Of a DNA stretch of 64,000 nt, positions 1 to 64,000 are shown one piece after another. The number at the start of each line of letters is the position of its first letter. The first letter of the stretch is position 1. The position numbers and the translations under genes were made by a program. This stretch comes from an uncultured Pseudohongiella sp. (GTDB taxonomy: Bacteria > Pseudomonadota > Gammaproteobacteria > Pseudomonadales > Pseudohongiellaceae): contig CACJWK010000003.1 of the NCBI GenBank assembly GCA_902597095.1, forward strand, positions 1 to 64,000, written 5' to 3'. Below the pieces are notes generated by a model that saw only the letters and a list, made by a program, of their open reading frames with translations, was not told the origin of the DNA and searched no databases.

Positions 1-1
1 G

Positions 2-526
2 CTGACACCGAACAATAGTCTCGCACCCAACCTGTTGTTTTCACTCTTCTCGGCCATGGTTTTTCTTCCCGGAATCCTGATGGCGGCCCAAAGCCAGAGT
101 CCGGTCAACTGGAGCGCCGATGGCGAGCTTCTCGTCACTGTTGAGAACAATCGCCGCATACTCAGGATGCAAGATAATGTCAGAATCTCCCAAGACAGCA
201 TCGATATTTCCGGCAATTCGGCTATTTTCGAATACACGATCGACACCCAGGAACTGTTGCGAGTTACCGTGCTTGGCACGCCGGTCAACTATACGCAGGC
301 AAGTGAAAGCGGCGCTGAGCCGGTAACAGGGAACAGCGACACCCTTATCTTTTATGATGACGAATTGACTGAGGACACGATCATCGAAATGATCGGTAAT
401 GCATTCATAAAATCGCCAAGTTCTACCATGAACTGCGACTCAATTATCTACGTCACCGAGCGAGACTTGATAAGAGAAGCGGTGGGTCCTTGCCAAGGAG
501 CACTGACCTCTCAGAATGGCATGTAA
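2..526 (+). CDS. lptA: LptA, periplasmic LPS-transport bridge protein (5' end probably off the window)
   Basis: LptA forms the periplasmic bridge that carries lipopolysaccharide from LptC to LptD. The mature part shows the OstA-type beta-jellyroll pattern (alternating hydrophobic strands, SGNSAIFEY, TGNSDTLIFYDDE). A hydrophobic signal segment ends near LMAAQSQ. The frame is open to the left edge; the inside candidates (TTG at 35, ATG at 56) would cut the signal peptide, so the true start is probably just left of the window. It ends 6 nt before lptB, which fits the usual lptC-lptA-lptB operon. Family assignment rests on fold pattern plus position; about 165 residues visible, near the usual length. 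Confidence 0.85.
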   Translation: MTPNNSLAPNLLFSLFSAMVFLPGILMAAQSQSPVNWSADGELLVTVENNRRILRMQDNVRISQDSIDISGNSAIFEYTIDTQELLRVTVLGTPVNYTQASESGAEPVTGNSDTLIFYDDELTEDTIIEMIGNAFIKSPSSTMNCDSIIYVTERDLIREAVGPCQGALTSQNGM

Positions 527-532
527 CCCCTC

Positions 533-1252
533 ATGTTAAGCGCGCAAAACCTCGCAAAAAACTTCAAAGGTCGAGATGTTGTCAAAGATGTCTCTATCGA
601 GGTCAGCCAGAACCAGATCGTCGGCTTGCTCGGTCCGAATGGCGCCGGAAAAACCACCTGTTTCTACATGATTGTTGGTCTGATCCAAGCGGACAGCGGC
701 AGAGTTTTGCTCGACCAGAAAGACGTGACCCAACTTCCGATACACGATCGAGCCCGAAATGGGCTATCGTATCTCCCACAGGAATCCTCGATTTTTCGTA
801 ATCTGACCGTCGAAGAAAACGTCTTGGCTATTTTACAGGCTCGACAGGAACTCAACCGGGAACAAACGGAGGAAAAACTTGAACAGTTGCTTGAAGAATT
901 CAGCATCGAGCATATCAGAAACAGCAAAGGCATGAGTTTGTCAGGCGGCGAGCGCAGACGCGCTGAGATTGCCAGGACACTTGCCACAGACCCGAAGTTC
1001 ATTCTGCTAGATGAGCCATTCGCCGGTGTTGATCCGATCTCAGTGAGCGAAATCAAGACCATTATCAACCAGCTGAAAGACCGAGGCATTGGTATCCTGC
1101 TGACTGACCACAATGTCCGGGAAACACTCGATATTTGTGAAAAGGCCTATATTGTGAGTGAAGGTCGTGTCATCGCTGACGGGGACGCTGACGCAATTCT
1201 GAGTAACGAAAAAGTCAGAAGTGTCTACCTGGGTTCGCAATTCAAGATTTAG
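533..1252 (+). CDS. lptB: LptB, ATPase of the LPS export ABC transporter
   Basis: LptB is the cytoplasmic ATPase that powers LPS extraction by LptFG. The 239-residue protein has the full ABC set: Walker [10 protein letters not shown] (about 34-42), Q-loop [10 protein letters not shown], signature LSGGERRR, Walker [13 protein letters not shown] and H-loop TDHNVRET. The [15 protein letters not shown] stretch and the length are typical of LptB. It starts 6 nt after lptA and is followed by a 192-nt gap before rpoN. Highly conserved and ordinary. Confidence 0.97.
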
Positions 1253-1362
1253 CTCATCCCGACATTCTTGCAGACATGCTCCCGACTTCGGCGGCGTAAC
1301 CCACTGCTCTGACCCTGCACACTTTATTTGCGTGGCGAGCTATGCAAGGCAGGCACGGTTCT

Positions 1363-1371
1363 TGCTATACT
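1363..1371 (+). promoter_or_regulatory. Possible extended -10 promoter for rpoN
   Basis: TGC followed by TATACT (hexamer at 1366-1371) forms an extended -10 element in the 192-nt lptB-rpoN gap, about 75 nt before the rpoN start. The -35 region (TGCAAG near 1343) is poor, as is usual for extended -10 promoters. Judged by eye only. Confidence 0.3.
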
Positions 1372-1444
1372 GTGGCCTAAAAAAATTGCAATCTTTGATC
1401 GCAAACCTCACCCCTACCGAGCAGCGACGAAAGCAGTGTAGCTC

Positions 1445-2905
1445 ATGAAACTATCGCTTCAACTCAAGTTAGGCCAGCAACTGGCGATGACGCCACAGTT
1501 GCAGCAAGCGATTAAATTACTTCAGCTCTCGACTCTCGATCTGCAACAAGAGATTCATCAGGCGCTTGAGTCCAATCCCATGCTGGAACTGATTGAGGAT
1601 ATAGAGGACGACGAGAATCCTGCCAAAGAGACTGACACAGACAGCAATACCCTGGACAATCCGGGCGAAGATTACTGGCAGAACGAGATTCCAAAAGATC
1701 TAAAGGTAGACAGCAATTGGGATGATGTCTACGCCAATTCACCGCCCCCGAGCCAGAATTTTGAGGCGGACGACTTTGATTTTGAATCCCGCAACTCGGT
1801 AGAAGAGACGCTCCAGGATCACCTGCTCTGGCAGCTGAACCTGACTCCGATGTCAGAATCTGACGAAGCCATCGCGATGGCGATTATAGACGCCATAGAT
1901 CCCAATGGCTGGCTTACGGTCGATCTCGAATCCATACTGGCCGGATTCGACCCCGCACTGGAAATAGAGCTCGATGAAGTGCTGGCGGTTCTGCACCGCA
2001 TTCAGCAATTTGACCCCATCGGAGTCGGATACCGGAACCTTTCTGAATGTCTGCTGATTCAGCTAAACCACTTGGGGGAAAACCATCCGCCCAAACTCAT
2101 CGAAAACGCCAAAGTGATCGTTCGTGACTATATCGAGCTGCTTGGACATCGCGACTATGCCCTGTTAATGCGAAAGACAAAGCTTAAAGAGGCGGAGCTC
2201 GCAGAGACCATTGCCGTGATCGAGAGTCTTGATCCGAGACCCGGCGCGAACATCGCCCCGCCATCCGCAAACTATGTGGTACCCGATGTCATCGTCACCA
2301 AGGATGTTGAGTCAGGCAATTGGAAAGTAGAATTGAACCCTGAAACAGCACCAAGAATACGCATAAACAGCAGCTATGCCTCGCTGGTAAAACGCGCTGA
2401 TACGAGTTCTGACAACAACTTCCTGCGCGATAATTTACAGGAAGCACGCTGGTTTCTGAAAAGCCTGCAGAGCCGGAATGAAACCTTGATGAAAGTGGCG
2501 ACTCGCATAGTCGAGCATCAGAGAGGCTTTCTGGAATATGGTGATGAAGCCATGAAACCGCTGGTATTGCACGATATTGCCGAGGCCGTAAGCATGCACG
2601 AATCGACAATATCTCGGGTCACGACGCAAAAATATATGCATACGCCGAGAGGAATTTTCGAGCTTAAATATTTCTTCTCTAGCCACGTCTCCACTAAAGG
2701 CGGCGGCGAATGCTCCTCAACCGCTATTCGGGCAATCATCAAAAAGCTCATTGCTGCCGAAAATGCGCGAAAACCACTGAGTGACAGCAAAATCACGGAA
2801 CTGCTGGAAGAAAAAGGAATTAACGTGGCACGGCGCACGATTGCCAAATATCGTGAATCATTGTCCATTCCTCCGTCCAACGAGAGAAAAAGACTCTCAT
2901 ACTGA
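1445..2905 (+). CDS. rpoN: RNA polymerase sigma-54 factor
   Basis: Sigma-54 directs RNA polymerase to -24/-12 promoters that need an AAA+ activator. The 486-residue protein has the glutamine-rich N-terminal activator-interacting region ([20 protein letters not shown]), an acidic linker (about 60-110), the core-binding domain and, near the C-terminus, the RpoN box [10 protein letters not shown] (about 462-471). Start ATG at 1445 follows the conserved MKLSL N-terminus. It sits between lptB and ptsN as in most gammaproteobacteria, but hpf, normally next, is absent. It is relevant to the cbrB-type activator and the -24/-12 promoter found at 25.9-27.4 kb. Confidence 0.97.
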
Positions 2906-2955
2906 AAACTCCTGTTTCCACAAGTCAACACCCGGTCAATTCAAATACTAAGAAC

Positions 2956-3405
2956 ATGCAACTTGAAGACATACTTTTACCCCAGCGTTGCTTCTGCAAA
3001 GTTCCCTGGCGCAGCAAGCGGCGGATCCTCACGAACATCAGTGAGCTGATCAGCGATCAATTCGAAGGACTCGACCCTGAGCCAATGTACGACTCGCTTA
3101 TGGCCAGAGAACAACTGGGTAGCACCGGGCTTGGCAACGGCATTGCGGTTCCGCATTGCCGTGTAGCTAATTGCACCGAAATCATAGGATCACTGATAAC
3201 GCTGGAAGAGCCGACAGAATACGATGCCATTGACGGAAAACCGGTAGACATACTTTTCGTCCTCATAGTTCCGGAGCAGAAGTCAGACGAACACGTAACC
3301 GCACTCGCAAAACTCGCAGAGCTGCTGAGCGATCAGGATCTGTGTTTTACCTTACGACAAACGCTTAGCGACGAAGATCTGTACAACATTGCCGTAACTT
3401 CCTAG
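2956..3405 (+). CDS. ptsN: Nitrogen-PTS EIIA protein PtsN
   Basis: PtsN (EIIA-Ntr) is the terminal phosphoacceptor of the PTS-Ntr chain and regulates K+ transport, stress and carbon/nitrogen balance through its phosphorylation state. The 149-residue protein has the EIIA type-2 fold with the phosphorylatable histidine in GNGIAVPHCR (His67). Downstream rapZ and npr complete the usual cluster; the EI-Ntr enzyme (ptsP) is not in this window. The spacer from rpoN is only 50 nt and contains no hpf. Confidence 0.95.
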   Translation: MQLEDILLPQRCFCKVPWRSKRRILTNISELISDQFEGLDPEPMYDSLMAREQLGSTGLGNGIAVPHCRVANCTEIIGSLITLEEPTEYDAIDGKPVDILFVLIVPEQKSDEHVTALAKLAELLSDQDLCFTLRQTLSDEDLYNIAVTS

Positions 3406-3437
3406 TCAAACACTATTGATCAACTGAAATTACCCCA

Positions 3438-4295
3438 ATGCAGCTCACGATAATCAGCGGTAGATCTGGCTCAGGCAAAAGCACAGTTCTCCACGTGCTC
3501 GAAGATCACGGGTACTATTGCATCGATAACCTTCCGGCAAGTTTGCTGCCAGAATTAGCGAACCGCATCAGCGCAGATGACAATGATTTGCCGCTGGTGG
3601 CCGTTTCTATCGACGCCCGGAATGTCTCTGAAGATCTGGAGAAGGTCCCTGAAATACTCCAAAAGCTGAAAAATACCCAGATAACAACGCGAATTTTATT
3701 TCTGGATGCCAACAGCCAGACATTGTTGCGCAGGTTCAATGAAAGCCGCCGCAAGCATCCTCTGTCTACCGAAACGATTGGTCTCAGGGAAGCAATCAAC
3801 TTCGAGTCAGATCTGCTTGAACACATTTCTCTGCTGGCAAGCCTGACCATCGACACCAGTAACATGTCATTACAAACCCTTAGACAGACTGTTAAAGAGC
3901 AGTTCTTAGGGAACCAAAACAGCGCCACAGCGCTGCTGTTCCAATCCTTCGGCTTTAAACATGGCGTCCCTGTGGATGCGGACATTGTTTACGACGCACG
4001 TTGCTTGCCTAACCCTTACTGGGATGCCTCGCTGAGATCGTTAACGGGCCTCGATAAGCCGGTCGCCGATTTTCTTGAAGCTGATGTCGAAGTTACGGAG
4101 ATGCTTGCGGATATTTCTAGTTTCCTTGTTAAATGGTTACCCAACTTTGAAGCGAACAACCGCAGCTACATCACCATAGCCGTGGGCTGCACCGGTGGTC
4201 AGCACAGATCAGTGTATTTATGCGAGCGCCTTTCACAGACATTCGCTGAAAAACTCACCAACGTACAGGTAAGACACCGCGAACTGGGAAAGTGA
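3438..4295 (+). CDS. rapZ: RapZ, RNase adapter / nucleotide-binding protein
   Basis: RapZ binds small RNAs and guides RNase E in control of glmS in E. coli; elsewhere it is an ATP/GTP-binding regulator of amino-sugar supply. The 285-residue sequence has an N-terminal P-loop GRSGSGKST (residues 8-16), the DARCLPNPYW motif typical of the family and the C-terminal sensing motif GCTGGQHRSVY. It lies 32 nt after ptsN and 7 nt before npr. Length and motifs are standard. Confidence 0.96.
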   Translation: MQLTIISGRSGSGKSTVLHVLEDHGYYCIDNLPASLLPELANRISADDNDLPLVAVSIDARNVSEDLEKVPEILQKLKNTQITTRILFLDANSQTLLRRFNESRRKHPLSTETIGLREAINFESDLLEHISLLASLTIDTSNMSLQTLRQTVKEQFLGNQNSATALLFQSFGFKHGVPVDADIVYDARCLPNPYWDASLRSLTGLDKPVADFLEADVEVTEMLADISSFLVKWLPNFEANNRSYITIAVGCTGGQHRSVYLCERLSQTFAEKLTNVQVRHRELGK

Positions 4296-4302
4296 GCCCT
4301 CT

Positions 4303-4569
4303 ATGCTCGAAACGAAAGTGACCATCATTAACAAAGCAGGGCTGCACGCCAGGGCCGCTGCAAAACTGGCCAATGTTTGTTCTGGGTTCGCAAGCGACAT
4401 TCAGATTGGTCATGAAAAAAAGGTCGACGGCAAGAGTATCCTGTCGCTGATGATGTTGGCCGCGGTAAAGGGCACCACACTGACCGTACAGGCAGACGGT
4501 CCAGACAAGCAGAAAGCTCTGAAAGCGGTTGCCGACCTGGTCAACGAGCGGTTCGGTGAGACTGAGTAA
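4303..4569 (+). CDS. ptsO: Phosphocarrier protein NPr (HPr-like, PTS-Ntr)
   Basis: An 88-residue HPr-family phosphocarrier that passes phosphate to PtsN. The active-site histidine is in KAGLHARAAAKL (His15), and the conserved serine loop is GKSILSLMML (Ser45). It is the last gene of the lptA-npr run; 180 nt follow before mgtE. Also called npr. Confidence 0.95.
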   Translation: MLETKVTIINKAGLHARAAAKLANVCSGFASDIQIGHEKKVDGKSILSLMMLAAVKGTTLTVQADGPDKQKALKAVADLVNERFGETE

Positions 4570-4668
4570 TTCAGCTCTTGGAAAGGTGCCTTTTTTCTGG
4601 CACCAATTCTAAAAACTGTGAAATAGCGGTAACATACCCCCCGTTGGAACCCATCCATCGTGGTCCAG

Positions 4669-4690
4669 TCATTACCTGATCAGGTGATGA
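4669..4690. promoter_or_regulatory. 22-bp near-perfect palindrome upstream of mgtE
   Basis: Two 11-nt arms (TCATTACCTGA, and its partner TCAGGTGATGA) differ from perfect symmetry by one base pair; the inner ACCTGATCAGGT is perfect. It lies 60 nt before the mgtE start, in the npr-mgtE gap. There is no T-run, so a terminator is unlikely; an operator for a dimeric regulator is the simplest reading. The regulator is unknown. Confidence 0.4.
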
Positions 4691-4749
4691 ACCCGCGAAA
4701 TCTAGATCGGAATCTGGGCAGGGCCACCTGATGGTCCGTGGAGTGATAC

Positions 4750-6108
4750 ATGCCCCAGCTCAAAGAATCGCAATTCCGAAAAGATCATGTGCTTGAGCTG
4801 AATCAAGCGATCGACAGCGGATCGCTTTACCAGGCTCGGCAGATGATCAAAACCCTGCCTACGGCGGGAATTGCGCACCTTCTTGAATCGTCACCGCCAA
4901 AAACCCGACGAGTACTCTGGCAACTCATCGACAAGGATTCGGAAGGTGAAGTCATCCAGTACCTTCATGAAGATCTGCAGAATGACATACTCAGTGAATT
5001 AAACGCAGAAGAGGTCGCCCAGCTCACCGAGGGGCTGGAAGATGACGACCTCGCCGACATCCTGCAGCAGCTCCCCCAGCAGCTCGCAACTGAAGTCCTG
5101 CAGGCAATGGACCAACAAGATCGACAGCGCGTTGAGACCATTCTTTCATACGACGAGAACACCGCAGGCGGCCTGATGAGCCTGGACACCATAACGGTGA
5201 GGCGAAATCACACTGTTGAACTGGTTCTTCGCTATCTACGGCGACACGACTCGATTCCAGAAATGACTGACAATATCTTAGTGGTCAATCGGGAAGATGA
5301 ATTTCTGGGAATTCTCCCCCTGCGCGAAATCTTGGTATCAGATCCGAACACCTCAGTCAGGGATGTCATGCATTCTGAGGTCGAGGCGATACCGGTTGAC
5401 ATGGAGGCCACTCAGGTTGCGCAATTGTTCGAACAGCATGATTGGGTCTCGGCACCCGTCGTTGACCATGACGGCAAGTTGCTGGGAAGGATCACAATTG
5501 ACGATGTGGTAGATGTAATCCGGGACAGCAGTGAGCACTCCCTGATGAGTATGGCCGGCCTGGACGAAGAGGATGACACCTTCGCACCTGTGGTGAAAAC
5601 AGCCAGAAGGCGCGCCTTATGGCTCGGTGTAAATCTGTTCACCGCGGTTCTTGCTTCGCTGGTTATTTTCCTTTTTCAAGACACGCTTGATCAGGTCGTC
5701 TATCTAGCAGTACTTATGCCCATCGTCGCAAATATGGGCGGAGTCGCCGGAACACAGACATTAACTCTGGTGATCCGCGGGTTGGCACTTGGACACATCA
5801 GCTCCGCAAATTCTCGCTGGCTTCTGGCGAGAGAACTGGGAGTTGCAGGGATAAACGGCGCGCTGTGGGCGCTGGTTATTTCAGTGGTCGCATTCCTCTG
5901 GTATCAGGACTTACAGCTGAGCTACATCATTGCCGCAGCCATGATGATCAATCTGGTCACTGCGGCACTGGCTGGCGCTTATTTGCCTCTTATACTGAAA
6001 CGACTGGATATTGACCCAGCCCTGGCGGGTTCGGTGGCATTGACTACAGTCACTGACACTATCGGATTCTTTGCATTCCTGGGCCTCGCCCAGAGCTTCT
6101 ATATATGA
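4750..6108 (+). CDS. mgtE: MgtE-family magnesium transporter
   Basis: MgtE is a Mg2+-gated Mg2+ channel of the inner membrane. Domain order in the 452 residues is complete: N-terminal superhelical MgtE_N domain (about 20-130, many Asp/Glu), two CBS domains (about 140-260, including TENDILVVN-like and VSAPVVDHDGKLLGRI segments), then five transmembrane helices (about 285-452) with the pore signature MPIVANMGGVAGTQT. A palindromic site lies upstream. darP follows after 3 nt. Confidence 0.95.
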   Translation: MPQLKESQFRKDHVLELNQAIDSGSLYQARQMIKTLPTAGIAHLLESSPPKTRRVLWQLIDKDSEGEVIQYLHEDLQNDILSELNAEEVAQLTEGLEDDDLADILQQLPQQLATEVLQAMDQQDRQRVETILSYDENTAGGLMSLDTITVRRNHTVELVLRYLRRHDSIPEMTDNILVVNREDEFLGILPLREILVSDPNTSVRDVMHSEVEAIPVDMEATQVAQLFEQHDWVSAPVVDHDGKLLGRITIDDVVDVIRDSSEHSLMSMAGLDEEDDTFAPVVKTARRRALWLGVNLFTAVLASLVIFLFQDTLDQVVYLAVLMPIVANMGGVAGTQTLTLVIRGLALGHISSANSRWLLARELGVAGINGALWALVISVVAFLWYQDLQLSYIIAAAMMINLVTAALAGAYLPLILKRLDIDPALAGSVALTTVTDTIGFFAFLGLAQSFYI

Positions 6109-6111
6109 ATC

Positions 6112-6609
6112 ATGACCAGTAACAACACAAGTCAGAAAGCCGGGCTGAGTAAATCAAAGCTCAAACGGACCGCGCATGCTCAACAGGCATTGGGGGAAAG
6201 ACTGGCCCGGCTGGCCGCGAGACAACTCAGGGCACTCGAACTTCCGGAAGCACTACTTGAGGCGATTGAGGAATTCCATCGTCTACCGAAGAGTCACCTT
6301 GCCCACCGCCGGCAATTGCAATTTATTGGAAGACTGATGCGGGACATCGATCAACCGGCTATTGAGAAGCAACTTCAGGCTCTTGAGGCGCCCGCCCCGT
6401 CTCAGCCAGAACTTACCCCGGCGGAAATATGGACAGAAAACGTGTTAAAAGAAGGCACATCCGTCGTTGAATGCCTCCTGCATCTGGCCCCTGCCCTTGA
6501 TCGCCAGAAACTCAGGCAACTGCAGCGCAATGCCAGCAAAGCCAAGGAAACTGCCGAACTTAACAAAATACGGCAGCAACTGCTTGCTTATATCTCAGAG
6601 TATCTGTGA
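6112..6609 (+). CDS. darP: DarP (YjgA), DUF615 ribosome-assembly protein
   Basis: DarP/YjgA associates with late 50S ribosomal precursors and helps peptidyl-transferase-centre maturation. The 165-residue, highly helical basic/acidic sequence has family motifs near SKSKLKRTAHAQQALGERLA, LPEALLEAIEE and HRRQLQFIGRLMRDID. It begins 3 nt after mgtE, so the two are probably cotranscribed. In many relatives it sits beside pmbA/tldD; those are not here. Confidence 0.9.
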   Translation: MTSNNTSQKAGLSKSKLKRTAHAQQALGERLARLAARQLRALELPEALLEAIEEFHRLPKSHLAHRRQLQFIGRLMRDIDQPAIEKQLQALEAPAPSQPELTPAEIWTENVLKEGTSVVECLLHLAPALDRQKLRQLQRNASKAKETAELNKIRQQLLAYISEYL

Positions 6610-6801
6610 GTCCGTTAAACATCGGTCCTGCTGGCCCGTTTTGTGAGGAAGGTGGTACCATCCGGCGAAGAAGCAGACGCTTCGCTCCTGCCGATTGACA
6701 CTCTGGAGACGTATTTTAGCCAGCTGTGTCACAAGGCTCTGTTCCCGACGCGGAACGATCTGCGCACCCTGAGCACAAACAATACCAACAAGGAGGTCTC
6801 A

Positions 6802-7095
6802 ATGTCCGACAAGAATGCCCTCGATTACTGGAAATCTAACATCAGACTCGTCTTGTCTCTGCTGGGAATTTGGTTCTTTATCTCTTTCGGGTGCGGCATC
6901 TTGCTGGCGGACACTTTAGACGAGATCCGGATTGGCGGCTTCAAATTGGGATTCTGGATTGCGCAGCAGGGCGCGATCTTAGTCTTTGTCATTCTTATCT
7001 ATGTGTACATCTACCTAATGGATAAACTCGACGACGCCTATAATCTGAATCGAGATGAAGGCAAAACCGCCGAACCCAGAGAGGAAGCGCAATGA
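6802..7095 (+). CDS. DUF4212 small subunit of a VC_2705-type sodium:solute symporter
   Basis: A 97-residue membrane protein with two hydrophobic helices (about 13-36 and 52-75) and a polar C-terminus. It is always paired with the large symporter encoded next. The frame is open further upstream, but the strong AGGAGGT box at 6791-6797 fixes the start at ATG 6802 (MSDKNALDYW). Its stop overlaps the next start by 4 nt (ATGA), so the subunits are translationally coupled. The leader before the box is rich in AAC/CAA triplets (see findings). Confidence 0.93.
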   Translation: MSDKNALDYWKSNIRLVLSLLGIWFFISFGCGILLADTLDEIRIGGFKLGFWIAQQGAILVFVILIYVYIYLMDKLDDAYNLNRDEGKTAEPREEAQ

Positions 7096-8780
7096 GTGTA
7101 CAGATCTGGACGTTTATTTTTGTCTTTCTGACATTCGGACTTTATATCGGCATAGCAGTCTGGTCCCGAGCTGGTTCGACCAGTGATTTCTACGTCGCAG
7201 GCGGCGGTGTACCCCCACTGGCTAATGGCATGGCAACCGCTGCAGACTGGATGTCCGCAGCCTCTTTTATTTCCATGGCTGGGCTGATTTCCTTTCTTGG
7301 CAGAGACGGCACGTTTTACCTGATGGGCTGGACAGGTGGGTATGTCTTGCTCGCCCTGCTGCTCGCACCCTATCTCAGGAAATTTGGCAAATTCACTGTC
7401 CCTGACTTCATAGGGGATCGTTACTATTCAAGAACGGCCAGACTGATCGCGGTTTTTTGCGCCATTTCGGTGTCATTTGTCTACGTGTGCGGCCAGATGC
7501 AGGGGGCCGGAATCGTCTTCTCAAGGTTTCTTGAGGTCGACATCACTACTGGCGTCATCATCGGCATGGCAATCGTTTTCTTCTACGCTGTTCTCGGAGG
7601 AATGAAGGGGATTACTTACACTCAAGTAGCGCAATACTGTGTACTGATCTTCGCTTTCATGGTGCCGGCAATTTTTATTTCCATCCTGATGACGGGCATT
7701 CCCATTCCACAAATAGGATTCGGTGCCGAATTGACAGAGGCTTTTGGTGGTGGCTACTTGCTGGACAGACTGGACGGCATGAGTCAGGAACTGGGCTTCG
7801 CCGTCTACACGGAGGGTCAACGCAGTACGCAGGATGTGTTCTTTATCACTGCCGCACTGATGTTCGGTACCGCTGGCTTACCGCATGTAATCATCCGCTT
7901 CTTTACCGTGCCTAATGTCCGAGACGCGCGAAGGTCAGCAGGTTTTGCACTTATTTTCATCGCGATTCTCTACACGACTGCGCCCGCAGTTGCCGCATTT
8001 GCTCGTACCAACTTAATCAACACCGTTAACAATGCAGAATACACAGCTATGCCGGAGTGGTTCAGCAAATGGGAGACCACCAACCTGATCTCATTCAACG
8101 ACAAGAATGGTGACGGCCGCATTCAGTATGTCGGAGATCCCGAGACAAATGAACTCGAAGTAAATCGGGATATCATGGTGCTGGCCAACCCTGAAATCGC
8201 CAACTTGCCGAACTGGGTCGTGGCGTTAGTGGCGGCAGGAGCCCTAGCTGCTGCGCTGTCCACCGCAGCCGGATTACTCTTGGTTATCTCAACCTCTGTG
8301 GCTCATGACTTGATGAAGCGCAGCTTTATGCCAGACATCTCGGAAAAGCAGGAGCTGCTCTATGCCCGTACGGCAATATTTATTGCGGTGCTGGTCGCCG
8401 GCTATGTAGGGATCAATCCGCCCGCCTATGTCGCCCAGGTGGTGGCCTACGCATTCGGGCTGGCTGCCGCGTCATTTTTTCCAGCGATTGTCCTGGGTAT
8501 TTTCCAGAAAAGCATGAACAAACAGGGGGCCGTTGCCGGCATGATAGCCGGTTTTCTGTTCACTGCCGGATATATCATTTACTTTAAGAGCCTGAACCCC
8601 GCAATGGATAATGCACAGGGCTGGCTGCTGGGAATCTCACCGGAGGGTATCGGCACGTTCGGAACTCTGATCAATCTCGCAGTCGCCTCGCTGGTGGCCT
8701 CCTTCACACCGGAGCCGCCCGAAGACGTGCAGGCCATCGTTGAAGAAATCAGACTTCCCGGAGAAGCCATCAGGCGCTAA
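7092..8780 (+). CDS. Sodium:solute symporter, VC_2705 subfamily (large subunit)
   Basis: A 562-residue member of the SSS/SLC5 family, about 13 transmembrane helices, with SSS signatures such as TAADWMSAASFISMAGLIS and the AYAFGLAAASFFPAIVLGIF segment. VC_2705-type two-component members are usually annotated as cation/acetate (ActP-like) or short-chain carboxylate carriers; the exact substrate cannot be read from sequence. It carries an unusual soluble loop around residues 315-370 (YAAMPEWFSKWETT to LEVNRD) with an acidic DKNGDGRIQYVGDPE stretch that resembles an EF-hand-like Ca2+ loop. Translationally coupled to the DUF4212 subunit. Confidence 0.92.
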   Translation: MSVQIWTFIFVFLTFGLYIGIAVWSRAGSTSDFYVAGGGVPPLANGMATAADWMSAASFISMAGLISFLGRDGTFYLMGWTGGYVLLALLLAPYLRKFGKFTVPDFIGDRYYSRTARLIAVFCAISVSFVYVCGQMQGAGIVFSRFLEVDITTGVIIGMAIVFFYAVLGGMKGITYTQVAQYCVLIFAFMVPAIFISILMTGIPIPQIGFGAELTEAFGGGYLLDRLDGMSQELGFAVYTEGQRSTQDVFFITAALMFGTAGLPHVIIRFFTVPNVRDARRSAGFALIFIAILYTTAPAVAAFARTNLINTVNNAEYTAMPEWFSKWETTNLISFNDKNGDGRIQYVGDPETNELEVNRDIMVLANPEIANLPNWVVALVAAGALAAALSTAAGLLLVISTSVAHDLMKRSFMPDISEKQELLYARTAIFIAVLVAGYVGINPPAYVAQVVAYAFGLAAASFFPAIVLGIFQKSMNKQGAVAGMIAGFLFTAGYIIYFKSLNPAMDNAQGWLLGISPEGIGTFGTLINLAVASLVASFTPEPPEDVQAIVEEIRLPGEAIRR

Positions 8781-8797
8781 TCGCTCAGCAAGCAGCT

Positions 8798-10456
8798 TCA
8801 GCTTCTGTTCGTTCTCTCCCAGTACTCTGCCACCGTGGATTTCATTTCCTTGTGCATCAGCAGAATACCGACCAGATTCGGAACGGTCATCAGCACAATG
8901 GTGATTAGGGAGATGTTCCAGACAATCGTTGTGTCTGCAAGCGCAGCGGTGAAAAATCCGAGCACATAGACAATCCGATAAGGCAGAACGGATCTCGTTC
9001 CGAACAGATAGGTCATGGCGCGATCCCCATAGTAGGACCAGGCAATCGCTGTGGAAAACGCAAACAACATCAATCCGATGGAGACGATGTATTGGCCATA
9101 TTGTCCAAACAGACCCTTAGTGAATGCTTGAGTGGTGAGCGGCACTGAATGCAGAAGCGAATTTCCGGTGACAACGACAGTCAAATCCTCCAGCTGCCCA
9201 TCAACCACATTCAGGGTGCCGGTGATAAGCTCACCTTCACGGGAGTAACGTGTATTCTCTGCCAGTGAACGGGCAGCAATCAGCGTGAACGCCTCGTTGT
9301 TCTGAGGCACACCATTGCTCAATTCAATTTGACCGCTAAAACTTCGGGTATCGGATTCCTCGCCACTCAGGTAGGAAAATAAGCTGGCGACATCATCGGC
9401 GTCAGCCTCAGAATAGGTGCCGGTAACAAAGTTCATGTCTGCCCGCTGAAATTCGTTTTCGAACTTCTCCATCCAGACACCGGAAGAGAGAATCACCAAT
9501 CCGGTAATCGTGCAAATCACGATCGTGTCAATAAACGGCTCAAGAATAGACACCATGCCCTCATCCGCAGGCTCATCAGTGCGCGCTGCGGCATGCGCAA
9601 TCGGGGCTGACCCTTGACCCGCCTCATTGGAATACAGCCCGCGATTTACACCCCGGTCGAATGCATACGCAAATGACGCACCGAGAAACCCGCCTGCAGC
9701 GGCTGAGCCTGAAAAGGCATTACTGAAAATTGATAAGAATGAAGGAATGATGTTGCCGATGTTCGGGATGATGACGGCAAATGCACCGATCAGATAAATC
9801 ATTGCCATTGTGGGCACGATCGCTGCAGCGACCTTCGCGATACGGGTTATCCCGCCAATGATTACCAGAGCGAGAAGGACTGAAAGCACGCTGGCCGTAA
9901 TGAGGGGATCGAGATCAAACGTGCTCTCCAGCCCTGAAGCAATACTGTTGATCTGCGGAAGATTGCCTGTTCCGAATGAACTCAATACTGTGGCAACAGC
10001 GAACACAACCGCTAACCACTTCGTATTGAGACCCTTCTCCATGTAGTACATGGGGCCGCCAGCCATTGTGCCGTCTGCAGTTTCATTCCTGTACTTATGC
10101 GACAGAGTGACCTCGACGAATTTGCTGGTCATCCCAAAGAAAGCGGTCATCCACATCCAAAACAAGGCGGCGGGACCGCCAAGGTGCAAAGCAAGAGCTA
10201 CGCCGCCGATGTTGCCGGTACCCACAGTGCCCGAGAGCGCGGTCGCGAGGGCTTGGAAGTGGGAGGTGTCGCCCTTCGCCCCCTCCTTGTCGAATTTTCC
10301 CGTGGTGACACCGATCGCATGCCTGAAGTAACGAATCTGCGGAAACCCGAGATATAACGTGAAAAAGATACCGGTTGCCAGCAAAAACGTCGGGAACCAG
10401 ATCGCGCTGCCCAGGAAACCATCGATATAGATTAAAAAGTCATTCACTGCGTCCAC
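8798..10456 (-). CDS. Alanine/glycine:sodium symporter (AGCS family)
   Basis: An inner-membrane Na+:alanine/glycine symporter with the family hallmarks [24 protein letters not shown] and [17 protein letters not shown]. At 552 residues it is about 100 longer than typical AlsT/DagA proteins because of a soluble insertion (roughly residues 345-450, acidic, [12 protein letters not shown]). The frame extends to a TTG at 10486, but that would lie upstream of AGGGGAC (complement of 10462-10468); GTG at 10456, 6 nt after this box, is the better start. The stretch AACAATAAAAA just upstream of the box is then a leader element, not coding. It runs convergent with the symporter at 7092-8780, 17 nt apart. 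Confidence 0.9.
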
Positions 10457-10472
10457 GAAAAGTCCCCTGTCG

Positions 10473-10483
10473 TTTTTATTGTT
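10473..10483 (-). promoter_or_regulatory. CA motif (AANAANAA) in the alanine-symporter leader
   Basis: Reading the minus strand, AACAATAAAAA ends 4 nt before the ribosome-binding box of the AGCS gene. This is the A-rich ARN/CA signature bound by Hfq (with Crc in Pseudomonas) to block translation. The identical 11-mer occurs in the leader of the lactate permease at 48319-48329. Given the CrcZ-like RNA in the same window, catabolite repression of this transporter is a reasonable inference. Confidence 0.5.
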
Positions 10484-10564
10484 CAATCAAAGCTGCTGAT
10501 AACAGGCTGCTTTGGCGCTTGTGATTACGCTGCAGCCACTCCCGGCTCAGTCTTCTGTGTCTTG

Positions 10565-11386
10565 TCAGTCATCGCTGATCGAAATTTTCGGCGCTCCTGC
10601 CCGAAGTGCGGCGACGTGCGCAGCGGCAGAACCCACGTTTTCAGCAAGCTCTGCATAGGCCCTGGCAACTGCCGAACCTGTATCTGATGCTACCACAGGA
10701 TCACCGCTGTCGGTTTTTTCTCTGATTTGAATGTCAAGCGGGAGTCTTCCAATGACTTCTCCACCGTATTCCGCTGCCAGACGACTGCCTCCTTCAGAAC
10801 CGAAGATCGCCTCGCTGTGCCCGCACTGCGAGCAGACATGCATCGCCATATTCTCAACAATACCCAGAATGGGGACGTCAACCTTCTGAAACATCTCGAT
10901 GCCTTTTCGGGCGTCGGCCAGCGCCACATCCTGCGGTGTCGTGACGATGACCGCGCCAGTTACCTCGACGGACTGAGCCAGACTCAGTTGGATATCGCCT
11001 GTGCCGGGCGGCATATCAACAATCAGAAAATCCAGCTCAGACCAGGACGTATCTGTGAGAATCTGATTGAACGCCGAAATCACCATAGGGGCGCGCCATA
11101 CCATGGCAGCCCTGGCATCCACCAGCACTCCCATCGAGATACATTCAACTCCATGTGCTTCGATGGGCACCAGCAACCGTTGCTCCCGGACTTCAGGGCG
11201 AGTACCGGGGGCGATACCCATCATCAAGGGGACACTGGGCCCATAAATATCAGCGTCAAGCAAACCAACGCTGCAGCCTAGTTGCCGAAGAGCAACCGCA
11301 AGATTAACCGCGGTAGTCGATTTCCCAACGCCGCCCTTACCTGATGCGACACAGACAATGTGCTTGATTTGCGGAAGCTTTTTCAC
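10565..11386 (-). CDS. apbC: Mrp/ApbC-type Fe-S cluster carrier ATPase, short form
   Basis: Mrp/ApbC NTPases carry and deliver [4Fe-4S] clusters. The protein has the deviant Walker A CVASGKGGVGKSTTAVNLA, switch segments DADIYGPSVP and VDMPPGTGDIQL, and a C-terminal cysteine pair in VCSQCGHSE. At about 273 residues it lacks the N-terminal MIP18/DUF59 domain found in the E. coli type; no such domain is encoded upstream. Several starts are possible (GTG 11410, TTG 11404, TTG 11389, GTG 11386); the AAAGGA box favours 11386-11389. It is followed by the AGCS symporter on the same strand after 108 nt. Confidence 0.93.
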   Translation of the reverse strand: MKKLPQIKHIVCVASGKGGVGKSTTAVNLAVALRQLGCSVGLLDADIYGPSVPLMMGIAPGTRPEVREQRLLVPIEAHGVECISMGVLVDARAAMVWRAPMVISAFNQILTDTSWSELDFLIVDMPPGTGDIQLSLAQSVEVTGAVIVTTPQDVALADARKGIEMFQKVDVPILGIVENMAMHVCSQCGHSEAIFGSEGGSRLAAEYGGEVIGRLPLDIQIREKTDSGDPVVASDTGSAVARAYAELAENVGSAAAHVAALRAGAPKISISDD

Positions 11387-11509
11387 CAATGATCCTTTTG
11401 TCAAAAACACGGAGACTGCGAACTCAGCCTAGCGAGAATTATCAGTGATTAACCGCGAAAAATAAAATAGTCATGACAGCAAGTGATCAGGCTCGATAGA
11501 ATCAATCGA

Positions 11510-12040
11510 ATGAGATCACTGAGCTTTCTGCTGTTTCTTTTCGCAGCACCCGCGTTTTCAGCGGAACTTAGACCTGAGGGCGAGCTGAAATTTTCGTTCT
11601 ATTCTGCTGCATGGGGCGAAAATACGGATGACGGATTACGTCTGGTGGTGAGAAATAAGAGCAGCAAAGGTGTGGTGCTGGAGGAGGTCAGATTCCTCAA
11701 AACACCAGAAGCTGCTGATGACGATATCCTCCTGAGGGTCGGGCTTGCTGTTCCTGCAGGACGCTACGCTGAGGCCGAGTTCCGCTATACAGATCTGCTT
11801 TCGGACAACGAGTGCATCCAGCGCACGATGGACAGCAACTGGAGACTGGTAGAGGTATCCAACTACACGCTCAATCCGTCGGTCAGAAACCTGATCATAG
11901 AGAACACCGATTCTTTCAGAATCTACCAGTGTGTTGAAACAATCCGAACGCGTTGGCGGGAGACGTCGGGAGACTCTCGTGGCGTGAGCAGAAGCGAAGA
12001 GGGCTGGATACTATACCACTTCGAGATGAGGCAAGACTGA
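11510..12040 (+). CDS. Secreted/periplasmic protein of unknown function
   Basis: I do not recognise this family. From ATG 11510 the 176-residue product starts with a clear signal peptide (MRSLSFLLFLFAAPAFSAEL, cleavage after FSA). The mature part is beta-rich with two cysteines about 40 residues apart (DNECIQRT, IYQCVETIR) that could form a disulphide. The frame is open up to GTG 11483, but the signal peptide favours 11510. It is divergent from apbC and is followed by a strong intrinsic terminator. Confidence 0.75.
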   Translation: MRSLSFLLFLFAAPAFSAELRPEGELKFSFYSAAWGENTDDGLRLVVRNKSSKGVVLEEVRFLKTPEAADDDILLRVGLAVPAGRYAEAEFRYTDLLSDNECIQRTMDSNWRLVEVSNYTLNPSVRNLIIENTDSFRIYQCVETIRTRWRETSGDSRGVSRSEEGWILYHFEMRQD

Positions 12041-12056
12041 GTTTGGAGGAAAAAAT

Positions 12057-12083
12057 AAGGGGGCTTGCGCCCCCCTTTTTTTT
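12057..12083 (+). terminator. Intrinsic terminator after the 11510-12040 gene
   Basis: Stem GGGGGC (12059-12064) and GCCCCC (12069-12074), loop TTGC, followed by eight T residues (12076-12083). It is 16 nt after the upstream stop codon and separates this gene from the convergent pyrophosphatase gene. Confidence 0.9.
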
Positions 12084-12136
12084 CCAAGAATTGTTGCCCC
12101 ACACGCTACAACTGATCGCTTGGGCCATGGCTGTCA

Positions 12137-14266
12137 TTAGCCCAGCAGGATACCGCCGTATTGCACAAAGAAAGGCGCGAAGACCAGGCTCAGAATCGCT
12201 GACAGCTTAATCAGGATGTTGAGCGATGGTCCGGATGTGTCTTTGAGAGGATCACCCACAGTGTCTCCGACCACAGCAGCTTTGTGCTCTTCCGAACCCT
12301 TGCCACCGTGGTTGCCCGCTTCGATATACTTTTTAGCGTTGTCCCACGCACCGCCGCTATTCGAAGCTGAGATCGCCAGAACGCCACCCACAACCAGAGA
12401 ACCGGCCAGAATTCCGGCCACAGCTTCAACGCCAAACAGGAAGCCTGCAACAAGAGGAGAACCCATGATCAGCACGCCGGGCGCAATCATCTCCTTCAGG
12501 GCGGCGTTGGTCGAGATCGCGACACACTGCGCATAGTCGGGCGTACCCGTACCTTCCATAATGCCCGGGATTTCGCGGAATTGGCGGCGCACTTCTTCAA
12601 TCATCTCAAACGCAGCGTCACCCACTGAACGCATGGTCATCGCCATGAACAGGAAAGGCAGAACCGCACCGACGAATACGCTCGTATAGACCAGCGGATC
12701 GAGGAGACTCATGGTAATCGGCTCGCCCTGGAGGTTTGATGCCGCTGTAATAAAAGCGGCAAACAGGGCCAGTGAAGTGAGTATGGCCGCGCCGATGGCA
12801 AATCCCTTCCCTATCGCCGCTGTAGTATTGCCTGCTGAGTCCAGAATATCGGTGCGCTCTCTGACGGCGCTCTCAAGGCCAACCATCTCGGCGATCCCAC
12901 CGGCATTGTCAGCGACCGGGCCATAAGCATCGATCATCAAAGCAACCACCAGCGTACCCAACATCCCCAGAGAGGCAATCGCCACACCATACATGCCGGC
13001 AAGCCCCCAGGAAATGAAGATACTGGCCGCGATGCAGAGGTACGGATAGACCGTACTCTTATAACCCAGCGACAAGCCGAAAATGATGTTGGTGGCCACA
13101 CCTGTTTCACAGGATCCTGCAAGCTCCTGAACCGGCTTGTAATTGTCCGAGGTGTAGTAGTCAGTCAGAAGACCGACCGCCAGCCCGGCAATGAGTCCAG
13201 ACAGGAAACACCAGTAAACACCCATATTGGTGTACTGTTCATCGTTGAGCTCAAAAAATTCAGGCACCAAGGCCATGGTGAAGAAGAACATCACTATCGC
13301 CATTAGGACACTGGAGATAATCAACAGCTTCCGCAGTGCGGGGGCAACATCTTCTTCAGTCTTGACACCAATGAGCAGTTTTGTCACTAAACTCACCGGA
13401 ATTCCAACAGCCGTGATTAGAATCGGATACAGCAGCGCATTGGGATCGGCGGCGAAGACCACGGCACTGATTACCATCGCTGCGCAGGTAGACTCAGCGC
13501 AGGAACCAAACAGGTCAGCACCCATGCCGGCAACGTCACCCACGTTATCACCCACATTGTCGGCAATCACGGCAGGGTTGCGGGGATCATCTTCAGGAAT
13601 GCCCTTCTCAACCTTACCGACCAGATCCGCACCGACGTCAGCGGCCTTGGTGAAGATACCTCCACCAACCCGCGCGAACAGCGCAATGGTCGAGCCGCCA
13701 AGGCCAAAGCCCGCAATAACTTCCATCAGGATTTGATTATTTTCAGGCCCCAAACCCGACAGCAGGGAACTCATCACTACGTAGATAATCACCAGCCCCA
13801 GCGCGGCGAGGCCCACCAGCGCGAAACCCATTACGGCGCCCGCGTTGATCGCCATGTCGAAAGCTTCGGAGATGTTCTTTTTGGCAGCAACGGTTGTTCG
13901 TGCGTTGCCTTGTGTGGCGACCATCATGCCGATATAGCCGGACGCAATCGAGATTGCTGCCCCGAACAGAAACGCGATCGCGGTATAGATACCCTCGCGG
14001 TGATCCGGCGTGTGGGAGTCGTCAATCAAGATGGCAATAATTGCGGCAAACACCACCATAAAGATCGCCAGGAACTTGTATTCCTGCTTTAGAAAGGCCA
14101 TGGCACCATCAGCGATCGCACCATGGATGAATCTGAGGCGCTCGCCATCCCTCTCATCAAGGCCCATATCCACTGGCACAGATGTGACCTTTCGCATGTA
14201 ATAGAATGCGATTCCCAAGCCCAGCAGCGACAGCGCCGTGGTGACTGTTATCGTGATCCCCGACAT
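12137..14266 (-). CDS. hppA: Membrane-bound ion-pumping pyrophosphatase
   Basis: Couples hydrolysis of cytoplasmic pyrophosphate to H+ and/or Na+ export across the inner membrane. About 709 residues and 16 helices; catalytic motifs include [47 protein letters not shown] and [14 protein letters not shown]. The motif GNTTAA (Ala rather than Lys at the second position after TT) marks the K+-dependent class, which contains Na+ as well as H+ pumps. The frame runs on to 14422, but the GAGACACGGAG box places the start at ATG 14266 (MSGITITV). It supplies extra motive force for the many sodium symporters in this window. Confidence 0.95.
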
Positions 14267-14422
14267 CTCCGTGTCTCTCCCCGTTTTAGTAGAAAAATTA
14301 ACGGCGCGAACTGTACCACAACGCCGGTGACAAACAAAGACTGCAAGTCGCGCCAGGGCTGGTAATTCGGGCTTCAGTAATGGGTCGTCTGCACACCGGT
14401 CGGGCGCAGATTTGACGGTCAT

Positions 14423-14590
14423 CTATCGGGATTTTTTGCGGCTTCGCTTTTGCTTGTTTTTGGACACTTTGGGCTTGGATTCGCCCCTGGCCTCCTGGAA
14501 GGCCTGCCTAAGGGCATCGATACGAGCTTCTTTCCGCTTTTCAGCATTAGACGATTTGCGGGTTTGGAAGTCCAGGACATTATCGTTCAT
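14423..14590 (-). CDS. Small basic protein of unknown function
   Basis: A 55-residue open frame missed by longer-ORF searches. It begins MNDNVLDFQTRKS and ends in a Lys/Arg-rich tail (KNKQKRSRKKSR). A gene here fills the gap between the lipoprotein gene (14603) and the pyrophosphatase, all on the minus strand. The ribosome-binding site is weak (GGACTCTGAG about 10 nt upstream). The opposite-strand frame at 14412-14597 is its shadow. Small basic proteins of this type may bind nucleic acid, but the function is unknown. Confidence 0.55.
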   Translation of the reverse strand: MNDNVLDFQTRKSSNAEKRKEARIDALRQAFQEARGESKPKVSKNKQKRSRKKSR

Positions 14591-14602
14591 CAGCTAAAAA
14601 AC

Positions 14603-15244
14603 TCAGAGTCCCCGTGCCCGCTCGAGTAGGTCATCCTTCCGCGCTTCCAACTCAGCGATCAGGTCTTTGGACAGCGGTTCAAGCGTGTTACCGGACTCAT
14701 CGGTCAGCTCGTATTTTGCGACATCAGCAGTCAATGCCGCCAGCAATTCTTCGGCTGCTGCTATCGCTTGCTGCATGATCAGCGCTTGCTCAGAATCGTA
14801 ATCAATCTCGGCCTGAATGTCAGCAATCTGCTGCTCGAGTACTGCAATCCGGGCCATTTTTTCTTGCTGCTCAGCGCGGGCCGCTGCCATTGCAGCCCGG
14901 CGCTCGCGCTCGGCGCGTTCCGCCTGCTCACGGGCCAACCGTTGGGCCTCGGCACGGGCTTCCGCTGCCTGTCTTTCCTGCGCCAGACGACGACGTTCCC
15001 TTTCCTCAGCTTCAGCCAGTCGCCGACGCTCCTCGGCCTCTGCCCGTTGCCTCTCGATCTCGGCAGCCTCCCTTGCTGCTGCCTGCTCAGCCGCCATATT
15101 TGCCACTTCAGCCTCAGCGACCGCTGCTTCGCGTGCCGACTGCGAGCCGCAGGCAGCAAGCACTGACAGTAAGACTCCGAAAACTAAGGGGCGCCCGTAA
15201 GCCAGGCGACTTAGACCTGAACCGCCCTTTTGACTTCTGCCCAT
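14603..15244 (-). CDS. Coiled-coil lipoprotein
   Basis: A 213-residue predicted lipoprotein: the N-terminal hydrophobic stretch ends in a lipobox LAAC (Cys about 32), so the mature protein starts CGSQSAREA. Residues about 40-165 are an almost unbroken Ala/Glu/Arg/Gln helix (REAAEIERQRAEAEERRR type), a long coiled coil, followed by a short C-terminal helical region. A GGAGTGGTGA box directly precedes the ATG at 15244. Such periplasmic coiled-coil lipoproteins often act as envelope spacers or scaffold partners; no specific role can be assigned. Followed by the small basic gene. Confidence 0.8.
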   Translation of the reverse strand: MGRSQKGGSGLSRLAYGRPLVFGVLLSVLAACGSQSAREAAVAEAEVANMAAEQAAAREAAEIERQRAEAEERRRLAEAEERERRRLAQERQAAEARAEAQRLAREQAERAERERRAAMAAARAEQQEKMARIAVLEQQIADIQAEIDYDSEQALIMQQAIAAAEELLAALTADVAKYELTDESGNTLEPLSKDLIAELEARKDDLLERARGL

Positions 15245-15519
15245 TCACCACTCCTTGCTCTGAATCTTTGCAGATCTGAGTTATTCGAGGAAACCGTTTG
15301 GTGTATGGGTCCTGATACTAACGCCATGCTGCGGATTTATGAATTTTTTACTGAATAAAATTTTTAGATTCCAGAGATTTTTGCCAGTTTTTTTCGAAAA
15401 ATGCCCCCAGAGACAGTAAACTGACCGCTCTGAACGTCACACCCCGATATCGGCAGAAACCCAGCTATCCCGAGGTTCTCAGGATTAATCCCACAGTGTA
15501 TTCCGGGATATAGTCAAAA

Positions 15520-16839
15520 ATGGCAAATTTCACCGTCCTTCGCATGGCTCTGATGCCCCCCTTGGTCTTGTTGTCTAGTCTGCCGGTCGTGCTGCTACTC
15601 CTTTCGCTTGACTCTGAGCCCTCCTTGGCGCCCATGCCAGCGATAACTCCCTCTGAATTCAGTCAGCTCGAGGAAATTTTGCTGGAGAACGCACCTGCGT
15701 CGACCTCCCGCGCCAGCCAAAGATCAATCACGCTGGATACCGAAGAACTAAACCTACTGCTGCGCTACAGCGCACAGTTGCTGACAGCTTCGCATCCATG
15801 GGCTGCCCGGATGGAATTGTCCAATGAACAACTCCACGTAAATGCGAACATTGGTCTGATTGACTTCCCATCCCGTTTTTTCCTCAATATCGAGAGCACT
15901 CTGGGACTCGACCAAGGGCGCTTGAGGCTCCAGCAACTTACGCTGGGCAAACTGTCGGTGCCAGCAGGCCTGCTCGATCCGTTCCTGGATCTCGTCGTTA
16001 CGAATCTTGTGGTTGCCAATCCAGCTAGAACAGTACTGGCAGAACTCACCGATCAGGTCAGTAACTTGCAACTTTCACCCGCGGCGGTGAGCTTTGACAT
16101 TCAGTGGCAGCCGGAGCTGATTGCCGGGCTAAGCAACCAGATTTGGCAACTGTTCGCCTCTGACGACGACCGCAGGCGCATTGCTTACTACCATACCCAG
16201 ATAAGCAACATCGTCGCAGCCGTTCCGAATGACATACGCGCAGTGCCGCTGCACACCCTGCTGATTCCACTGTTCTCAGCGGTCAGAGAAGAAAGCGCCG
16301 TGTCCAGAAACCCTGTCGCAGAAAATCGAGCCGCTTTTCAGGCGCTCTCCATTTACTTGAACGGAGAGGACATCGCTTCCACAACGGGCATAAAAAACGC
16401 CGAGGAGCTGGCAAACCCAAGACCGGTAGAGGTGCGCCTGCAGCAACGTGAAGATCTGGCCCAACACGTTGCAAGCATCGCCGCCATTTCTTCTTCGGCC
16501 GGCGCGGAATTGGCACAACTGCTCTCAACCACCAAGGAAGCCTACGATGCCCGGTACCGGACGGGCTTCAGTTTTTCAGATTTGACCGCGAATTCTGTCG
16601 GGGTCGCTCTGGCAGAATTCGCGACGAAGAGTGACGCATCCGCATTGGAATTCCAGCGCAGAGTTATTGCCCTTTCAGACGACGCCGAATACATGCCTGT
16701 CGTGGGAAGTAACCGGGATGGCATAACCGAGGCCGCTTTCTCAGTTCAGTACCGAGATCGCAGCAGCACTGAATTTGCACAGCGCTTGCGTGAAATTCAG
16801 ACGATGATTGCCGAGCGTCCGTTTTTTGCCAATCAGTAG
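15520..16839 (+). CDS. Membrane-anchored periplasmic protein of unknown function
   Basis: I do not recognise this family. The 439 residues start with a hydrophobic N-terminal anchor (about 8-30) and a short Pro-rich stretch. Residues about 65-200 look like a beta-rich lipid/LPS-binding-like fold (SITLDTEELNLLLRYSAQLL, RFFLNIESTLGL), and the C-terminal half is helical with an NREDGI-like site (VVGSNRDGITEAAFS). It is directly followed by the small DksA-like gene (15 nt), so they may be cotranscribed. Upstream 15245-15519 shows nothing beyond ordinary AT-rich promoter-like DNA. Confidence 0.7.
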   Translation: MANFTVLRMALMPPLVLLSSLPVVLLLLSLDSEPSLAPMPAITPSEFSQLEEILLENAPASTSRASQRSITLDTEELNLLLRYSAQLLTASHPWAARMELSNEQLHVNANIGLIDFPSRFFLNIESTLGLDQGRLRLQQLTLGKLSVPAGLLDPFLDLVVTNLVVANPARTVLAELTDQVSNLQLSPAAVSFDIQWQPELIAGLSNQIWQLFASDDDRRRIAYYHTQISNIVAAVPNDIRAVPLHTLLIPLFSAVREESAVSRNPVAENRAAFQALSIYLNGEDIASTTGIKNAEELANPRPVEVRLQQREDLAQHVASIAAISSSAGAELAQLLSTTKEAYDARYRTGFSFSDLTANSVGVALAEFATKSDASALEFQRRVIALSDDAEYMPVVGSNRDGITEAAFSVQYRDRSSTEFAQRLREIQTMIAERPFFANQ

Positions 16840-16854
16840 TAAGTTGACAATTTA

Positions 16855-17223
16855 ATGCCGGCCGAAGCAGAACTCACATCAGCAGAAATCAAAGAACTGT
16901 TTGACTTGTTGTTGAGCAAACGGGAAACGCTTGAATCACAGCTCAGTGAATCTCGCGACGCCCTGAAACCCGTCGCACTCGATCAAACCCGGCAGGGCAG
17001 AGTCTCAAGAATGGATGCAATACAGCGACAAGGAGTCGCCGCTTCAGCCCGCAAACACACATCGACCACTCTGCAAAAAGTGGCGAGTGCGCTCAAACGC
17101 TTTGAGACGCAAGAGTTCGGCAACTGCCGCATGTGCGAGGAACTTTTCGGATACGGAAGACTAAAGGCGCAACTTCGATCGGCTCTTTGCCTGAGCTGCC
17201 AATCTTCGCTGGACAAACAGTGA
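16855..17223 (+). CDS. Small DksA/TraR-type zinc-finger protein
   Basis: A 122-residue protein with a helical N-terminal half (charged, coiled-coil-like) and a C4 zinc finger near the C-terminus, Cys91-x2-Cys94 and Cys112-x2-Cys115 (NCRMC, ALCLSC). This is the DksA/TraR arrangement that lets such proteins enter the RNA polymerase secondary channel. It lacks the DxxDxA tip motif seen in true DksA at 21.2 kb, so a DksA-like effect on ppGpp response is uncertain. It could be a specialised paralogue. Starts 15 nt after the preceding unknown gene. Confidence 0.8.
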   Translation: MPAEAELTSAEIKELFDLLLSKRETLESQLSESRDALKPVALDQTRQGRVSRMDAIQRQGVAASARKHTSTTLQKVASALKRFETQEFGNCRMCEELFGYGRLKAQLRSALCLSCQSSLDKQ

Positions 17224-17312
17224 AAAGGGAACTTCCAATACCGGCAATGCTGTTGTATAAACCGCGGGCAATTTAACCACATTGTACTTTTTCCATCAGA
17301 GCCAAAGCCGTT

Positions 17313-18545
17313 ATGCCAAAAAAAGGCTTTTTCACCACAAACCTACATTCTGATCGCGAAGACACTCCGGAGCATGGTGTCCTTCATAAAGCCATTCATC
17401 CATCGGTTGCCTACGGTTATGACGATGCGCGCCATCTGGCCGAGGTGTTTCAGGGAAAACGTGATGGATACAACTACGGTCGGCAGTTAAATCCCACTGT
17501 GACGGCCCTTCAAAAGCGCATCACAAAAATGGAGCACGGCAGAGCCAGCGTTGCGTTCGCTACCGGAATGGCAGCAATTACCTCGACGATGCTTACCCTT
17601 CTGAAATCGGGTGACCACCTTATCGCAAGCGCCTTTTTGTTCGGCAACACGAACAGCTTCTTCACCACCCTGGAACGATTCGGCATTGAGGTCAGTTTTG
17701 TCGATGCCACTGATGTGTCTAATGTGGCCGCCGCTGTAAAGGACAACACCCGAATCGTATTTGTCGAAACCATCGCGAACCCGGCAACTCAGGTTGCAGA
17801 TCTTGAAGCCATCGGAAAGCTCTGCAGCGGTCACTCCATCCTGTATGTGGTGGATAACACATTGACCTCGCCGCATCTCTTTCTCCCGCGCTCGGTGAAC
17901 GCGAGTTTATCCATTAATGCGCTGACCAAATACATTGGGGGGCATGGCAATGCGCTTGGGGGCACCGTTACGGACACGGGCTGCTTCAACTGGGAAAGCT
18001 ACCCCAACATCCTCGACACCTACAAATCCGACGACTACTCGATGTGGGGTATCACGCAGATCAAGAAAAAAGGGCTGCGAGATATGGGCGGCACGCTCGG
18101 TCCAGAAGCAGCTCATCACCTGGCCGTGGGATCTGAAACGCTCCCGCTACGACTGGATCGGGCGTGCGACAATGCACTGGCGCTTGCAGAATTTTGCGAA
18201 TCGCACCCGGGAATTAAAAAAACCTTCTACCCCGGACTCAATTCCCACCCTCAACACCAGAGAGCGGGGAATCTTTTCAGTAAATACGGGGCAATGTTCT
18301 CAGTAGAACTGGCCGACGAACTGGATTGTTTCGAATTTCTCAACCGCATGAAGACCGTTGTATCTTCCAGCAATTTGGGAGACAACCGCAGCCTGGCCAT
18401 TCCCGTTGCCCACACCATATTTCACGAAATGGGTGCTGAACGCAGGGCGACGATGGATATTCCTGATTCGATGGTCAGGTTTTCAGTAGGTCTCGAAGAG
18501 CTTGAAGACTTGATGCACGATTTTGAAGAGGCCCTCGCCCAGTGA
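17313..18545 (+). CDS. Cystathionine gamma-synthase/lyase-family PLP enzyme
   Basis: A 410-residue fold-type I PLP enzyme of the Cys/Met metabolism family (MetB/MetC/MetZ/MegL). Features: YNYGRQLNPTVTALQKRI near the N-terminus, the substrate loop FATGMAAITSTML, the aspartate segment YVVDNTLTSP, and the PLP lysine in NALTKYIGGHGNALGG. The C-terminal MVRFSVGLEELEDLMHDF is typical. Whether it makes cystathionine/homocysteine or breaks down a sulphur amino acid cannot be decided from sequence. A Rieske protein gene overlaps its stop by 4 nt, an unusual coupled partner. Confidence 0.9.
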   Translation: MPKKGFFTTNLHSDREDTPEHGVLHKAIHPSVAYGYDDARHLAEVFQGKRDGYNYGRQLNPTVTALQKRITKMEHGRASVAFATGMAAITSTMLTLLKSGDHLIASAFLFGNTNSFFTTLERFGIEVSFVDATDVSNVAAAVKDNTRIVFVETIANPATQVADLEAIGKLCSGHSILYVVDNTLTSPHLFLPRSVNASLSINALTKYIGGHGNALGGTVTDTGCFNWESYPNILDTYKSDDYSMWGITQIKKKGLRDMGGTLGPEAAHHLAVGSETLPLRLDRACDNALALAEFCESHPGIKKTFYPGLNSHPQHQRAGNLFSKYGAMFSVELADELDCFEFLNRMKTVVSSSNLGDNRSLAIPVAHTIFHEMGAERRATMDIPDSMVRFSVGLEELEDLMHDFEEALAQ

Positions 18546-18886
18546 TTACCTTGTGCAGAACAGAGGAGATCGGGGAAAGCACCTCGAAAGGGTTCGCGGT
18601 CAATGGCACGTTTCTGTTTGCTGTAAAAAAGGACGAACAGCTGCATCTCTACTACAACCGCTGCCCACACCTTGGGACCCCGCTGGAGTGGGAAGAGGAT
18701 CGATTTCTGGATGACGATGGCGCCCTCATCCGCTGTGCTACCCACGGCGCACTGTTTGAGATCGGCAATGGGCAATGTCTGGTCGGCCCCTGCAAGGGCA
18801 AGGCCCTGCATGCCATTGAATTTGAAATCCGGGAAGGCGCTTTAATGATTGAAGAATCGAGCCTGAAGCAGCCAATGGCTTTCTAG
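18542..18886 (+). CDS. Rieske [2Fe-2S] ferredoxin-like protein
   Basis: A 114-residue soluble protein with a complete Rieske site: CPH (Cys41, His43) and CATH (Cys65, His68). No signal peptide or membrane helix, so it is a cytoplasmic Rieske ferredoxin of the NirD/biphenyl-dioxygenase-ferredoxin kind. The GTG start lies inside the end of the upstream PLP-enzyme gene (GTGA overlap), implying translational coupling. No oxygenase or reductase partner is next to it; the convergent sfsA begins 10 nt after. Confidence 0.9.
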   Translation: MITLCRTEEIGESTSKGFAVNGTFLFAVKKDEQLHLYYNRCPHLGTPLEWEEDRFLDDDGALIRCATHGALFEIGNGQCLVGPCKGKALHAIEFEIREGALMIEESSLKQPMAF

Positions 18887-18896
18887 CCCGGCAAGC

Positions 18897-19622
18897 TCAA
18901 CTCTCTAAAATTACCGGCAGTGCCCTATCAAGCTCGACCTGCGATAACTCCAGTTCAAAGCGGGCCGCATAAGCCAGGATCTCGACACCCTCTGCCGCCG
19001 CCTTACGGAGTAGCGCGCCATAGACCTGATCTATCTGATCTGCCGGCATGAGTTTCTCGATGCCTGAATGCTGGACACAGAATAACAACACGGCGCGATA
19101 TCCGAGTTGACGCACCAGCATGAGCTCTTCAAGGTGTTTCTGACCGCGGACCGTCACCGCATCCGGAAACAGGCCTACCCCATCCTGTGACAGCAGGCTG
19201 ACGTTCTTCACCTCGGCATAACAATCCGGTAACTCGTTTTCATGCTCAGAAAGGTACAAATCGATTCGACTGTTCTGATCACCGTAGCGCATCTCGCTTA
19301 TTAGTTTTCCGTAACCAGACAATTCTTCAATCCGGCCAGACAGAATCGCTTCGCGGGCCAACTGGTTAGATAGCCCCGTGTGGATGCCAATGATATTTTG
19401 TTGAGGATCCTCGGTGAAATACCAGGTACACGGGTATTTCCTTTTTGGATTCCCGGAGTCCGAGTACCAGACCCGATTACCCGGATACAGGCAGTTTTTC
19501 ATTGACCCCGTGTTCGGGCAATGCAGAGTGATCGAAGATGTATCAGGCAATTCAACGTCAGCGAGAAACCTTTTGTAGCGCTTAATCAGCCGGGCAGGCT
19601 GTAGAGGCGGCTCGATAATCAC
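18897..19622 (-). CDS. sfsA: SfsA family DNA/RNA-binding protein (sugar fermentation stimulation)
   Basis: SfsA is a conserved nuclease-fold protein reported to bind DNA and to stimulate maltose metabolism in E. coli. The 241-residue product has the family motifs [31 protein letters not shown] and [16 protein letters not shown]. The GTG start at 19622 overlaps the aminotransferase stop by 4 nt, so the two genes form a coupled minus-strand operon. Confidence 0.95.
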
Positions 19623-20785
19623 GCGTGCAAGGCCCGACGCAGACGCTCAACGCCCAGCGCAAGATCATCCATGCTAGTCGTATAGGCAAATCGAACGAAT
19701 TGCCGCGCCTTGAAGTCGCCGAAATCAGTACCCGGCGTTATTGCAACGCCATGGTTTTCCAGCATGTCATGGCAAAACTGCTCTGAATTCTCGGAAAAAG
19801 CGGAAATGTCAGCATAAACGTAAAACGCGCCCTGCACTTCTTCCGCGAGGACGAATCCGATCTCCCGAAGCGAGGCGCAGAGAAAATCGCGGCGCTCGCG
19901 AAAGTTCTGTCGTCTTTGCTCCAGGATCAGGCGAGTTGCCTCCATAAATCCGGCAAGTGCTGCGTGCTGTGCGATGGAGGAAGGAGAAATATAAAAATTC
20001 TGAGCAAGTATGCTGGCCGTGTCGACGGCATAGTCTGGTACAACAATCCAACCCAGCCGCCAGCCGGTCATGCCAAAATATTTGGAAAAGCTGTTTACTA
20101 CAAAAGCCGAGTCGTCGATCTCCAACACGCTGGGGAGGTCGTCAACGTAGTGAAGGCCGTGATAGATCTCATCAACCAGAAGGTGAAGCGATTTATCCGT
20201 GCACCAGCTGCTGATATCGGCCAGAGCCTCGCGATCGAGGACCGATCCTGTGGGATTGCTCGGAGATGCCAACCAGACTCCACAGGTGCTCGAATCCGCA
20301 GCGCCTTCTAGCTGCTGCACCGTTGGCTGAAAATTTTGCGACCTATCAACAGGAACCAACTGAGGACTGGCATTCATCAACTGGATAAAATTTCGCACAC
20401 AGGGATAAGCAGGGTCAGTAATCAGCACCCCGTCACCCTCCCCGACAAGAAGATTGGCCAAGAGGCTCAGGCCGCCACTGGCACCGGGCGTAACGAGGAT
20501 TCTTTCTTTGTCCACCGTGACGCCGTAACGCTCCAAATAGTGGCCCGCCAGAGCGTTCCTGAGCTCATCGATACCCGCCGCTGCCGTGTAGTGCGTAAAG
20601 CCGGCGTCGAGTGCGTTTTTCGCCGCCTCAATTATCGGAGTTGCCGTATTAAAATCTGGCTCCCCAACCTCCATGTGAACTATTTTCCTGCCCTTGACCT
20701 CCAGCGCTGCCGCGCGATGCATGACAGTCATGACCCGAAATGGATTGATTTTCTCCAGTTCTTTGAGCTTGGCGGGCTGATGCAT
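19619..20785 (-). CDS. Class I/II PLP-dependent aminotransferase
   Basis: A 388-residue fold-type I aminotransferase of the aspartate/alanine type. It has the substrate/cofactor motifs [27 protein letters not shown], the conserved YPCVRN and DEIYHGL segments, and the PLP lysine in [18 protein letters not shown]. The frame extends to 20845, but homologues begin near MHQPAKL, so ATG 20785 is preferred. Coupled to sfsA. In P. aeruginosa (from memory) an aminotransferase gene likewise precedes dksA divergently. Substrate not determinable. Confidence 0.9.
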
Positions 20786-20845
20786 ATCCGGTGTAAGGTT
20801 CACAATGTTACTTTGCAGAAATAACCACTTAAACTGCGTTGTCAC

Positions 20846-21248
20846 TGCGACGCGGCATGAATGAAATCGGTATAGTACGGATTATAGGGTAAAGCATTCA
20901 TATCGAGTAGGTGGCACGCTGAAAAAGCCCGCAGATTGGCGACTTATCCCGTTTGGTCCTTGCAGGTTTCTGCGACCAGTTGAAGGCGGAGATTTTTATA
21001 GCATCACCCTGAATAATCTGGTAGCTTACGCAGCTTTCTGAAATTAGGGGCATCCCTGCGGCTCACCTTCCTGCATAGGACACTGGTGACTTGAGGGTGT
21101 AACTCGAGCCGGCTGAGACGGAAAAACGCTATAAGTCTTCCCCTTCCGGCTCGATCTGATACAGATCAGACATGGGCAACCAGGCCTCGTTTTACAAGAC
21201 TTCCAATCAGTTACCTCTAGCGGAAGAATCCGCGAAGCGACGGAGATT
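20846..21248 (+). other. Long dksA leader with inverted repeats; no gene
   Basis: About 400 nt without a credible gene. Two inverted repeats lie in the dksA-proximal half: CGAGCCGG (21105-21112) with CCGGCTCG (21146-21153), and immediately after it GATCTG-ATA-CAGATC (21153-21167). A smaller hairpin (GGTC..GCAG-GTTT-CTGC-GACC) is near 20955-20978. None is followed by a T-run. The leader may be structured mRNA or a regulator site; nothing more can be supported. Confidence 0.4.
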
Positions 21249-21692
21249 ATGACCGGTACTCGAAGCTCCAACTCACAACCCGTGTTGAAAAATTTCGTTC
21301 CGTATAAGCCAAAAAAAGGCGAAGAGTACATGAACGAGAAGCAGCGCGAGCATTTCAAGCAGATCTTACTTGATTGGCGCGAGCAGCTCATGCAAGAAGT
21401 CGACAGAACCGTGCACCACATGCAGGATGATGCCGCAAATTACCCTGATCCGGCAGACCGCGCGACCCAGGAAGAAGAATTTAGCCTTGAGTTGCGAACC
21501 CGGGATCGGGAGAGAAAGCTGATCAAGAAAATCGACAACACCATAGAATCCATCGTTCAGGACGACTATGGATTCTGCGAATCTTGCGGCATCGAAATTG
21601 GCATTCGTCGGCTTGAGGCCCGCCCTACAGCCGATAAATGCATTGACTGTAAAACACTGGACGAAATCAAAGAGAAACAGTTGGGTAGTTAA
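21249..21692 (+). CDS. dksA: DksA, RNA polymerase-binding transcription factor
   Basis: DksA binds the RNA polymerase secondary channel and, with ppGpp, resets rRNA and amino-acid promoters. The 147-residue protein has the coiled-coil tip [11 protein letters not shown], and a C4 zinc finger Cys110-x2-Cys113 / Cys131-x2-Cys134 ([18 protein letters not shown]). The ATG at 21249 follows CGGAG. It lies upstream of gluQ and cbrA as in Pseudomonas. Confidence 0.96.
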
Positions 21693-21790
21693 AGACCGGA
21701 GCGTCGACCATCTAGACATAACCTCCCCAATTCGATGCTCTCCTCGCGCACCGACGCGGCTTCTTGCTCCAGGCGGGCCGCGGCGCCTCG

Positions 21791-22684
21791 ATGGATCAGA
21801 GATCAGTGATCAATCACCGATACGTCGGGCGTTTCGCCCCCTCACCGACAGGCCCACTGCACTTTGGCTCTCTGGTAACCGCGCTGGCCAGTTATCTCGA
21901 TGCCAGGGCGAATGGTGGTAAGTGGCTGGTTCGCGTTGAAGATCTTGACCCGCCAAGGGAAGTCACCGGATCATCGGCGCTTATTCTAGAGCAATTGCGA
22001 GCCCTTGGAATGGACTGGGACGGGGACGTCCTGTATCAGAGCACACGCTTGGGCGCCTATGAAAGCACTCTAGAACAGCTTGAACACCGGAAAATTTGCT
22101 TTCACTGCGATTGCAGCCGGCAGCGTGTCAGCGGCTTGCAAGGCATCTACGACGGCCGCTGTCGCAACAGGGGACTCAACTCCGCCCCGGGGCTAGCCAG
22201 CAGGCTAAAAATCAGACCGGAAACTATCCGGTTCACCGACGGAATTCAGGGTGACTACGCCCAGAATCTGGAGCACGAAGTTGGCGATTTCATTCTTCGG
22301 AGAAAAGACGGTTTATTCGCCTATCAGCTGGCGGTGGTTGCTGATGACGCCGAGCAGGAAATCACCCACATCGTGAGAGGTTACGACTTACTGAGCTCAA
22401 CCCCGAGACAGATTTATTTGCAGCAACTACTCGGCTTGCCAACACCCAGCTACGCGCACATCCCAATCATTGTTAATGCACTCGGACAAAAACTCAGCAA
22501 GCAGCATTTTGCCGAGCCGATCGACCTCAAAAACGCCTCTTCATTACTGATCTCTGCGTTACAGTTTCTTGGCATGACACCTCCGCCCTCCCTGATTGGA
22601 GCAGCTCCCGTCTCCTTGGTGACATGGGGCGCCGAGCACTGGGATATACAGCGCGTGCCCAAGTTGGCTAAGATGACCAGATAG
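21791..22684 (+). CDS. gluQ: GluQ, glutamyl-Q tRNA(Asp) synthetase
   Basis: Attaches glutamate to queuosine in the anticodon of tRNA(Asp). The protein is a GluRS catalytic core without the anticodon-binding domain (297 residues): HIGH-like motif APSPTGPLHFGSL, Zn-binding cysteines CHCDCSRQR and a KMSKS-like GQKLSKQH. Start ATG 21791 (MDQRSVINH) is preferred over upstream in-frame ATG 21764. Located between dksA and the cbr locus. Confidence 0.93.
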   Translation: MDQRSVINHRYVGRFAPSPTGPLHFGSLVTALASYLDARANGGKWLVRVEDLDPPREVTGSSALILEQLRALGMDWDGDVLYQSTRLGAYESTLEQLEHRKICFHCDCSRQRVSGLQGIYDGRCRNRGLNSAPGLASRLKIRPETIRFTDGIQGDYAQNLEHEVGDFILRRKDGLFAYQLAVVADDAEQEITHIVRGYDLLSSTPRQIYLQQLLGLPTPSYAHIPIIVNALGQKLSKQHFAEPIDLKNASSLLISALQFLGMTPPPSLIGAAPVSLVTWGAEHWDIQRVPKLAKMTR

Positions 22685-22705
22685 TCCGGTCGCCGAGAAG
22701 AACCC

Positions 22706-22882
22706 GTGTACATACCACGCACTATACTGATTCTTATCGTAGTCATTTACCTGTTATTTCTCGTTAGCGTTGACTGGATCAACCAGCCCACCGGGGCCTG
22801 GTACCGGCCGTTTTTCCTGGGCCTGCTCATTATTCTAGTAGCAAGCTGGGCTCACAGGGGCAGGGACAGCGATGAGCCTTGA
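22706..22882 (+). CDS. Small two-helix membrane protein upstream of cbrA (CbrX-like)
   Basis: A 58-residue frame starting GTG 22706 (VYIPRTILILIVVIYLLF) with two hydrophobic helices separated by a short polar turn (DWINQPTGAWYR) and a polar end (HRGRDSDEP). It overlaps the kinase start by 11 nt, so both are probably translated together. From memory, Pseudomonas encodes a similar small ORF, cbrX, at this place with overlap to cbrA. GAGAAG upstream is a modest ribosome-binding site. Its role (for example as a small partner of the CbrA transporter domain) is inference. Confidence 0.7.
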   Translation: MYIPRTILILIVVIYLLFLVSVDWINQPTGAWYRPFFLGLLIILVASWAHRGRDSDEP

Positions 22883-25793
22883 TCTGAGCACACTGTTCAT
22901 TCTGGGAAGCAGCTACCTGCTGCTGCTTTTTGGTGTTGCCTACATCACAGATCGTGGCTGGATTCCCACTTCTATCGTAAAGTCGCCGGTTGTGTATGTG
23001 CTGGCTCTGGGTGTGTTCGCAAGCATCTGGGCGTATTACACGTCAATTGGTAATGCACTTGAAAGCGGTTATGGATACCTGGCCAACTCCATCGGCATTT
23101 CCCTTGCTTTTTTGTTTTCGCCCCTGCTCTTAAAACCTCTCCTGGAGCTGTCGCGAACCTACCAATTGAGCTCCCTTGCCGATCTCGTGGCTTTCAGGTA
23201 CCAGTCACCTTGGGCAGGAACCGTGGCCACCATCGTGATTTTGGTCGGGGTCACGCCCCTGCTTGCCTTACAGATCCGTGCTGTGGCCGATACGGCAAAT
23301 CTTCTGACGGAAGAATCCAGCGAAGTCCTCGTGGCCGCAGGCTTCTGCGTCCTGATCACCTTATTCGCGATTCTGTTCGGCACGTCCCGCCGCGCCGGTC
23401 GCACCCGCCACGATGGTCTGGTCATGGCTATCGCCTTCGAATCTTTGGCCAAACTTGCGGCCTACCTCGCGGTGGGGGTGTTCGCAGTCTACGGAGCTTT
23501 TGGGGGACTCGACGGAATCGACCTGTGGCTTCAGTCCCGACCGGATCTGGTTTCGGGACTGAAGGAAACAGATTATTTCAGCTCATTCCATGTTTCAGCG
23601 CTGTTGTTTTTTACTGCCGCCGTTGCCATGCCCCACATGTTCTACGTGACTTTCAACGAAAGTAACGGACAGGCCTCTCTGACCTTTGCCAGCTGGGCAT
23701 TACCTCTCTACTTTCTTTTAATCAGCCTCCCCGTTCTGCCAATTCTGTGGGCCGGCATTCAGTCCGGAAGCGACGTGCAGGTAGAATATTTCCCGGTGAT
23801 CATCGGCGCTGCCTATGACTATCCGATGCTGACGCTCGTTGGCTATCTGGGCGGGCTCTCTGCCGCCAGCGGCCTGATTATCGTCATCACTTTGGCATTG
23901 TCGAATATGTGCCTGAACCACCTGATTCTGCCGGTTACCCAACCATCGGCGAAACAGGATATCTATAGATGGCTGGCTTGGCACCGGCGGATCCTCACGA
24001 CAGCACTCATATGGGCTGGCTTCCTGGTGCACTACCTGTCTGAAAACACCACCAGTGTCCAGGCGATAGGTACCGTAGCCTTCTCTGCCGGCCTGCAATT
24101 CCTGCCCGGAATAGTCGCCATTTTGTATTGGCCTCAGGGCAACAAAAAGGGGTTCCTGGCTGGCCTGCTGAGCGGCGTTGCCATCTGGCTTGGATTTCTG
24201 CTGATTCCCCTTTTCGGCGATGATCCGACGATTACTCTGACGTCCATTAACTGGAGCAGCATCGCTGCACTGTCCCTGATGGTCAACGCAGCACTCTTCA
24301 TAGGAGTTTCCCTGACCACTAACACAACAGATAAAGAAAGGAATTCTGCTGACATCTGTGCCCTCGACACCATCCGTCGCCGTATCCGCAGCGGACTGGT
24401 CGCAAAATCTCCCGAGGAGTTCGTGCGATCCCTGAGCAAACCGCTTGGTCAGGAAGCCGCTAACCGGGAGGTCAATCAAGCACTGAAAGATCTCAAAATT
24501 CGTTATGACGACAATCGTCCCTCGTCGCTTCGCTTGCTGCGTGGGCGCCTCGAAGCAAATCTTTCCGGGCTGCTAGGCCCATCCATAGCAGGGGACATCA
24601 TCGACAGCTACCTGCCCTTTAGCATCGTCGCCAGACACGGCAGCACAGACCTTAATGTCATTGAGAGCAGAATCGAGTCTTACCGCAGTAATTTATCGGG
24701 CATGGCCGCTGATCTTGACAATCTTCGGCGATATCACAGACAGGTCTTACTGGAACTTCCCCTCGGAGTTTGCTCACTGAGCACCGAGGACGAGATTGTA
24801 ATGTGGAATCAGGCGTTGACGGAGATCACCAGAATTGATGCCGGTGAAGCCGTCGGATCGCAGCTACAGGATCTGCCAAATCCCTGGTACGAGCTTCTCC
24901 ATCAGTTCCTCAGACAGGATGAGCACCATACCTATAAGAATAATTTTCAGCTCAACGGCCAGAAAAAATCTGTCAATCTGCATAAAGCTTACATCGATCA
25001 ATCAGATCCCAGAGAGCTGAATCATGAAGGGGTTATCCTGCTCATCGAAGACATTTCCGAAACTGAGATACTCGAGGCGGGCCTGACCCATAGCGAGCGT
25101 CTGGCTTCAATTGGCAGGCTTGCTGCTGGGGTAGCCCATGAAATAGGAAACCCGATCACTGGCATTGCTTGCCTCGCTCAAACCATTCGGGATGAATATC
25201 AGGGCAAGGAACTGGGACAGCTTGCAACCCAGATCATTGAACAAACCGACCGGACGTCTAAGATTCTTCAGTCACTGGTAAATTTTGCGCATGCGGGCGC
25301 GAGTTTGGGAAGCTATGAGAAGCAAGTCGTCAATGTTCGCCAGTGCATGAAGGAAACCTTGACCTTGATCTCTCTTGACAAAAAGAGCAAGGAAATCCGG
25401 ATCAGCACGCAATGCGATGAAAGCCTGAATATTCTCGGTGACGCGCAAAAACTGCTGCAAGTCATGGTGAACCTTGTGAACAACGCACGCGATGCCAGCG
25501 CGGCAGGCAGCGAAGTGCTGATGGCAGCCCATAAAGCTGACGATCAGATTAAGATCACCGTTACCGACAATGGTATCGGTATCCCCGAAGCAATCAGGGA
25601 CCGGGTTTTCGATCCATTCTTCACGACCAAAGAAGCTGGCGAAGGCACCGGACTCGGACTTTCTATGGTATTCAGCATAGTTGGGGATTTGGGAGGAGAT
25701 ATTGATATACTGAGCCCGTGTAATAAGAATCATGGCACCGGTACTCAGGTCATACTGACCTTTTCCGGATATTTTGACACCTCTGAAGCATGA
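22872..25793 (+). CDS. cbrA: CbrA-like sensor histidine kinase with sodium/solute-symporter domain
   Basis: A 973-residue membrane histidine kinase. Residues about 1-480 form a complete SSS/SLC5 transporter-like region with about 13 helices (no soluble periplasmic domain); then a linker/STAC-like segment (480-590), a PAS-like region (about 645-735, [18 protein letters not shown]), HisKA with His756 in [12 protein letters not shown], and HATPase with DNGIGIPE and GEGTGLGLS. In Pseudomonas CbrA fuses a histidine transporter to kinase output and, with CbrB, controls carbon/nitrogen catabolite balance. Gene order gluQ-cbrX-like-cbrA-cbrB-crcZ-pcnB matches. The transported or sensed compound here is unknown. 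Confidence 0.9.
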
Positions 25794-25835
25794 AGCCTCA
25801 ATAGTATGAAAAAGGCGCCGCGCTCAGGTTTTTGG

Positions 25836-25879
25836 TTAGTTGAACACTGATAAATTTTGCTTAGTTGAATACTGATAAA
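25836..25879 (+). repeat. Imperfect 25-bp tandem direct repeat before cbrB
   Basis: TTAGTTGAACACTGATAAA (25836-25854) and TTAGTTGAATACTGATAAA (25861-25879) differ at one base and are spaced 25 nt apart start to start. The second copy touches the cbrB start region. It could be a duplicated promoter or regulator half-site, or a recent tandem duplication. It lies in the 87-nt cbrA-cbrB gap. Confidence 0.75.
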
Positions 25880-25880
25880 G

Positions 25881-27263
25881 ATGATGTCGATGAATCAAAT
25901 TCTTGTCGTAGAGGATGAAGCGGTCATTCGGGCTGCCTTGAGACGTCTGCTGGAGAGGCATGAATACAGGGTAAGCGAAGCCGGATCGGTTAAAGAGTCG
26001 CTGGAAAAATACGACATGGACGCGTTCGACGTCATCATCAGCGATTTACGACTTCCAGGCGCCCCCGGCACCGATCTGATCAAAGCGACCTCAACGCCGG
26101 TTTTGATTATGACCAGTTACTCGAGCATCAAATCAGCCATCGACTCTATGAAGATGGGTGCGGTCGATTACATTGCCAAGCCGTTCGAGCATAATGAGAT
26201 TATTGAAGCTGTCGCCAAAATAATTCGCGAAAATCCGAGCCAGCGACAAGTAAACGCCGCAGACAGCGAAGATGAGTGCGCGCCCATAACCGGCATGATC
26301 GGAAGCTGTTCGCAGATGCAAGAGCTGTTTCGGCGCATCCGGAAAGTCGCTCAAACGAACTCAACGGTGCTTATCAATGGCGAATCAGGCACTGGCAAAG
26401 AACTGGTCGCTCGGGGAATTCATGATTTGAGTAATCGGGAGGGCCAGGAAATGATCTCGGTAAACTGTGCTGCCATCCCTGAGAACCTGATTGAATCGGA
26501 GCTTTTCGGTCACGAGAAAGGCGCATTCACCGGCGCCACAGCGACGAGAACAGGGCTGGTAGAAGCCGCGAACGGAGGCACCCTATTCCTCGATGAAATC
26601 GGCGAACTGCCTCTTGAAGCTCAGGCTCGACTGCTTCGAGTTTTACAGGAAAACGAAATTCGCAAGGTCGGTTCGGTACAGTCAAGAAAGGTTGATGTGC
26701 GTCTCGTCGCAGCAACCCACAGAGATCTGAAACAGCTGGTAGAAGACGGGCTGTTCAGAGAAGATCTCTTCTACAGAATCAACGTCATGACCTTACTGAT
26801 TCCTCCTCTGAGAGAACGCGGAAGTGATGTTCTACAACTAGCCGATGCGATCCTTCAACGAACCTGCCGCCGGCTGAAGGCGCCGACTATGGTGTTCAGT
26901 GAAGGCGCAAGTCAGTCCATCGCGACCTACACCTGGCCAGGCAATGTGCGGGAACTGGAGAATGCGATCGAGCGAGCAGTGGTTCTCGCTGAGAGCGCTG
27001 AGATCGGCGAGGAATTGCTGGCAATCGACATGGATTCCCAGCCAGAGCCCCAACGGACGGACCACTTAGCACCAGCTCAATCCCAGTCCGTAGAACCGAT
27101 CGAAGAATTGTCACTCGAAGATTACTTCCAGCGATTCGTGCTGGAACATCAAGACACGATGAATGAAACACAACTTGCCGGAAAATTAGGAATTAGCAGA
27201 AAATGTCTGTGGGAACGTCGCCAGCGCTTCGGCATTCCCAAAAAGAAGAAGACGGCGGGGTAA
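25881..27263 (+). CDS. cbrB: CbrB-like sigma-54-dependent response regulator
   Basis: A 460-residue NtrC-family activator. Receiver domain residues 1-120 with phospho-acceptor Asp55 ([10 protein letters not shown]); AAA+ domain about 135-370 with Walker A GESGTGKE, the sigma-54-contacting GAFTGA loop ([11 protein letters not shown]), and Walker [15 protein letters not shown]-terminal Fis-type HTH ([20 protein letters not shown]). Starts at ATG 25881, 25884 or 25890 are possible. Cognate of the upstream kinase. Downstream is the CrcZ-like RNA with a -24/-12 promoter, the expected CbrB target. Confidence 0.92.
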
Positions 27264-27309
27264 AGCTGTCGCTCTCGTTGGGGCTTGAAGACATTACCCG
27301 AGTGTATAA

Positions 27310-27356
27310 TGTTACCGATACCCATTTACCCACCAATTTCGGGTAATTTCGTAACA
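27310..27356 (+). promoter_or_regulatory. Inverted TGTTAC...GTAACA site upstream of the crcZ-like promoter
   Basis: TGTTAC (27310-27315) with TACCC (27319-27323) on one side, and GGGTA (27341-27345) with GTAACA (27351-27356) on the other, form a dyad about 100-146 nt before the predicted start. The position and TGTTAC/GTAACA half-sites suit an upstream activating sequence for a dimeric NtrC-type activator, most simply CbrB. Binding is inferred. Confidence 0.55.
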
Positions 27357-27429
27357 AATTCCACCATAACCAAGCTTGGGTTAGGTCATAACAGAGTCAG
27401 CTTGCTGATTTTATTTACTATTTACTTTT

Positions 27430-27445
27430 TGGCATGTAACGTGCA
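27430..27445 (+). promoter_or_regulatory. Sigma-54 (-24/-12) promoter of the CrcZ-like RNA
   Basis: TGGCATGTAACGTGCA has GG (27431-27432) and GC (27443-27444) at the exact -24/-12 spacing; 10 of 12 informative bases match the consensus TGGCACGN4TTGCW. Expected transcription start is near 27456. It is 167 nt after cbrB and precedes the first CA-motif cluster by only a few bases. Confidence 0.8.
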
Positions 27446-27455
27446 ACTTGCTAGC

Positions 27456-27725
27456 TGACAATAACAATAAATAACAACAATAAGCCCAAAAAATAACAAA
27501 AATCGCATTACTAAGTTTCGAACTAAGGTTAGTGCTTAAATAAGAATAAGGTAGGGTTTGCAGGTCTACACGCGGCGGATTGTCGTCAGGCTGCATCATA
27601 ACCGCCTGAAGAAAATTGGCAGAGCACCTTGCTCAGCTGTGGAATAACAATAACAATCAGATTGCTAACAGCAATAATAACAATAACAGATTCCTTCCAA
27701 CGGGGAGGCGCGAGTCGCCTCCCCC
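27456..27725 (+). ncRNA. crcZ: CrcZ-like Hfq/Crc-sequestering small RNA
   Basis: About 270 nt with no credible ORF, between cbrB and pcnB, exactly where crcZ lies in Pseudomonas. Five clusters of overlapping AANAANAA motifs are seen: 27460-27483, 27488-27502, 27538-27549, 27643-27656 and 27673-27688. In Pseudomonas such motifs bind Hfq (with Crc), titrating it away from repressed mRNAs when a poor carbon source activates CbrAB. A matching sigma-54 promoter lies just upstream and a GC hairpin closes the 3' end. Exact ends are inferred. Apart from the CA motifs no long sequence identity to Pseudomonas CrcZ is claimed. Confidence 0.8.
27702..27724 (+). terminator. 3' hairpin of the CrcZ-like RNA
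   Basis: Perfect 9-bp stem GGGGAGGCG (27702-27710) / CGCCTCCCC (27716-27724) with loop CGAGT. No clear T-run follows, so termination could depend on another factor or be an RNA-end-protecting stem. It follows the last CA cluster by 13 nt. Confidence 0.6.
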
Positions 27726-27822
27726 GAACGTTCCAGCTTTGCTCTGCCACTCACCCCTTGCACCACTACACCGAGCATCCACAGTGAAACCGCGGTATCA
27801 TGACTGACATTTTCGGTTTCTG

Positions 27823-29241
27823 ATGCCAGACAGGCTCGAGCATTGCAGTTTTATCAACCCCCACCCAGCACATTCGTGCCAGCGAATCCCCATGCCTGAA
27901 TTAGCAGAACTGCCGGGCATCGAAAGCGCACGGATTATTCCCCGCGAGGAGCACTGCATATCTCGCAAGGATATTTCGCCGCATGCTCTGAAAGTGTTAT
28001 CCCGTCTTGCCGCCTCGGGCTTCTATGGATTTCTTGTCGGAGGAGGCGTCCGCGATTTGCTCCTTGGCGAAAGGCCGAAGGATTTTGATGTAGCCACCAA
28101 CGCAACCCCCGAAGAAGTCCGTCAATTATTTCGTAATTCACGAATTATCGGCCGTCGCTTCCGAATTGTGCATGTACGATTTGGCCGGGAAATCATCGAA
28201 GTCACGACTTTCAGAGGAGCGCCAGAGAAGCAACTCACTGTAGATGAGAAATCGGCACGACGAAGTCTGAAGCATGTGGATGCCGCTCAGAATGAAGACG
28301 GTTTAATGGTCAGGGACAACGTCTATGGTCAAATCGACGAAGATGCCAGACGCCGAGACTTTACCATCAACGCACTGTATTACACGACTGACGGTTTCAA
28401 GCTGCTCGATTTCTGCAACGCCCTCTCTGACTTAAAGAAACATCAGATCAGAATGATCGGAGATCCTCAGGAGCGATACCGGGAAGACCCGGTCCGAATG
28501 CTCAGAGCCCTCAGATTTTCGGCAAAGCTGGGTTTTGAAATCTCCGATGAAACCGCAGCTCCTGTCGAATCGCTCTCTGAGCTGCTGGGCGGGATCTCCC
28601 CTGCACGTCTGTTCGATGAGTTGATAAAGCTATTTTCCACCGGCTACAGTCAAAGCGCATATCAATTGTTGCGCCGTAGCGGCCTGAAACACGCACTGCT
28701 CGCGCCAACTTTCGGAGCGCTTAAACACTGCCAGCCCGAGGATGCAAGATTGCTCGAATTGGCTTTCAGCAACACCGATGCAAGAATTGCGCTGGCGAAG
28801 TCAGTGACACCCTATTTCCTCTTTGCGGCGCTTCTATGGCCGCCCCTGCGTTTGAGCATGCGGCAGGCCGACTGCGGATCGCTCGACTCCAGTCCCCAGT
28901 TCCTGCGACTAGCCAGCCAGATCCTCGCCGAACAAAATCAATTCACCTCGATACCCAAGCGGATCAGCTATGCCTGTCGGGAAATCTGGGAATTGCAAGG
29001 CAGACTTACAACGCGAACCCGGCAAACAATTGAGGCTACACTCAATCATCCTCGTTTTCGAGCAGCCTATGACTTTCTGCTGCTTCGCGAAGCAGCGGGG
29101 GAAGCACTCGGAGAGAGTGGAGAGTGGTGGACGGTTTACCAATTCGGAGATGACATACAAAAGCAAGAATTGATTGAAGGCTTACCTAAAACCAGAAGAA
29201 GGCGCCGACGCAAGCGACGCCCCGCAGGAAGCAATCCATGA
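27823..29241 (+). CDS. pcnB: Poly(A) polymerase I
   Basis: PcnB adds 3' poly(A) tails that promote RNA decay. The 472-residue protein has the nucleotidyltransferase motif GFLVGGGVRDLLLGERPKDFDVATN, catalytic acid pair DFD, the DARRRDFTINALYY segment and a Lys/Arg-rich C-terminal tail (RRRRRKRRPAG), as in PcnB rather than CCA-adding enzyme. The start may be ATG 27823 or the internal ATG 27892 (MPELAELPG); the first 23 residues look unlike family members. Follows the CrcZ-like RNA. The next gene overlaps by 4 nt. Confidence 0.95.
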   Translation: MPDRLEHCSFINPHPAHSCQRIPMPELAELPGIESARIIPREEHCISRKDISPHALKVLSRLAASGFYGFLVGGGVRDLLLGERPKDFDVATNATPEEVRQLFRNSRIIGRRFRIVHVRFGREIIEVTTFRGAPEKQLTVDEKSARRSLKHVDAAQNEDGLMVRDNVYGQIDEDARRRDFTINALYYTTDGFKLLDFCNALSDLKKHQIRMIGDPQERYREDPVRMLRALRFSAKLGFEISDETAAPVESLSELLGGISPARLFDELIKLFSTGYSQSAYQLLRRSGLKHALLAPTFGALKHCQPEDARLLELAFSNTDARIALAKSVTPYFLFAALLWPPLRLSMRQADCGSLDSSPQFLRLASQILAEQNQFTSIPKRISYACREIWELQGRLTTRTRQTIEATLNHPRFRAAYDFLLLREAAGEALGESGEWWTVYQFGDDIQKQELIEGLPKTRRRRRRKRRPAGSNP

Positions 29242-29906
29242 GCAGCGGGCTGCAAGACCTGAAACAGACACCCCGATTCATCGCAGTCGAAGGGCCCATC
29301 GGTGTTGGCAAGACCAGTTTAACCAAGCGCCTGGCTGAAACCTTCAACTATGAACTTCTGCTCGAAAATGCTGAAGAAAATCCGTTTCTCGATCGCTTCT
29401 ATCAGGATCCAAGACAGCATGCCTTGGCCACGCAGTTGTTTTTCCTGTTCCAGCGAGCTCAACAAATCGCAGAATCGCGACAAAGTGATTTATTTGAACC
29501 TGTCCGTGTCTCAGACTTCCTTATTGACAAGGACAGGTTATTTGCAGAATTGAATCTGGAAAAAGACGAATACGACTTATACCACAAGGTTTATCAACAT
29601 CTTGTCATTGACGCACCCAAACCAGATCTCGTGATCTATCTTCAGGCACCGACAGAAGTCCTGCTGCGGAGAATTCAGAAACGGGGGATCCCCTCAGAGC
29701 AGATGATAGAGTCCGAGTATCTGAACCAGTTGAACCGGGCCTACACAGAGTTTTTTCACTACTATTCGGATTCCAAATTGCTGATAGTTAATAGCGCAGA
29801 GATTGACCTCGTCAGTAATGACGAAGACTACGAGCAACTGGTAACATACATTTTGTCTTTGCCAAACGGCACACACTATTTCAATCCGAAACCGACTTTG
29901 TTGTAG
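29238..29906 (+). CDS. Deoxynucleoside kinase (dNK family)
   Basis: A 222-residue P-loop kinase: Walker A AVEGPIGVGKTSL (about 16-28), acidic substrate loop ENPFLDRFYQD, DFLIDKDRLFAELNL and a lid with RRIQKRGIPSEQ. It belongs to the deoxyadenosine/deoxyguanosine/thymidine-type dNK group that salvages deoxynucleosides. It is encoded in the slot where Pseudomonas has folK (pterin pyrophosphokinase), which has a different fold, so it is not FolK. ATGA overlap with pcnB indicates coupling. Confidence 0.9.
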   Translation: MSSGLQDLKQTPRFIAVEGPIGVGKTSLTKRLAETFNYELLLENAEENPFLDRFYQDPRQHALATQLFFLFQRAQQIAESRQSDLFEPVRVSDFLIDKDRLFAELNLEKDEYDLYHKVYQHLVIDAPKPDLVIYLQAPTEVLLRRIQKRGIPSEQMIESEYLNQLNRAYTEFFHYYSDSKLLIVNSAEIDLVSNDEDYEQLVTYILSLPNGTHYFNPKPTLL

Positions 29907-30003
29907 AAAAGTTTGCTGCACGGATTGCTGGGACCCGCCACCGTAGACCGCCACCCTTCCCACTTATTGCATCTCGCTTCACTTTCAAGGGCTTTAGGAT
30001 CCT

Positions 30004-30816
30004 ATGAGTACGCAAACTCAAAACAAGCATGTCACCTTGACAACGCTGCAAAAAATCAAAGAAGCCGGCCAAAAATTCGCGTGCCTGACGGCATACGATG
30101 CCTGCTTTGCCGATATTGCCAGTAGCGCGGGCGTTGAGGTTCTGCTCGTTGGCGATTCGCTGGGGATGGTACTCCAGGGCCACGACAGCACTTTACCAGT
30201 CACCATGGCAGATATTGTGTATCACGTGGCATGCGTGAAACGAGGCAATAAAGGCGCGCTAATCATGGCTGATCTACCCTTTATGAGTTATTCCTCCGAG
30301 AGTCAGACTCTTGAAAATGCGGCGTCTCTGATGAGGGCCGGCGCCCAGATTGTGAAGCTTGAGGGAGGCGCCTGGATTGCGAATACGACAAGGCTTCTGG
30401 CCGAACGCGGCATTCCCGTTTGCGCACACATGGGGCTGACCCCCCAGTCTGTCAATCGGATCGGCGGTTTTCATGTTCAGGGCAGAGATACGGAACAGGC
30501 CCAGGTCATCCTCGAAGAGGCTTTATTACTGCAGGAATCAGGTGCCAATATTCTGTTGCTGGAGTGCGTCCCCCGAGCGCTGGCAAAGACCATCACTGAC
30601 TCTCTGGAGATTCCGGTGATCGGAATCGGAGCAGGTCCAGATACCACAGCGCAGATCATGGTGCTTCATGACGTACTCGGCGTCTCTCCCATCACACCAA
30701 GATTCGTGAAGAATTTTCTCGCGGGCAATATCAATGGAATACCCGGCGCTATAGAGAGCTATGTCAGTGCGGTAAAGGAAAAGGCCTTTCCGGCCGCAGA
30801 ACATTGTTTCGATTAA
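30004..30816 (+). CDS. panB: Ketopantoate hydroxymethyltransferase
   Basis: PanB makes ketopantoate from 2-ketoisovalerate and methylene-THF, the first pantothenate step. The 270-residue (beta/alpha)8 enzyme has the metal and substrate motifs [38 protein letters not shown] and [24 protein letters not shown] precedes ATG 30004. panC follows after 16 nt; panD is absent here. Confidence 0.97.
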
Positions 30817-30832
30817 TCCTGCGCCACACACT

Positions 30833-31681
30833 ATGTTAACCGTCAAGACAAAATCGGATTTACGTCAGGCGCTGCATGAGGCACGACTTGCCGGCCACAC
30901 AATTGGGTTAGCCCCTACCATGGGCAATCTTCACGACGGTCACCTGCAGCTTATCAGGGCTGCGGCGGCTGACTGTCACTACACCGTAGCAAGCATTTTC
31001 GTCAATCCGCTTCAGTTCGAAGAAAACGAAGATCTTAACAACTATCCCCGAAGTCTGGAGTCTGACACGGGTTTGCTGGCCGAAGCAGGCTGTGATTTGC
31101 TGTTCGTGCCCGATAACGCGGAGATGTATGGCACCGCGGCCTCGATGAAAACTCACATCGCGGTCTCAGGTCTCACACGGAACCACTGCGGCAAAACAAG
31201 GCCGGGGCATTTCGAGGGTGTCGCAACCGCAGTAACGAAGTTATTTAATCTGATTTCGCCTGACCAGGCCTATTTTGGTCTCAAAGACTATCAACAATAC
31301 CGGGTGATCGAACAGTTGATCGCTGACCTTGACTTTGCCATTAAACTCAATGGCCTGCCAACCGCTCGCGAAGATTCTGGCCTGGCGCTTAGCTCCAGGA
31401 ATAGCAGACTTACACCAGAGCAGCGCCGGTTAGCTCCGGCGCTGTATCAACAGTTACAACAAACCGCAGAATTAATCCGGCGAGGCAATCAAGATCTCCG
31501 CCGGCTTGAGAGAGAGGCCAGCCAATCCCTCGTTGCCTGCGGGCTCAAAACGGATTATTTCAACATTTGCCATGCCATGAGTCTTGAGATGGCCTGTCAG
31601 CATGACAAAGATCTCGTGATCCTCGCTGCTGTATTCGCAGGTGATGTCCGCCTTATCGACAACGTGTCCCTGACGATTTAG
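30833..31681 (+). CDS. panC: Pantothenate synthetase
   Basis: PanC condenses pantoate and beta-alanine using ATP. The 282-residue enzyme has the HIGH-type motif APTMGNLHDGHLQLI, FVNPLQF, the GKTRPGHFEGVATAV block and the KMSKS-like ALSSRNSRLTPEQR. Start ATG 30833. Operon with panB. The usual panD and pgi are not downstream; a 207-nt gap leads to acs. Confidence 0.97.
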   Translation: MLTVKTKSDLRQALHEARLAGHTIGLAPTMGNLHDGHLQLIRAAAADCHYTVASIFVNPLQFEENEDLNNYPRSLESDTGLLAEAGCDLLFVPDNAEMYGTAASMKTHIAVSGLTRNHCGKTRPGHFEGVATAVTKLFNLISPDQAYFGLKDYQQYRVIEQLIADLDFAIKLNGLPTAREDSGLALSSRNSRLTPEQRRLAPALYQQLQQTAELIRRGNQDLRRLEREASQSLVACGLKTDYFNICHAMSLEMACQHDKDLVILAAVFAGDVRLIDNVSLTI

Positions 31682-31888
31682 TCAAGTTCATCCGGAGAGC
31701 ACAGAACTCAAATCAACCGGTCGGCTGTTTGTTGAGGCACTACGACCTTTAGGGCATACTGAAAAATCGCTCTTAGAACCGTCAGATTGTCGTGCAGGGC
31801 CTGCCCACGTGCCCCGAGTTCTGTAAGCACGAGTCTTTGTCGGGTGGGTTGCGACTTGGTTTAAACACGGACCTTCCGAGAGAACAGC

Positions 31889-33826
31889 ATGTCAGAAGAA
31901 AAAACCTATCCGGTATCAGAAGCCGCCGCGTCTCAGAGCCATCTCTCTGTCTCTCAGTATAATGAGATGTATCAGAAATCCATCGATGATGCCGAAACTT
32001 TCTGGGCAGAGCAGGCCAACGAGTTTCTCACTGTGTTTGAAACCTGGGATCAGGTCAGCTGCAGCGATTTCACTACCGCCACTGCAACCTGGTTCCGCGG
32101 CGCGAAACTTAATGCCAGCTATAACTGTATTGACAGACACCTGGAAAAGCGTGGCGACCAAACCGCAATAATCTGGGAAGGCGATGAGCCAGATCAGGAT
32201 CTCAAAATAAGTTACCGGGATTTGCATGAGGCTGTATGCCGCCTGTCAAACGCTCTTAAGGCTCGGGGCGTGGGGAAAGGCGACAGGGTTTGTATTTACA
32301 TGCCCATGATTCCGGAAGCGGCCTATGCGATGCTCGCCTGCGCCAGAATCGGAGCCATCCATTCTGTGGTATTCGGAGGTTTCTCGCCCGAATCTATCAA
32401 AGATCGTATTCTGGATTCGGATTGCCGGACTGTCATCACCGCTGATGAAGGTATGCGCGGAGGCAGAATTATTCCGCTCAAAGCAAACGTTGATACCGCC
32501 CTGGATGAATGCCTCAACGTCCGCTCGGTGTTTGTGGTCAGGCGAACCGGCGCGGAAATCTCCTGGACTGAAGGTCGTGACGTGGATTACCGGCAAGCCG
32601 TTTCTCTTGCGAGTGCCGAATGCGCACCAGAAATCATGGATGCTGAAGATCCTCTGTTTATTCTCTACACTTCAGGATCCACAGGTAAGCCAAAAGGCGT
32701 GATGCACACCACGGCAGGCTACCTGCTCGGCGCCGCGATGACACATAAGTATGTTTTCGATTATCACGAAAACGACATTTACTGGTGTACTGCGGACGTC
32801 GGCTGGGTCACGGGCCACTCCTACATTGTTTACGGACCGCTGGCAAATGGCGCCACTACTCTGATGTTTGAAGGAGTGCCGACCTATCCGGACAATTCAC
32901 GGTTCTGGCAAGTTGTGGACAAGCATCAGGTCAATATTTTCTACACCGCACCGACAGCCATCAGAGCATTAATGGCTGCTGGCAACCAGCCGGTCAGCAG
33001 CACTTCCCGCACTTCATTGCGCATCCTGGGATCCGTTGGAGAGCCAATAAACCCAGAAGCCTGGGAATGGTATTACTCAGTCGTTGGGGGCTCGCGTTGC
33101 CCGATTGTAGACACCTGGTGGCAAACTGAAACCGGCGCGATCATGATTACTCCCTTACCGGGGGTAACAGACCTCAAGCCCGGCTCCGCAACAAAACCGT
33201 TTTTTGGGGTTAAGCTCGCCCTGCTGGATGCCGACGGAAACGAGCTTGATGGCCCGGCTGAGGGCAATCTGGTGATTTCGCAAAGCTGGCCGAGCCAGAT
33301 TCGCTCCGTATTTGGCGACCATGAACGCTGCATCAATACCTATTTCTCGGCCTATCCGGGCTTTTATCTGACGGGAGACAGCGCCAGACGAGATGGAGAC
33401 GGATACTATTGGGTAACAGGCCGGGTGGACGATGTCATTAACGTATCCGGCCACCGACTGGGAACGGCGGAAATAGAAAGTGCGCTGGTGCTCCATGATG
33501 CTGTTGCGGAGGCTGCCGTTGTCGGCTATCCCCATGACATTAAGGGTCAGGGTATCTATGCCTATGTCACACTCATGACAGGTACCGAACCGAGCGGCAC
33601 GCTAAGTCAGGAGTTGACCCAATTCGTCGCCGGTGAAATCGGATCTTTCGCCAAACCAGAAATCATTCAGTTCGCGCCGGGACTCCCGAAGACCCGCTCC
33701 GGAAAGATCATGCGACGCATCCTTAGAAAGATCGCTGCGAACGAACTTGACAATCTGGGAGACACCTCGACACTGGCTGATCCGGCGGTAGTCCAGCAGC
33801 TGTTAGACAATCGAGCAAATAAATAG
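31889..33826 (+). CDS. acs: Acetyl-CoA synthetase
   Basis: Acs converts acetate, ATP and CoA to acetyl-CoA. The 645-residue ANL enzyme has the P-loop [15 protein letters not shown], the adenylate motifs [10 protein letters not shown] and [17 protein letters not shown], and the C-terminal catalytic/acetylated lysine motif [14 protein letters not shown]. Full length. A solitary gene after panC with its own 207-nt upstream region, in which I see no clear -24/-12 element or CA motif. It fits acetate use together with the ActP-type symporter at 6.8 kb. Confidence 0.97.
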
Positions 33827-34003
33827 AGCCCTGACTACTCCGTTTGGGCCGTTGTCACAACTGGCGGTTCAAGCATTCAATTGAAGACGGCGCATGGTAA
33901 GTCTGCCTGTATGGGCAAGACTCATGACCGAGCAATGTTGTTGAGCTGCCATCTGGCTCATGCCAAAATTCCACCTTTGTTATACGCCTGAGATCATTAC
34001 GCT

Positions 34004-35320
34004 TTGTCAGAGCGCACGCCATCTGCCGCGATGCTGTCGGCCAAAAGAACTTTACGTAGCCTCGCAGGCGTGTTTCCCCTGACCTCACAAGGCCTGCTAA
34101 CCCTCATGGTATCCGCTTGGGCACTACGCACTTTTGGTTACGGCTCGATGGATCTTGTGGTCTTTGCACTGACCATATCAGCCCTCGCCATTCTTATCAG
34201 CTGTTTGTTTTGCACCATTGGCTTCGGATTGTTTATGCAGCGACGGATCCGCCTGGAAATAGCCAGACCCGGCGCATCTGACAAGGTGGAGATCGAAGTA
34301 GGCTACCCCAATGAAACCGGTTTCAGCATACCGGCAACAACATTTCCCCCTCTGGTGGCACTAAGCTGGAAAATCATCTTTCCTGATGCCATCGAAACCC
34401 GTAACCGCTTAGGAGAGCACAAGCGGCTTTATGAAGAAGTCCTTCCGAAAAAACGCTGCCTGACTGACGTGTTGATCAGGGAATTCTCGGTGCGGGATGT
34501 CCTGGGACTGTGTCAATTTTCCTGGCAAACAGGCCAAAAAGTACGATGTCAGGCTCTGCCGCAACTAGATGCCATCAAACAGCTACCTCTGTTGCGCTCT
34601 CTAACCGCAGAAGATGGCATAGCAAACCCAAGCGGCCGACCAGAGGGTGACCGGATGGAAATTAGGCCTTATGCGCCGGGTGATTCAGTAAAGAACATCA
34701 TGTGGAAGGTTTATGCAAGAAGCCGACAGCTTAACGTAAGACTGCCCGAGCACAGCGTCTTTCAGAGCAAGAGAACACTTGCCTTTCTCCTTACCAGTGA
34801 AAACGACGAAGCGGCAGCTGCTGTTGCAAGAGTTGCGCTACAAAGCGGCGCTTTGGGTGAAGACTGGGCTTTTGGTGCAGATGGCTACGAAAACCCAATT
34901 TCAGACTATGCCGAAGCACTGTCAGCCATTGCCGGATCGAGAGGGCTGGCGCGGCCTCATGCCTATGGATTGGATCGCTTTCTCGACCAGGCGGGCAGTA
35001 ACCAACCTGCCCACTGCATTGTATTTGCAGCAGCGGCGCCTCATGTCAATCTGCAGAATCTCCGTAAAACGTTTGCAACCCATCCCGGGCAGTGCTCCCT
35101 GATCCTGGCCACTGACAGCCTGCAGGAAAGGCAGGTGCCTCCGTGGTGGCAGACGCTTATGCTACGCAGGAAATTTTTATCCAAAACCGCCTCTCAGAAA
35201 CCAGGCTACCGAGCGGAACTCCTCGATTTATTGACCGAAATTGGTCAGCAAGTAGAATCGACTGTGGTTATTGATCGTAAAACAGGGTTGGGCTTCGACA
35301 GGTTTCTTCGCAAGGTCTGA
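34004..35320 (+). CDS. DUF58-domain membrane protein
   Basis: A 438-residue protein with two N-terminal membrane helices (about 25-75) and a C-terminal DUF58 region containing the hallmark GDRMEIRPYAPGDSVKNIMWKVYA. DUF58 proteins accompany MoxR ATPases and transglutaminases. Translation begins at TTG 34004 or, more usually, ATG 34031 (MLSAKRTLR). Its stop overlaps the next start by 1 nt (TGATG). Confidence 0.85.
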   Translation: MSERTPSAAMLSAKRTLRSLAGVFPLTSQGLLTLMVSAWALRTFGYGSMDLVVFALTISALAILISCLFCTIGFGLFMQRRIRLEIARPGASDKVEIEVGYPNETGFSIPATTFPPLVALSWKIIFPDAIETRNRLGEHKRLYEEVLPKKRCLTDVLIREFSVRDVLGLCQFSWQTGQKVRCQALPQLDAIKQLPLLRSLTAEDGIANPSGRPEGDRMEIRPYAPGDSVKNIMWKVYARSRQLNVRLPEHSVFQSKRTLAFLLTSENDEAAAAVARVALQSGALGEDWAFGADGYENPISDYAEALSAIAGSRGLARPHAYGLDRFLDQAGSNQPAHCIVFAAAAPHVNLQNLRKTFATHPGQCSLILATDSLQERQVPPWWQTLMLRRKFLSKTASQKPGYRAELLDLLTEIGQQVESTVVIDRKTGLGFDRFLRKV

Positions 35321-37464
35321 TGTCAATGCATATTTCAGCATCAAGCTATACAGCTCAGCGCATACCGGGCCTGCTGCGCGCTGTCATCATTGCCAGTGCG
35401 TTCTGGGCGCTTAGTCTTAGCCTGACAATTAGAAGTGGCTCTGTCAGCGCTGTTGTCGGCTGTCTCATCGCCTGTTTGTTAACTGATCGGTGGATCAACG
35501 CCAGGCCTCTGGATCAGATTCGGCTCTCGTCGGTTGTGATGACGGCTCTGTGTTTTATCGCATTGACTTATTGGCTGGCGGGTCTGATTGTAAAGTCTGA
35601 ATTGATGTCTTCTCTGCTGACGCCGATCGGCGCATTTAATACCGCTGAAGCGCTACTGTGGTTCGGGTTTAGCTGCATGATGTCGATCCTGCTTCGTAGC
35701 CTAGCTCTCAGGACCCGGATTGGTGGTGTTCTGGAGATTATTTTTGTCGCCGCGGCATTTATCATCACGCTGTCCGCCCACCGCAACGGGATGATTCATC
35801 GGCCCTTTTTCATCGGCGATTATGCCCTAATACGGGGCATCGATCCGGCGACTATTCTCATGGGAATCGGCTGCTTTGCAGTGATTGCGATGTCGGCTCT
35901 GCTGATGGCCGAGAACGACCAGAGGAGACTGCCTTATCATTTCGTGGTCATCGCCCTGCTTTGCTCTTCTCCGGCTGGCTATGTCCAATTGTTCGGGCTG
36001 CCGACCCCGGGCGTCACTGACGATATGGGCCTGACCGGTCAGGAGCTGTCAGGCAACAGCAGGCAGCGCGAAAATCCTTTCAGGGACGGCGAAAATACTG
36101 CAGAAGATAAGCAAGCTCCGGTCGCAGTTGTTGTTTTTCGGGATGATTATGAACCACTGAATGGCTCTTATTACTTCAGAGAATCAGCCTACTCGCAATT
36201 TAACGGAGTCATGCTTGATTACAGCACCAGGGATGATATGGATCTGGACTTGATTTCCACATTCACGAATAGCGAGGTGTCGGCAACATTACTGTCTGAA
36301 GTAGAAGAACATCACAAGGAAGTGAAAACTACCGTCGGCATGTTGATTCCGCATCGTAATCCTTTTGGCCTTGAAAGCCCTGTGACTTACTCCAGTACAA
36401 GCAATCCGAATGCTTCACGTTTCAAAAGGACCTATGACACAGTTTCTTGGGCACCAACTTACAATTTTGAGTTCCTGCTTGGGCGGGAAACCGGAAGTGA
36501 AAACTGGTCAGATGCGGTTCGGTCAGAATATCTGCAGTTACCCGATGATTCACGTTATCAAGAGCTGGCAGAATCAATTGTTGCCGAGCTTAAGCCGGAA
36601 TATGCCAATGACCCGTTTGCCAAAGCCTGGGCAATTAAGGCTTATCTGGACCAAAATGGCATCTATAGCCTCAAGAACGATCACGCCTATGAGAAAGATC
36701 CCGCTGCATCATTTCTGTTCGGTGATCTGACTGGCTACTGCATGCACTTTTCGTTCGCAGCGACTTACCTGTATCGAAGTCTTGGGATTCCCGCCAGAGT
36801 CGGCATTGGATACTCGGTCCCTGCTTCAAATCGTGCTGGAGGATCTGCCCTGCTTATCCAGGCTGTGCATGGACATGCCTGGCCAGAAATCTATTTCAAG
36901 GATATCGGCTGGGTGATTGTTGATCCTGCCCCACAGCAAACGCTTGTCGATATGTCGACCGACCCACAGAATGAATTGCAGCAGCTGTTGGGAGACATGC
37001 TCAGGGACGACATCTCGTACGCAGAGTTTATAGAGTCTCAACAAGGAGAGCTGATTGATATCAGGACGCTCGTGAATGCGATCGCTGCTATCGCAGCGGC
37101 GCTCCTGTGCCTGGGATACGTAGTCCGCGCGTATCGTTCTTTAGTGCCAGGGTTTTGCAGCGCCGAACAACAGGACCAGCTAGCCTATCGGGCAATATTG
37201 GATCAACTGGCAGCAGTCGGTATGACCCGCCGCTATGGCGAAAGTCGAGAGCACTTTGCCGCCCGGGCGGCAAATATCTTCCCTACAATTCAATCTGCTA
37301 CTGCGTCCCATCTGTCATGCTCTTTGGGCGCAGCTCGGCAGATCAGCAGTGTTGACTGGAACCGATTCCGGCGCGCTCTGGCACAGGAAGTTAGCGAAAA
37401 CGTGCCTACCTGGCGGCGGGTCCTGGCCTTCATCAACCCGTATTCCTGGGCCTTCACCCGCTGA
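35320..37464 (+). CDS. Membrane-bound transglutaminase-like protease protein
   Basis: A 714-residue protein with six or so N-terminal helices (about 15-230), a periplasmic region with a transglutaminase-like core (about 415-545; cysteine in DLTGYCMHFSFAATYLYRSLGIPARVGIGYS, histidine in AVHGHAWPEIYF, Asp in WVIVDPAP), one more helix (about 590-610) and a C-terminal cytoplasmic tail. The Cys-His-Asp triad is intact. Operon with DUF58 upstream and MoxR downstream. Confidence 0.9.
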   Translation: MSMHISASSYTAQRIPGLLRAVIIASAFWALSLSLTIRSGSVSAVVGCLIACLLTDRWINARPLDQIRLSSVVMTALCFIALTYWLAGLIVKSELMSSLLTPIGAFNTAEALLWFGFSCMMSILLRSLALRTRIGGVLEIIFVAAAFIITLSAHRNGMIHRPFFIGDYALIRGIDPATILMGIGCFAVIAMSALLMAENDQRRLPYHFVVIALLCSSPAGYVQLFGLPTPGVTDDMGLTGQELSGNSRQRENPFRDGENTAEDKQAPVAVVVFRDDYEPLNGSYYFRESAYSQFNGVMLDYSTRDDMDLDLISTFTNSEVSATLLSEVEEHHKEVKTTVGMLIPHRNPFGLESPVTYSSTSNPNASRFKRTYDTVSWAPTYNFEFLLGRETGSENWSDAVRSEYLQLPDDSRYQELAESIVAELKPEYANDPFAKAWAIKAYLDQNGIYSLKNDHAYEKDPAASFLFGDLTGYCMHFSFAATYLYRSLGIPARVGIGYSVPASNRAGGSALLIQAVHGHAWPEIYFKDIGWVIVDPAPQQTLVDMSTDPQNELQQLLGDMLRDDISYAEFIESQQGELIDIRTLVNAIAAIAAALLCLGYVVRAYRSLVPGFCSAEQQDQLAYRAILDQLAAVGMTRRYGESREHFAARAANIFPTIQSATASHLSCSLGAARQISSVDWNRFRRALAQEVSENVPTWRRVLAFINPYSWAFTR

Positions 37465-37507
37465 GCACCGCCTCTCTGACGATCTTCAACTATTTTGGAA
37501 TTAACTT

Positions 37508-38563
37508 ATGTCCCAAGAATTGCCTGCAGACTCTAAGACTGATTCACACGCAGAAGACAGAGCCAGCCAGCCAGCAGGCGATCAGAATCTACAGCAGGCT
37601 ATCTCGGTGCTCCACACGCTGGCAGGCTCAGTCAAAAAGCAGGTACTCGGCAGGGATGATGTGATTGATTTGGCGGTCATCGCTCTGGTTGCCGGTGGCC
37701 ATGTTCTGCTGGAAGATTTTCCGGGATCTGGGAAAACCACCTTGGCCAAAGCCTTGGGCGAAGCCATCAAATCGGAGGAGCGCGCGGAAGAGCAAGCTTT
37801 TGCCGCATTCAGAAGGATACAATTTACTCCTGACCTGCTGCCCTCAGACGTCACCGGTGCGCCCGTTTTTGACTCGAATTCCAATGCTTTTCACTTTCGT
37901 CCTGGCCCGCTCTTCGCCCATATCGTATTGGCAGACGAGATAAACCGGACTTCGCCAAAAGTCCAGTCGGCGATGTTGGAAGCCATGGGTGAAAAGCAGA
38001 TTACCGTTGACAACACGACTTACCAGCTGGATGAGTTGTTCTTTGTCGTGGCCACACAAAATCCCCTTGATATGGTTGGCACCTATCCGCTGCCAACACC
38101 ACAACTTGATCGCTTCCTGTTTAAACTCACCATGGAGCACATCGACCGTGACTCCGAAATGAATGTGCTTGAAACCTATATTGATCGCAGAGATCAGAAA
38201 CTGACCAGCGAATTTGTTACCCGGCAGCAAGTGCTTTGTGCCCGACAGGCCATTGAAGATAAGGTCCACATTCACTCTGCGATCAAGGCTTGCCTGGTGG
38301 ACATCTCAAGAAATCTGAGAGGTGATGACAGAGTTCTGCAAGGTAACTCTACGCGCAGTCTGGTGCTCATGTTACCGGCGCTACAGGTTGCTGCTGCTCT
38401 GCAAAGCAGAAATTTTGTCAGCGCAGACGACATTGAATTGCTCCTGCCGAAGGTGTTAGGGCACCGAGTCGAACTGGCTCCGGGAGTAACAGACAAAGGC
38501 AAAGTCTTCTGTGATTGTATGCAGGCCCCGATGGAACAACTTGCACGCAGCACCTTACTCTGA
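37508..38563 (+). CDS. MoxR-family AAA+ ATPase
   Basis: A 351-residue AAA+ ATPase: Walker A EDFPGSGKTTLAKAL, Walker B VLADEINRTSPKVQSA, and sensor motif ATQNPLDMVGTYPLPTPQLDRF. MoxR proteins work as chaperone-like ATPases with VWA/DUF58 partners, both for cofactor insertion and for envelope stress. The N-terminus carries about 35 extra polar residues (QELPADSKTDSHAEDRASQP). TGATG overlap with the TPR gene after it. Confidence 0.93.
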   Translation: MSQELPADSKTDSHAEDRASQPAGDQNLQQAISVLHTLAGSVKKQVLGRDDVIDLAVIALVAGGHVLLEDFPGSGKTTLAKALGEAIKSEERAEEQAFAAFRRIQFTPDLLPSDVTGAPVFDSNSNAFHFRPGPLFAHIVLADEINRTSPKVQSAMLEAMGEKQITVDNTTYQLDELFFVVATQNPLDMVGTYPLPTPQLDRFLFKLTMEHIDRDSEMNVLETYIDRRDQKLTSEFVTRQQVLCARQAIEDKVHIHSAIKACLVDISRNLRGDDRVLQGNSTRSLVLMLPALQVAAALQSRNFVSADDIELLLPKVLGHRVELAPGVTDKGKVFCDCMQAPMEQLARSTLL

Positions 38564-40599
38564 TGCCTACAAAGAAGTCCCTCCAAACCTGCCTTGTGCT
38601 GTGTTTCTGGTGCGCCGCTCTGTCGCTCTCCGCACAGGATGACTCAGAATTTGAAGCACTTTCCGAAGCGCTGCAGCAAGCCCCCTGCTTTGGCTTTACC
38701 GATGTCGGCGATTCTCGGGCACTGGAAATATGCGATGCACTCAATCTACGGGAAAACGTAAAAGCAAGAGAACTCAGCGAGCAATGGGTTCACGCAGAAC
38801 CGGACTCTCCCGCTGCGCAATTTGCACTTTCCGAGGTGCTCTTAACCATTGAGGGCAATATGCCGAGGGCGCTATATCATCTGCATCGAGCCGAGCAACT
38901 GATGCCCTATCAAACACTCGACCAATCACTGGAATCAGGTAATCTTCAATGGCACTACCTGACACTCACCCAATTAAGCTATGTGCACCAATTGATGGGG
39001 GAGCAGGTCATCTCGCTTGAGTATCTGGAGCAGTTGGAGGCTGTCTACGGCCAGGATGTCGAATCCTTCAGGGGCTGGCCGCTGATCAAGCTCAAGCAGT
39101 ATGAGGCAGCCCGCAACAGTGCCAGGAAAGTGCTTGAGAACGAAGCAGACCCCAGAGCACGCGCCAGAGCCTGGAATACCATTTGCGCAGCAGACCTGGC
39201 TAGTCTGACCCCCGTGAGCTCACCGAGCGCTTGTGAACGCGCCATTAATGAGGAAAACCCTCTCGAGCTGTCCTCCAGCGATACCGATACGGTGTATCTG
39301 ACGAATGCCTCTGAGGTCGCTCTCAGTCTTCTGGAAATCGAACAGGCAGAAGACTACCTCAGCAGGGCGACACGCTATCTCAATCCCGACAGCGTTGCAG
39401 ACCCCTGGATCTACACCCTATATCTCACCCTTAATCAGGGCCGTTTTGAAGAAGCGCATAGCGCTCTCGAACGAATGTTGATCTGGCGCGAGCAGCAAGA
39501 ACCCATCGTCAGCGTAATGAACAGAGCTGAGCATTTTCTGGTCAGCGCCAACTTTCTCATGGTGGCAGGCTACGCAGATGACGCGATCAAGCTGTCTCAA
39601 ACCGCAATGAATCAACCCGACCGGAACGGCTCATACAGCGCTGATGAAGCGCAGAAAGACGCCTATGCCGCTCTCGTTAATATGCATGCCAGTCGGGTCC
39701 AGCTTGAAATTGAGAAGGAAAATAGTATTGGTCTGAGTTGGGCAGAAATGGCTGCGCAGAGCGCGAAGAGACTTGGTCTACGCCTGCGAGCCTGGCGCGC
39801 TGAACGTCGCGCCGCCTCTTTGTTTGCAGATTTCGAGGTATTGCAAAGCAGGGTAAGGCCCTACGCACCATTGGACGTTCATATTCCGGAGTGGCTGGAG
39901 CCGGAACTCGTCGCAGTAATTGGTACCGGCATTATGACCGAAGTGCTGGATCAAGCGTTGGAGAACGGAGCGTTTCTGCTCAATGACAGTTACTATCAGA
40001 GCTATAAAGCCGAAATTTTGTACCTGAACAAAAACTTCGAGGCCGCTGCGACGGCTGCTGCGACAGCCCTCGCCGGACTTCCCCACCAGGAAGTGCTTCT
40101 CAAGGCGCGCCTTTCGGCGCGCCTGGCGGAATCACTCTGGCAGATGGGAGATTTTTCAGAAGCAAACCATTACTTCGCCGCCGCACTCCGAACGGACCCA
40201 AGCGTCATGCGGAGGCTTCAAACCAGCCTACCCGTGGACATTGTATCTGATAATTCGCCGATGGCTGAATCAGTCGGAAAAATGGTAGCTGAATCACCAC
40301 GTTTCAGAGCTGGGCAGTCCGGCCTGATACTCAGCGTCTCTTCAAGCCCGGAGCCCCTGATTTGCCTGAGAACCCGGCTGGGTGAGGCGATTTCATGCGC
40401 CAGTCAATCAGTCGACTCACAGCAAGTTCTTCGATCGTTCTCCGCTGAGTTTGCCCGGAACTTCCATAAACAGACATTCGGTATCGGAATTGAACTCACT
40501 CAAGCCGAGCGAACCATACTGATGGGCTCAAACGTTATACTGAGCGCGCAAAGAAGTTCGACCAGACAAAATAGCGGAGAGGTTTTCCTCAAGCGTTAG
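38563..40599 (+). CDS. Exported TPR-rich protein, MoxR operon
   Basis: From ATG 38563 (TGATG overlap with moxR) the 678-residue product has a signal peptide (MPTKKSLQTCLVLCFWCAAL, cleavage near LSAQ). The rest is helical with degenerate tetratricopeptide repeats (SPAAQFALSEVLLTIEGNMPR; SYVHQLMGEQVISLEYLEQL; YAAL-like). Longer frames start at 38515, but coupling and the signal sequence favour 38563. No catalytic motif. Probably a periplasmic protein-interaction partner of the transglutaminase/DUF58 complex, but this is inference. Confidence 0.8.
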   Translation: MPTKKSLQTCLVLCFWCAALSLSAQDDSEFEALSEALQQAPCFGFTDVGDSRALEICDALNLRENVKARELSEQWVHAEPDSPAAQFALSEVLLTIEGNMPRALYHLHRAEQLMPYQTLDQSLESGNLQWHYLTLTQLSYVHQLMGEQVISLEYLEQLEAVYGQDVESFRGWPLIKLKQYEAARNSARKVLENEADPRARARAWNTICAADLASLTPVSSPSACERAINEENPLELSSSDTDTVYLTNASEVALSLLEIEQAEDYLSRATRYLNPDSVADPWIYTLYLTLNQGRFEEAHSALERMLIWREQQEPIVSVMNRAEHFLVSANFLMVAGYADDAIKLSQTAMNQPDRNGSYSADEAQKDAYAALVNMHASRVQLEIEKENSIGLSWAEMAAQSAKRLGLRLRAWRAERRAASLFADFEVLQSRVRPYAPLDVHIPEWLEPELVAVIGTGIMTEVLDQALENGAFLLNDSYYQSYKAEILYLNKNFEAAATAAATALAGLPHQEVLLKARLSARLAESLWQMGDFSEANHYFAAALRTDPSVMRRLQTSLPVDIVSDNSPMAESVGKMVAESPRFRAGQSGLILSVSSSPEPLICLRTRLGEAISCASQSVDSQQVLRSFSAEFARNFHKQTFGIGIELTQAERTILMGSNVILSAQRSSTRQNSGEVFLKR

Positions 40600-40667
40600 G
40601 CTTTAGACCCAGGATACCGACTCTCCTGTGCAGATATCACCCAATTAACCGGAACCGACTAATTACT

Positions 40668-41864
40668 TTGTCCAGCCCTACTGTATTGACCAAGAAACTG
40701 ATTGTTCTGTTGGCTGTGGCCTCCGCTTTAGGACCTACCGCCATGCAAATTTTGCTGCCGACCCTCCCGGTTATTCAGGATACGTTTACCGTCAGCAACG
40801 AGATAGCCCAACTGACTCTCAGTCTCTCCATGCTGGCCATCGCGCTGGGAACGCTTTACTACGGGCCACTTTCTGATAAGTATGGCCGCAAACCGGTGAT
40901 GTTGATCGGCCTGTGCATTACCTTTGCAGGCTCTCTGGCCTGTTTGTTCGCGGACAGTATCGAATTTCTTATCTTGGGCAGGTTTGTTCAGGCGTTTGGT
41001 GGCGCCGTGGGACTAGTACTGGCTCGCGCCATGGTTCGCGACGTCTATGAAGCGAATGATGCCGCCAGAGTCATAGCCACTCTCGTTATGGTGATGGTCG
41101 TCATTCCAATGCTCTCACCCGCCTTAGGAGGAGAGCTGACGGCAAGATTTGGCTGGCAATCAGTCTTCTCGGTTGTGGCGTGCTTCAGCGTGGTCCTGTT
41201 TGTCGTCATGCTTTATCTGCTGCCCGAAACTTTAAAAGAGTCGGTTCCTTTTGAAGGGCTCTCTGCGATGCTGTCAACATACGAACTGCTGCTGCAGTCC
41301 GTTGCTTTCAGGAGCTACGCCCTTTGTGTTGCTTTCGTCTCTGTCGTCTTTTTCAGCTTTATTGCTGCAGCCCCAGAGATAATGGTGAGTGCATTTAATC
41401 GCCCTCCCACCGACTATGGCTACTATTTCATCATGATCCCGTTGGGGTTTATGGGAGGAAACTATGCCACCAGGATGCTGAACCAGCGATTCAGCATCAA
41501 TCAGCTGATCAGCCTTGGGGGCAGCATTGCATTACTCGGCATCAGTGCTGCGCTTGCTTTTCAGATGCTGGGGAGCGGCCACCCTATGGCTCTTTTCGTG
41601 CCTGTCGCCATCGCTGTCTTCGGCAACGGGATTACCCTCCCCAACGCTCAGGCAGCGGCAATCAATGAATTCCCTCAATACGCCGGTAGCGCGTCAGGCC
41701 TGACCGGCTTCATGCAAATGGCGCTTTCAGCTATTGCTGCCCAGGCGGTGGCCTGGATCTATAATGGAACCGCATTTCCCCTGTTGTTGTTGATGCTCTG
41801 CGCGTCGGTATTGTCTTTGGGGTTGTTCCATTTCGGCATTAAAAGCCAGCTCAGACCGGTTTGA
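40668..41864 (+). CDS. Bcr/CflA-family drug-resistance MFS transporter
   Basis: A 398-residue, 12-helix MFS protein of the DHA1 type. The motif A-like YGPLSDKYGRKPVMLIGL lies after helix 2, and RAMVRDVYEANDAARVIATL fits the Bcr/CflA group. Start at TTG 40668, preceded by a weak ribosome-binding site. It is convergent with selA (9 nt apart). Substrate unknown. Confidence 0.88.
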   Translation: MSSPTVLTKKLIVLLAVASALGPTAMQILLPTLPVIQDTFTVSNEIAQLTLSLSMLAIALGTLYYGPLSDKYGRKPVMLIGLCITFAGSLACLFADSIEFLILGRFVQAFGGAVGLVLARAMVRDVYEANDAARVIATLVMVMVVIPMLSPALGGELTARFGWQSVFSVVACFSVVLFVVMLYLLPETLKESVPFEGLSAMLSTYELLLQSVAFRSYALCVAFVSVVFFSFIAAAPEIMVSAFNRPPTDYGYYFIMIPLGFMGGNYATRMLNQRFSINQLISLGGSIALLGISAALAFQMLGSGHPMALFVPVAIAVFGNGITLPNAQAAAINEFPQYAGSASGLTGFMQMALSAIAAQAVAWIYNGTAFPLLLLMLCASVLSLGLFHFGIKSQLRPV

Positions 41865-41873
41865 CCGGCCTGA

Positions 41874-43304
41874 TCAGTGTACATTCAGCGCTGAAAGCTG
41901 GTCGACGAATTCATGTTCGTCACGCAAACAGCGCATGTCAAGAAGATACCTCCCATCGCTTATCCGGCCAACGACGGGACGGGGAAGCATTCTGAACTGA
42001 CGCGCAAGATTCAGCAGAACAGCATCTCTCTGCCCTCTTTCCGCTATCGGATCAACGCAAAGTGCAAAGCTGTCAAGAAGATCCATTGGCAGCGAGCCGG
42101 AACCAATCTGGCTTTTGCAGGGCACCACGTCGACCGTTGCTCTTCCAGCCAACCCGTCCGACAGCAGTGGCAGTAATCGTTGGCATACAGTTTCAATCTC
42201 ATTGGCCGGGCGGGTGAGGTCGCGTAGCAAGGGTAAGCGGCTCTTCAGCAGGTCTGGCTGCCGGTAAAGTTCAAGGACAGCGACCAGTGCCGCCATGGTG
42301 ATCTTATCAATGCGCAGCGCCCTCTTGAGCGGGTTACTCTTTAATTTTTCGATAAGATCCTTGCGGCCGGCAACAATTCCCGACTGAGGACCACCAAGCA
42401 ATTTATCACCACTGAAGGTGACCAGGTCGGCTCCTGCTGCGAGCGCACCGGCCACAGTAGGCTCTCTGGGTAACCCATACTGCGTGAGCTCGATCAAGGT
42501 TCCACTACCCAGATCAGAGACAAAGGGAATACCTGATGCCACCGCCAGTTTCGACAATGCCGCATCCGCCACATCTGCGGTAAATCCCTGAATCTGATAG
42601 TTGCTTGCATGCACTCGCATGATCATTGCGGCCTTTTCATCAATTGCCTTCTCGTAGTCCGCAAGGTGTGTTCGGTTTGTTGTTCCTACTTCGCGTAAGC
42701 AACAACTGGCGCTTTCCATGACATCTGGGATTCGGAACGCCCCTCCAATTTCAACCAGTTCTCCGCGCGAAATGACGACGTTCTGACCTTTCGCAAGAGA
42801 ATTAAGAACCAGCATCACCGCCGCAGCGTTATTGTTGACCACCGTCGCTGCCTCAGCTCCGGTCAAGTCGGCAAGCAACTTTTCCAGGTGTGCATCTCGG
42901 TCACCTCGGCGGCCAGACTCCAGGTCATATTCAATATTGACATCACCCAAGGCAGCGACTTCCATGGCCGCAACCGCTTCGACAGGCAACCGGGCCCTTC
43001 CCAAATTGGTGTGGATCACCGTGCCCGTGAGATTGAAAACTGCTTTTAATGTGCCTGGAGATCGATCCGCAAGAGAGACGATAATTCGCTGACAGATCTC
43101 CTTTTGTACATTAGACTCAATCACCCAGGCGATGGTCTCAGGGTCATTCAGTGCGATTTGAGAGCGCAGCTGTTCTACCTGATTCCGCGCCTCTAGCTTT
43201 ACAATTGCAAGCTCTGCGACTGACGTGAAACCGGAAAGCTCTTCGCAATTAAGCAGCTTTTCGATAGCAGGTAGCGCCCTGTATGCGTCAGATTGCCGCG
43301 ACAT
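41874..43304 (-). CDS. selA: L-seryl-tRNA(Sec) selenium transferase
   Basis: SelA converts Ser-tRNA(Sec) to Sec-tRNA(Sec) using selenophosphate and PLP. From ATG 43304 (MSRQSDAYRALPAIEKLLN matches the E. coli start) the protein has about 476 residues, with TNRTHLADYEKAID, the PLP-lysine motif TFSGDKLLGGPQSGIVAGRK and NIGRARLPVEA-like region NLGRARLPVEAVAA. The upstream frame to 43334 is not needed. selB is on the other strand 7 kb away; no selC, selD or UGA-containing gene is recognised here. Confidence 0.95.
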   Translation of the reverse strand: MSRQSDAYRALPAIEKLLNCEELSGFTSVAELAIVKLEARNQVEQLRSQIALNDPETIAWVIESNVQKEICQRIIVSLADRSPGTLKAVFNLTGTVIHTNLGRARLPVEAVAAMEVAALGDVNIEYDLESGRRGDRDAHLEKLLADLTGAEAATVVNNNAAAVMLVLNSLAKGQNVVISRGELVEIGGAFRIPDVMESASCCLREVGTTNRTHLADYEKAIDEKAAMIMRVHASNYQIQGFTADVADAALSKLAVASGIPFVSDLGSGTLIELTQYGLPREPTVAGALAAGADLVTFSGDKLLGGPQSGIVAGRKDLIEKLKSNPLKRALRIDKITMAALVAVLELYRQPDLLKSRLPLLRDLTRPANEIETVCQRLLPLLSDGLAGRATVDVVPCKSQIGSGSLPMDLLDSFALCVDPIAERGQRDAVLLNLARQFRMLPRPVVGRISDGRYLLDMRCLRDEHEFVDQLSALNVH

Positions 43305-43445
43305 TGATCGTTTCCTTTGCCTTGTCATGAGCAAGTTTACCGCGAGTTTCTGGTTACTCGGAGTCAGGTCTGGCTTGCAGTGAAAATAACGATGGTACTA
43401 CACTGCCTCTGCGATTTCTCAGTCAATACAGGATTAATGCCACGC

Positions 43446-44387
43446 ATGGCAACGCAGGACCACGTAATCATCGTTAACCCATTCCATCCAGAGACACTGG
43501 AGCGATTAGATTCAGCCTATCAGACTCATCATCTCTGGAAACTCGAGCGCCCTGAACAAGAACAACTGCTCAAGTCTCTGGAGGGCCAATGCCGAGTTGC
43601 TGCCAGTGCCTCCTGGAACTGCGATCCGGTTATATACCGGCTAAAGTCACTTAAGCTCATCGCCGCCTTCGGGGTCGGGGTAGACGGGATTGATTTTGAA
43701 ACGACCCGCAACTTGAAAATTCGCGTAACTAACACACCCGGCGTGCTCGACGACGGGGTAGCAGATTTGGCAATGGCGCTCATTCTCGCCACGATGCGCA
43801 ACCTTATCAGAGCCAACAGTTTCAGCAGAGATAATCTATGGAAAGATGGACCTTTCCCTTTCGGCACTTCTATGGCGGGCAAAACCCTCGGCATTGCAGG
43901 GCTGGGAAGAATCGGCTCTGCCATCGCTATGCGGGCCGAGCCTTTCAAGGTCAAGATTGCTTACCACAATCGCCAGCCTAAACAGGTACCCTATACGTTT
44001 TGTCAAAGTCTGGAAGACCTAGCCGAGATCTCCGACATTCTTGTGTCCGTCTTACCAGGCGGGGCCGAAACCGATAATCTGATCAATACAAACGTCCTAA
44101 AGAAACTCGGACCATCAGGTATTTTCATCAATGTCGGACGAGGAAATTCAGTTGACGATGAGGCACTTATTGAAGCCCTGAGATCTGGCGCTGTCCAGGC
44201 AGCTGGGCTTGATGTTTATAAAAATGAGCCTCAAATTCCAGATGCTTATAAAATATTGGAAAATGTAATTTTGCTGCCGCATATTGGCAGCGCTACAGTA
44301 GAGACTCGGTGTGCGATGGGAAATCTCGTTTTTGACAACATCCGGGCCTTTTTTGAACACGACACGCTAGTTTCTGAAGTGATGTAA
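43446..44387 (+). CDS. D-2-hydroxyacid dehydrogenase
   Basis: A 313-residue NAD(P)-dependent dehydrogenase. It has the dinucleotide motif GIAGLGRIGSAIAMR, the catalytic residues Arg in NVGRGNSVDDEALIEAL, Glu in GLDVYKNEPQ and His in LLPHIGSATVET, typical of hydroxypyruvate/glyoxylate reductases and related enzymes. Longer frames extend to 43317, but homologues begin near MATQDHVIIV, so ATG 43446 (or 43437) is preferred. Divergent from selA. With the lactate permease and PPDK nearby, use of 2-hydroxyacids is suggested. Confidence 0.9.
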   Translation: MATQDHVIIVNPFHPETLERLDSAYQTHHLWKLERPEQEQLLKSLEGQCRVAASASWNCDPVIYRLKSLKLIAAFGVGVDGIDFETTRNLKIRVTNTPGVLDDGVADLAMALILATMRNLIRANSFSRDNLWKDGPFPFGTSMAGKTLGIAGLGRIGSAIAMRAEPFKVKIAYHNRQPKQVPYTFCQSLEDLAEISDILVSVLPGGAETDNLINTNVLKKLGPSGIFINVGRGNSVDDEALIEALRSGAVQAAGLDVYKNEPQIPDAYKILENVILLPHIGSATVETRCAMGNLVFDNIRAFFEHDTLVSEVM

Positions 44388-44394
44388 TCGATTG

Positions 44395-44592
44395 ATGATC
44401 CCACAGAGCCTAGAAAAATCTTCCTGCCCCTACTGCGGCGAACCGATAGAATTGCTTATCGATACATCTGTTGCCGAACAGGAATATGTCGAAGATTGCG
44501 AGGTATGCTGCAGGCCGATGGTAGTAAGTTGCACCGTGACACAAGGGTTTTCTGACGCGGCGCTTGTATCGGTCCGCAGGGAAGACGACTAG
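44395..44592 (+). CDS. CPXCG motif cysteine-rich zinc-ribbon protein
   Basis: A 65-residue zinc-ribbon protein with two Cys pairs, CPYCG (about 10-14) and CEVCCRP (about 35-41). It belongs to the widespread CPXCG family of unknown function. Start ATG 44395 (ATG 44392 is the alternative). It closely follows the hydroxyacid dehydrogenase gene (7 nt). Confidence 0.85.
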   Translation: MIPQSLEKSSCPYCGEPIELLIDTSVAEQEYVEDCEVCCRPMVVSCTVTQGFSDAALVSVRREDD

Positions 44593-45041
44593 CTATTCGT
44601 TCAAGTGATAATAGATGTATCTCGCTTCATTGTCGCACATCACGCTAAAGTTCCCTACGAGACTGCTATCTCTAAGATCAATTTCAATAAACATGTCGCG
44701 ATAGTATGGACTCAGAGAGTTATAAACGACCTCTTGGACGATGATGATATTGAAATATTCAAGTCCGCGTTCCCTCTCTGCGTCATGAATGACTTTCCAG
44801 ATCACCGGTTACTTGCGCAATTCTTCGTATCTAGTCGCTTTAATAAGAGAGTCGCCAAACAAATCATAGGTCAGCAACTAGTCAAAATTTCCAGAGCGTA
44901 GTTATTTAGGCATACTCCACCTTTGTGTGAGCATATCCGCGATGATGTCCTCGCAGGAAGTTAGCAGCGAACAAAAATTAAACCATTTATCTCTCCACAT
45001 TATGATGCAATTCACGAGCATAAATCGCATCAAGATAAAGG
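44593..45041. other. AT-rich gap with overlapping weak ORFs on both strands
   Basis: Between the CPXCG gene and PPDK. A plus-strand GTG frame (44605-44901, 98 aa) and a minus-strand GTG frame (44593-44805, 70 aa, ending ARYIYYHLNE) overlap; neither has a good ribosome-binding site or a recognisable domain. The minus one has a more protein-like composition. The DNA is poorer in G+C than its surroundings. I cannot decide whether either is real. Confidence 0.3.
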
Positions 45042-45047
45042 TATAAT
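45042..45047 (+). promoter_or_regulatory. Possible -10 element of the PPDK gene
   Basis: A perfect TATAAT in AAAGGTATAATGG lies 68 nt before the preferred PPDK start (45115). No good -35 is visible. If real, transcription starts near 45054, which rules out the ATG at 45046 as the PPDK start. Confidence 0.4.
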
Positions 45048-45114
45048 GGTAGAATATGAACTTGTTGGGTTTACTCGACGCGCACCCATTTTTATTAAAT
45101 GCAAGAAGAATACT

Positions 45115-47862
45115 ATGGCACCGGTTACAAGCAAGAGAATGGGCAAGAAGAAAGCTCAAGTGAAACAAAACAAATTCGTTTTCGAATTCGGCACCAAGAC
45201 TGACGGAAATGCTACGATGCGAGAATTGCTGGGAGGCAAGGGAGCGAATCTGGCAGAAATGGCTTCCATAGAGCTTCCGGTGCCACCGGGATTCACCATC
45301 AGCACTGAAGTCTGCACCTATTTCTACGAGCACGACCGGAAATATCCGAACACACTCTCTACCGATGTGAAAAAGGCAATTGCATCTGTGGAATCACAGC
45401 TAAACAAAAACTTCGGAGCGAGGAAAAATCCCCTGCTTGTTTCGGTCCGATCTGGCGCCAGAGATTCCATGCCGGGCATGATGGATACCATCCTAAACCT
45501 GGGGCTCAATGACGAGACAGTCGAGGGCCTCACGGAAGTTTCCGGAAATTCCCGTTTCGCCTGGGACTGCTATCGACGTTTCATACAGATGTATGGCGAT
45601 GTGGTGATGGGAGTGCAGGCGCGAAACGAGGAAGAAGAAGATCCATTCCATAATGCACTTGAAAAGCTCAAGGAACGAGCTGGCGTTTCCGTAGACTCAG
45701 ATTTGACGACCAGGGATCTCAAGGAACTGGTTAAACGCTACAAAGCGCTGATTCTTAAGCGAACGCGCTCTGCATTCCCTCAGGATGTCAACGAACAACT
45801 TTGGGGAGCGATTGGTGCAGTGTTCGGATCCTGGAAGAATGAGCGGGCAATTCTATACCGTCAGCAGTACGGGATTCCCGCAGAATGGGGAACTGCAGTG
45901 AATGTGCAATCCATGGTCTTCGGGAACGCAGGCGAAACCAGTGCTACTGGTGTGGCTTTTACCCGGGATCCGGCAAATGGTGAAAAAGTTTTTTACGGGG
46001 AATACCTGATTAATGCTCAGGGAGAAGATGTGGTGGCTGGTGTGAGGACGCCACAGCCAATCTCGCACATGGCGGTTTCGATGCCAAAAAGCTTTCGGAA
46101 TCTTGAGAAGATCAGAACCAAATTAGAGCGCCACTTCAAGGACATGCAGGACTTTGAATTCACTATTGAGAACGGACGCTTATTCATCCTGCAAACCCGC
46201 AATGGCAAGCGAACAGGCCTGGCAGCGGTTAGAATCGCGGTAGAAATGCAGCGCGAGCGCCTAATGAACCAGAAAGCCGCTTTGCTCAAAATTCCAGCAG
46301 AATCGATCGATTCCCTTCTGGTTCCTGTCTTCGATCCCAAGGCACTAAAAGCCTCGACTGTAATCGCTCGGGGCTTGCCAGCCGGCCCAGGCGCCGCCAC
46401 CGGCCGAATCGCATTTACCGCTGCAACCGCTGAAATTGAGACCCGCAAAGGCAATAGAGTGGTTCTATGCAGAACAGAAACGTCACCGGACGATTTGAAA
46501 GGCATGTTGCACTCACAGGGCATCCTAACGTCAAGAGGCGGCGTCTCCTCCCACGCCGCTCTGGTTGCCCGGCAGTTGGGTAAGGTCTGTGTTTGTGGCG
46601 CGGCCGAAATCTCAATTAACTATGAAAAGCGCACCCTAACCGCCGGTAAAGTGGTCCTCAACGAAGGTGACTATATCTCCATTGACGGCAGCACCGGAGC
46701 CATCTACAAGGGCATGATTGAAAGCGCTGACTCAGAGGTAAAACGGGTTCTGGACGGAACGATGCGCGCTAACAAAAGCTACACCTACGAATTATTCCAG
46801 ACGGTGATGCAGTGGTCAGATAAATTCCGGACGCTTAAGATCAGGACTAATGCAGATACCCCGGGCATGGCCAGTAATGCTGTCGCCTTCGGCGCGGAAG
46901 GTATCGGGCTATGCCGCACGGAACACATGTTTTTTGATGGCGATCGCATTGATTATATGCGCCAGATGATTCTGGCGGTGGACGAAGTCCAGCGAAGAGC
47001 AGCGCTCAAAAAATTGCTGCCTTTTCAACGAAAAGACTTCGTGGGGCTATTCAAAGCAATGAACGGACGGCCGGTTACGATCCGACTGCTCGATCCGCCA
47101 CTTCATGAATTTCTGCCACATGACGACGTGGTGCGGCGTCAGCTTGCTGAAAAACTGGGCGTACCCTTTGATTTTGTAATCGAACGGATCAAAGCGCTTC
47201 ACGAGGAAAATCCAATGCTCGGGTGTCGCGGATGCCGGCTTGGTATTCTTCATCCCGAGATTACGGAAATGCAGACCCGCGCAATTTTTGAAGCGGCCGC
47301 ACAGGTTCTTAAAAGCAAATCCAAGGTCAAAGTGAACCCTGAAATAATGATCCCACTCGTAGGATTCAGAGAAGAACTTGCTGACCAGCTTCGAACCGTG
47401 CACCGGGTTGCTGAAGAGGTCATGAAAGCACGAAAGGTAAAAATCAACTATCTGGTGGGGACGATGATCGAAGTGCCACGTGCGGCAATCACCGCCGATC
47501 AAATAGCTGAAGAAGCCAACTTTTTCAGTTTCGGCACCAATGACTTAACGCAGACGACACTTGGGCTATCCCGAGACGACATGGGGCTGTTTTACGACGA
47601 ATACCAGCGAAAAGAGATTTACAATCAAAACCCTTTTGCCAGTCTTGATCAATCCGGTGTAGGAAAACTCATGCAACAGGCTGTCGCCAGCGGCAGGAGA
47701 ACGCGGGCTGATCTGAAGCTTGGCATTTGCGGCGAACATGCAGGAGATCCGTCCTCAATTGATTTTTGCCAAAGATTGGGATTGAACTATGTCAGTTGCT
47801 CGCCCCCAAGAGTACCGGTCGCCCGACTTGCAGCGGCGCAAGCCCAGCTAAAAAACAGCTGA
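45115..47862 (+). CDS. ppdK: Pyruvate phosphate dikinase
   Basis: PPDK interconverts pyruvate, ATP and Pi with PEP, AMP and PPi. The sequence has the N-terminal ATP-grasp domain ([28 protein letters not shown]), the phosphohistidine swivel motif [20 protein letters not shown], and the C-terminal PEP-binding barrel with [10 protein letters not shown]. About 915 residues from ATG 45115, full length. Longer start at 45046 overlaps the putative -10; 45139 is also possible. PPi released here could feed the membrane pyrophosphatase at 12-14 kb; lactate entering by the next gene would supply pyruvate. Confidence 0.95.
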
Positions 47863-48350
47863 GGCGGCAGACTATCCTTTGAAGTCTGTTCGTGAGTTGT
47901 ATTGGGCTGTTCATCCGAGCTAGCTACCGGGGTCGCTCACAGTGGCGGTTTATCAGCAACCACCAGGACTAGCCCATCCTGAGCAAGCTTTGCATTCACC
48001 CACGGCGTCGGCTCTTTCAGTTGTTGTGAGCAAGGCCCATGCTGACACAGCGCCAACCTTCAACACGGCGGAGGGCGTTCATATTCCTGCTCTATTCAGC
48101 CTGATGGCAACGAGCCGTCGGCGAGAATGCCAGCCTATGAGCGAACCCTCTCGCTACCAGTCTGAACAAGCTGAAACGATACCCTCTATGCCAGCCCTCT
48201 CGCTCGCGTAACTTGCTGCTCCCCGCAGCAAAAACAGCGGAATTGCGCCAATCCTGTCTGAACCGCGGCTTATGTACTGGACGATAATCTGCTAAGCTCA
48301 AGACAGTGTCAGTGCTTCAACAATAAAAATTACAGCGGCGGAAATTTGCC
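47863..48350 (+). other. 488-nt intergenic region before the lactate permease
   Basis: No convincing gene. An 89-aa frame (47942-48211) has no domain, a poor start and a repetitive, Pro/Ala/Ser-rich look, and is rejected. Near the 3' end GG (48279-48280) and GC (48291-48292) stand at -24/-12 spacing (only about 7 of 12 consensus matches), followed by a CA motif at 48319-48329 and ACAGCGGCGGAAATTTGCC before ATG 48351. Confidence 0.4.
48319..48329 (+). promoter_or_regulatory. CA motif (AANAANAA) in the lactate-permease leader
   Basis: AACAATAAAAA, 21 nt before the ATG and upstream of GCGGCGGAA. The same 11-mer is found in front of the alanine symporter (10473-10483, minus strand). It fits an Hfq/Crc-binding site near the translation start; function inferred. 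Confidence 0.5.
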
Positions 48351-50132
48351 ATGAGCACCAGTGTCCTAGCCCTTCTTTCACTGCTCCCGATCATTTCGGT
48401 TGCCATTTTTCTGGTCATACTCAGATGGCCTGCCAGCAGGGCAATGCCGATTGCTTACGTCGTCGCCGCTGGCCTGGCCTACTTTGTCTGGGAGGTTTCG
48501 GGCACAAAGATAATGGCAGCGAGCGTTAACGGCCTCATTGTGGCCGGAACCCTGATCTACATTATCTTCGGCGCCATTTTGCTGCTTAATACACTCCAAC
48601 AAAGCGGCGCTATTGCCACTATCCGCCAGGGGTTTTCTGACATCACCCCGGACCGCCGCATTCAGGTCATCATCATTGCCTGGCTTTTCGGCTCTTTTAT
48701 TGAGGGATCAGCTGGATTTGGCACACCCGCAGCGGTCGCGGTGCCGCTCATGGTCGGCCTCGGTTTTCCGGCCATGGCAGCGGTTGTGGCGGGCATGATC
48801 ATTCAAAGCACGCCGGTGTCATTCGGAGCGATGGGCACCCCTATCTTAGTGGGGGTAAGCACCGGGCTGTCGGCAGACCCTGATATGTCTGCCTATGCAG
48901 CAACGCGCGGGTTCGGTGAGTTCGAGCCATTTCTTGAATTCATCGCAGCCAAGGTCGCCTTGATGCACGCTCTGGCGGGGACATTCATTCCTCTACTGGT
49001 TACTTCCGTGATGACACGATTTTTTGGCGCCAGCAGATCATTCGCTGAAGGCTTTCAGGTCTGGCAGTTTGCCCTGTTCGCCGCTTTTGCGATGACAATT
49101 CCCTATTTGCTGGTGGCCACCTATCTCGGCCCGGAGTTTCCCTCCATGTTTGGCGGCATGATCGGGCTCGCCATTGTAGTCACCGCTGCTAAAGCGGGAT
49201 TCCTCATGCCTGAAAAATCCGATGCATGGGATTTCGAATCACCAGAGCAATGGGAGAAAGAATGGAGCGGCGAGCTTCAGAGCAAAGTTGAGCCGCAATC
49301 AAAAAGCATGGGCTTAATTACGGCGTGGTCGCCCTATGTTTTTGTGGCGGGGCTGCTCGTACTGACAAGACTCAGGGCCCTGAATCTGGAAACCTTTCTG
49401 CGTGCTGATCATCCCTCAATCACTTGGAGCTGGCCAGAGATTTTCGGCAGTGACATTTCTGCCTCGTTCCAGCCGCTGTGGTCTCCCGGTACCATTTTCA
49501 TCCTGGTCAGCCTGATCACAATCGGTCTGCACAGGATCAGTGCCGCCGAGTATCAACGGGCGCTATCCAGCTCCCTGAAGACGCTGCTGCCGGCCTCGAC
49601 GGCGCTCGTTTTTACCGTGCCCATGGTCCAAGTCTTTTTAAACAGCAGTGGTGGAGCGGCGGGCTATGAACAAATGCCGCTCGCTCTGGCTGAGGGAGTC
49701 GCAAATCTTGCCGGTTCGGCCTGGCCGTTCTTTGCAACTTTTATCGGCGGGCTAGGCGCTTTCGTAGCCGGCAGCAATACCGTCAGCAATATGATGTTCT
49801 CTCTTTTCCAGTTCGGGGTCGGCGAGCGTATACTGGTTGATCCAACCTGGATTGTGGCGCTGCAAGCAGTTGGTGGTGCTTCAGGCAACATCATATGTGT
49901 CCACAACGTAGTCGCCGCCTCTGCTGTTGCCGGACTGATCGGTAAAGAAGGTGCAGTGATCAGAAAAACTCTTCTGCCGTTCTTTTACTATGCACTGATG
50001 ACAGGTTCGATCGGCTACGGGGTTGTCAATCTCAATCAGGGCCTGTTAAATCCCGGATTTGCGATTGCAACGATGATTGTGTTTGTCTTTATCTATTACA
50101 TCGTCAAATACAACCGCACCCGTCCCGATTGA
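48351..50132 (+). CDS. L-lactate permease, LctP/LldP family
   Basis: A 593-residue integral membrane protein with about 13 helices and family motifs [33 protein letters not shown], and [20 protein letters not shown]. These proteins import lactate and glycolate with H+. A soluble loop (about 285-330) separates the halves. ATG 48351 follows a G-rich box. The neighbouring 2-hydroxyacid dehydrogenase and PPDK suggest growth on lactate or glycolate. selB begins 46 nt after its end. Confidence 0.92.
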
Positions 50133-50178
50133 ACAGAAATCAGATCATATCTGCTGAACCACAATCAAAGTCCAGTGC

Positions 50179-52152
50179 ATGAACGACGCGCCTCCTCAAA
50201 CTTATCCCAGTTATTCCAGACAGCTGATCGTTGCTACCGCCGGTCACGTCGACCACGGCAAGTCCGCGCTGGTCAGGCAGCTCACCGGGATAGAGACAGA
50301 CACGCTGCAGGCAGAAATAGAGCGGGGGCTGACCATCAATCTCGGCTACGCCTATCATCACTTCAGGACTAAGGGCGAGCCTGCCGGAGCGCCAATCACG
50401 CTGGGCTTCGTCGATGTTCCCGGACACACCGATTTCATCCACAATATGCTGGCCGGCGTCAGCAGCGTCGACTCAGCACTACTGGTGGTTGCTGCAGATG
50501 ACGGCATCATGCCGCAAACCCGCGAGCACCTCGCAATCCTGAGGCTCTTAGGCATCAAGCAACTTATCGTTGCAATTTCCAAAATCGACAAGGTTGACGA
50601 ACTCAGAGCAGTGGAAGTTGAGCAGCAGCTCAGTGAACTGCTGGCCACATTCGGATTTTCTGCCCCTGATTTTTTCCCGCTCAGCAATGTCAGCGGAGAA
50701 GGTGTCTCTGAGCTTAAAACCCGTCTGATGGCGCTGGCAGCGGAAAAGCTGAGCCCCGAATTTAAGCCATCTGATAAGGAAGCCCGCTTTCTCATCGATC
50801 GGAGTTTCAGCGTCAAGGGTATAGGCACAGTGGTGACAGGTTGCCTGCGTTCAGGCCAGATGAGCACTGGAGATCAGCTCATACAGGGTCTCAGTGGTGA
50901 TGTCGCGCGAGTGCGCAGCATGCGTCTGGATCGGGACACCATACAAACGCTGCACGCAGGCCAGAGAGCCGCACTCAACATCAATCTTGGCCAGCCCAGC
51001 GTCAAACGAGGCGATTGGTTGCTAGCCAGTCCAATTCATCACACCGTCAGGCGTTTTGATTGCCGTATTCAGGCAGCAGAGCTTCCGCATCGTTTCAAAC
51101 CGAGCGCCGAATATCACCTCTATCACGGTTGCGGCCACCACCTCGTCAACATCCGAGTTCTGGATGCTGATCAGGGTTTTTGCCAGATTCTGAGCTCAAC
51201 GCCGCTGTCTCTGGCGTATGGTGACCGTTTCATTATCCGGGATCCGGCAGCGGCGACAACGCTTGCCGGAGGACATGTGATAGATCTGTTCGTGCCCAGA
51301 CGTGGCAGAGCGACTGAAGCACGGCTAAATGCGCTCGCTGCGGCAGACCATCCAACTCAAACCGCGCTGAAAAAATCACTCGACATATCCCCGCTCGGCG
51401 TCAATCTTGAGCAGTTTCGTCTCAATCATGCGCTGAGGCAGGATTCATTGGAAAAGCTCCTCGCCGACATTAACCCACCACCGATCAATTTAAAGTCGAA
51501 CGGCAACAACGGGGGTTATTGCCTGTCCAAGGAGCATTATCAACGCTGGTGTGACCGTACACGCCTCTTGCTGAGCGACTTCCACAGAGAAAACCCGAGT
51601 GAGGGGGGCATTGCAGAATCTGCTCTGTCAAATCAGCTCAACTTTCCGGGCGCTCATAAGATACTCAGTCAGATGCTTGAGTTAATGTGCTCGAGCGGGC
51701 TGATTAGCCGTAGCGGAACCCTGTTTCATGTACCCGGTCATCAGGCACAACTCAATCGGGAGCAGCGCGAATTTCAGGAAAAGATTCAGCCGCTGCTTAA
51801 AGAGGCTGGTAAGGTGCCGCCCAGAACCCGAGAATTGGTGGAGATGACCGGCATCCCGTTAAAAGCAATGCAAAGAATATTAAAACAGGCCGGCAGATCA
51901 GGCAGCGTCATACAGGTTGCGGACAATCGCCACTACCTGCCCGAGACGATCTCAGAACTCGCCTCTTTTACTCAGGCGCTGGCAAATCAGGACGAGGAAG
52001 GTGCTTTCACAGTGATCGCGTTCAGAGATGCTTCCGGCATTGGAAGAAACCTCTGCATTGAGATTCTGGAATACTTTGACGCCAAAGGTTTTACCCGAAG
52101 AGAAGGCAATAGCCGTCTTATTCGCACACAAAAAGAGAACATTTTCGGCTGA
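50179..52152 (+). CDS. selB: SelB, selenocysteine-specific elongation factor
   Basis: SelB delivers Sec-tRNA(Sec) to UGA codons with a SECIS element. The 657-residue protein has G1 GHVDHGKSALVRQL (22-29 core), G3 DVPGHTDFIHN, SKIDK, an EF-Tu-like domain II/III region with GIGTVVTGCLRSG, and C-terminal winged helices (about 470-657, VEMTGIPLKAMQRILKQAG). Full length and intact, so selenoprotein synthesis is expected, although no selenoprotein or selC is in this window. Confidence 0.95.
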   Translation: MNDAPPQTYPSYSRQLIVATAGHVDHGKSALVRQLTGIETDTLQAEIERGLTINLGYAYHHFRTKGEPAGAPITLGFVDVPGHTDFIHNMLAGVSSVDSALLVVAADDGIMPQTREHLAILRLLGIKQLIVAISKIDKVDELRAVEVEQQLSELLATFGFSAPDFFPLSNVSGEGVSELKTRLMALAAEKLSPEFKPSDKEARFLIDRSFSVKGIGTVVTGCLRSGQMSTGDQLIQGLSGDVARVRSMRLDRDTIQTLHAGQRAALNINLGQPSVKRGDWLLASPIHHTVRRFDCRIQAAELPHRFKPSAEYHLYHGCGHHLVNIRVLDADQGFCQILSSTPLSLAYGDRFIIRDPAAATTLAGGHVIDLFVPRRGRATEARLNALAAADHPTQTALKKSLDISPLGVNLEQFRLNHALRQDSLEKLLADINPPPINLKSNGNNGGYCLSKEHYQRWCDRTRLLLSDFHRENPSEGGIAESALSNQLNFPGAHKILSQMLELMCSSGLISRSGTLFHVPGHQAQLNREQREFQEKIQPLLKEAGKVPPRTRELVEMTGIPLKAMQRILKQAGRSGSVIQVADNRHYLPETISELASFTQALANQDEEGAFTVIAFRDASGIGRNLCIEILEYFDAKGFTRREGNSRLIRTQKENIFG

Positions 52153-52292
52153 GAGACAGCGGTCCCCGCGGGCCTTAATGCGCAGGCCATGATTACAACG
52201 GATGCGCTACCTGCTATGCCTGCGCTGAACCTTTTAAAACATGGGATAAGTTTTTAAGTTGACTAAGGACAGCAGCGAGAGCTCTGGACTCG

Positions 52293-52308
52293 GATCAGAA
52301 TTCTGATC
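52293..52308. repeat. 16-bp perfect palindrome flanked by direct repeats
   Basis: GATCAGAATTCTGATC is a perfect dyad, flanked by TCTGGACTC at 52283-52291 and again, overlapping the right arm, at 52307-52315. It lies between selB and the convergent P450 gene. No T-run follows on either strand; may be a hairpin or a binding site. Confidence 0.6.
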
Positions 52309-52380
52309 TGGACTCTTCCTATACCCTGCCCTACGCCCTTTCCGACTTTCCGCCGCGCTCTCTGCTGTCCGGCGCCCCGC

Positions 52381-53640
52381 TTAATTCAAGCCATGGAGCC
52401 TGACTGGCAGATGGGTGTAGCCTTTCACAAAGCTGGAGTAAACCCTTTCAGGCTGCCCGACAACCTCAACCATGTCGAAGCGCTGCATGATCTCTTCCCA
52501 CAATATACGCAGCTGCATCTCAGCCAGACGGTTGCCCATACAGCGATGAAGACCAAAGCCGAAGGACAAGTGCTGACGCGCCTTGTCCCGGTCAATGAGA
52601 AATTCATCCGCTCTGTCTATTACCTCGCTGTCCCGGTTACCTGACGCATACCACATCACCACTTTATCGCCGGCCTTGATCTGCTTGCCGCCCAGTTCTG
52701 TATCGACCAGAGCAGTGCGCCGCATGTAGGCAAGCGGAGTCTGCCAGCGGATTATTTCAGAAACCATATTGGGAATGATGCTGCGATCGGCGCGCAGCTT
52801 GTCATACTCTGCCGGATTTTCATTGAGTGCCAGTACGCCACCGGAGATTGAATTTCTCGTGGTATCGTTACCCCCCACAATCAGCAGTATAATATTGCCC
52901 AGGTACTCCATAGGCGGCATGTTCTGAGTGGCCTCACCATGCGCCAGCATGGAAACTAGGTCATTCCCCGGCTCGGCGTTTACGCGTTCGTTCCATAGAC
53001 AGGTGAATACCTGCAAACATTCCTCCATCGCAGCCCAGCGCTCCTCGTTAGAAGACACAACGCCTGCCCCCGGAATCGCCGTGGCGGCATCGGACCAGAA
53101 CGTCAATTTGTGCCGGCTTTCGAACGGGAAGTCGAACAGTGTCGCCAGCATCTGCGTTGTGAGCTCAATGGAAACCTCCTTGACCCAATCAAACTCTGTT
53201 TCCAGGGGCAATTCATCAAGGATGTTGCAGACCCTCTGACGGATAAGATGCTCAAGACGCTTGAGATTTGCAGGCGCGACTACCGGCTGCGCGATTCGCC
53301 GCTGCTCATCATGTTTCGGCGGATCCATAGAAATAAAGCTTGGCAGCGTATACTCATCGTAAGTGTCCACAATGCCGATAGTCGGTTCTGAAGAGAAAAT
53401 TTCAGGGGAGGTGTCAACCTGCATGATGTCTTTGTACTTAGTGATGGACCAGTAAGGTCCGACCGCCGACTCGGCACAGTAGTGCACAGGATCTTCAAGA
53501 CGCAGGCGTTCCATAAAAGGCAGAAACTCATTGGCCTGCCAGATTCCGGGATGCGACAGATCAATCTTTTCAATCGGCATGGTCCAGGGGTCTTTCCCCA
53601 CCATGCTCCATTTACTCTGATCGGCAGAAGCGTCAGTCAT
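52381..53640 (-). CDS. CYP153-family cytochrome P450 (alkane/fatty-acid omega-hydroxylase)
   Basis: A soluble class-I P450 of 419 residues. CYP153 enzymes add a terminal hydroxyl to medium-chain alkanes and fatty acids. It has the I-helix oxygen-binding motif VGGNDTTRNSISGG, the ExxR/PERVY region and the heme-thiolate loop FGFGLHRCMGNRLAE with Cys367; the segments RLRLEDPVHYC and WSITKYKDIM are typical of CYP153A. Start ATG 53640 (GAGGGT box). The ferredoxin gene precedes it by 40 nt on the same strand. A matching ferredoxin reductase is not adjacent. Confidence 0.93.
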   Translation of the reverse strand: MTDASADQSKWSMVGKDPWTMPIEKIDLSHPGIWQANEFLPFMERLRLEDPVHYCAESAVGPYWSITKYKDIMQVDTSPEIFSSEPTIGIVDTYDEYTLPSFISMDPPKHDEQRRIAQPVVAPANLKRLEHLIRQRVCNILDELPLETEFDWVKEVSIELTTQMLATLFDFPFESRHKLTFWSDAATAIPGAGVVSSNEERWAAMEECLQVFTCLWNERVNAEPGNDLVSMLAHGEATQNMPPMEYLGNIILLIVGGNDTTRNSISGGVLALNENPAEYDKLRADRSIIPNMVSEIIRWQTPLAYMRRTALVDTELGGKQIKAGDKVVMWYASGNRDSEVIDRADEFLIDRDKARQHLSFGFGLHRCMGNRLAEMQLRILWEEIMQRFDMVEVVGQPERVYSSFVKGYTHLPVRLHGLN

Positions 53641-53680
53641 CGTGTTTACCCTCATTTCCCTGCGTGATGCAATTTTTGGC

Positions 53681-54001
53681 TCAGAATTGGAATTCGGGCA
53701 TCGTAACAACCAGCCCGTCTAAGTCTTCGGTCACCTGAATCTGACAGGAGAGCCGGGAATTGTCTTTTCGGTCAGTACTGAGACTGAGCATAGCCTCTTC
53801 TGTCGGATTGATTTCGCCAGTTTTCACAAGCCATTCCTGGTCAACATAAACATGACAGGTTGCGCAGGAGCAGGCGCCGCCGCAGTCAGCATCTATACCC
53901 GGCACGCTGTTGCTGACTGCTGCAATCATGACGGAGGCGCCGGGGTTGGTTTCAACATCATGTTCCTGACCAGAATGTTCAATGAATTTAATCTTCACCA
54001 T
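53681..54001 (-). CDS. Adrenodoxin-type [2Fe-2S] ferredoxin
   Basis: A 106-residue plant/mitochondrial-type ferredoxin with cluster cysteines Cys40-x5-Cys46-x2-Cys49 and Cys86 (NSRLSCQIQ). This is the electron donor expected for the CYP153 enzyme encoded next. Start ATG 54001. Probably the first gene of a two-gene minus-strand operon. Confidence 0.92.
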   Translation of the reverse strand: MVKIKFIEHSGQEHDVETNPGASVMIAAVSNSVPGIDADCGGACSCATCHVYVDQEWLVKTGEINPTEEAMLSLSTDRKDNSRLSCQIQVTEDLDGLVVTMPEFQF

Positions 54002-54411
54002 AAAACGGGGTCCCTTAATCTAGATCGCGCTACGATACCAAGATGTGCGACGCAACAAAAGTGAAGACCGCTCTGCCGCATGCAGAAGAGCCATTTTTCG
54101 CCACTCTTAGACAGTGCACTCAGGGAGCCTGCTCGGCACATTGAATTTTCTGCCTGAACTCCCGCAACTGCTCAGGTCGCCTGATCAAAATTGTCAACTA
54201 TTTCAGCACTGTAACTGCAGTGTAAAATAACCGCACAAACAGACGAACCAGTGCTGGCGCTACAAGGAGTGGAGTGATTTAATACGCGCCATAACAAGAC
54301 TGGATCGGTTTCTCCATGACGAAATCCATCAGCACAACGCTCGGTCGTTTGTGCGCTGACGCGCCCGCAGACCGCTCAGCCGATAGCCTGACAGCCACAC
54401 GCGCCTAGCCT
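54002..54411. other. 410-nt divergent intergenic region between ferredoxin and PiT genes
   Basis: No ORF of interest. It must hold the divergent promoters of fdx-CYP153 (minus) and PiT (plus). CACTG-TAACTG-CAGTG forms a 5-bp dyad around 54206-54221. No Pho-box was found by eye. Confidence 0.35.
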
Positions 54412-55686
54412 ATGTCGGAAATTCTTGCTCAGCATGGCACCTTACTGCTCATTCTTGCCTGTGTGTTCGGCTTTTTCATGGCTTATGGCGTCGGCGCTAA
54501 CGATGTCGCAAACGCGATGGGTACGTCGGTGGGCGCTCGGGCGATCACCATCAAGCAGGCCATCATCATTGCGATGGTGTTCGAGTTCGCAGGCGCCTAC
54601 CTGGCAGGAGGTGAAGTCACCTCAACGATCCGAAGCGGCATCATTGACGCAGATACCGCAGGTTTTGACACGAATCCGGAAATGTTCGTTTACGGTATGC
54701 TGTCCTCCCTGTTGGCAGCTGGTGTATGGCTGCTGATCGCCTCCTGGAAAGGTTGGCCGGTGTCTACTACCCACTCAATCATTGGGGCAATTATCGGCTT
54801 TGCCGTGGCTGGCGTGTCTGTCGACGCCGTGATGTGGGGACAGGTGCTGTCGATAGTCGCAAGCTGGGTGATCTCTCCGGTATTCTCCGGAACGATCGCC
54901 TTCGGCTTGTTTCTCAGCGTCCAGCATCTGGTGCTTGATACCGATGATCCTTTTGGCAACGCCAAACGGTATATCCCGAGCTACATTTTTCTGGTGGGTT
55001 TCGTGATTGCCATGGTGACGCTGATCAAGGGCTTGCGTCATGTGGGACTGGAAGTCAGCTATGAAAAAGCAGCACTATATGCCATGGGCGTCGGAATGCT
55101 CACGATGGCCATTGGCTTCCTCGCGATTCGCAACATCAGACCTGAGGAAGCCGGAAACGCCGAAGACCGCAAAGCGGGTCTCGAGCGCCTGTTTGGGGTA
55201 CTCATGATATTCACCGCCTGCTCGATGGCGTTCGCCCATGGCTCGAACGATGTTGCCAACGCCATTGGCCCTCTGGCGGCGGTGAATGGGGTTGTGCAAA
55301 ACGGTGGCGCCTTCGCTGCCCAATCCGAACTGCCGGTATGGATCCTTCTGCTCGGCGGCGGCGGCATTGTTGTGGGGCTTGCGACTTTGGGCTATCGGGT
55401 CATCGCGACGATCGGTCGTAACATCACAGAACTGACTCCCAGTCGCGGGTTTGCTGCAGAACTGGCGGCTGCAACTACAGTGGTGATCGCCTCAGGCACC
55501 GGGATTCCCATCTCCACCACTCACACGCTCGTCGGTGCCGTGTTGGGCGTCGGCCTGGCTCGCGGCGTCGGCGCCCTTAACTTGAAGGTAGTCGGAAACA
55601 TCTTCCTCTCCTGGATCGTGACCCTGCCCGTAGGCGCGGTCCTGTCGATCGTCTTCTTCTTTTTATTCAGGGCTACTCTCGGCTAA
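54412..55686 (+). CDS. Inorganic phosphate transporter, PiT family
   Basis: A 424-residue, about 11-helix phosphate:cation transporter. Two inverted PiT signatures are present: GANDVANAMGTSVGARAIT near the N-terminus and GSNDVANAIGPLAAV in the second half, each followed by the ISTTHTLVGAVLG / VSTTHSIIGAIIG motifs. No DUF47 (PhoU-like) gene lies upstream, which often accompanies PiT. The MFS gene follows 50 nt later. Confidence 0.94.
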   Translation: MSEILAQHGTLLLILACVFGFFMAYGVGANDVANAMGTSVGARAITIKQAIIIAMVFEFAGAYLAGGEVTSTIRSGIIDADTAGFDTNPEMFVYGMLSSLLAAGVWLLIASWKGWPVSTTHSIIGAIIGFAVAGVSVDAVMWGQVLSIVASWVISPVFSGTIAFGLFLSVQHLVLDTDDPFGNAKRYIPSYIFLVGFVIAMVTLIKGLRHVGLEVSYEKAALYAMGVGMLTMAIGFLAIRNIRPEEAGNAEDRKAGLERLFGVLMIFTACSMAFAHGSNDVANAIGPLAAVNGVVQNGGAFAAQSELPVWILLLGGGGIVVGLATLGYRVIATIGRNITELTPSRGFAAELAAATTVVIASGTGIPISTTHTLVGAVLGVGLARGVGALNLKVVGNIFLSWIVTLPVGAVLSIVFFFLFRATLG

Positions 55687-55736
55687 GCTCAGCAATCAGA
55701 ACTACTGACGCAAACCTGCCTCCATCCTCTCAGAAA

Positions 55737-56975
55737 ATGCCAATCGTCAAGTCACAGACCCCTTCCTACCAAGCAGTGCTCATCAGCGCGTGCCTGCTGC
55801 TGGTGCTGTCCTTCGGCTATCGGGCGGGCTTTGGTCTGTTTATGGTGCCGATGTCAGAGGCCAGAGAATGGGGAAGGGATGTCTTTGGACTCGCGCTCGC
55901 TGTTCAGAACCTGTCCTGGGGCGTGTGTGCAATTCTGGCCGGGGCACTGGCTGATAAATACGGCAACCTGCGGGTGCTTCTCGGCGGTGTGGCGCTCTAT
56001 GCAATCGGTATGCTTGGCATGTCCATATCAGGCACAGAAACGCAGATTGTCAGCACTACCGGACTGCTCGTCGGCGCCGGCATCGCAGGCACTTCCTTCG
56101 GCATCGTCCTGCCATCGATTGCCCGGGCAGTGCCTGAGGAAAAACGTGCCCGCGCCCTCGGTATTGGCACTGCTGCCGGCAGTTTCGGGCAGTTTCTGGT
56201 GGTGCCTGTCATTGCATCCGTGGTGGATGTGGTCGGTTGGATGCACGCCCTACAGTATCTCGGACTTAGCGCTTTTTTGATGGCGCTCCTCTGCATTCCC
56301 CTGTCTAAATTCGGCGGGGCGAATAACACTGCGGGAGCAGAATCCGACGCGTCAATGAGCCTGAAAGACGTCGCTCTGAAAGCGTGTTCGATTAAATCCT
56401 ACCGCCTGTTGGTGTTCGGCTTTTTTGTTTGCGGATTCCACGTTGCTTTCATCACAGTACACATGCCCGGCTACGTTGTCGATCTGGGCTTTGATCCGCA
56501 GATTGGTGCCTGGAGCATCAGTCTCATTGGCCTTTGTAATGTGATCGGAGCCTACTACGCCGGCGTGTTGAGCGGCACGCACTCCATGCGGAGCCTGCTT
56601 TCCGTGATTTATCTCGGGCGGGTGATGGCAATCACGGTATTTTTGGCTATGCCAGTTTCAATTTTGAGCATCATGGTGTTCAGCGCCGGCATGGGGTTTT
56701 TGTGGCTGGCGACGGTTCCACCCACCTCCGGGCTGGTCGCACTGTTTTTTGGCACCCGCTATATGTCCTTTCTCTACGGCATTGTGTTCCTGAGCCATCA
56801 GCTCGGGAGTTTCAGCGGGGTCTGGCTTGGCGCCTGGCTGTATGAACAGTACGGGACTTATACTGGGATATGGTATGCCGGTATCTTCCTCGGGATCGTC
56901 GCAGCTATGCTGCACTGGCCCATCGAAGAGAAGGATTATTCAGAGAGCCTGCTCGGCTCTTCCCGAACGGCATAA
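55737..56975 (+). CDS. Major facilitator superfamily transporter (monocarboxylate-porter-like)
   Basis: A 412-residue, 12-helix MFS protein. Motif A-like ALADKYGNLRVLLGG lies between helices 2 and 3. The N-terminal YRAGFGLFMVPMSEAREWGRDVFGLALAVQNL resembles oxalate/formate or monocarboxylate-type MFS proteins. Substrate cannot be assigned. Starts at ATG 55737; the amidase gene starts 10 nt after it. Confidence 0.8.
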   Translation: MPIVKSQTPSYQAVLISACLLLVLSFGYRAGFGLFMVPMSEAREWGRDVFGLALAVQNLSWGVCAILAGALADKYGNLRVLLGGVALYAIGMLGMSISGTETQIVSTTGLLVGAGIAGTSFGIVLPSIARAVPEEKRARALGIGTAAGSFGQFLVVPVIASVVDVVGWMHALQYLGLSAFLMALLCIPLSKFGGANNTAGAESDASMSLKDVALKACSIKSYRLLVFGFFVCGFHVAFITVHMPGYVVDLGFDPQIGAWSISLIGLCNVIGAYYAGVLSGTHSMRSLLSVIYLGRVMAITVFLAMPVSILSIMVFSAGMGFLWLATVPPTSGLVALFFGTRYMSFLYGIVFLSHQLGSFSGVWLGAWLYEQYGTYTGIWYAGIFLGIVAAMLHWPIEEKDYSESLLGSSRTA

Positions 56976-56985
56976 GATTTTAACG

Positions 56986-57921
56986 ATGACACTACGAATT
57001 GTCAGAAACGTGAGTCTCTCCCGGCGGAGTCGGCCGATGACCGGTCGAATGAGTCGGGCGGTCATAGCCTGTACCTGCGCTATGCTGGCTGCCTGCAGCA
57101 ACGTCGTTGTCATACCTTCAGCCAATTACAACAGCCGGGTCGACTATCTGGTTATCCACGCCACTTCTGAGGACTTTGCCGAATCCCTGATGCTGTTGAC
57201 TCAACCTAACGCGAATCCGGTGAGTTCACATTATCTCGTGCCTGCTCCGTCCGATCCCACTTACCCCCGAAACGACCTTAGGGTTTATCAGCTGGTTCCT
57301 GAGCTTGACAGAGCCTGGCACGCAGGCGTCAGCTACTGGGCAGGTGAGAGTGCGCTGAACGACAGATCCATCGGTGTTGAGGTGGTCAATGAATTCAAAT
57401 GCACCGGAACAAGCAACCCGATTGAAGAAACCGCACCGGAGGACTTTGAGTGCGAGTTTCCGAGCTATGATGACGATCAGATTGCGCTGCTCATCGAACT
57501 CCTCTCTGAAATCCTGGACAGGTTCCCGTCCATCGACCCTATCGACGTGGTGGGTCACTCAGATATCGCAATACTGAGGAAATCTGACCCAGGACCCCGG
57601 TTCCCCTGGCAGCAACTCTATGAAGCGGGCATCGGCGCCTGGTACGAGCCAGACACCAAATCCAAATATGAACAGCGCTTTTCCAGCGAGCCGCCGTCTC
57701 TGCAAGCCGTTCAGAACGCCCTCAATCGTCTCGGCTACCAGGTCGAACCTTCTGGAAACAATGACCGTGCAACGCAGTACGCCATGCGCGCTCTGCAGTT
57801 GCACTTTCGTCCGGGCGATTACTCCGGAACGGTGGATGTCGAATCCATGGCTATCATCTGGGCTTTACTGGAAAGATACAGACCGGCAGAGCTTGATGAC
57901 CTGGAGGCCAGCAGCGCCTGA
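56986..57921 (+). CDS. amiD: AmiD-type N-acetylmuramoyl-L-alanine amidase, lipoprotein
   Basis: Amidase_2-fold zinc amidase with C-terminal peptidoglycan-binding domain. Lipoprotein signal ends at CTCAMLAACSN (lipobox LAAC). Zinc/catalytic region: VDYLVIHATSEDFAES (His), IGVEVVNEF (Glu) and VVGHSDIAILRKSDPGPRFPW (His, Asp). C-terminal PG_binding_1 (about 240-300, QNALNRLGYQVEPSG). Start at ATG 56986 or internal ATG 57037 (MTGRMSRAVIACTC); the latter gives a more usual signal. Works in cell-wall turnover at the outer membrane. Confidence 0.88.
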   Translation: MTLRIVRNVSLSRRSRPMTGRMSRAVIACTCAMLAACSNVVVIPSANYNSRVDYLVIHATSEDFAESLMLLTQPNANPVSSHYLVPAPSDPTYPRNDLRVYQLVPELDRAWHAGVSYWAGESALNDRSIGVEVVNEFKCTGTSNPIEETAPEDFECEFPSYDDDQIALLIELLSEILDRFPSIDPIDVVGHSDIAILRKSDPGPRFPWQQLYEAGIGAWYEPDTKSKYEQRFSSEPPSLQAVQNALNRLGYQVEPSGNNDRATQYAMRALQLHFRPGDYSGTVDVESMAIIWALLERYRPAELDDLEASSA

Positions 57922-57948
57922 ACACGAACCGGTCTGTGGCTGATGGCC

Positions 57949-58701
57949 TTACTTGACAGGCATGGGCAACAGCAATTCCGTGCCAATCGCCCGCTGAACA
58001 TCGAAGGCTTTCAGCGTAATAGCCACGAAGTTGTAGTAGCCAATCAAACCGACGATGTCCATCAGACCCTCGCTTCCGAACTGCTCAATGGCCTGCGCGT
58101 ACGTGTCAGGACTGACCTTTTCCTCACTCACCAGTTCCCGGGTGAACTCAATGAGCAGTCTTTCCGTCGGCCCCAGCCCGGCGATGGCATGCAGCCCCGC
58201 AAGATCCCGCCGGTATTTGATAAGCTCGATGATTTCCTGCTCAAGACCGGCGGCCTGCGCAAGCGGCTCATGAGCAGACCACTCATACTGATGATCAATT
58301 TCACGTGCAGTGGATAGAATAATCAGCTCGGTCAATCGCTGATCCTTCGTCGTCCCGTATCTCACACGCTGGCGAACGTCGAATATGGCTTCTGCCAGCA
58401 CCGGGCTGTGCAACCACATGGCGACCGGCCCTCTCGGTCCATTTTCATAGCCGGTACCCGGACGCACATAGGTGTCATAGGCCTGCTGGCCAGCGGCATC
58501 AAGCGCGTCCCGACTCACCTGGGGCAACCTTGCCATGGTTTCCGGAAGTATGTCATCCGGCACGCGATCAGCCGTTTGCAACCCCTGAGGCAGATAGTTC
58601 TCTGGCTGCGCTGAAAGCCACGATGAGGCTGCCAGCGCAGAGAAGCAAAAACCTGTAAGCAATCGTTTAACGACAAGTGGAACGACAGAATAGTGACGCA
58701 T
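57949..58701 (-). CDS. Exported carboxymuconolactone decarboxylase-like protein
   Basis: A 250-residue protein with an N-terminal signal peptide (MRHYSVVPLVVKRLLTGFCF, cleavage near LSAQ) followed by the AhpD/CMD fold (AREIDHQYEWSAHEPLAQAAGL, FTRELVSEEKVSPDTYAQ). The typical AhpD CxxC pair is absent, so redox activity is unlikely; a role as a decarboxylase-like or binding protein is possible. AGAGGATCT supports ATG 58701. The open frame continues in phase to 59040 (next entry). Confidence 0.8.
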   Translation of the reverse strand: MRHYSVVPLVVKRLLTGFCFSALAASSWLSAQPENYLPQGLQTADRVPDDILPETMARLPQVSRDALDAAGQQAYDTYVRPGTGYENGPRGPVAMWLHSPVLAEAIFDVRQRVRYGTTKDQRLTELIILSTAREIDHQYEWSAHEPLAQAAGLEQEIIELIKYRRDLAGLHAIAGLGPTERLLIEFTRELVSEEKVSPDTYAQAIEQFGSEGLMDIVGLIGYYNFVAITLKAFDVQRAIGTELLLPMPVK

Positions 58702-59040
58702 GGATAGATCCTCTTTGGCTTGAATGACCGACAATAGCAAATCGGCGGCCCTGCTTTGGCAATCCCCTCGAATTTGCTTATTACGGGCAGCCTGCCTAGC
58801 CTGTCTCAGGTGTAAGATTCGCGGTTGCAGCGGCTGGAAATGCCCACCGGTCAATACGTTCCACTTTGCCATCACAGCACATAATGACGGGGAAGTAGCC
58901 ACAGCGAGATTCAACTCCTGGTTCCTTACCTGAGTTCGTTCAATGTCCCTAAAACTTTCGTCCTGTCTCTTCAATCTCATTTCCATTGCAAGAAATACAA
59001 GCGTCACAATCAATCCTAATGCACCAATTACCTCACCCAT
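58702..59040 (-). pseudogene. Fragment of a small membrane protein fused in frame upstream of the CMD gene
   Basis: In phase with the CMD gene but separate from it, this stretch begins MGEVIGALGLIVTLVFLAME, matching the start of the common one-TM 'IGAIGVIASLIFVALQVRQ' type family, then changes to a Gln/Arg-rich non-conserved sequence. It looks like the remnant of a degraded gene. The CMD gene's own ribosome-binding site makes readthrough unimportant. Low certainty. Confidence 0.35.
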
Positions 59041-59296
59041 CTAACCTAGTTCTCTGATAGTCATTTTGTCCTCCCAAAACCCATATTCAAAAACAGATTG
59101 AATATAATACCGGAACTCAAGGCCCATAATTGGGGTGTGCAACCAACAAAAACGACCAAAAATAGTGCACTAAGACACATCTATGGCCCTCCGAAAAAGC
59201 TAATGTCCGAATTCTAGCGCCCGCCCCTTTTGTGTTGAAAAACGTATTGGTAAGATCAAGAATCCTTGGAGGGCTCAGGATGAAGGGAGGACAAGG

Positions 59297-61459
59297 ATGA
59301 AATCAATGTTTACCACCTTTAAGAAAAGCAACGTAGCAAAAGTAGGCTCTGCTTACGTTGTTGTAGCCTGGATCGTACTTCAATTAATAGAAGTTGTTCT
59401 TCCTACCTTTGAGGCGCCAACCTGGATTGGTCAAACTATCATCTTCGTCTTAGTGCTGGGCTTTCCTATCACCTTGATACTAGCTTGGGCTTCTCAACCG
59501 AAATTAGAACTTGAGGTGAATGGCAATGCACCACAGGGAAGTTCCCAGGTAAATGGTTTATTAGTAAGAAGGTTAATCTTATTCGGCGGCCCAAGTGCGG
59601 CGGTAGCTGGATTGCTCACGTTTGTATTATTTCCGCCCAACCTTGAGCGCGAGACAGAGGTAAGTGGAAACCTTCCTAATGCTTCACTGACGCTCTCCAC
59701 AGACCCATATAACCCTCAGACACGACCTGTACGCTCGTCGTTGCTCCTTGGTCAAACGCGTTCCAGGGCTATTGGCCTTCGATCCGAACTGGCTCTGTCT
59801 GATGATGGCAGTCGTCTTGTTTTCAATTCATATGGGGAAACCGGCGGGATCAATATGAATCTTCTGGAACTTGATTCTTTGACACCAGTGATCGTCCAAG
59901 ACGTAAAGTTGTCTTACGATGTTGGATACTGCAATTGTGGAGGCCCCTCTTTTTCTCCTGATGGTGAATGGATTTTATATGTTGAAGATAGTTACCTTAA
60001 ACGTGTCAGAGCGGAAGGGAGCACGCCTCAACAGATTTCCGAAAATCAAAGCACATTCGGAGCTCATTGGACAGAAGATGGCGAAATCATCTACACAGAT
60101 TTTTTAGATGGAAAGCTTTATTCAATGTCTGCCGCCGGAAGATCCTCACAATTTTTAGAGGGGCAATTAGATTCCGGATTGACCCATAGCTTTCCTTTTC
60201 CAATCGATGACACAGGCTCGTTACTGTACACCGCTCATCCACCTGAAAGCGTCAGCCTCGGAAACACATACTTACTGAACAGTAACGACAACAGTTCATC
60301 TTTGCTAATTGAAGATTCGTTTAATGCCAGATATGCACCATCCGGACATGTTGTCTTTGTAAGAGATGGGTCAATTTGGGCTGTGCCGTTTGATAAAGAG
60401 TCTTTAATCGTGACTGGCGAGGAAGTTCCTGTAATCTCCGGCATTGAAACATGGGCAGATAGAGGAGTCTCTAACTTCGACTTTTCCAACTACGGACGGC
60501 TCGTGTATCTGCCTGGTGAAGAAGTAAACGCTACTGGAAGGGTTCTAGAGTCTGACTTAGTGTGGCTGAATCGAGATGGTACAAGGGAATCTATTGATGT
60601 TCTGCAACAGCCATTCAGTTGGCCTCAAATTTCACCGAATGGTGAATATCTAGCACTTACAATACATGACTCAGATCGTGGTAATTCAGATATTTGGGTA
60701 TATGATTTTGCTCTTAAGACTCTCGGTAAAAGAACATTCAGTGGTAATGCGTCACGTGGAATTTGGAATCGTGACAGCAGCAGGATTTTCTTTAGGACCG
60801 CAAGCTCAGCTGGTGTTGCTAATGGTATTTGGTCAGTTGCGACTAACGGTGCTGGCGCACCCGAAATTGTCGTTCCGGATGGCTTCGTACCACTTTCTTT
60901 TTCCGTAGACAACACCACGCTAATTTATGGGAAAGGGCTTGGTACGAATCGGAATATTTATAGCATGCAGCTTGGTAGTGAACCGCCCTCTGAGCCTCTG
61001 CTACAAGATTCGACTAATATTTCAAACGCTCAAATTTCACCTGATGGAAATTGGATATCCTACGTCAGTCTCGAGACAGGCACAAATCAGGTATATGTTC
61101 GGCCCTATCCGAAGATAGAACTCGGTAAATGGCAAGTAAGCTTAGACGGCGGCAGGGAACCGACTTGGAGCTCTGACAACAAGTTTCTATATTTCGTTTT
61201 CGGTGATGATTTGTTCGAAGTTGCCAACCTAAGTCGTGACAGTGAAGAGTTTTCAGCTGGTCTTCCTCAAATAGTTGGTGATCTATCGGGCAAACAAGGT
61301 AACCTTCAGAGGAACTATGATGTCCACCCTACCGAAGGAAAGGTCCTCTTCATGCAAACACCTGAGAGGGGTGATGTATTAAATACAGAGATTACCTCTT
61401 TAGTAATGGTCGAAAACTGGTTCGAGGAGTTAAGGAGGCTTGCCCCCTCCAACCAATAG
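59297..61459 (+). CDS. Membrane-anchored TolB-like beta-propeller (PD40) protein
   Basis: A 720-residue protein. The N-terminus is the two-helix membrane module (NVAKVGSAYVVVAWIVLQLI and FVLVLGFPITLILAWAS) that in marine gammaproteobacteria heads many adenylate-cyclase/TPR or TolB-type proteins, followed by a third helix (about 93-112) and a periplasmic propeller with PD40-like blades (SELALSDDGSRLVFNSYG, PSFSPDGEWILYV, PQISPNGEYLALTIHD, AQISPDGNWISYVS). AGGGAGGACAAGG precedes ATG 59297. The DNA is noticeably richer in A+T than the left 58 kb. A damaged paralogue follows. Function unknown. Confidence 0.85.
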   Translation: MKSMFTTFKKSNVAKVGSAYVVVAWIVLQLIEVVLPTFEAPTWIGQTIIFVLVLGFPITLILAWASQPKLELEVNGNAPQGSSQVNGLLVRRLILFGGPSAAVAGLLTFVLFPPNLERETEVSGNLPNASLTLSTDPYNPQTRPVRSSLLLGQTRSRAIGLRSELALSDDGSRLVFNSYGETGGINMNLLELDSLTPVIVQDVKLSYDVGYCNCGGPSFSPDGEWILYVEDSYLKRVRAEGSTPQQISENQSTFGAHWTEDGEIIYTDFLDGKLYSMSAAGRSSQFLEGQLDSGLTHSFPFPIDDTGSLLYTAHPPESVSLGNTYLLNSNDNSSSLLIEDSFNARYAPSGHVVFVRDGSIWAVPFDKESLIVTGEEVPVISGIETWADRGVSNFDFSNYGRLVYLPGEEVNATGRVLESDLVWLNRDGTRESIDVLQQPFSWPQISPNGEYLALTIHDSDRGNSDIWVYDFALKTLGKRTFSGNASRGIWNRDSSRIFFRTASSAGVANGIWSVATNGAGAPEIVVPDGFVPLSFSVDNTTLIYGKGLGTNRNIYSMQLGSEPPSEPLLQDSTNISNAQISPDGNWISYVSLETGTNQVYVRPYPKIELGKWQVSLDGGREPTWSSDNKFLYFVFGDDLFEVANLSRDSEEFSAGLPQIVGDLSGKQGNLQRNYDVHPTEGKVLFMQTPERGDVLNTEITSLVMVENWFEELRRLAPSNQ

Positions 61460-61551
61460 ATTGGCGTAAATTTGGATGATGTATACGAGTAGCTCAGTAT
61501 TTCATGATTCAGCACATTTGGATTTAAGGTTTGTGAAATCTTGGAGAAAAA

Positions 61552-62240
61552 ATGCCTAGCCAGTGGGAAAGGTTCAAGAAAGGCAACATCGCAAAAATAG
61601 TGATTGGCTACAGCTTGGTAGTCTGGGTGCTTATCCAATTGATCGAGGCAGTCCTGCCCACTTTTGAAACATCTCTCTGGGTTGCTCAAAAATGCTAACT
61701 TTTTGCTGATTTTAGGTTTCCCTATCGCATTACTTGTTGGGTGGGCTTACGAAAAACTGCCTTCCCAATCTACTAATACTGACGGCGTAAAATCAATTCC
61801 TCAGCCAGCGCACTCAACTCCGAAGAAAACTTTAGTCGCGGTCGGGGTCGGGTCATGCGCAGTGATTGGTCTTTTTGGCTTCTACATGATGCCATTTATT
61901 TTTGATCAGGGAGCATTTGAAGGTAGCTCCATCGACGGTTCTGAAACTCTATTGACCGCCGGGAATTCAGGTGATTTGACTTATAGAAATTACAGAGGAT
62001 ACCGCGCATCCGTGTTATTGGGAGCAACTGGATTACGAGTTCTCGCGCCCTACTTTGAGGAATCCAGCAACCATCCCAGCATGGGTGTATTCAGCCAGCG
62101 AAGATAGATTTTTAATCCTCGAGCAACCTGGTGTTGGGACAAGTACGGAAGATGACGTTCTTCAAGGTCAAACAAACTTAGTAGTAATCGACAACTGGTA
62201 TCCTGAAGTTCAAAGCTTGGCGCCGGCAGCTATCCAATGA
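61552..62240 (+). pseudogene. Decayed paralogue of the 59297-61459 TolB-like gene
   Basis: Frame 1 from ATG 61552 (GGAGAAAAA box) reads MPSQWERFKKGNIAKIVIGY and matches the paralogue N-terminus, then hits a stop after WVAQKC. Homology continues in another frame (LILGFPIALLVGWAYEKLP, YRGYRASVLLGATGLR) from about 61690, and after a further frame change near 62055 only the C-terminal tail (TNLVVIDNWYPEVQSLAP) is left, equivalent to the paralogue's SLVMVENWFEELRRLAP. About 500 central residues are missing, so the gene is a multiply broken remnant. Confidence 0.85.
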
Positions 62241-62446
62241 GCCCGCATGATCAAAATTGAGCTTTGCACCTCTGCCGAGTCCGTTTCGATAGTGCATTAC
62301 ACTGGGTGCATGTCACGCGCCCACCGAGGGTTTTGTAGTTAGTCATCGGTTTTGTCCTTCTAAAGGATCCCACCAGTCGGTCCTCAACATTACAATAAAA
62401 AGATGGTCCTATACTCGCCTTGAGTTTTCACAACTCCCTTAAACCA

Positions 62447-63184
62447 TCATTGATTCTCTTTTTGCAATCGTTCAAGTGCTGCTGCAGCATTTTTATCACC
62501 GCGCTGCGCAGCTTTGCGATACCAACAAAGAGCGGTTGATATATCCTTTGAAACTCCTCTACCTTGTTCATACATCCCTGCTAGCCTGAATTGTGGTATC
62601 GCATCACCGCTTTTCGCAGCCAAGGTCCACCACTTAACAGCTAGTTGATCACTCTGCTGAACTCCAATACCTTCAAAATAAACGTTACCCAAATTGTGTT
62701 GCGCGAGTGTATGCCCTTTTTCAGCCGCCGCACGGTACCACTGCATCCCTGCAGATTCGTCTTGAGTTCGCCCAAGTCCTTCAGCGTAAGCTGTACCTAA
62801 CAGGAACATCGCCTCAGCGTTTCCCTCATGAGCAAATGCTTCAATTTCATCTGCAACAGAATTTGCAAGTTTTTGTGCTTTATCTTGGTCCTCAGGGAAA
62901 GTCATACGACCTGATATATAGACCCGTGCTAGCCACATAACAGACAAACTATCGCCCTCGGTAACAGACTGTTCCAACAAATCTCTTGCCAAGACGTGAT
63001 CAACCTGTCCGTTCTCGCCTGTGTACCAGCGAATCGATTCCGCCAATAAAACGTCATAAGCGGTCGGCGGAACTGAGCATGACAATAGGAGGCATAAATT
63101 AAAAGCAATGGCTTCGCGGAGCATTGGGAGGGATTTGGTTTTCTTAACAGAAGCCCTGGGATTTTGAGTGATGATAGTTGACAT
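62447..63184 (-). CDS. Sel1-repeat lipoprotein
   Basis: A protein of about 245 residues with tandem Sel1-like repeats from about residue 110 (AMFLLGTAYAEGLGRTQDE; AQHNLGNVYFEGIGVQQSD; PQFRLAGMYEQGRGVSKD). An N-terminal hydrophobic segment ends in a lipobox-like LLLSC. GTG 63202, ATG 63184 or ATG 63124 could start it. Sel1 proteins are interaction scaffolds. Lies in the AT-rich end region. Confidence 0.8.
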   Translation of the reverse strand: MSTIITQNPRASVKKTKSLPMLREAIAFNLCLLLSCSVPPTAYDVLLAESIRWYTGENGQVDHVLARDLLEQSVTEGDSLSVMWLARVYISGRMTFPEDQDKAQKLANSVADEIEAFAHEGNAEAMFLLGTAYAEGLGRTQDESAGMQWYRAAAEKGHTLAQHNLGNVYFEGIGVQQSDQLAVKWWTLAAKSGDAIPQFRLAGMYEQGRGVSKDISTALCWYRKAAQRGDKNAAAALERLQKENQ

Positions 63185-63427
63185 GGCAGAACCTTCCGTC
63201 ACTTTTTTGCTGCCGTATTCTCTGGCTTACAGCGGTGATCGGACCATCTAAAACAACTAGACTGTAGCACAGAATGTAGCACAATCAGGTTAGCGAACAA
63301 ACACTCTCAACACTTCTTCCCAGACTTGCTTGAGCCGATTTTGAAAAAAAGTGAATTTAATGGCGGAACGAACACGACATGACTGACGACACTAAATCAG
63401 ACAAGGAAATTCAAAAGTGGGTTTTAA

Positions 63428-63484
63428 AAAAAGAAAAAGCCGCCTCACCCAATACCGATACAAGGTAACTACAAGATGAGGCGG
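63428..63484 (-). terminator. Hairpin with minus-strand T-run
   Basis: CCGCCTCA (63440-63447) pairs with TGAGGCGG (63477-63484), loop about 29 nt. On the minus strand the right-hand arm is followed by CTTTTTCTTTTTTT (complement of 63426-63439). It may end a transcript coming from the partial gene at the right edge. Confidence 0.5.
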
Positions 63485-63683
63485 GACCTTGATTACAAAG
63501 TCGCTAGTGTAACGGTGTGGGCTAGCATTTAGATTTACTAGAGTGAATTTTTAAGAAAAAAGGAAAAATAGAAATGTTGCTTGGTGAGACAAAAACAGCT
63601 GTTCAGCAATGGAAGTATTTTGGCTGGAAATTGATCATTTTAAGCTCCCTTTAGCGTTGACGCAGCAAGTAGGAATAAATCAC

Positions 63684-63717
63684 GCGGGAGCACTATAGTG
63701 CCCGCCTTTAGTTTTTA
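63684..63717 (+). terminator. Terminator-like hairpin
   Basis: GCGGGAGCAC-TATA-GTGCCCGC folds with one bulge, followed by CTTTAGTTTTT. It has no clear upstream gene within 200 nt, which hints at a short non-coding transcript or a now-missing gene. Confidence 0.5.
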
Positions 63718-63838
63718 ACAATTATCAATCTCTCGCAGTTAATCGGAATCGCATAATTCGCGTTAACACAATTCTCAAGAAGCAGAGCTTTTTAATTGAT
63801 ATTTGGCAGTTAATTTAGAAAGAGGAGACTACTAAATT

Positions 63839-64000
63839 CTAATCAGGCAAGAAGTCTCGATAGCTGGCGTTTTCATAATCTGACTTTAGACCTGCTTCGT
63901 CCCAGGGACATTCCTCACCAGGGCAAATCACACGGCCCTCTACCATATATTCGAGGGTGTTTTCATCGAATGTACCCCATCTGATAGGCCCCAAAAGGAT
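63839..64000 (-). CDS. C-terminal fragment of an unknown protein (runs off the right edge)
   Basis: The minus-strand frame is open from the window edge to a stop at 63839 (TAG). The 53 visible residues include WGTFDENTLEYMVEGRVICP and EECPWDEAGL, an acidic sequence with two closely placed cysteines, ending SYRDFLPD. No family recognised; the start lies outside the window. Confidence 0.6.
   Translation of the reverse strand: MLLGPIRWGTFDENTLEYMVEGRVICPGEECPWDEAGLKSDYENASYRDFLPD

Follow-up and report, generated by a model that had tools for sequence, protein, structure and literature searches.

A predicted CrcZ-type decoy RNA between cbrB and pcnB in an uncultured Pseudohongiella species, from a genus in which no canonical Crc was found

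In Pseudomonas aeruginosa, Hfq binds A-rich ribosome-binding sites and is titrated by the small RNA CrcZ (PMC4063720). The same source describes Hfq as apparently necessary and sufficient for the repression of amiE in Escherichia coli, and reports that full amiE repression in P. aeruginosa required Crc. The finding that Crc alone does not bind RNA (PMC3662782) raised the question of whether Hfq on its own can be the target. CrcY and CrcX of Pseudomonas and Azotobacter are A-rich decoys of the same system, and the CbrB subsites of P. putida follow the consensus TGTTAC-N12-14-GTAACA-N15-19-GTAACA (PMC8871633). The two-component system CbrAB has been called unique (PMC8871633) or exclusive (PMC6296734) to the Pseudomonadaceae, and the cbrA-cbrB-crcZ organisation is stated to have been described only in Pseudomonas and Azotobacter (PMC8871633). 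Outside this group, sRNA99 of Acinetobacter baumannii carries three A-rich (AAN) motifs and behaved like CrcZ in RIL-seq (PMC12802169), a likeness of motifs and behaviour.

The window analysed here, a stretch of 64,000 nucleotides from a contig of an uncultured Pseudohongiella species, contains a gap between cbrB and pcnB (27264-27822) inside which an RNA of this kind is predicted. With CrcZ of Pseudomonas (RF01675) it shares the place between cbrB and pcnB, the sigma-54 promoter, the CbrB-type sites, the A-rich motifs, and the terminal hairpin. It differs in length (about 270 nt, compared with 407 nt for CrcZ of P. aeruginosa; PMC4063720), falls below the Rfam threshold, has a 5' hairpin of its own, and belongs to a genus in which no canonical Crc was found. 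CrcY and CrcX are additional copies in Pseudomonas and Azotobacter; in the source genome, which is 77% complete, no second one-strand cluster of AAYAAYAAYAA sites was seen. With a probability of roughly 0.8, the stretch 27456-27726 is a CrcZ orthologue, a decoy whose transcription would be driven by CbrB and sigma-54 and which would titrate Hfq and free transporter mRNAs. Its identity as a CrcZ-type RNA is well supported by comparison of sequences, namely by its position, the predicted sigma-54 promoter and CbrB-type sites, the A-rich motifs, a sub-threshold Rfam match, and conservation. The features of the locus are as follows.

1442-2905, + strand: open frame of rpoN (sigma-54), with PF04552 at 2417-2893
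22872-25793, + strand: cbrA, sensor kinase with HisKA and HATPase domains, named by synteny; the transporter part lies below the Pfam threshold used
25881-27263, + strand: cbrB, sigma-54 activator response regulator, recognised by its domains and named by synteny
27310-27315, + strand: predicted forward CbrB-type subsite (F1), exact hexamer TGTTAC
27351-27356, + strand: predicted reverse CbrB-type subsite (R2), exact hexamer GTAACA
27429-27445, + strand: predicted sigma-54 promoter TTGGCATGTAACGTGCA (GG-N10-GC), conserved in relatives
27456-27726, + strand: predicted CrcZ-type RNA, its start inferred from the promoter and its end from the hairpin
27460-27483, + strand: A-rich cluster 1, five AANAANAA starts
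27489-27502, + strand: A-rich cluster 2, three AANAANAA starts
27505-27535, + strand: conserved 5' hairpin GCATTACTAAG...GGTTAGTGC, with 98.3% of cells paired and no two-sided changes
27539-27549, + strand: A-rich cluster 3, two AANAANAA starts
27573-27585, + strand: short central hairpin, two-sided (compensatory) changes in 3 of 4 pairs
27643-27656, + strand: A-rich cluster 4, three AANAANAA starts
27673-27686, + strand: A-rich cluster 5, three AANAANAA starts
27702-27724, + strand: terminator-like terminal hairpin, two-sided changes in 6 of 10 pairs
27823-29241, + strand: pcnB, TIGR01942 over cut-off, starting about 100 nt past the terminal hairpin

A sequence-only reading of the window had already proposed five A-rich clusters in about 270 nt, a terminal hairpin, and a placement like that of crcZ, all of which are borne out. 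The 16 AANAANAA starts within 27456-27725 are grouped in exactly five clusters; dinucleotide shuffles of this segment had a mean of 1.06 and a maximum of 8 such starts, none of 2000 reaching 16, and elsewhere in the window the highest count in 270 nt, over both strands, was 3. The longest ATG-initiated frame in the gap encodes 62 aa and is antisense. Directly after pcnB (29238-29906) lies a gene for a deoxynucleoside kinase family protein, which fits the earlier statement that folK is missing, at that place; in Pseudomonas, folK occupies this place. Between 1442 and 4295, rpoN is followed by two frames that resemble ptsN and rapZ, with no hpf-sized gene between. The source genome carries hfq outside the window, as one of 36 hfq-bearing genomes among the 38 searched.

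The sigma-54 promoter (27429-27445) and the CbrB-type hexamers (27310, 27351) had been missed by the sequence-only reading, and their predicted arrangement is that found at Pseudomonas crcZ. A relaxed sigma-54 pattern has two matches in the whole window, both strands taken together, one of them this promoter. Counted from the promoter GC, the RNA would start near 27456, and the Rfam match begins there too. F1 and R2 lie 41 nt apart, start to start, within the 39-45 nt that the P. putida consensus allows; the R1 subsite of that consensus is not recognisable at the source locus. Across 17 loci of the genus, F1 is located 143-147 nt ahead of the inferred RNA start in 16, and the F1-R2 spacing is 40-41 nt in 16, one of which reads GTAACG; the hexamer pair is absent from the single exception, L018.

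A permissive Rfam scan of the gap aligned the CrcZ model end to end with 27458-27756 (24.7 bits, E 1.1e-4 for 567 nt searched), far below the RF01675 gathering score of 95 bits. At gathering thresholds, Rfam gave no match in the whole window. A whole-genome search with RF01675 at E 0.001 gave none either, and the control genomes were also blank, so this is not proof of absence; the match was therefore judged by the permissive scan and comparative anatomy. Since only 2 of 13 named loci match RF01675 at gathering, both from Pseudomonas, this threshold does not reach other genera. SorY, which gave E 0.81 in the permissive scan, was dismissed.

These elements suggest the following course of events. 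Once a preferred carbon source is exhausted, CbrA would activate CbrB, which would bind the TGTTAC/GTAACA sites and drive sigma-54-dependent transcription of the RNA. The five A-rich clusters may then occupy the distal face of Hfq, and mRNAs with A-rich operators at their ribosome-binding regions would be freed and subsequently translated. This derepression would extend to cstA, the lactate permease, and the alanine and other symporters.

What the decoy titrates is most likely Hfq itself, because no canonical Crc was found in the genus. The sequence-only reading had called the RNA an Hfq/Crc decoy; its CrcZ-type part is well supported, and the part that concerns Crc is not. In P. aeruginosa Crc, only two of the four catalytic residues remain (PMC3662782), and we regarded a Crc as nuclease-dead if two or more of E35, D148, N150, D245, and H246 were changed. 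None of 25 genus genomes, of which 14 are at least 90% complete, yielded such a protein in the homologue search, and neither did a Pfam search of six of them. Homologues matched in 23 of the 25 (all but G018 and G020), and the active site is intact in every readable copy, those of G005 and G009 being partial. The source genome itself has one close Crc homologue (G000:C2:63834-64607), whose best PDB match is an exonuclease, followed by P. aeruginosa Crc, and whose nuclease residues (E35, D148, N150, D220, D245, H246 in Crc numbering) are intact. Searched likewise, the near relatives G038, G039 (LSUCC0112), G040, and G045 showed no dead copy, and G041 no match. For other families, the same search does recover dead Crc (E 1e-59 to 1e-83). 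It is present in 12 of the 13 genomes that represent other families of the order (G026 gave no match) and in 19 of 20 named genomes outside the group (Alloalcanivorax has only a distant exonuclease). These copies keep K77 (R in G028), K135, K139, R140, and R141. An Hfq/Crc system without canonical Crc, in which the decoy appears to persist in the genus and the usual partner is not found, would be unusual, and such a genus offers a natural test of Hfq alone as the target.

A different partner is conceivable, although we regard it as rather improbable: the RNA might act on a complex of Hfq with exonuclease III, the nuclease-intact Crc homologue having taken over the co-repressor role of Crc by means of a basic patch. 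R140, E142, and the basic patch of P. aeruginosa Crc matter for repression (PMC6422490, PMC9890229), and the homologue in the source genome retains R138, K139, R140, R141, and E142 together with its intact nuclease site. Among the 20 genomes in or near the family that have both the RNA and a readable protein, 13 have K or R at 140 and 141 and three more have K140-N141, compared with none of three genomes without the RNA for K or R at both positions. This association is suggestive only (Fisher P 0.07), the three RNA-less genomes belonging to one clade. Their proteins have no basic residue at 140, as is also the case in four of the 20 genomes that do have the RNA (G023, G024, LSUCC0112, and UBA5078). 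Moreover, only positions 138-140 discriminate, because the Neisseria exonuclease has R141 as well, and K77, K135, and R196 of Crc are mostly missing from the genus homologues. In a tree calculated without the patch and active-site columns, from which five long or doubtful rows had been dropped, the genus proteins form a clade of their own, separate from Crc. With all columns included, an exonuclease III tree had nested Crc within the genus; as this nesting disappeared in the column-trimmed tree, we do not propose that Crc originated inside the source family. Furthermore, in genome G036 (L065) the complete R-K-R-R-E patch is found on an exonuclease III whose nuclease site is intact, and this genome also encodes a dead Crc. 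Extended to the whole family, the proposal would be that Hfq has exchanged Crc for a functional DNA-repair exonuclease III, which holds A-rich RNA by the basic patch that Crc uses and retains its nuclease, and that the RNA titrates this complex. We consider this broader form slightly less probable still; if true, it would represent a parallel, bifunctional solution to Hfq/Crc control. Titration of Hfq itself is preferred, perhaps with the help of exonuclease III in some members.

The genus set comprised 25 genomes including the source, and 21 of them were readable upstream of pcnB (the cbrB-pcnB junction was not readable in G004, G005, G006, and G014). The RNA is present upstream of pcnB in 18 of these 21, with cbrB seen beside it in 17; in G019, the contig ends inside the RNA. 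It is absent from G017, G020, and G021, where cbrB lies close before pcnB. At L113 of genome G045, cbrB similarly abuts pcnB and the RNA is absent between them. We found hfq in G017, G020, and G021, and a sigma-54 domain in G017, G020, and G045, none being found in G021. Conservation had been thought to be confined to the CA motifs; this is not the case, as other sequence is conserved within the genus, above all the hairpin at 27505-27535. In an alignment of 15 of the 18 genus RNAs, which may be flattered by leaving out the truncated L012 and the divergent L017 and L018, 94.8% of cells were paired compared with 87.9 in shuffles (0/500), and 30 cells were changed on both sides compared with 10.1 (0/500). 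Nine pairs in this alignment had a two-sided change compared with 5.4 (5/500), and further pair types were not above shuffles (21 versus 22.1). The two-sided changes fall in the central and terminal hairpins and the 5' hairpin is nearly invariant; all three hairpins are supported by the genus alignment. The single-strand fold of the source RNA is somewhat better than shuffles (z -2.27, 3/200).

The terminal hairpin also bears on the possibility that the A-rich stretch serves as a pcnB leader instead of forming a separate RNA, with sigma-54 transcription reading through into pcnB, and that Hfq controls the synthesis of poly(A) polymerase. The short distance from the hairpin to the start of pcnB would fit such a leader, and in the source species the hairpin is not followed by a U-run and the terminator scan finds no terminator. 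However, a U-run follows the hairpin in the relatives L007, L009, L010, and L016, the hairpin is kept with compensatory changes, and crcZ is a separate gene in Pseudomonas (PMC8871633). A pcnB leader is thus unlikely, and a separate decoy RNA remains the preferred reading.

Turning to the mRNAs that this decoy might free, the motif AAYAAYAAYAA occurs at 30 sites in the source genome, seven of which are inside the RNA. Five of the remaining 23 are located 20-38 nt before a plausible start (the other 18 are not), and the genes that follow encode a nucleoside symporter, a GltD-like oxidoreductase, an SSF symporter, an MFS transporter (with an assumed TTG start), and a CstA-like protein, which matches NCBIfam CstA below cut-off. 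By a Poisson estimate, 0.47 sites would be expected within 45 nt before a start compared with the five of 23 found (P 1.3e-4), which is weak evidence as the estimate assumes 2200 genes and ignores the A-richness of leaders. Within the window, short motifs precede two further transporter genes, whence the remark of the sequence-only reading on alanine and lactate uptake.

10473-10483, - strand: candidate Hfq operator of a sodium:alanine symporter, two overlapping A-rich motifs that start 27 and 24 nt upstream of the presumed GTG start codon (10456)
48319-48329, + strand: candidate Hfq operator of a lactate permease (48351-50129), two overlapping A-rich motifs 32 and 29 nt before the start

The lactate permease leader carries the motif in the source genome and in all four relatives in which the gene was found (8 stretches fetched), and the alanine symporter leader carries it in the source genome and in six of seven such relatives (10 stretches). 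For the alanine symporter, whose query (8801-10459) extends one codon beyond the presumed GTG start at 10456, the counted leader comprised the 75 nt preceding the query start and the 12 nt following it, wider than the 60 nt used elsewhere; in G024, the symporter motif lies at the far end of the counted stretch. The stretches from genomes lacking the RNA contained neither gene and so provide no contrast. For cstA, 15 of the 17 genomes that have the RNA carry the leader motif, compared with 0 of 4 without it; the motif is also present in all three genomes that have an unreadable junction and a cstA leader that was read; the leaders of G024 and G038 contain near-matches only. The leader of the exonuclease III gene, used as a control, has the motif in 2 of 19 genomes with the RNA and in 0 of 3 without it (cstA versus control in genomes with the RNA, Fisher 4.7e-6). 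At two other leaders the motif is less constant, and the differences were not significant for the SSS-symporter leader (11/19 with versus 0/4 without the RNA, Fisher 0.09) and the GltD-like leader (7/14 versus 0/3, Fisher 0.23). These counts leave out G004, G005, G006, and G014, and become 18/20 for cstA, 12/21 for the SSS symporter, 7/16 for the GltD-like gene, and 2/21 for the control if they are included. The search for cstA covered 29 genomes and led to 24 leaders that were read; G005, G009, and G018 had no match, G001 had a fragment without the start, and G003 had a distant match only.

In the genomes without the RNA, a different sequence replaces the cstA motif between stretches that are kept. 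These four genomes have a GC content of 0.59-0.64 (0.41-0.61 in those with the RNA, for the loci read), and three of them form one clade in the exonuclease III tree, the fourth having no such protein. Because the RNA-less genomes are GC-rich and three fall in one clade, the joint loss of the RNA and the cstA operator may be a single event or an effect of composition; they probably represent one lineage. As an order-wide target, cstA was rejected: a similar CstA (E 1e-60) occurs in only 2 of 30 genomes outside the family, and the leader in one of these, Alloalcanivorax, has no A-rich element.

According to the sequence-only reading, descriptions of such RNAs come mainly from Pseudomonas and Azotobacter. 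This agrees with PMC8871633; in the sequences, candidate loci are spread over many families of the order. When named genomes were searched with an alignment of pcnB, at least 590 candidate loci were obtained, of which the best 80 were kept, and cbrB was recognised by a C-terminal CbrB signature. Among these best 80 of at least 590 loci, cbrB lies no more than 1.5 kb from pcnB in 53; A-rich motifs (at least six AANAANAA starts in 300 nt of the gap) are present in 52 of the 53, and a sigma-54-like site lies just ahead of them in 47. The lone exception among the 53 is L113, where cbrB abuts pcnB. Marinobacter, Halomonas, Cellvibrio, Gilvimarinus, Microbulbifer, Marinomonas, Neptunomonas, Oceanospirillum, Zhongshania, Spongiibacter, Alloalcanivorax, and Pseudomonas are represented among the 52. 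The other 27 of the best 80 loci include 22 with 0-4 AANAANAA starts, three of them (L102, L126, L145) cut by a contig end, and five that have 8-22 starts without a recognised cbrB nearby: three on truncated contigs (L098, L107, L124), one with cbrB further off (L148), and one in which the signature was unmatched (L109). Both hexamers are found upstream in 43 of the 50 named loci that have a sigma-54 site and A-rich motifs, and at least one hexamer within 170 nt upstream in 49. Short A-rich motifs do occur in leaders and gaps, including one in each of 2 of 19 control leaders, but it is very improbable that the pattern is a remnant or a by-product of base composition in an AT-rich gap, given that none of the 2000 shuffles attained the motif count, that the motifs keep a fixed phase to the promoter and hexamers across families, and that they are present in Halomonas and Pseudomonas, which are GC-rich.

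Literature searches returned no report of CrcZ in Marinobacter, and broader ones none outside the Pseudomonadaceae among the matches listed; as most subscription journals were outside the coverage, earlier reports may exist elsewhere. In a 2026 preprint on CbrA (PMC13022988), the words Marinobacter, Halomonas, and Gammaproteobacteria are absent. This layout is found again in many related genera for which the reviews do not report it. Judging by the promoter, hexamers, A-rich RNA, and gene arrangement that these loci share, carbon use may be controlled in a similar manner across much of the order. At loci L022 and L027 (families f12 and f6), two sigma-54-like sites occur in tandem upstream of pcnB with A-rich clusters after each, an arrangement suggestive of two adjacent decoy RNAs.
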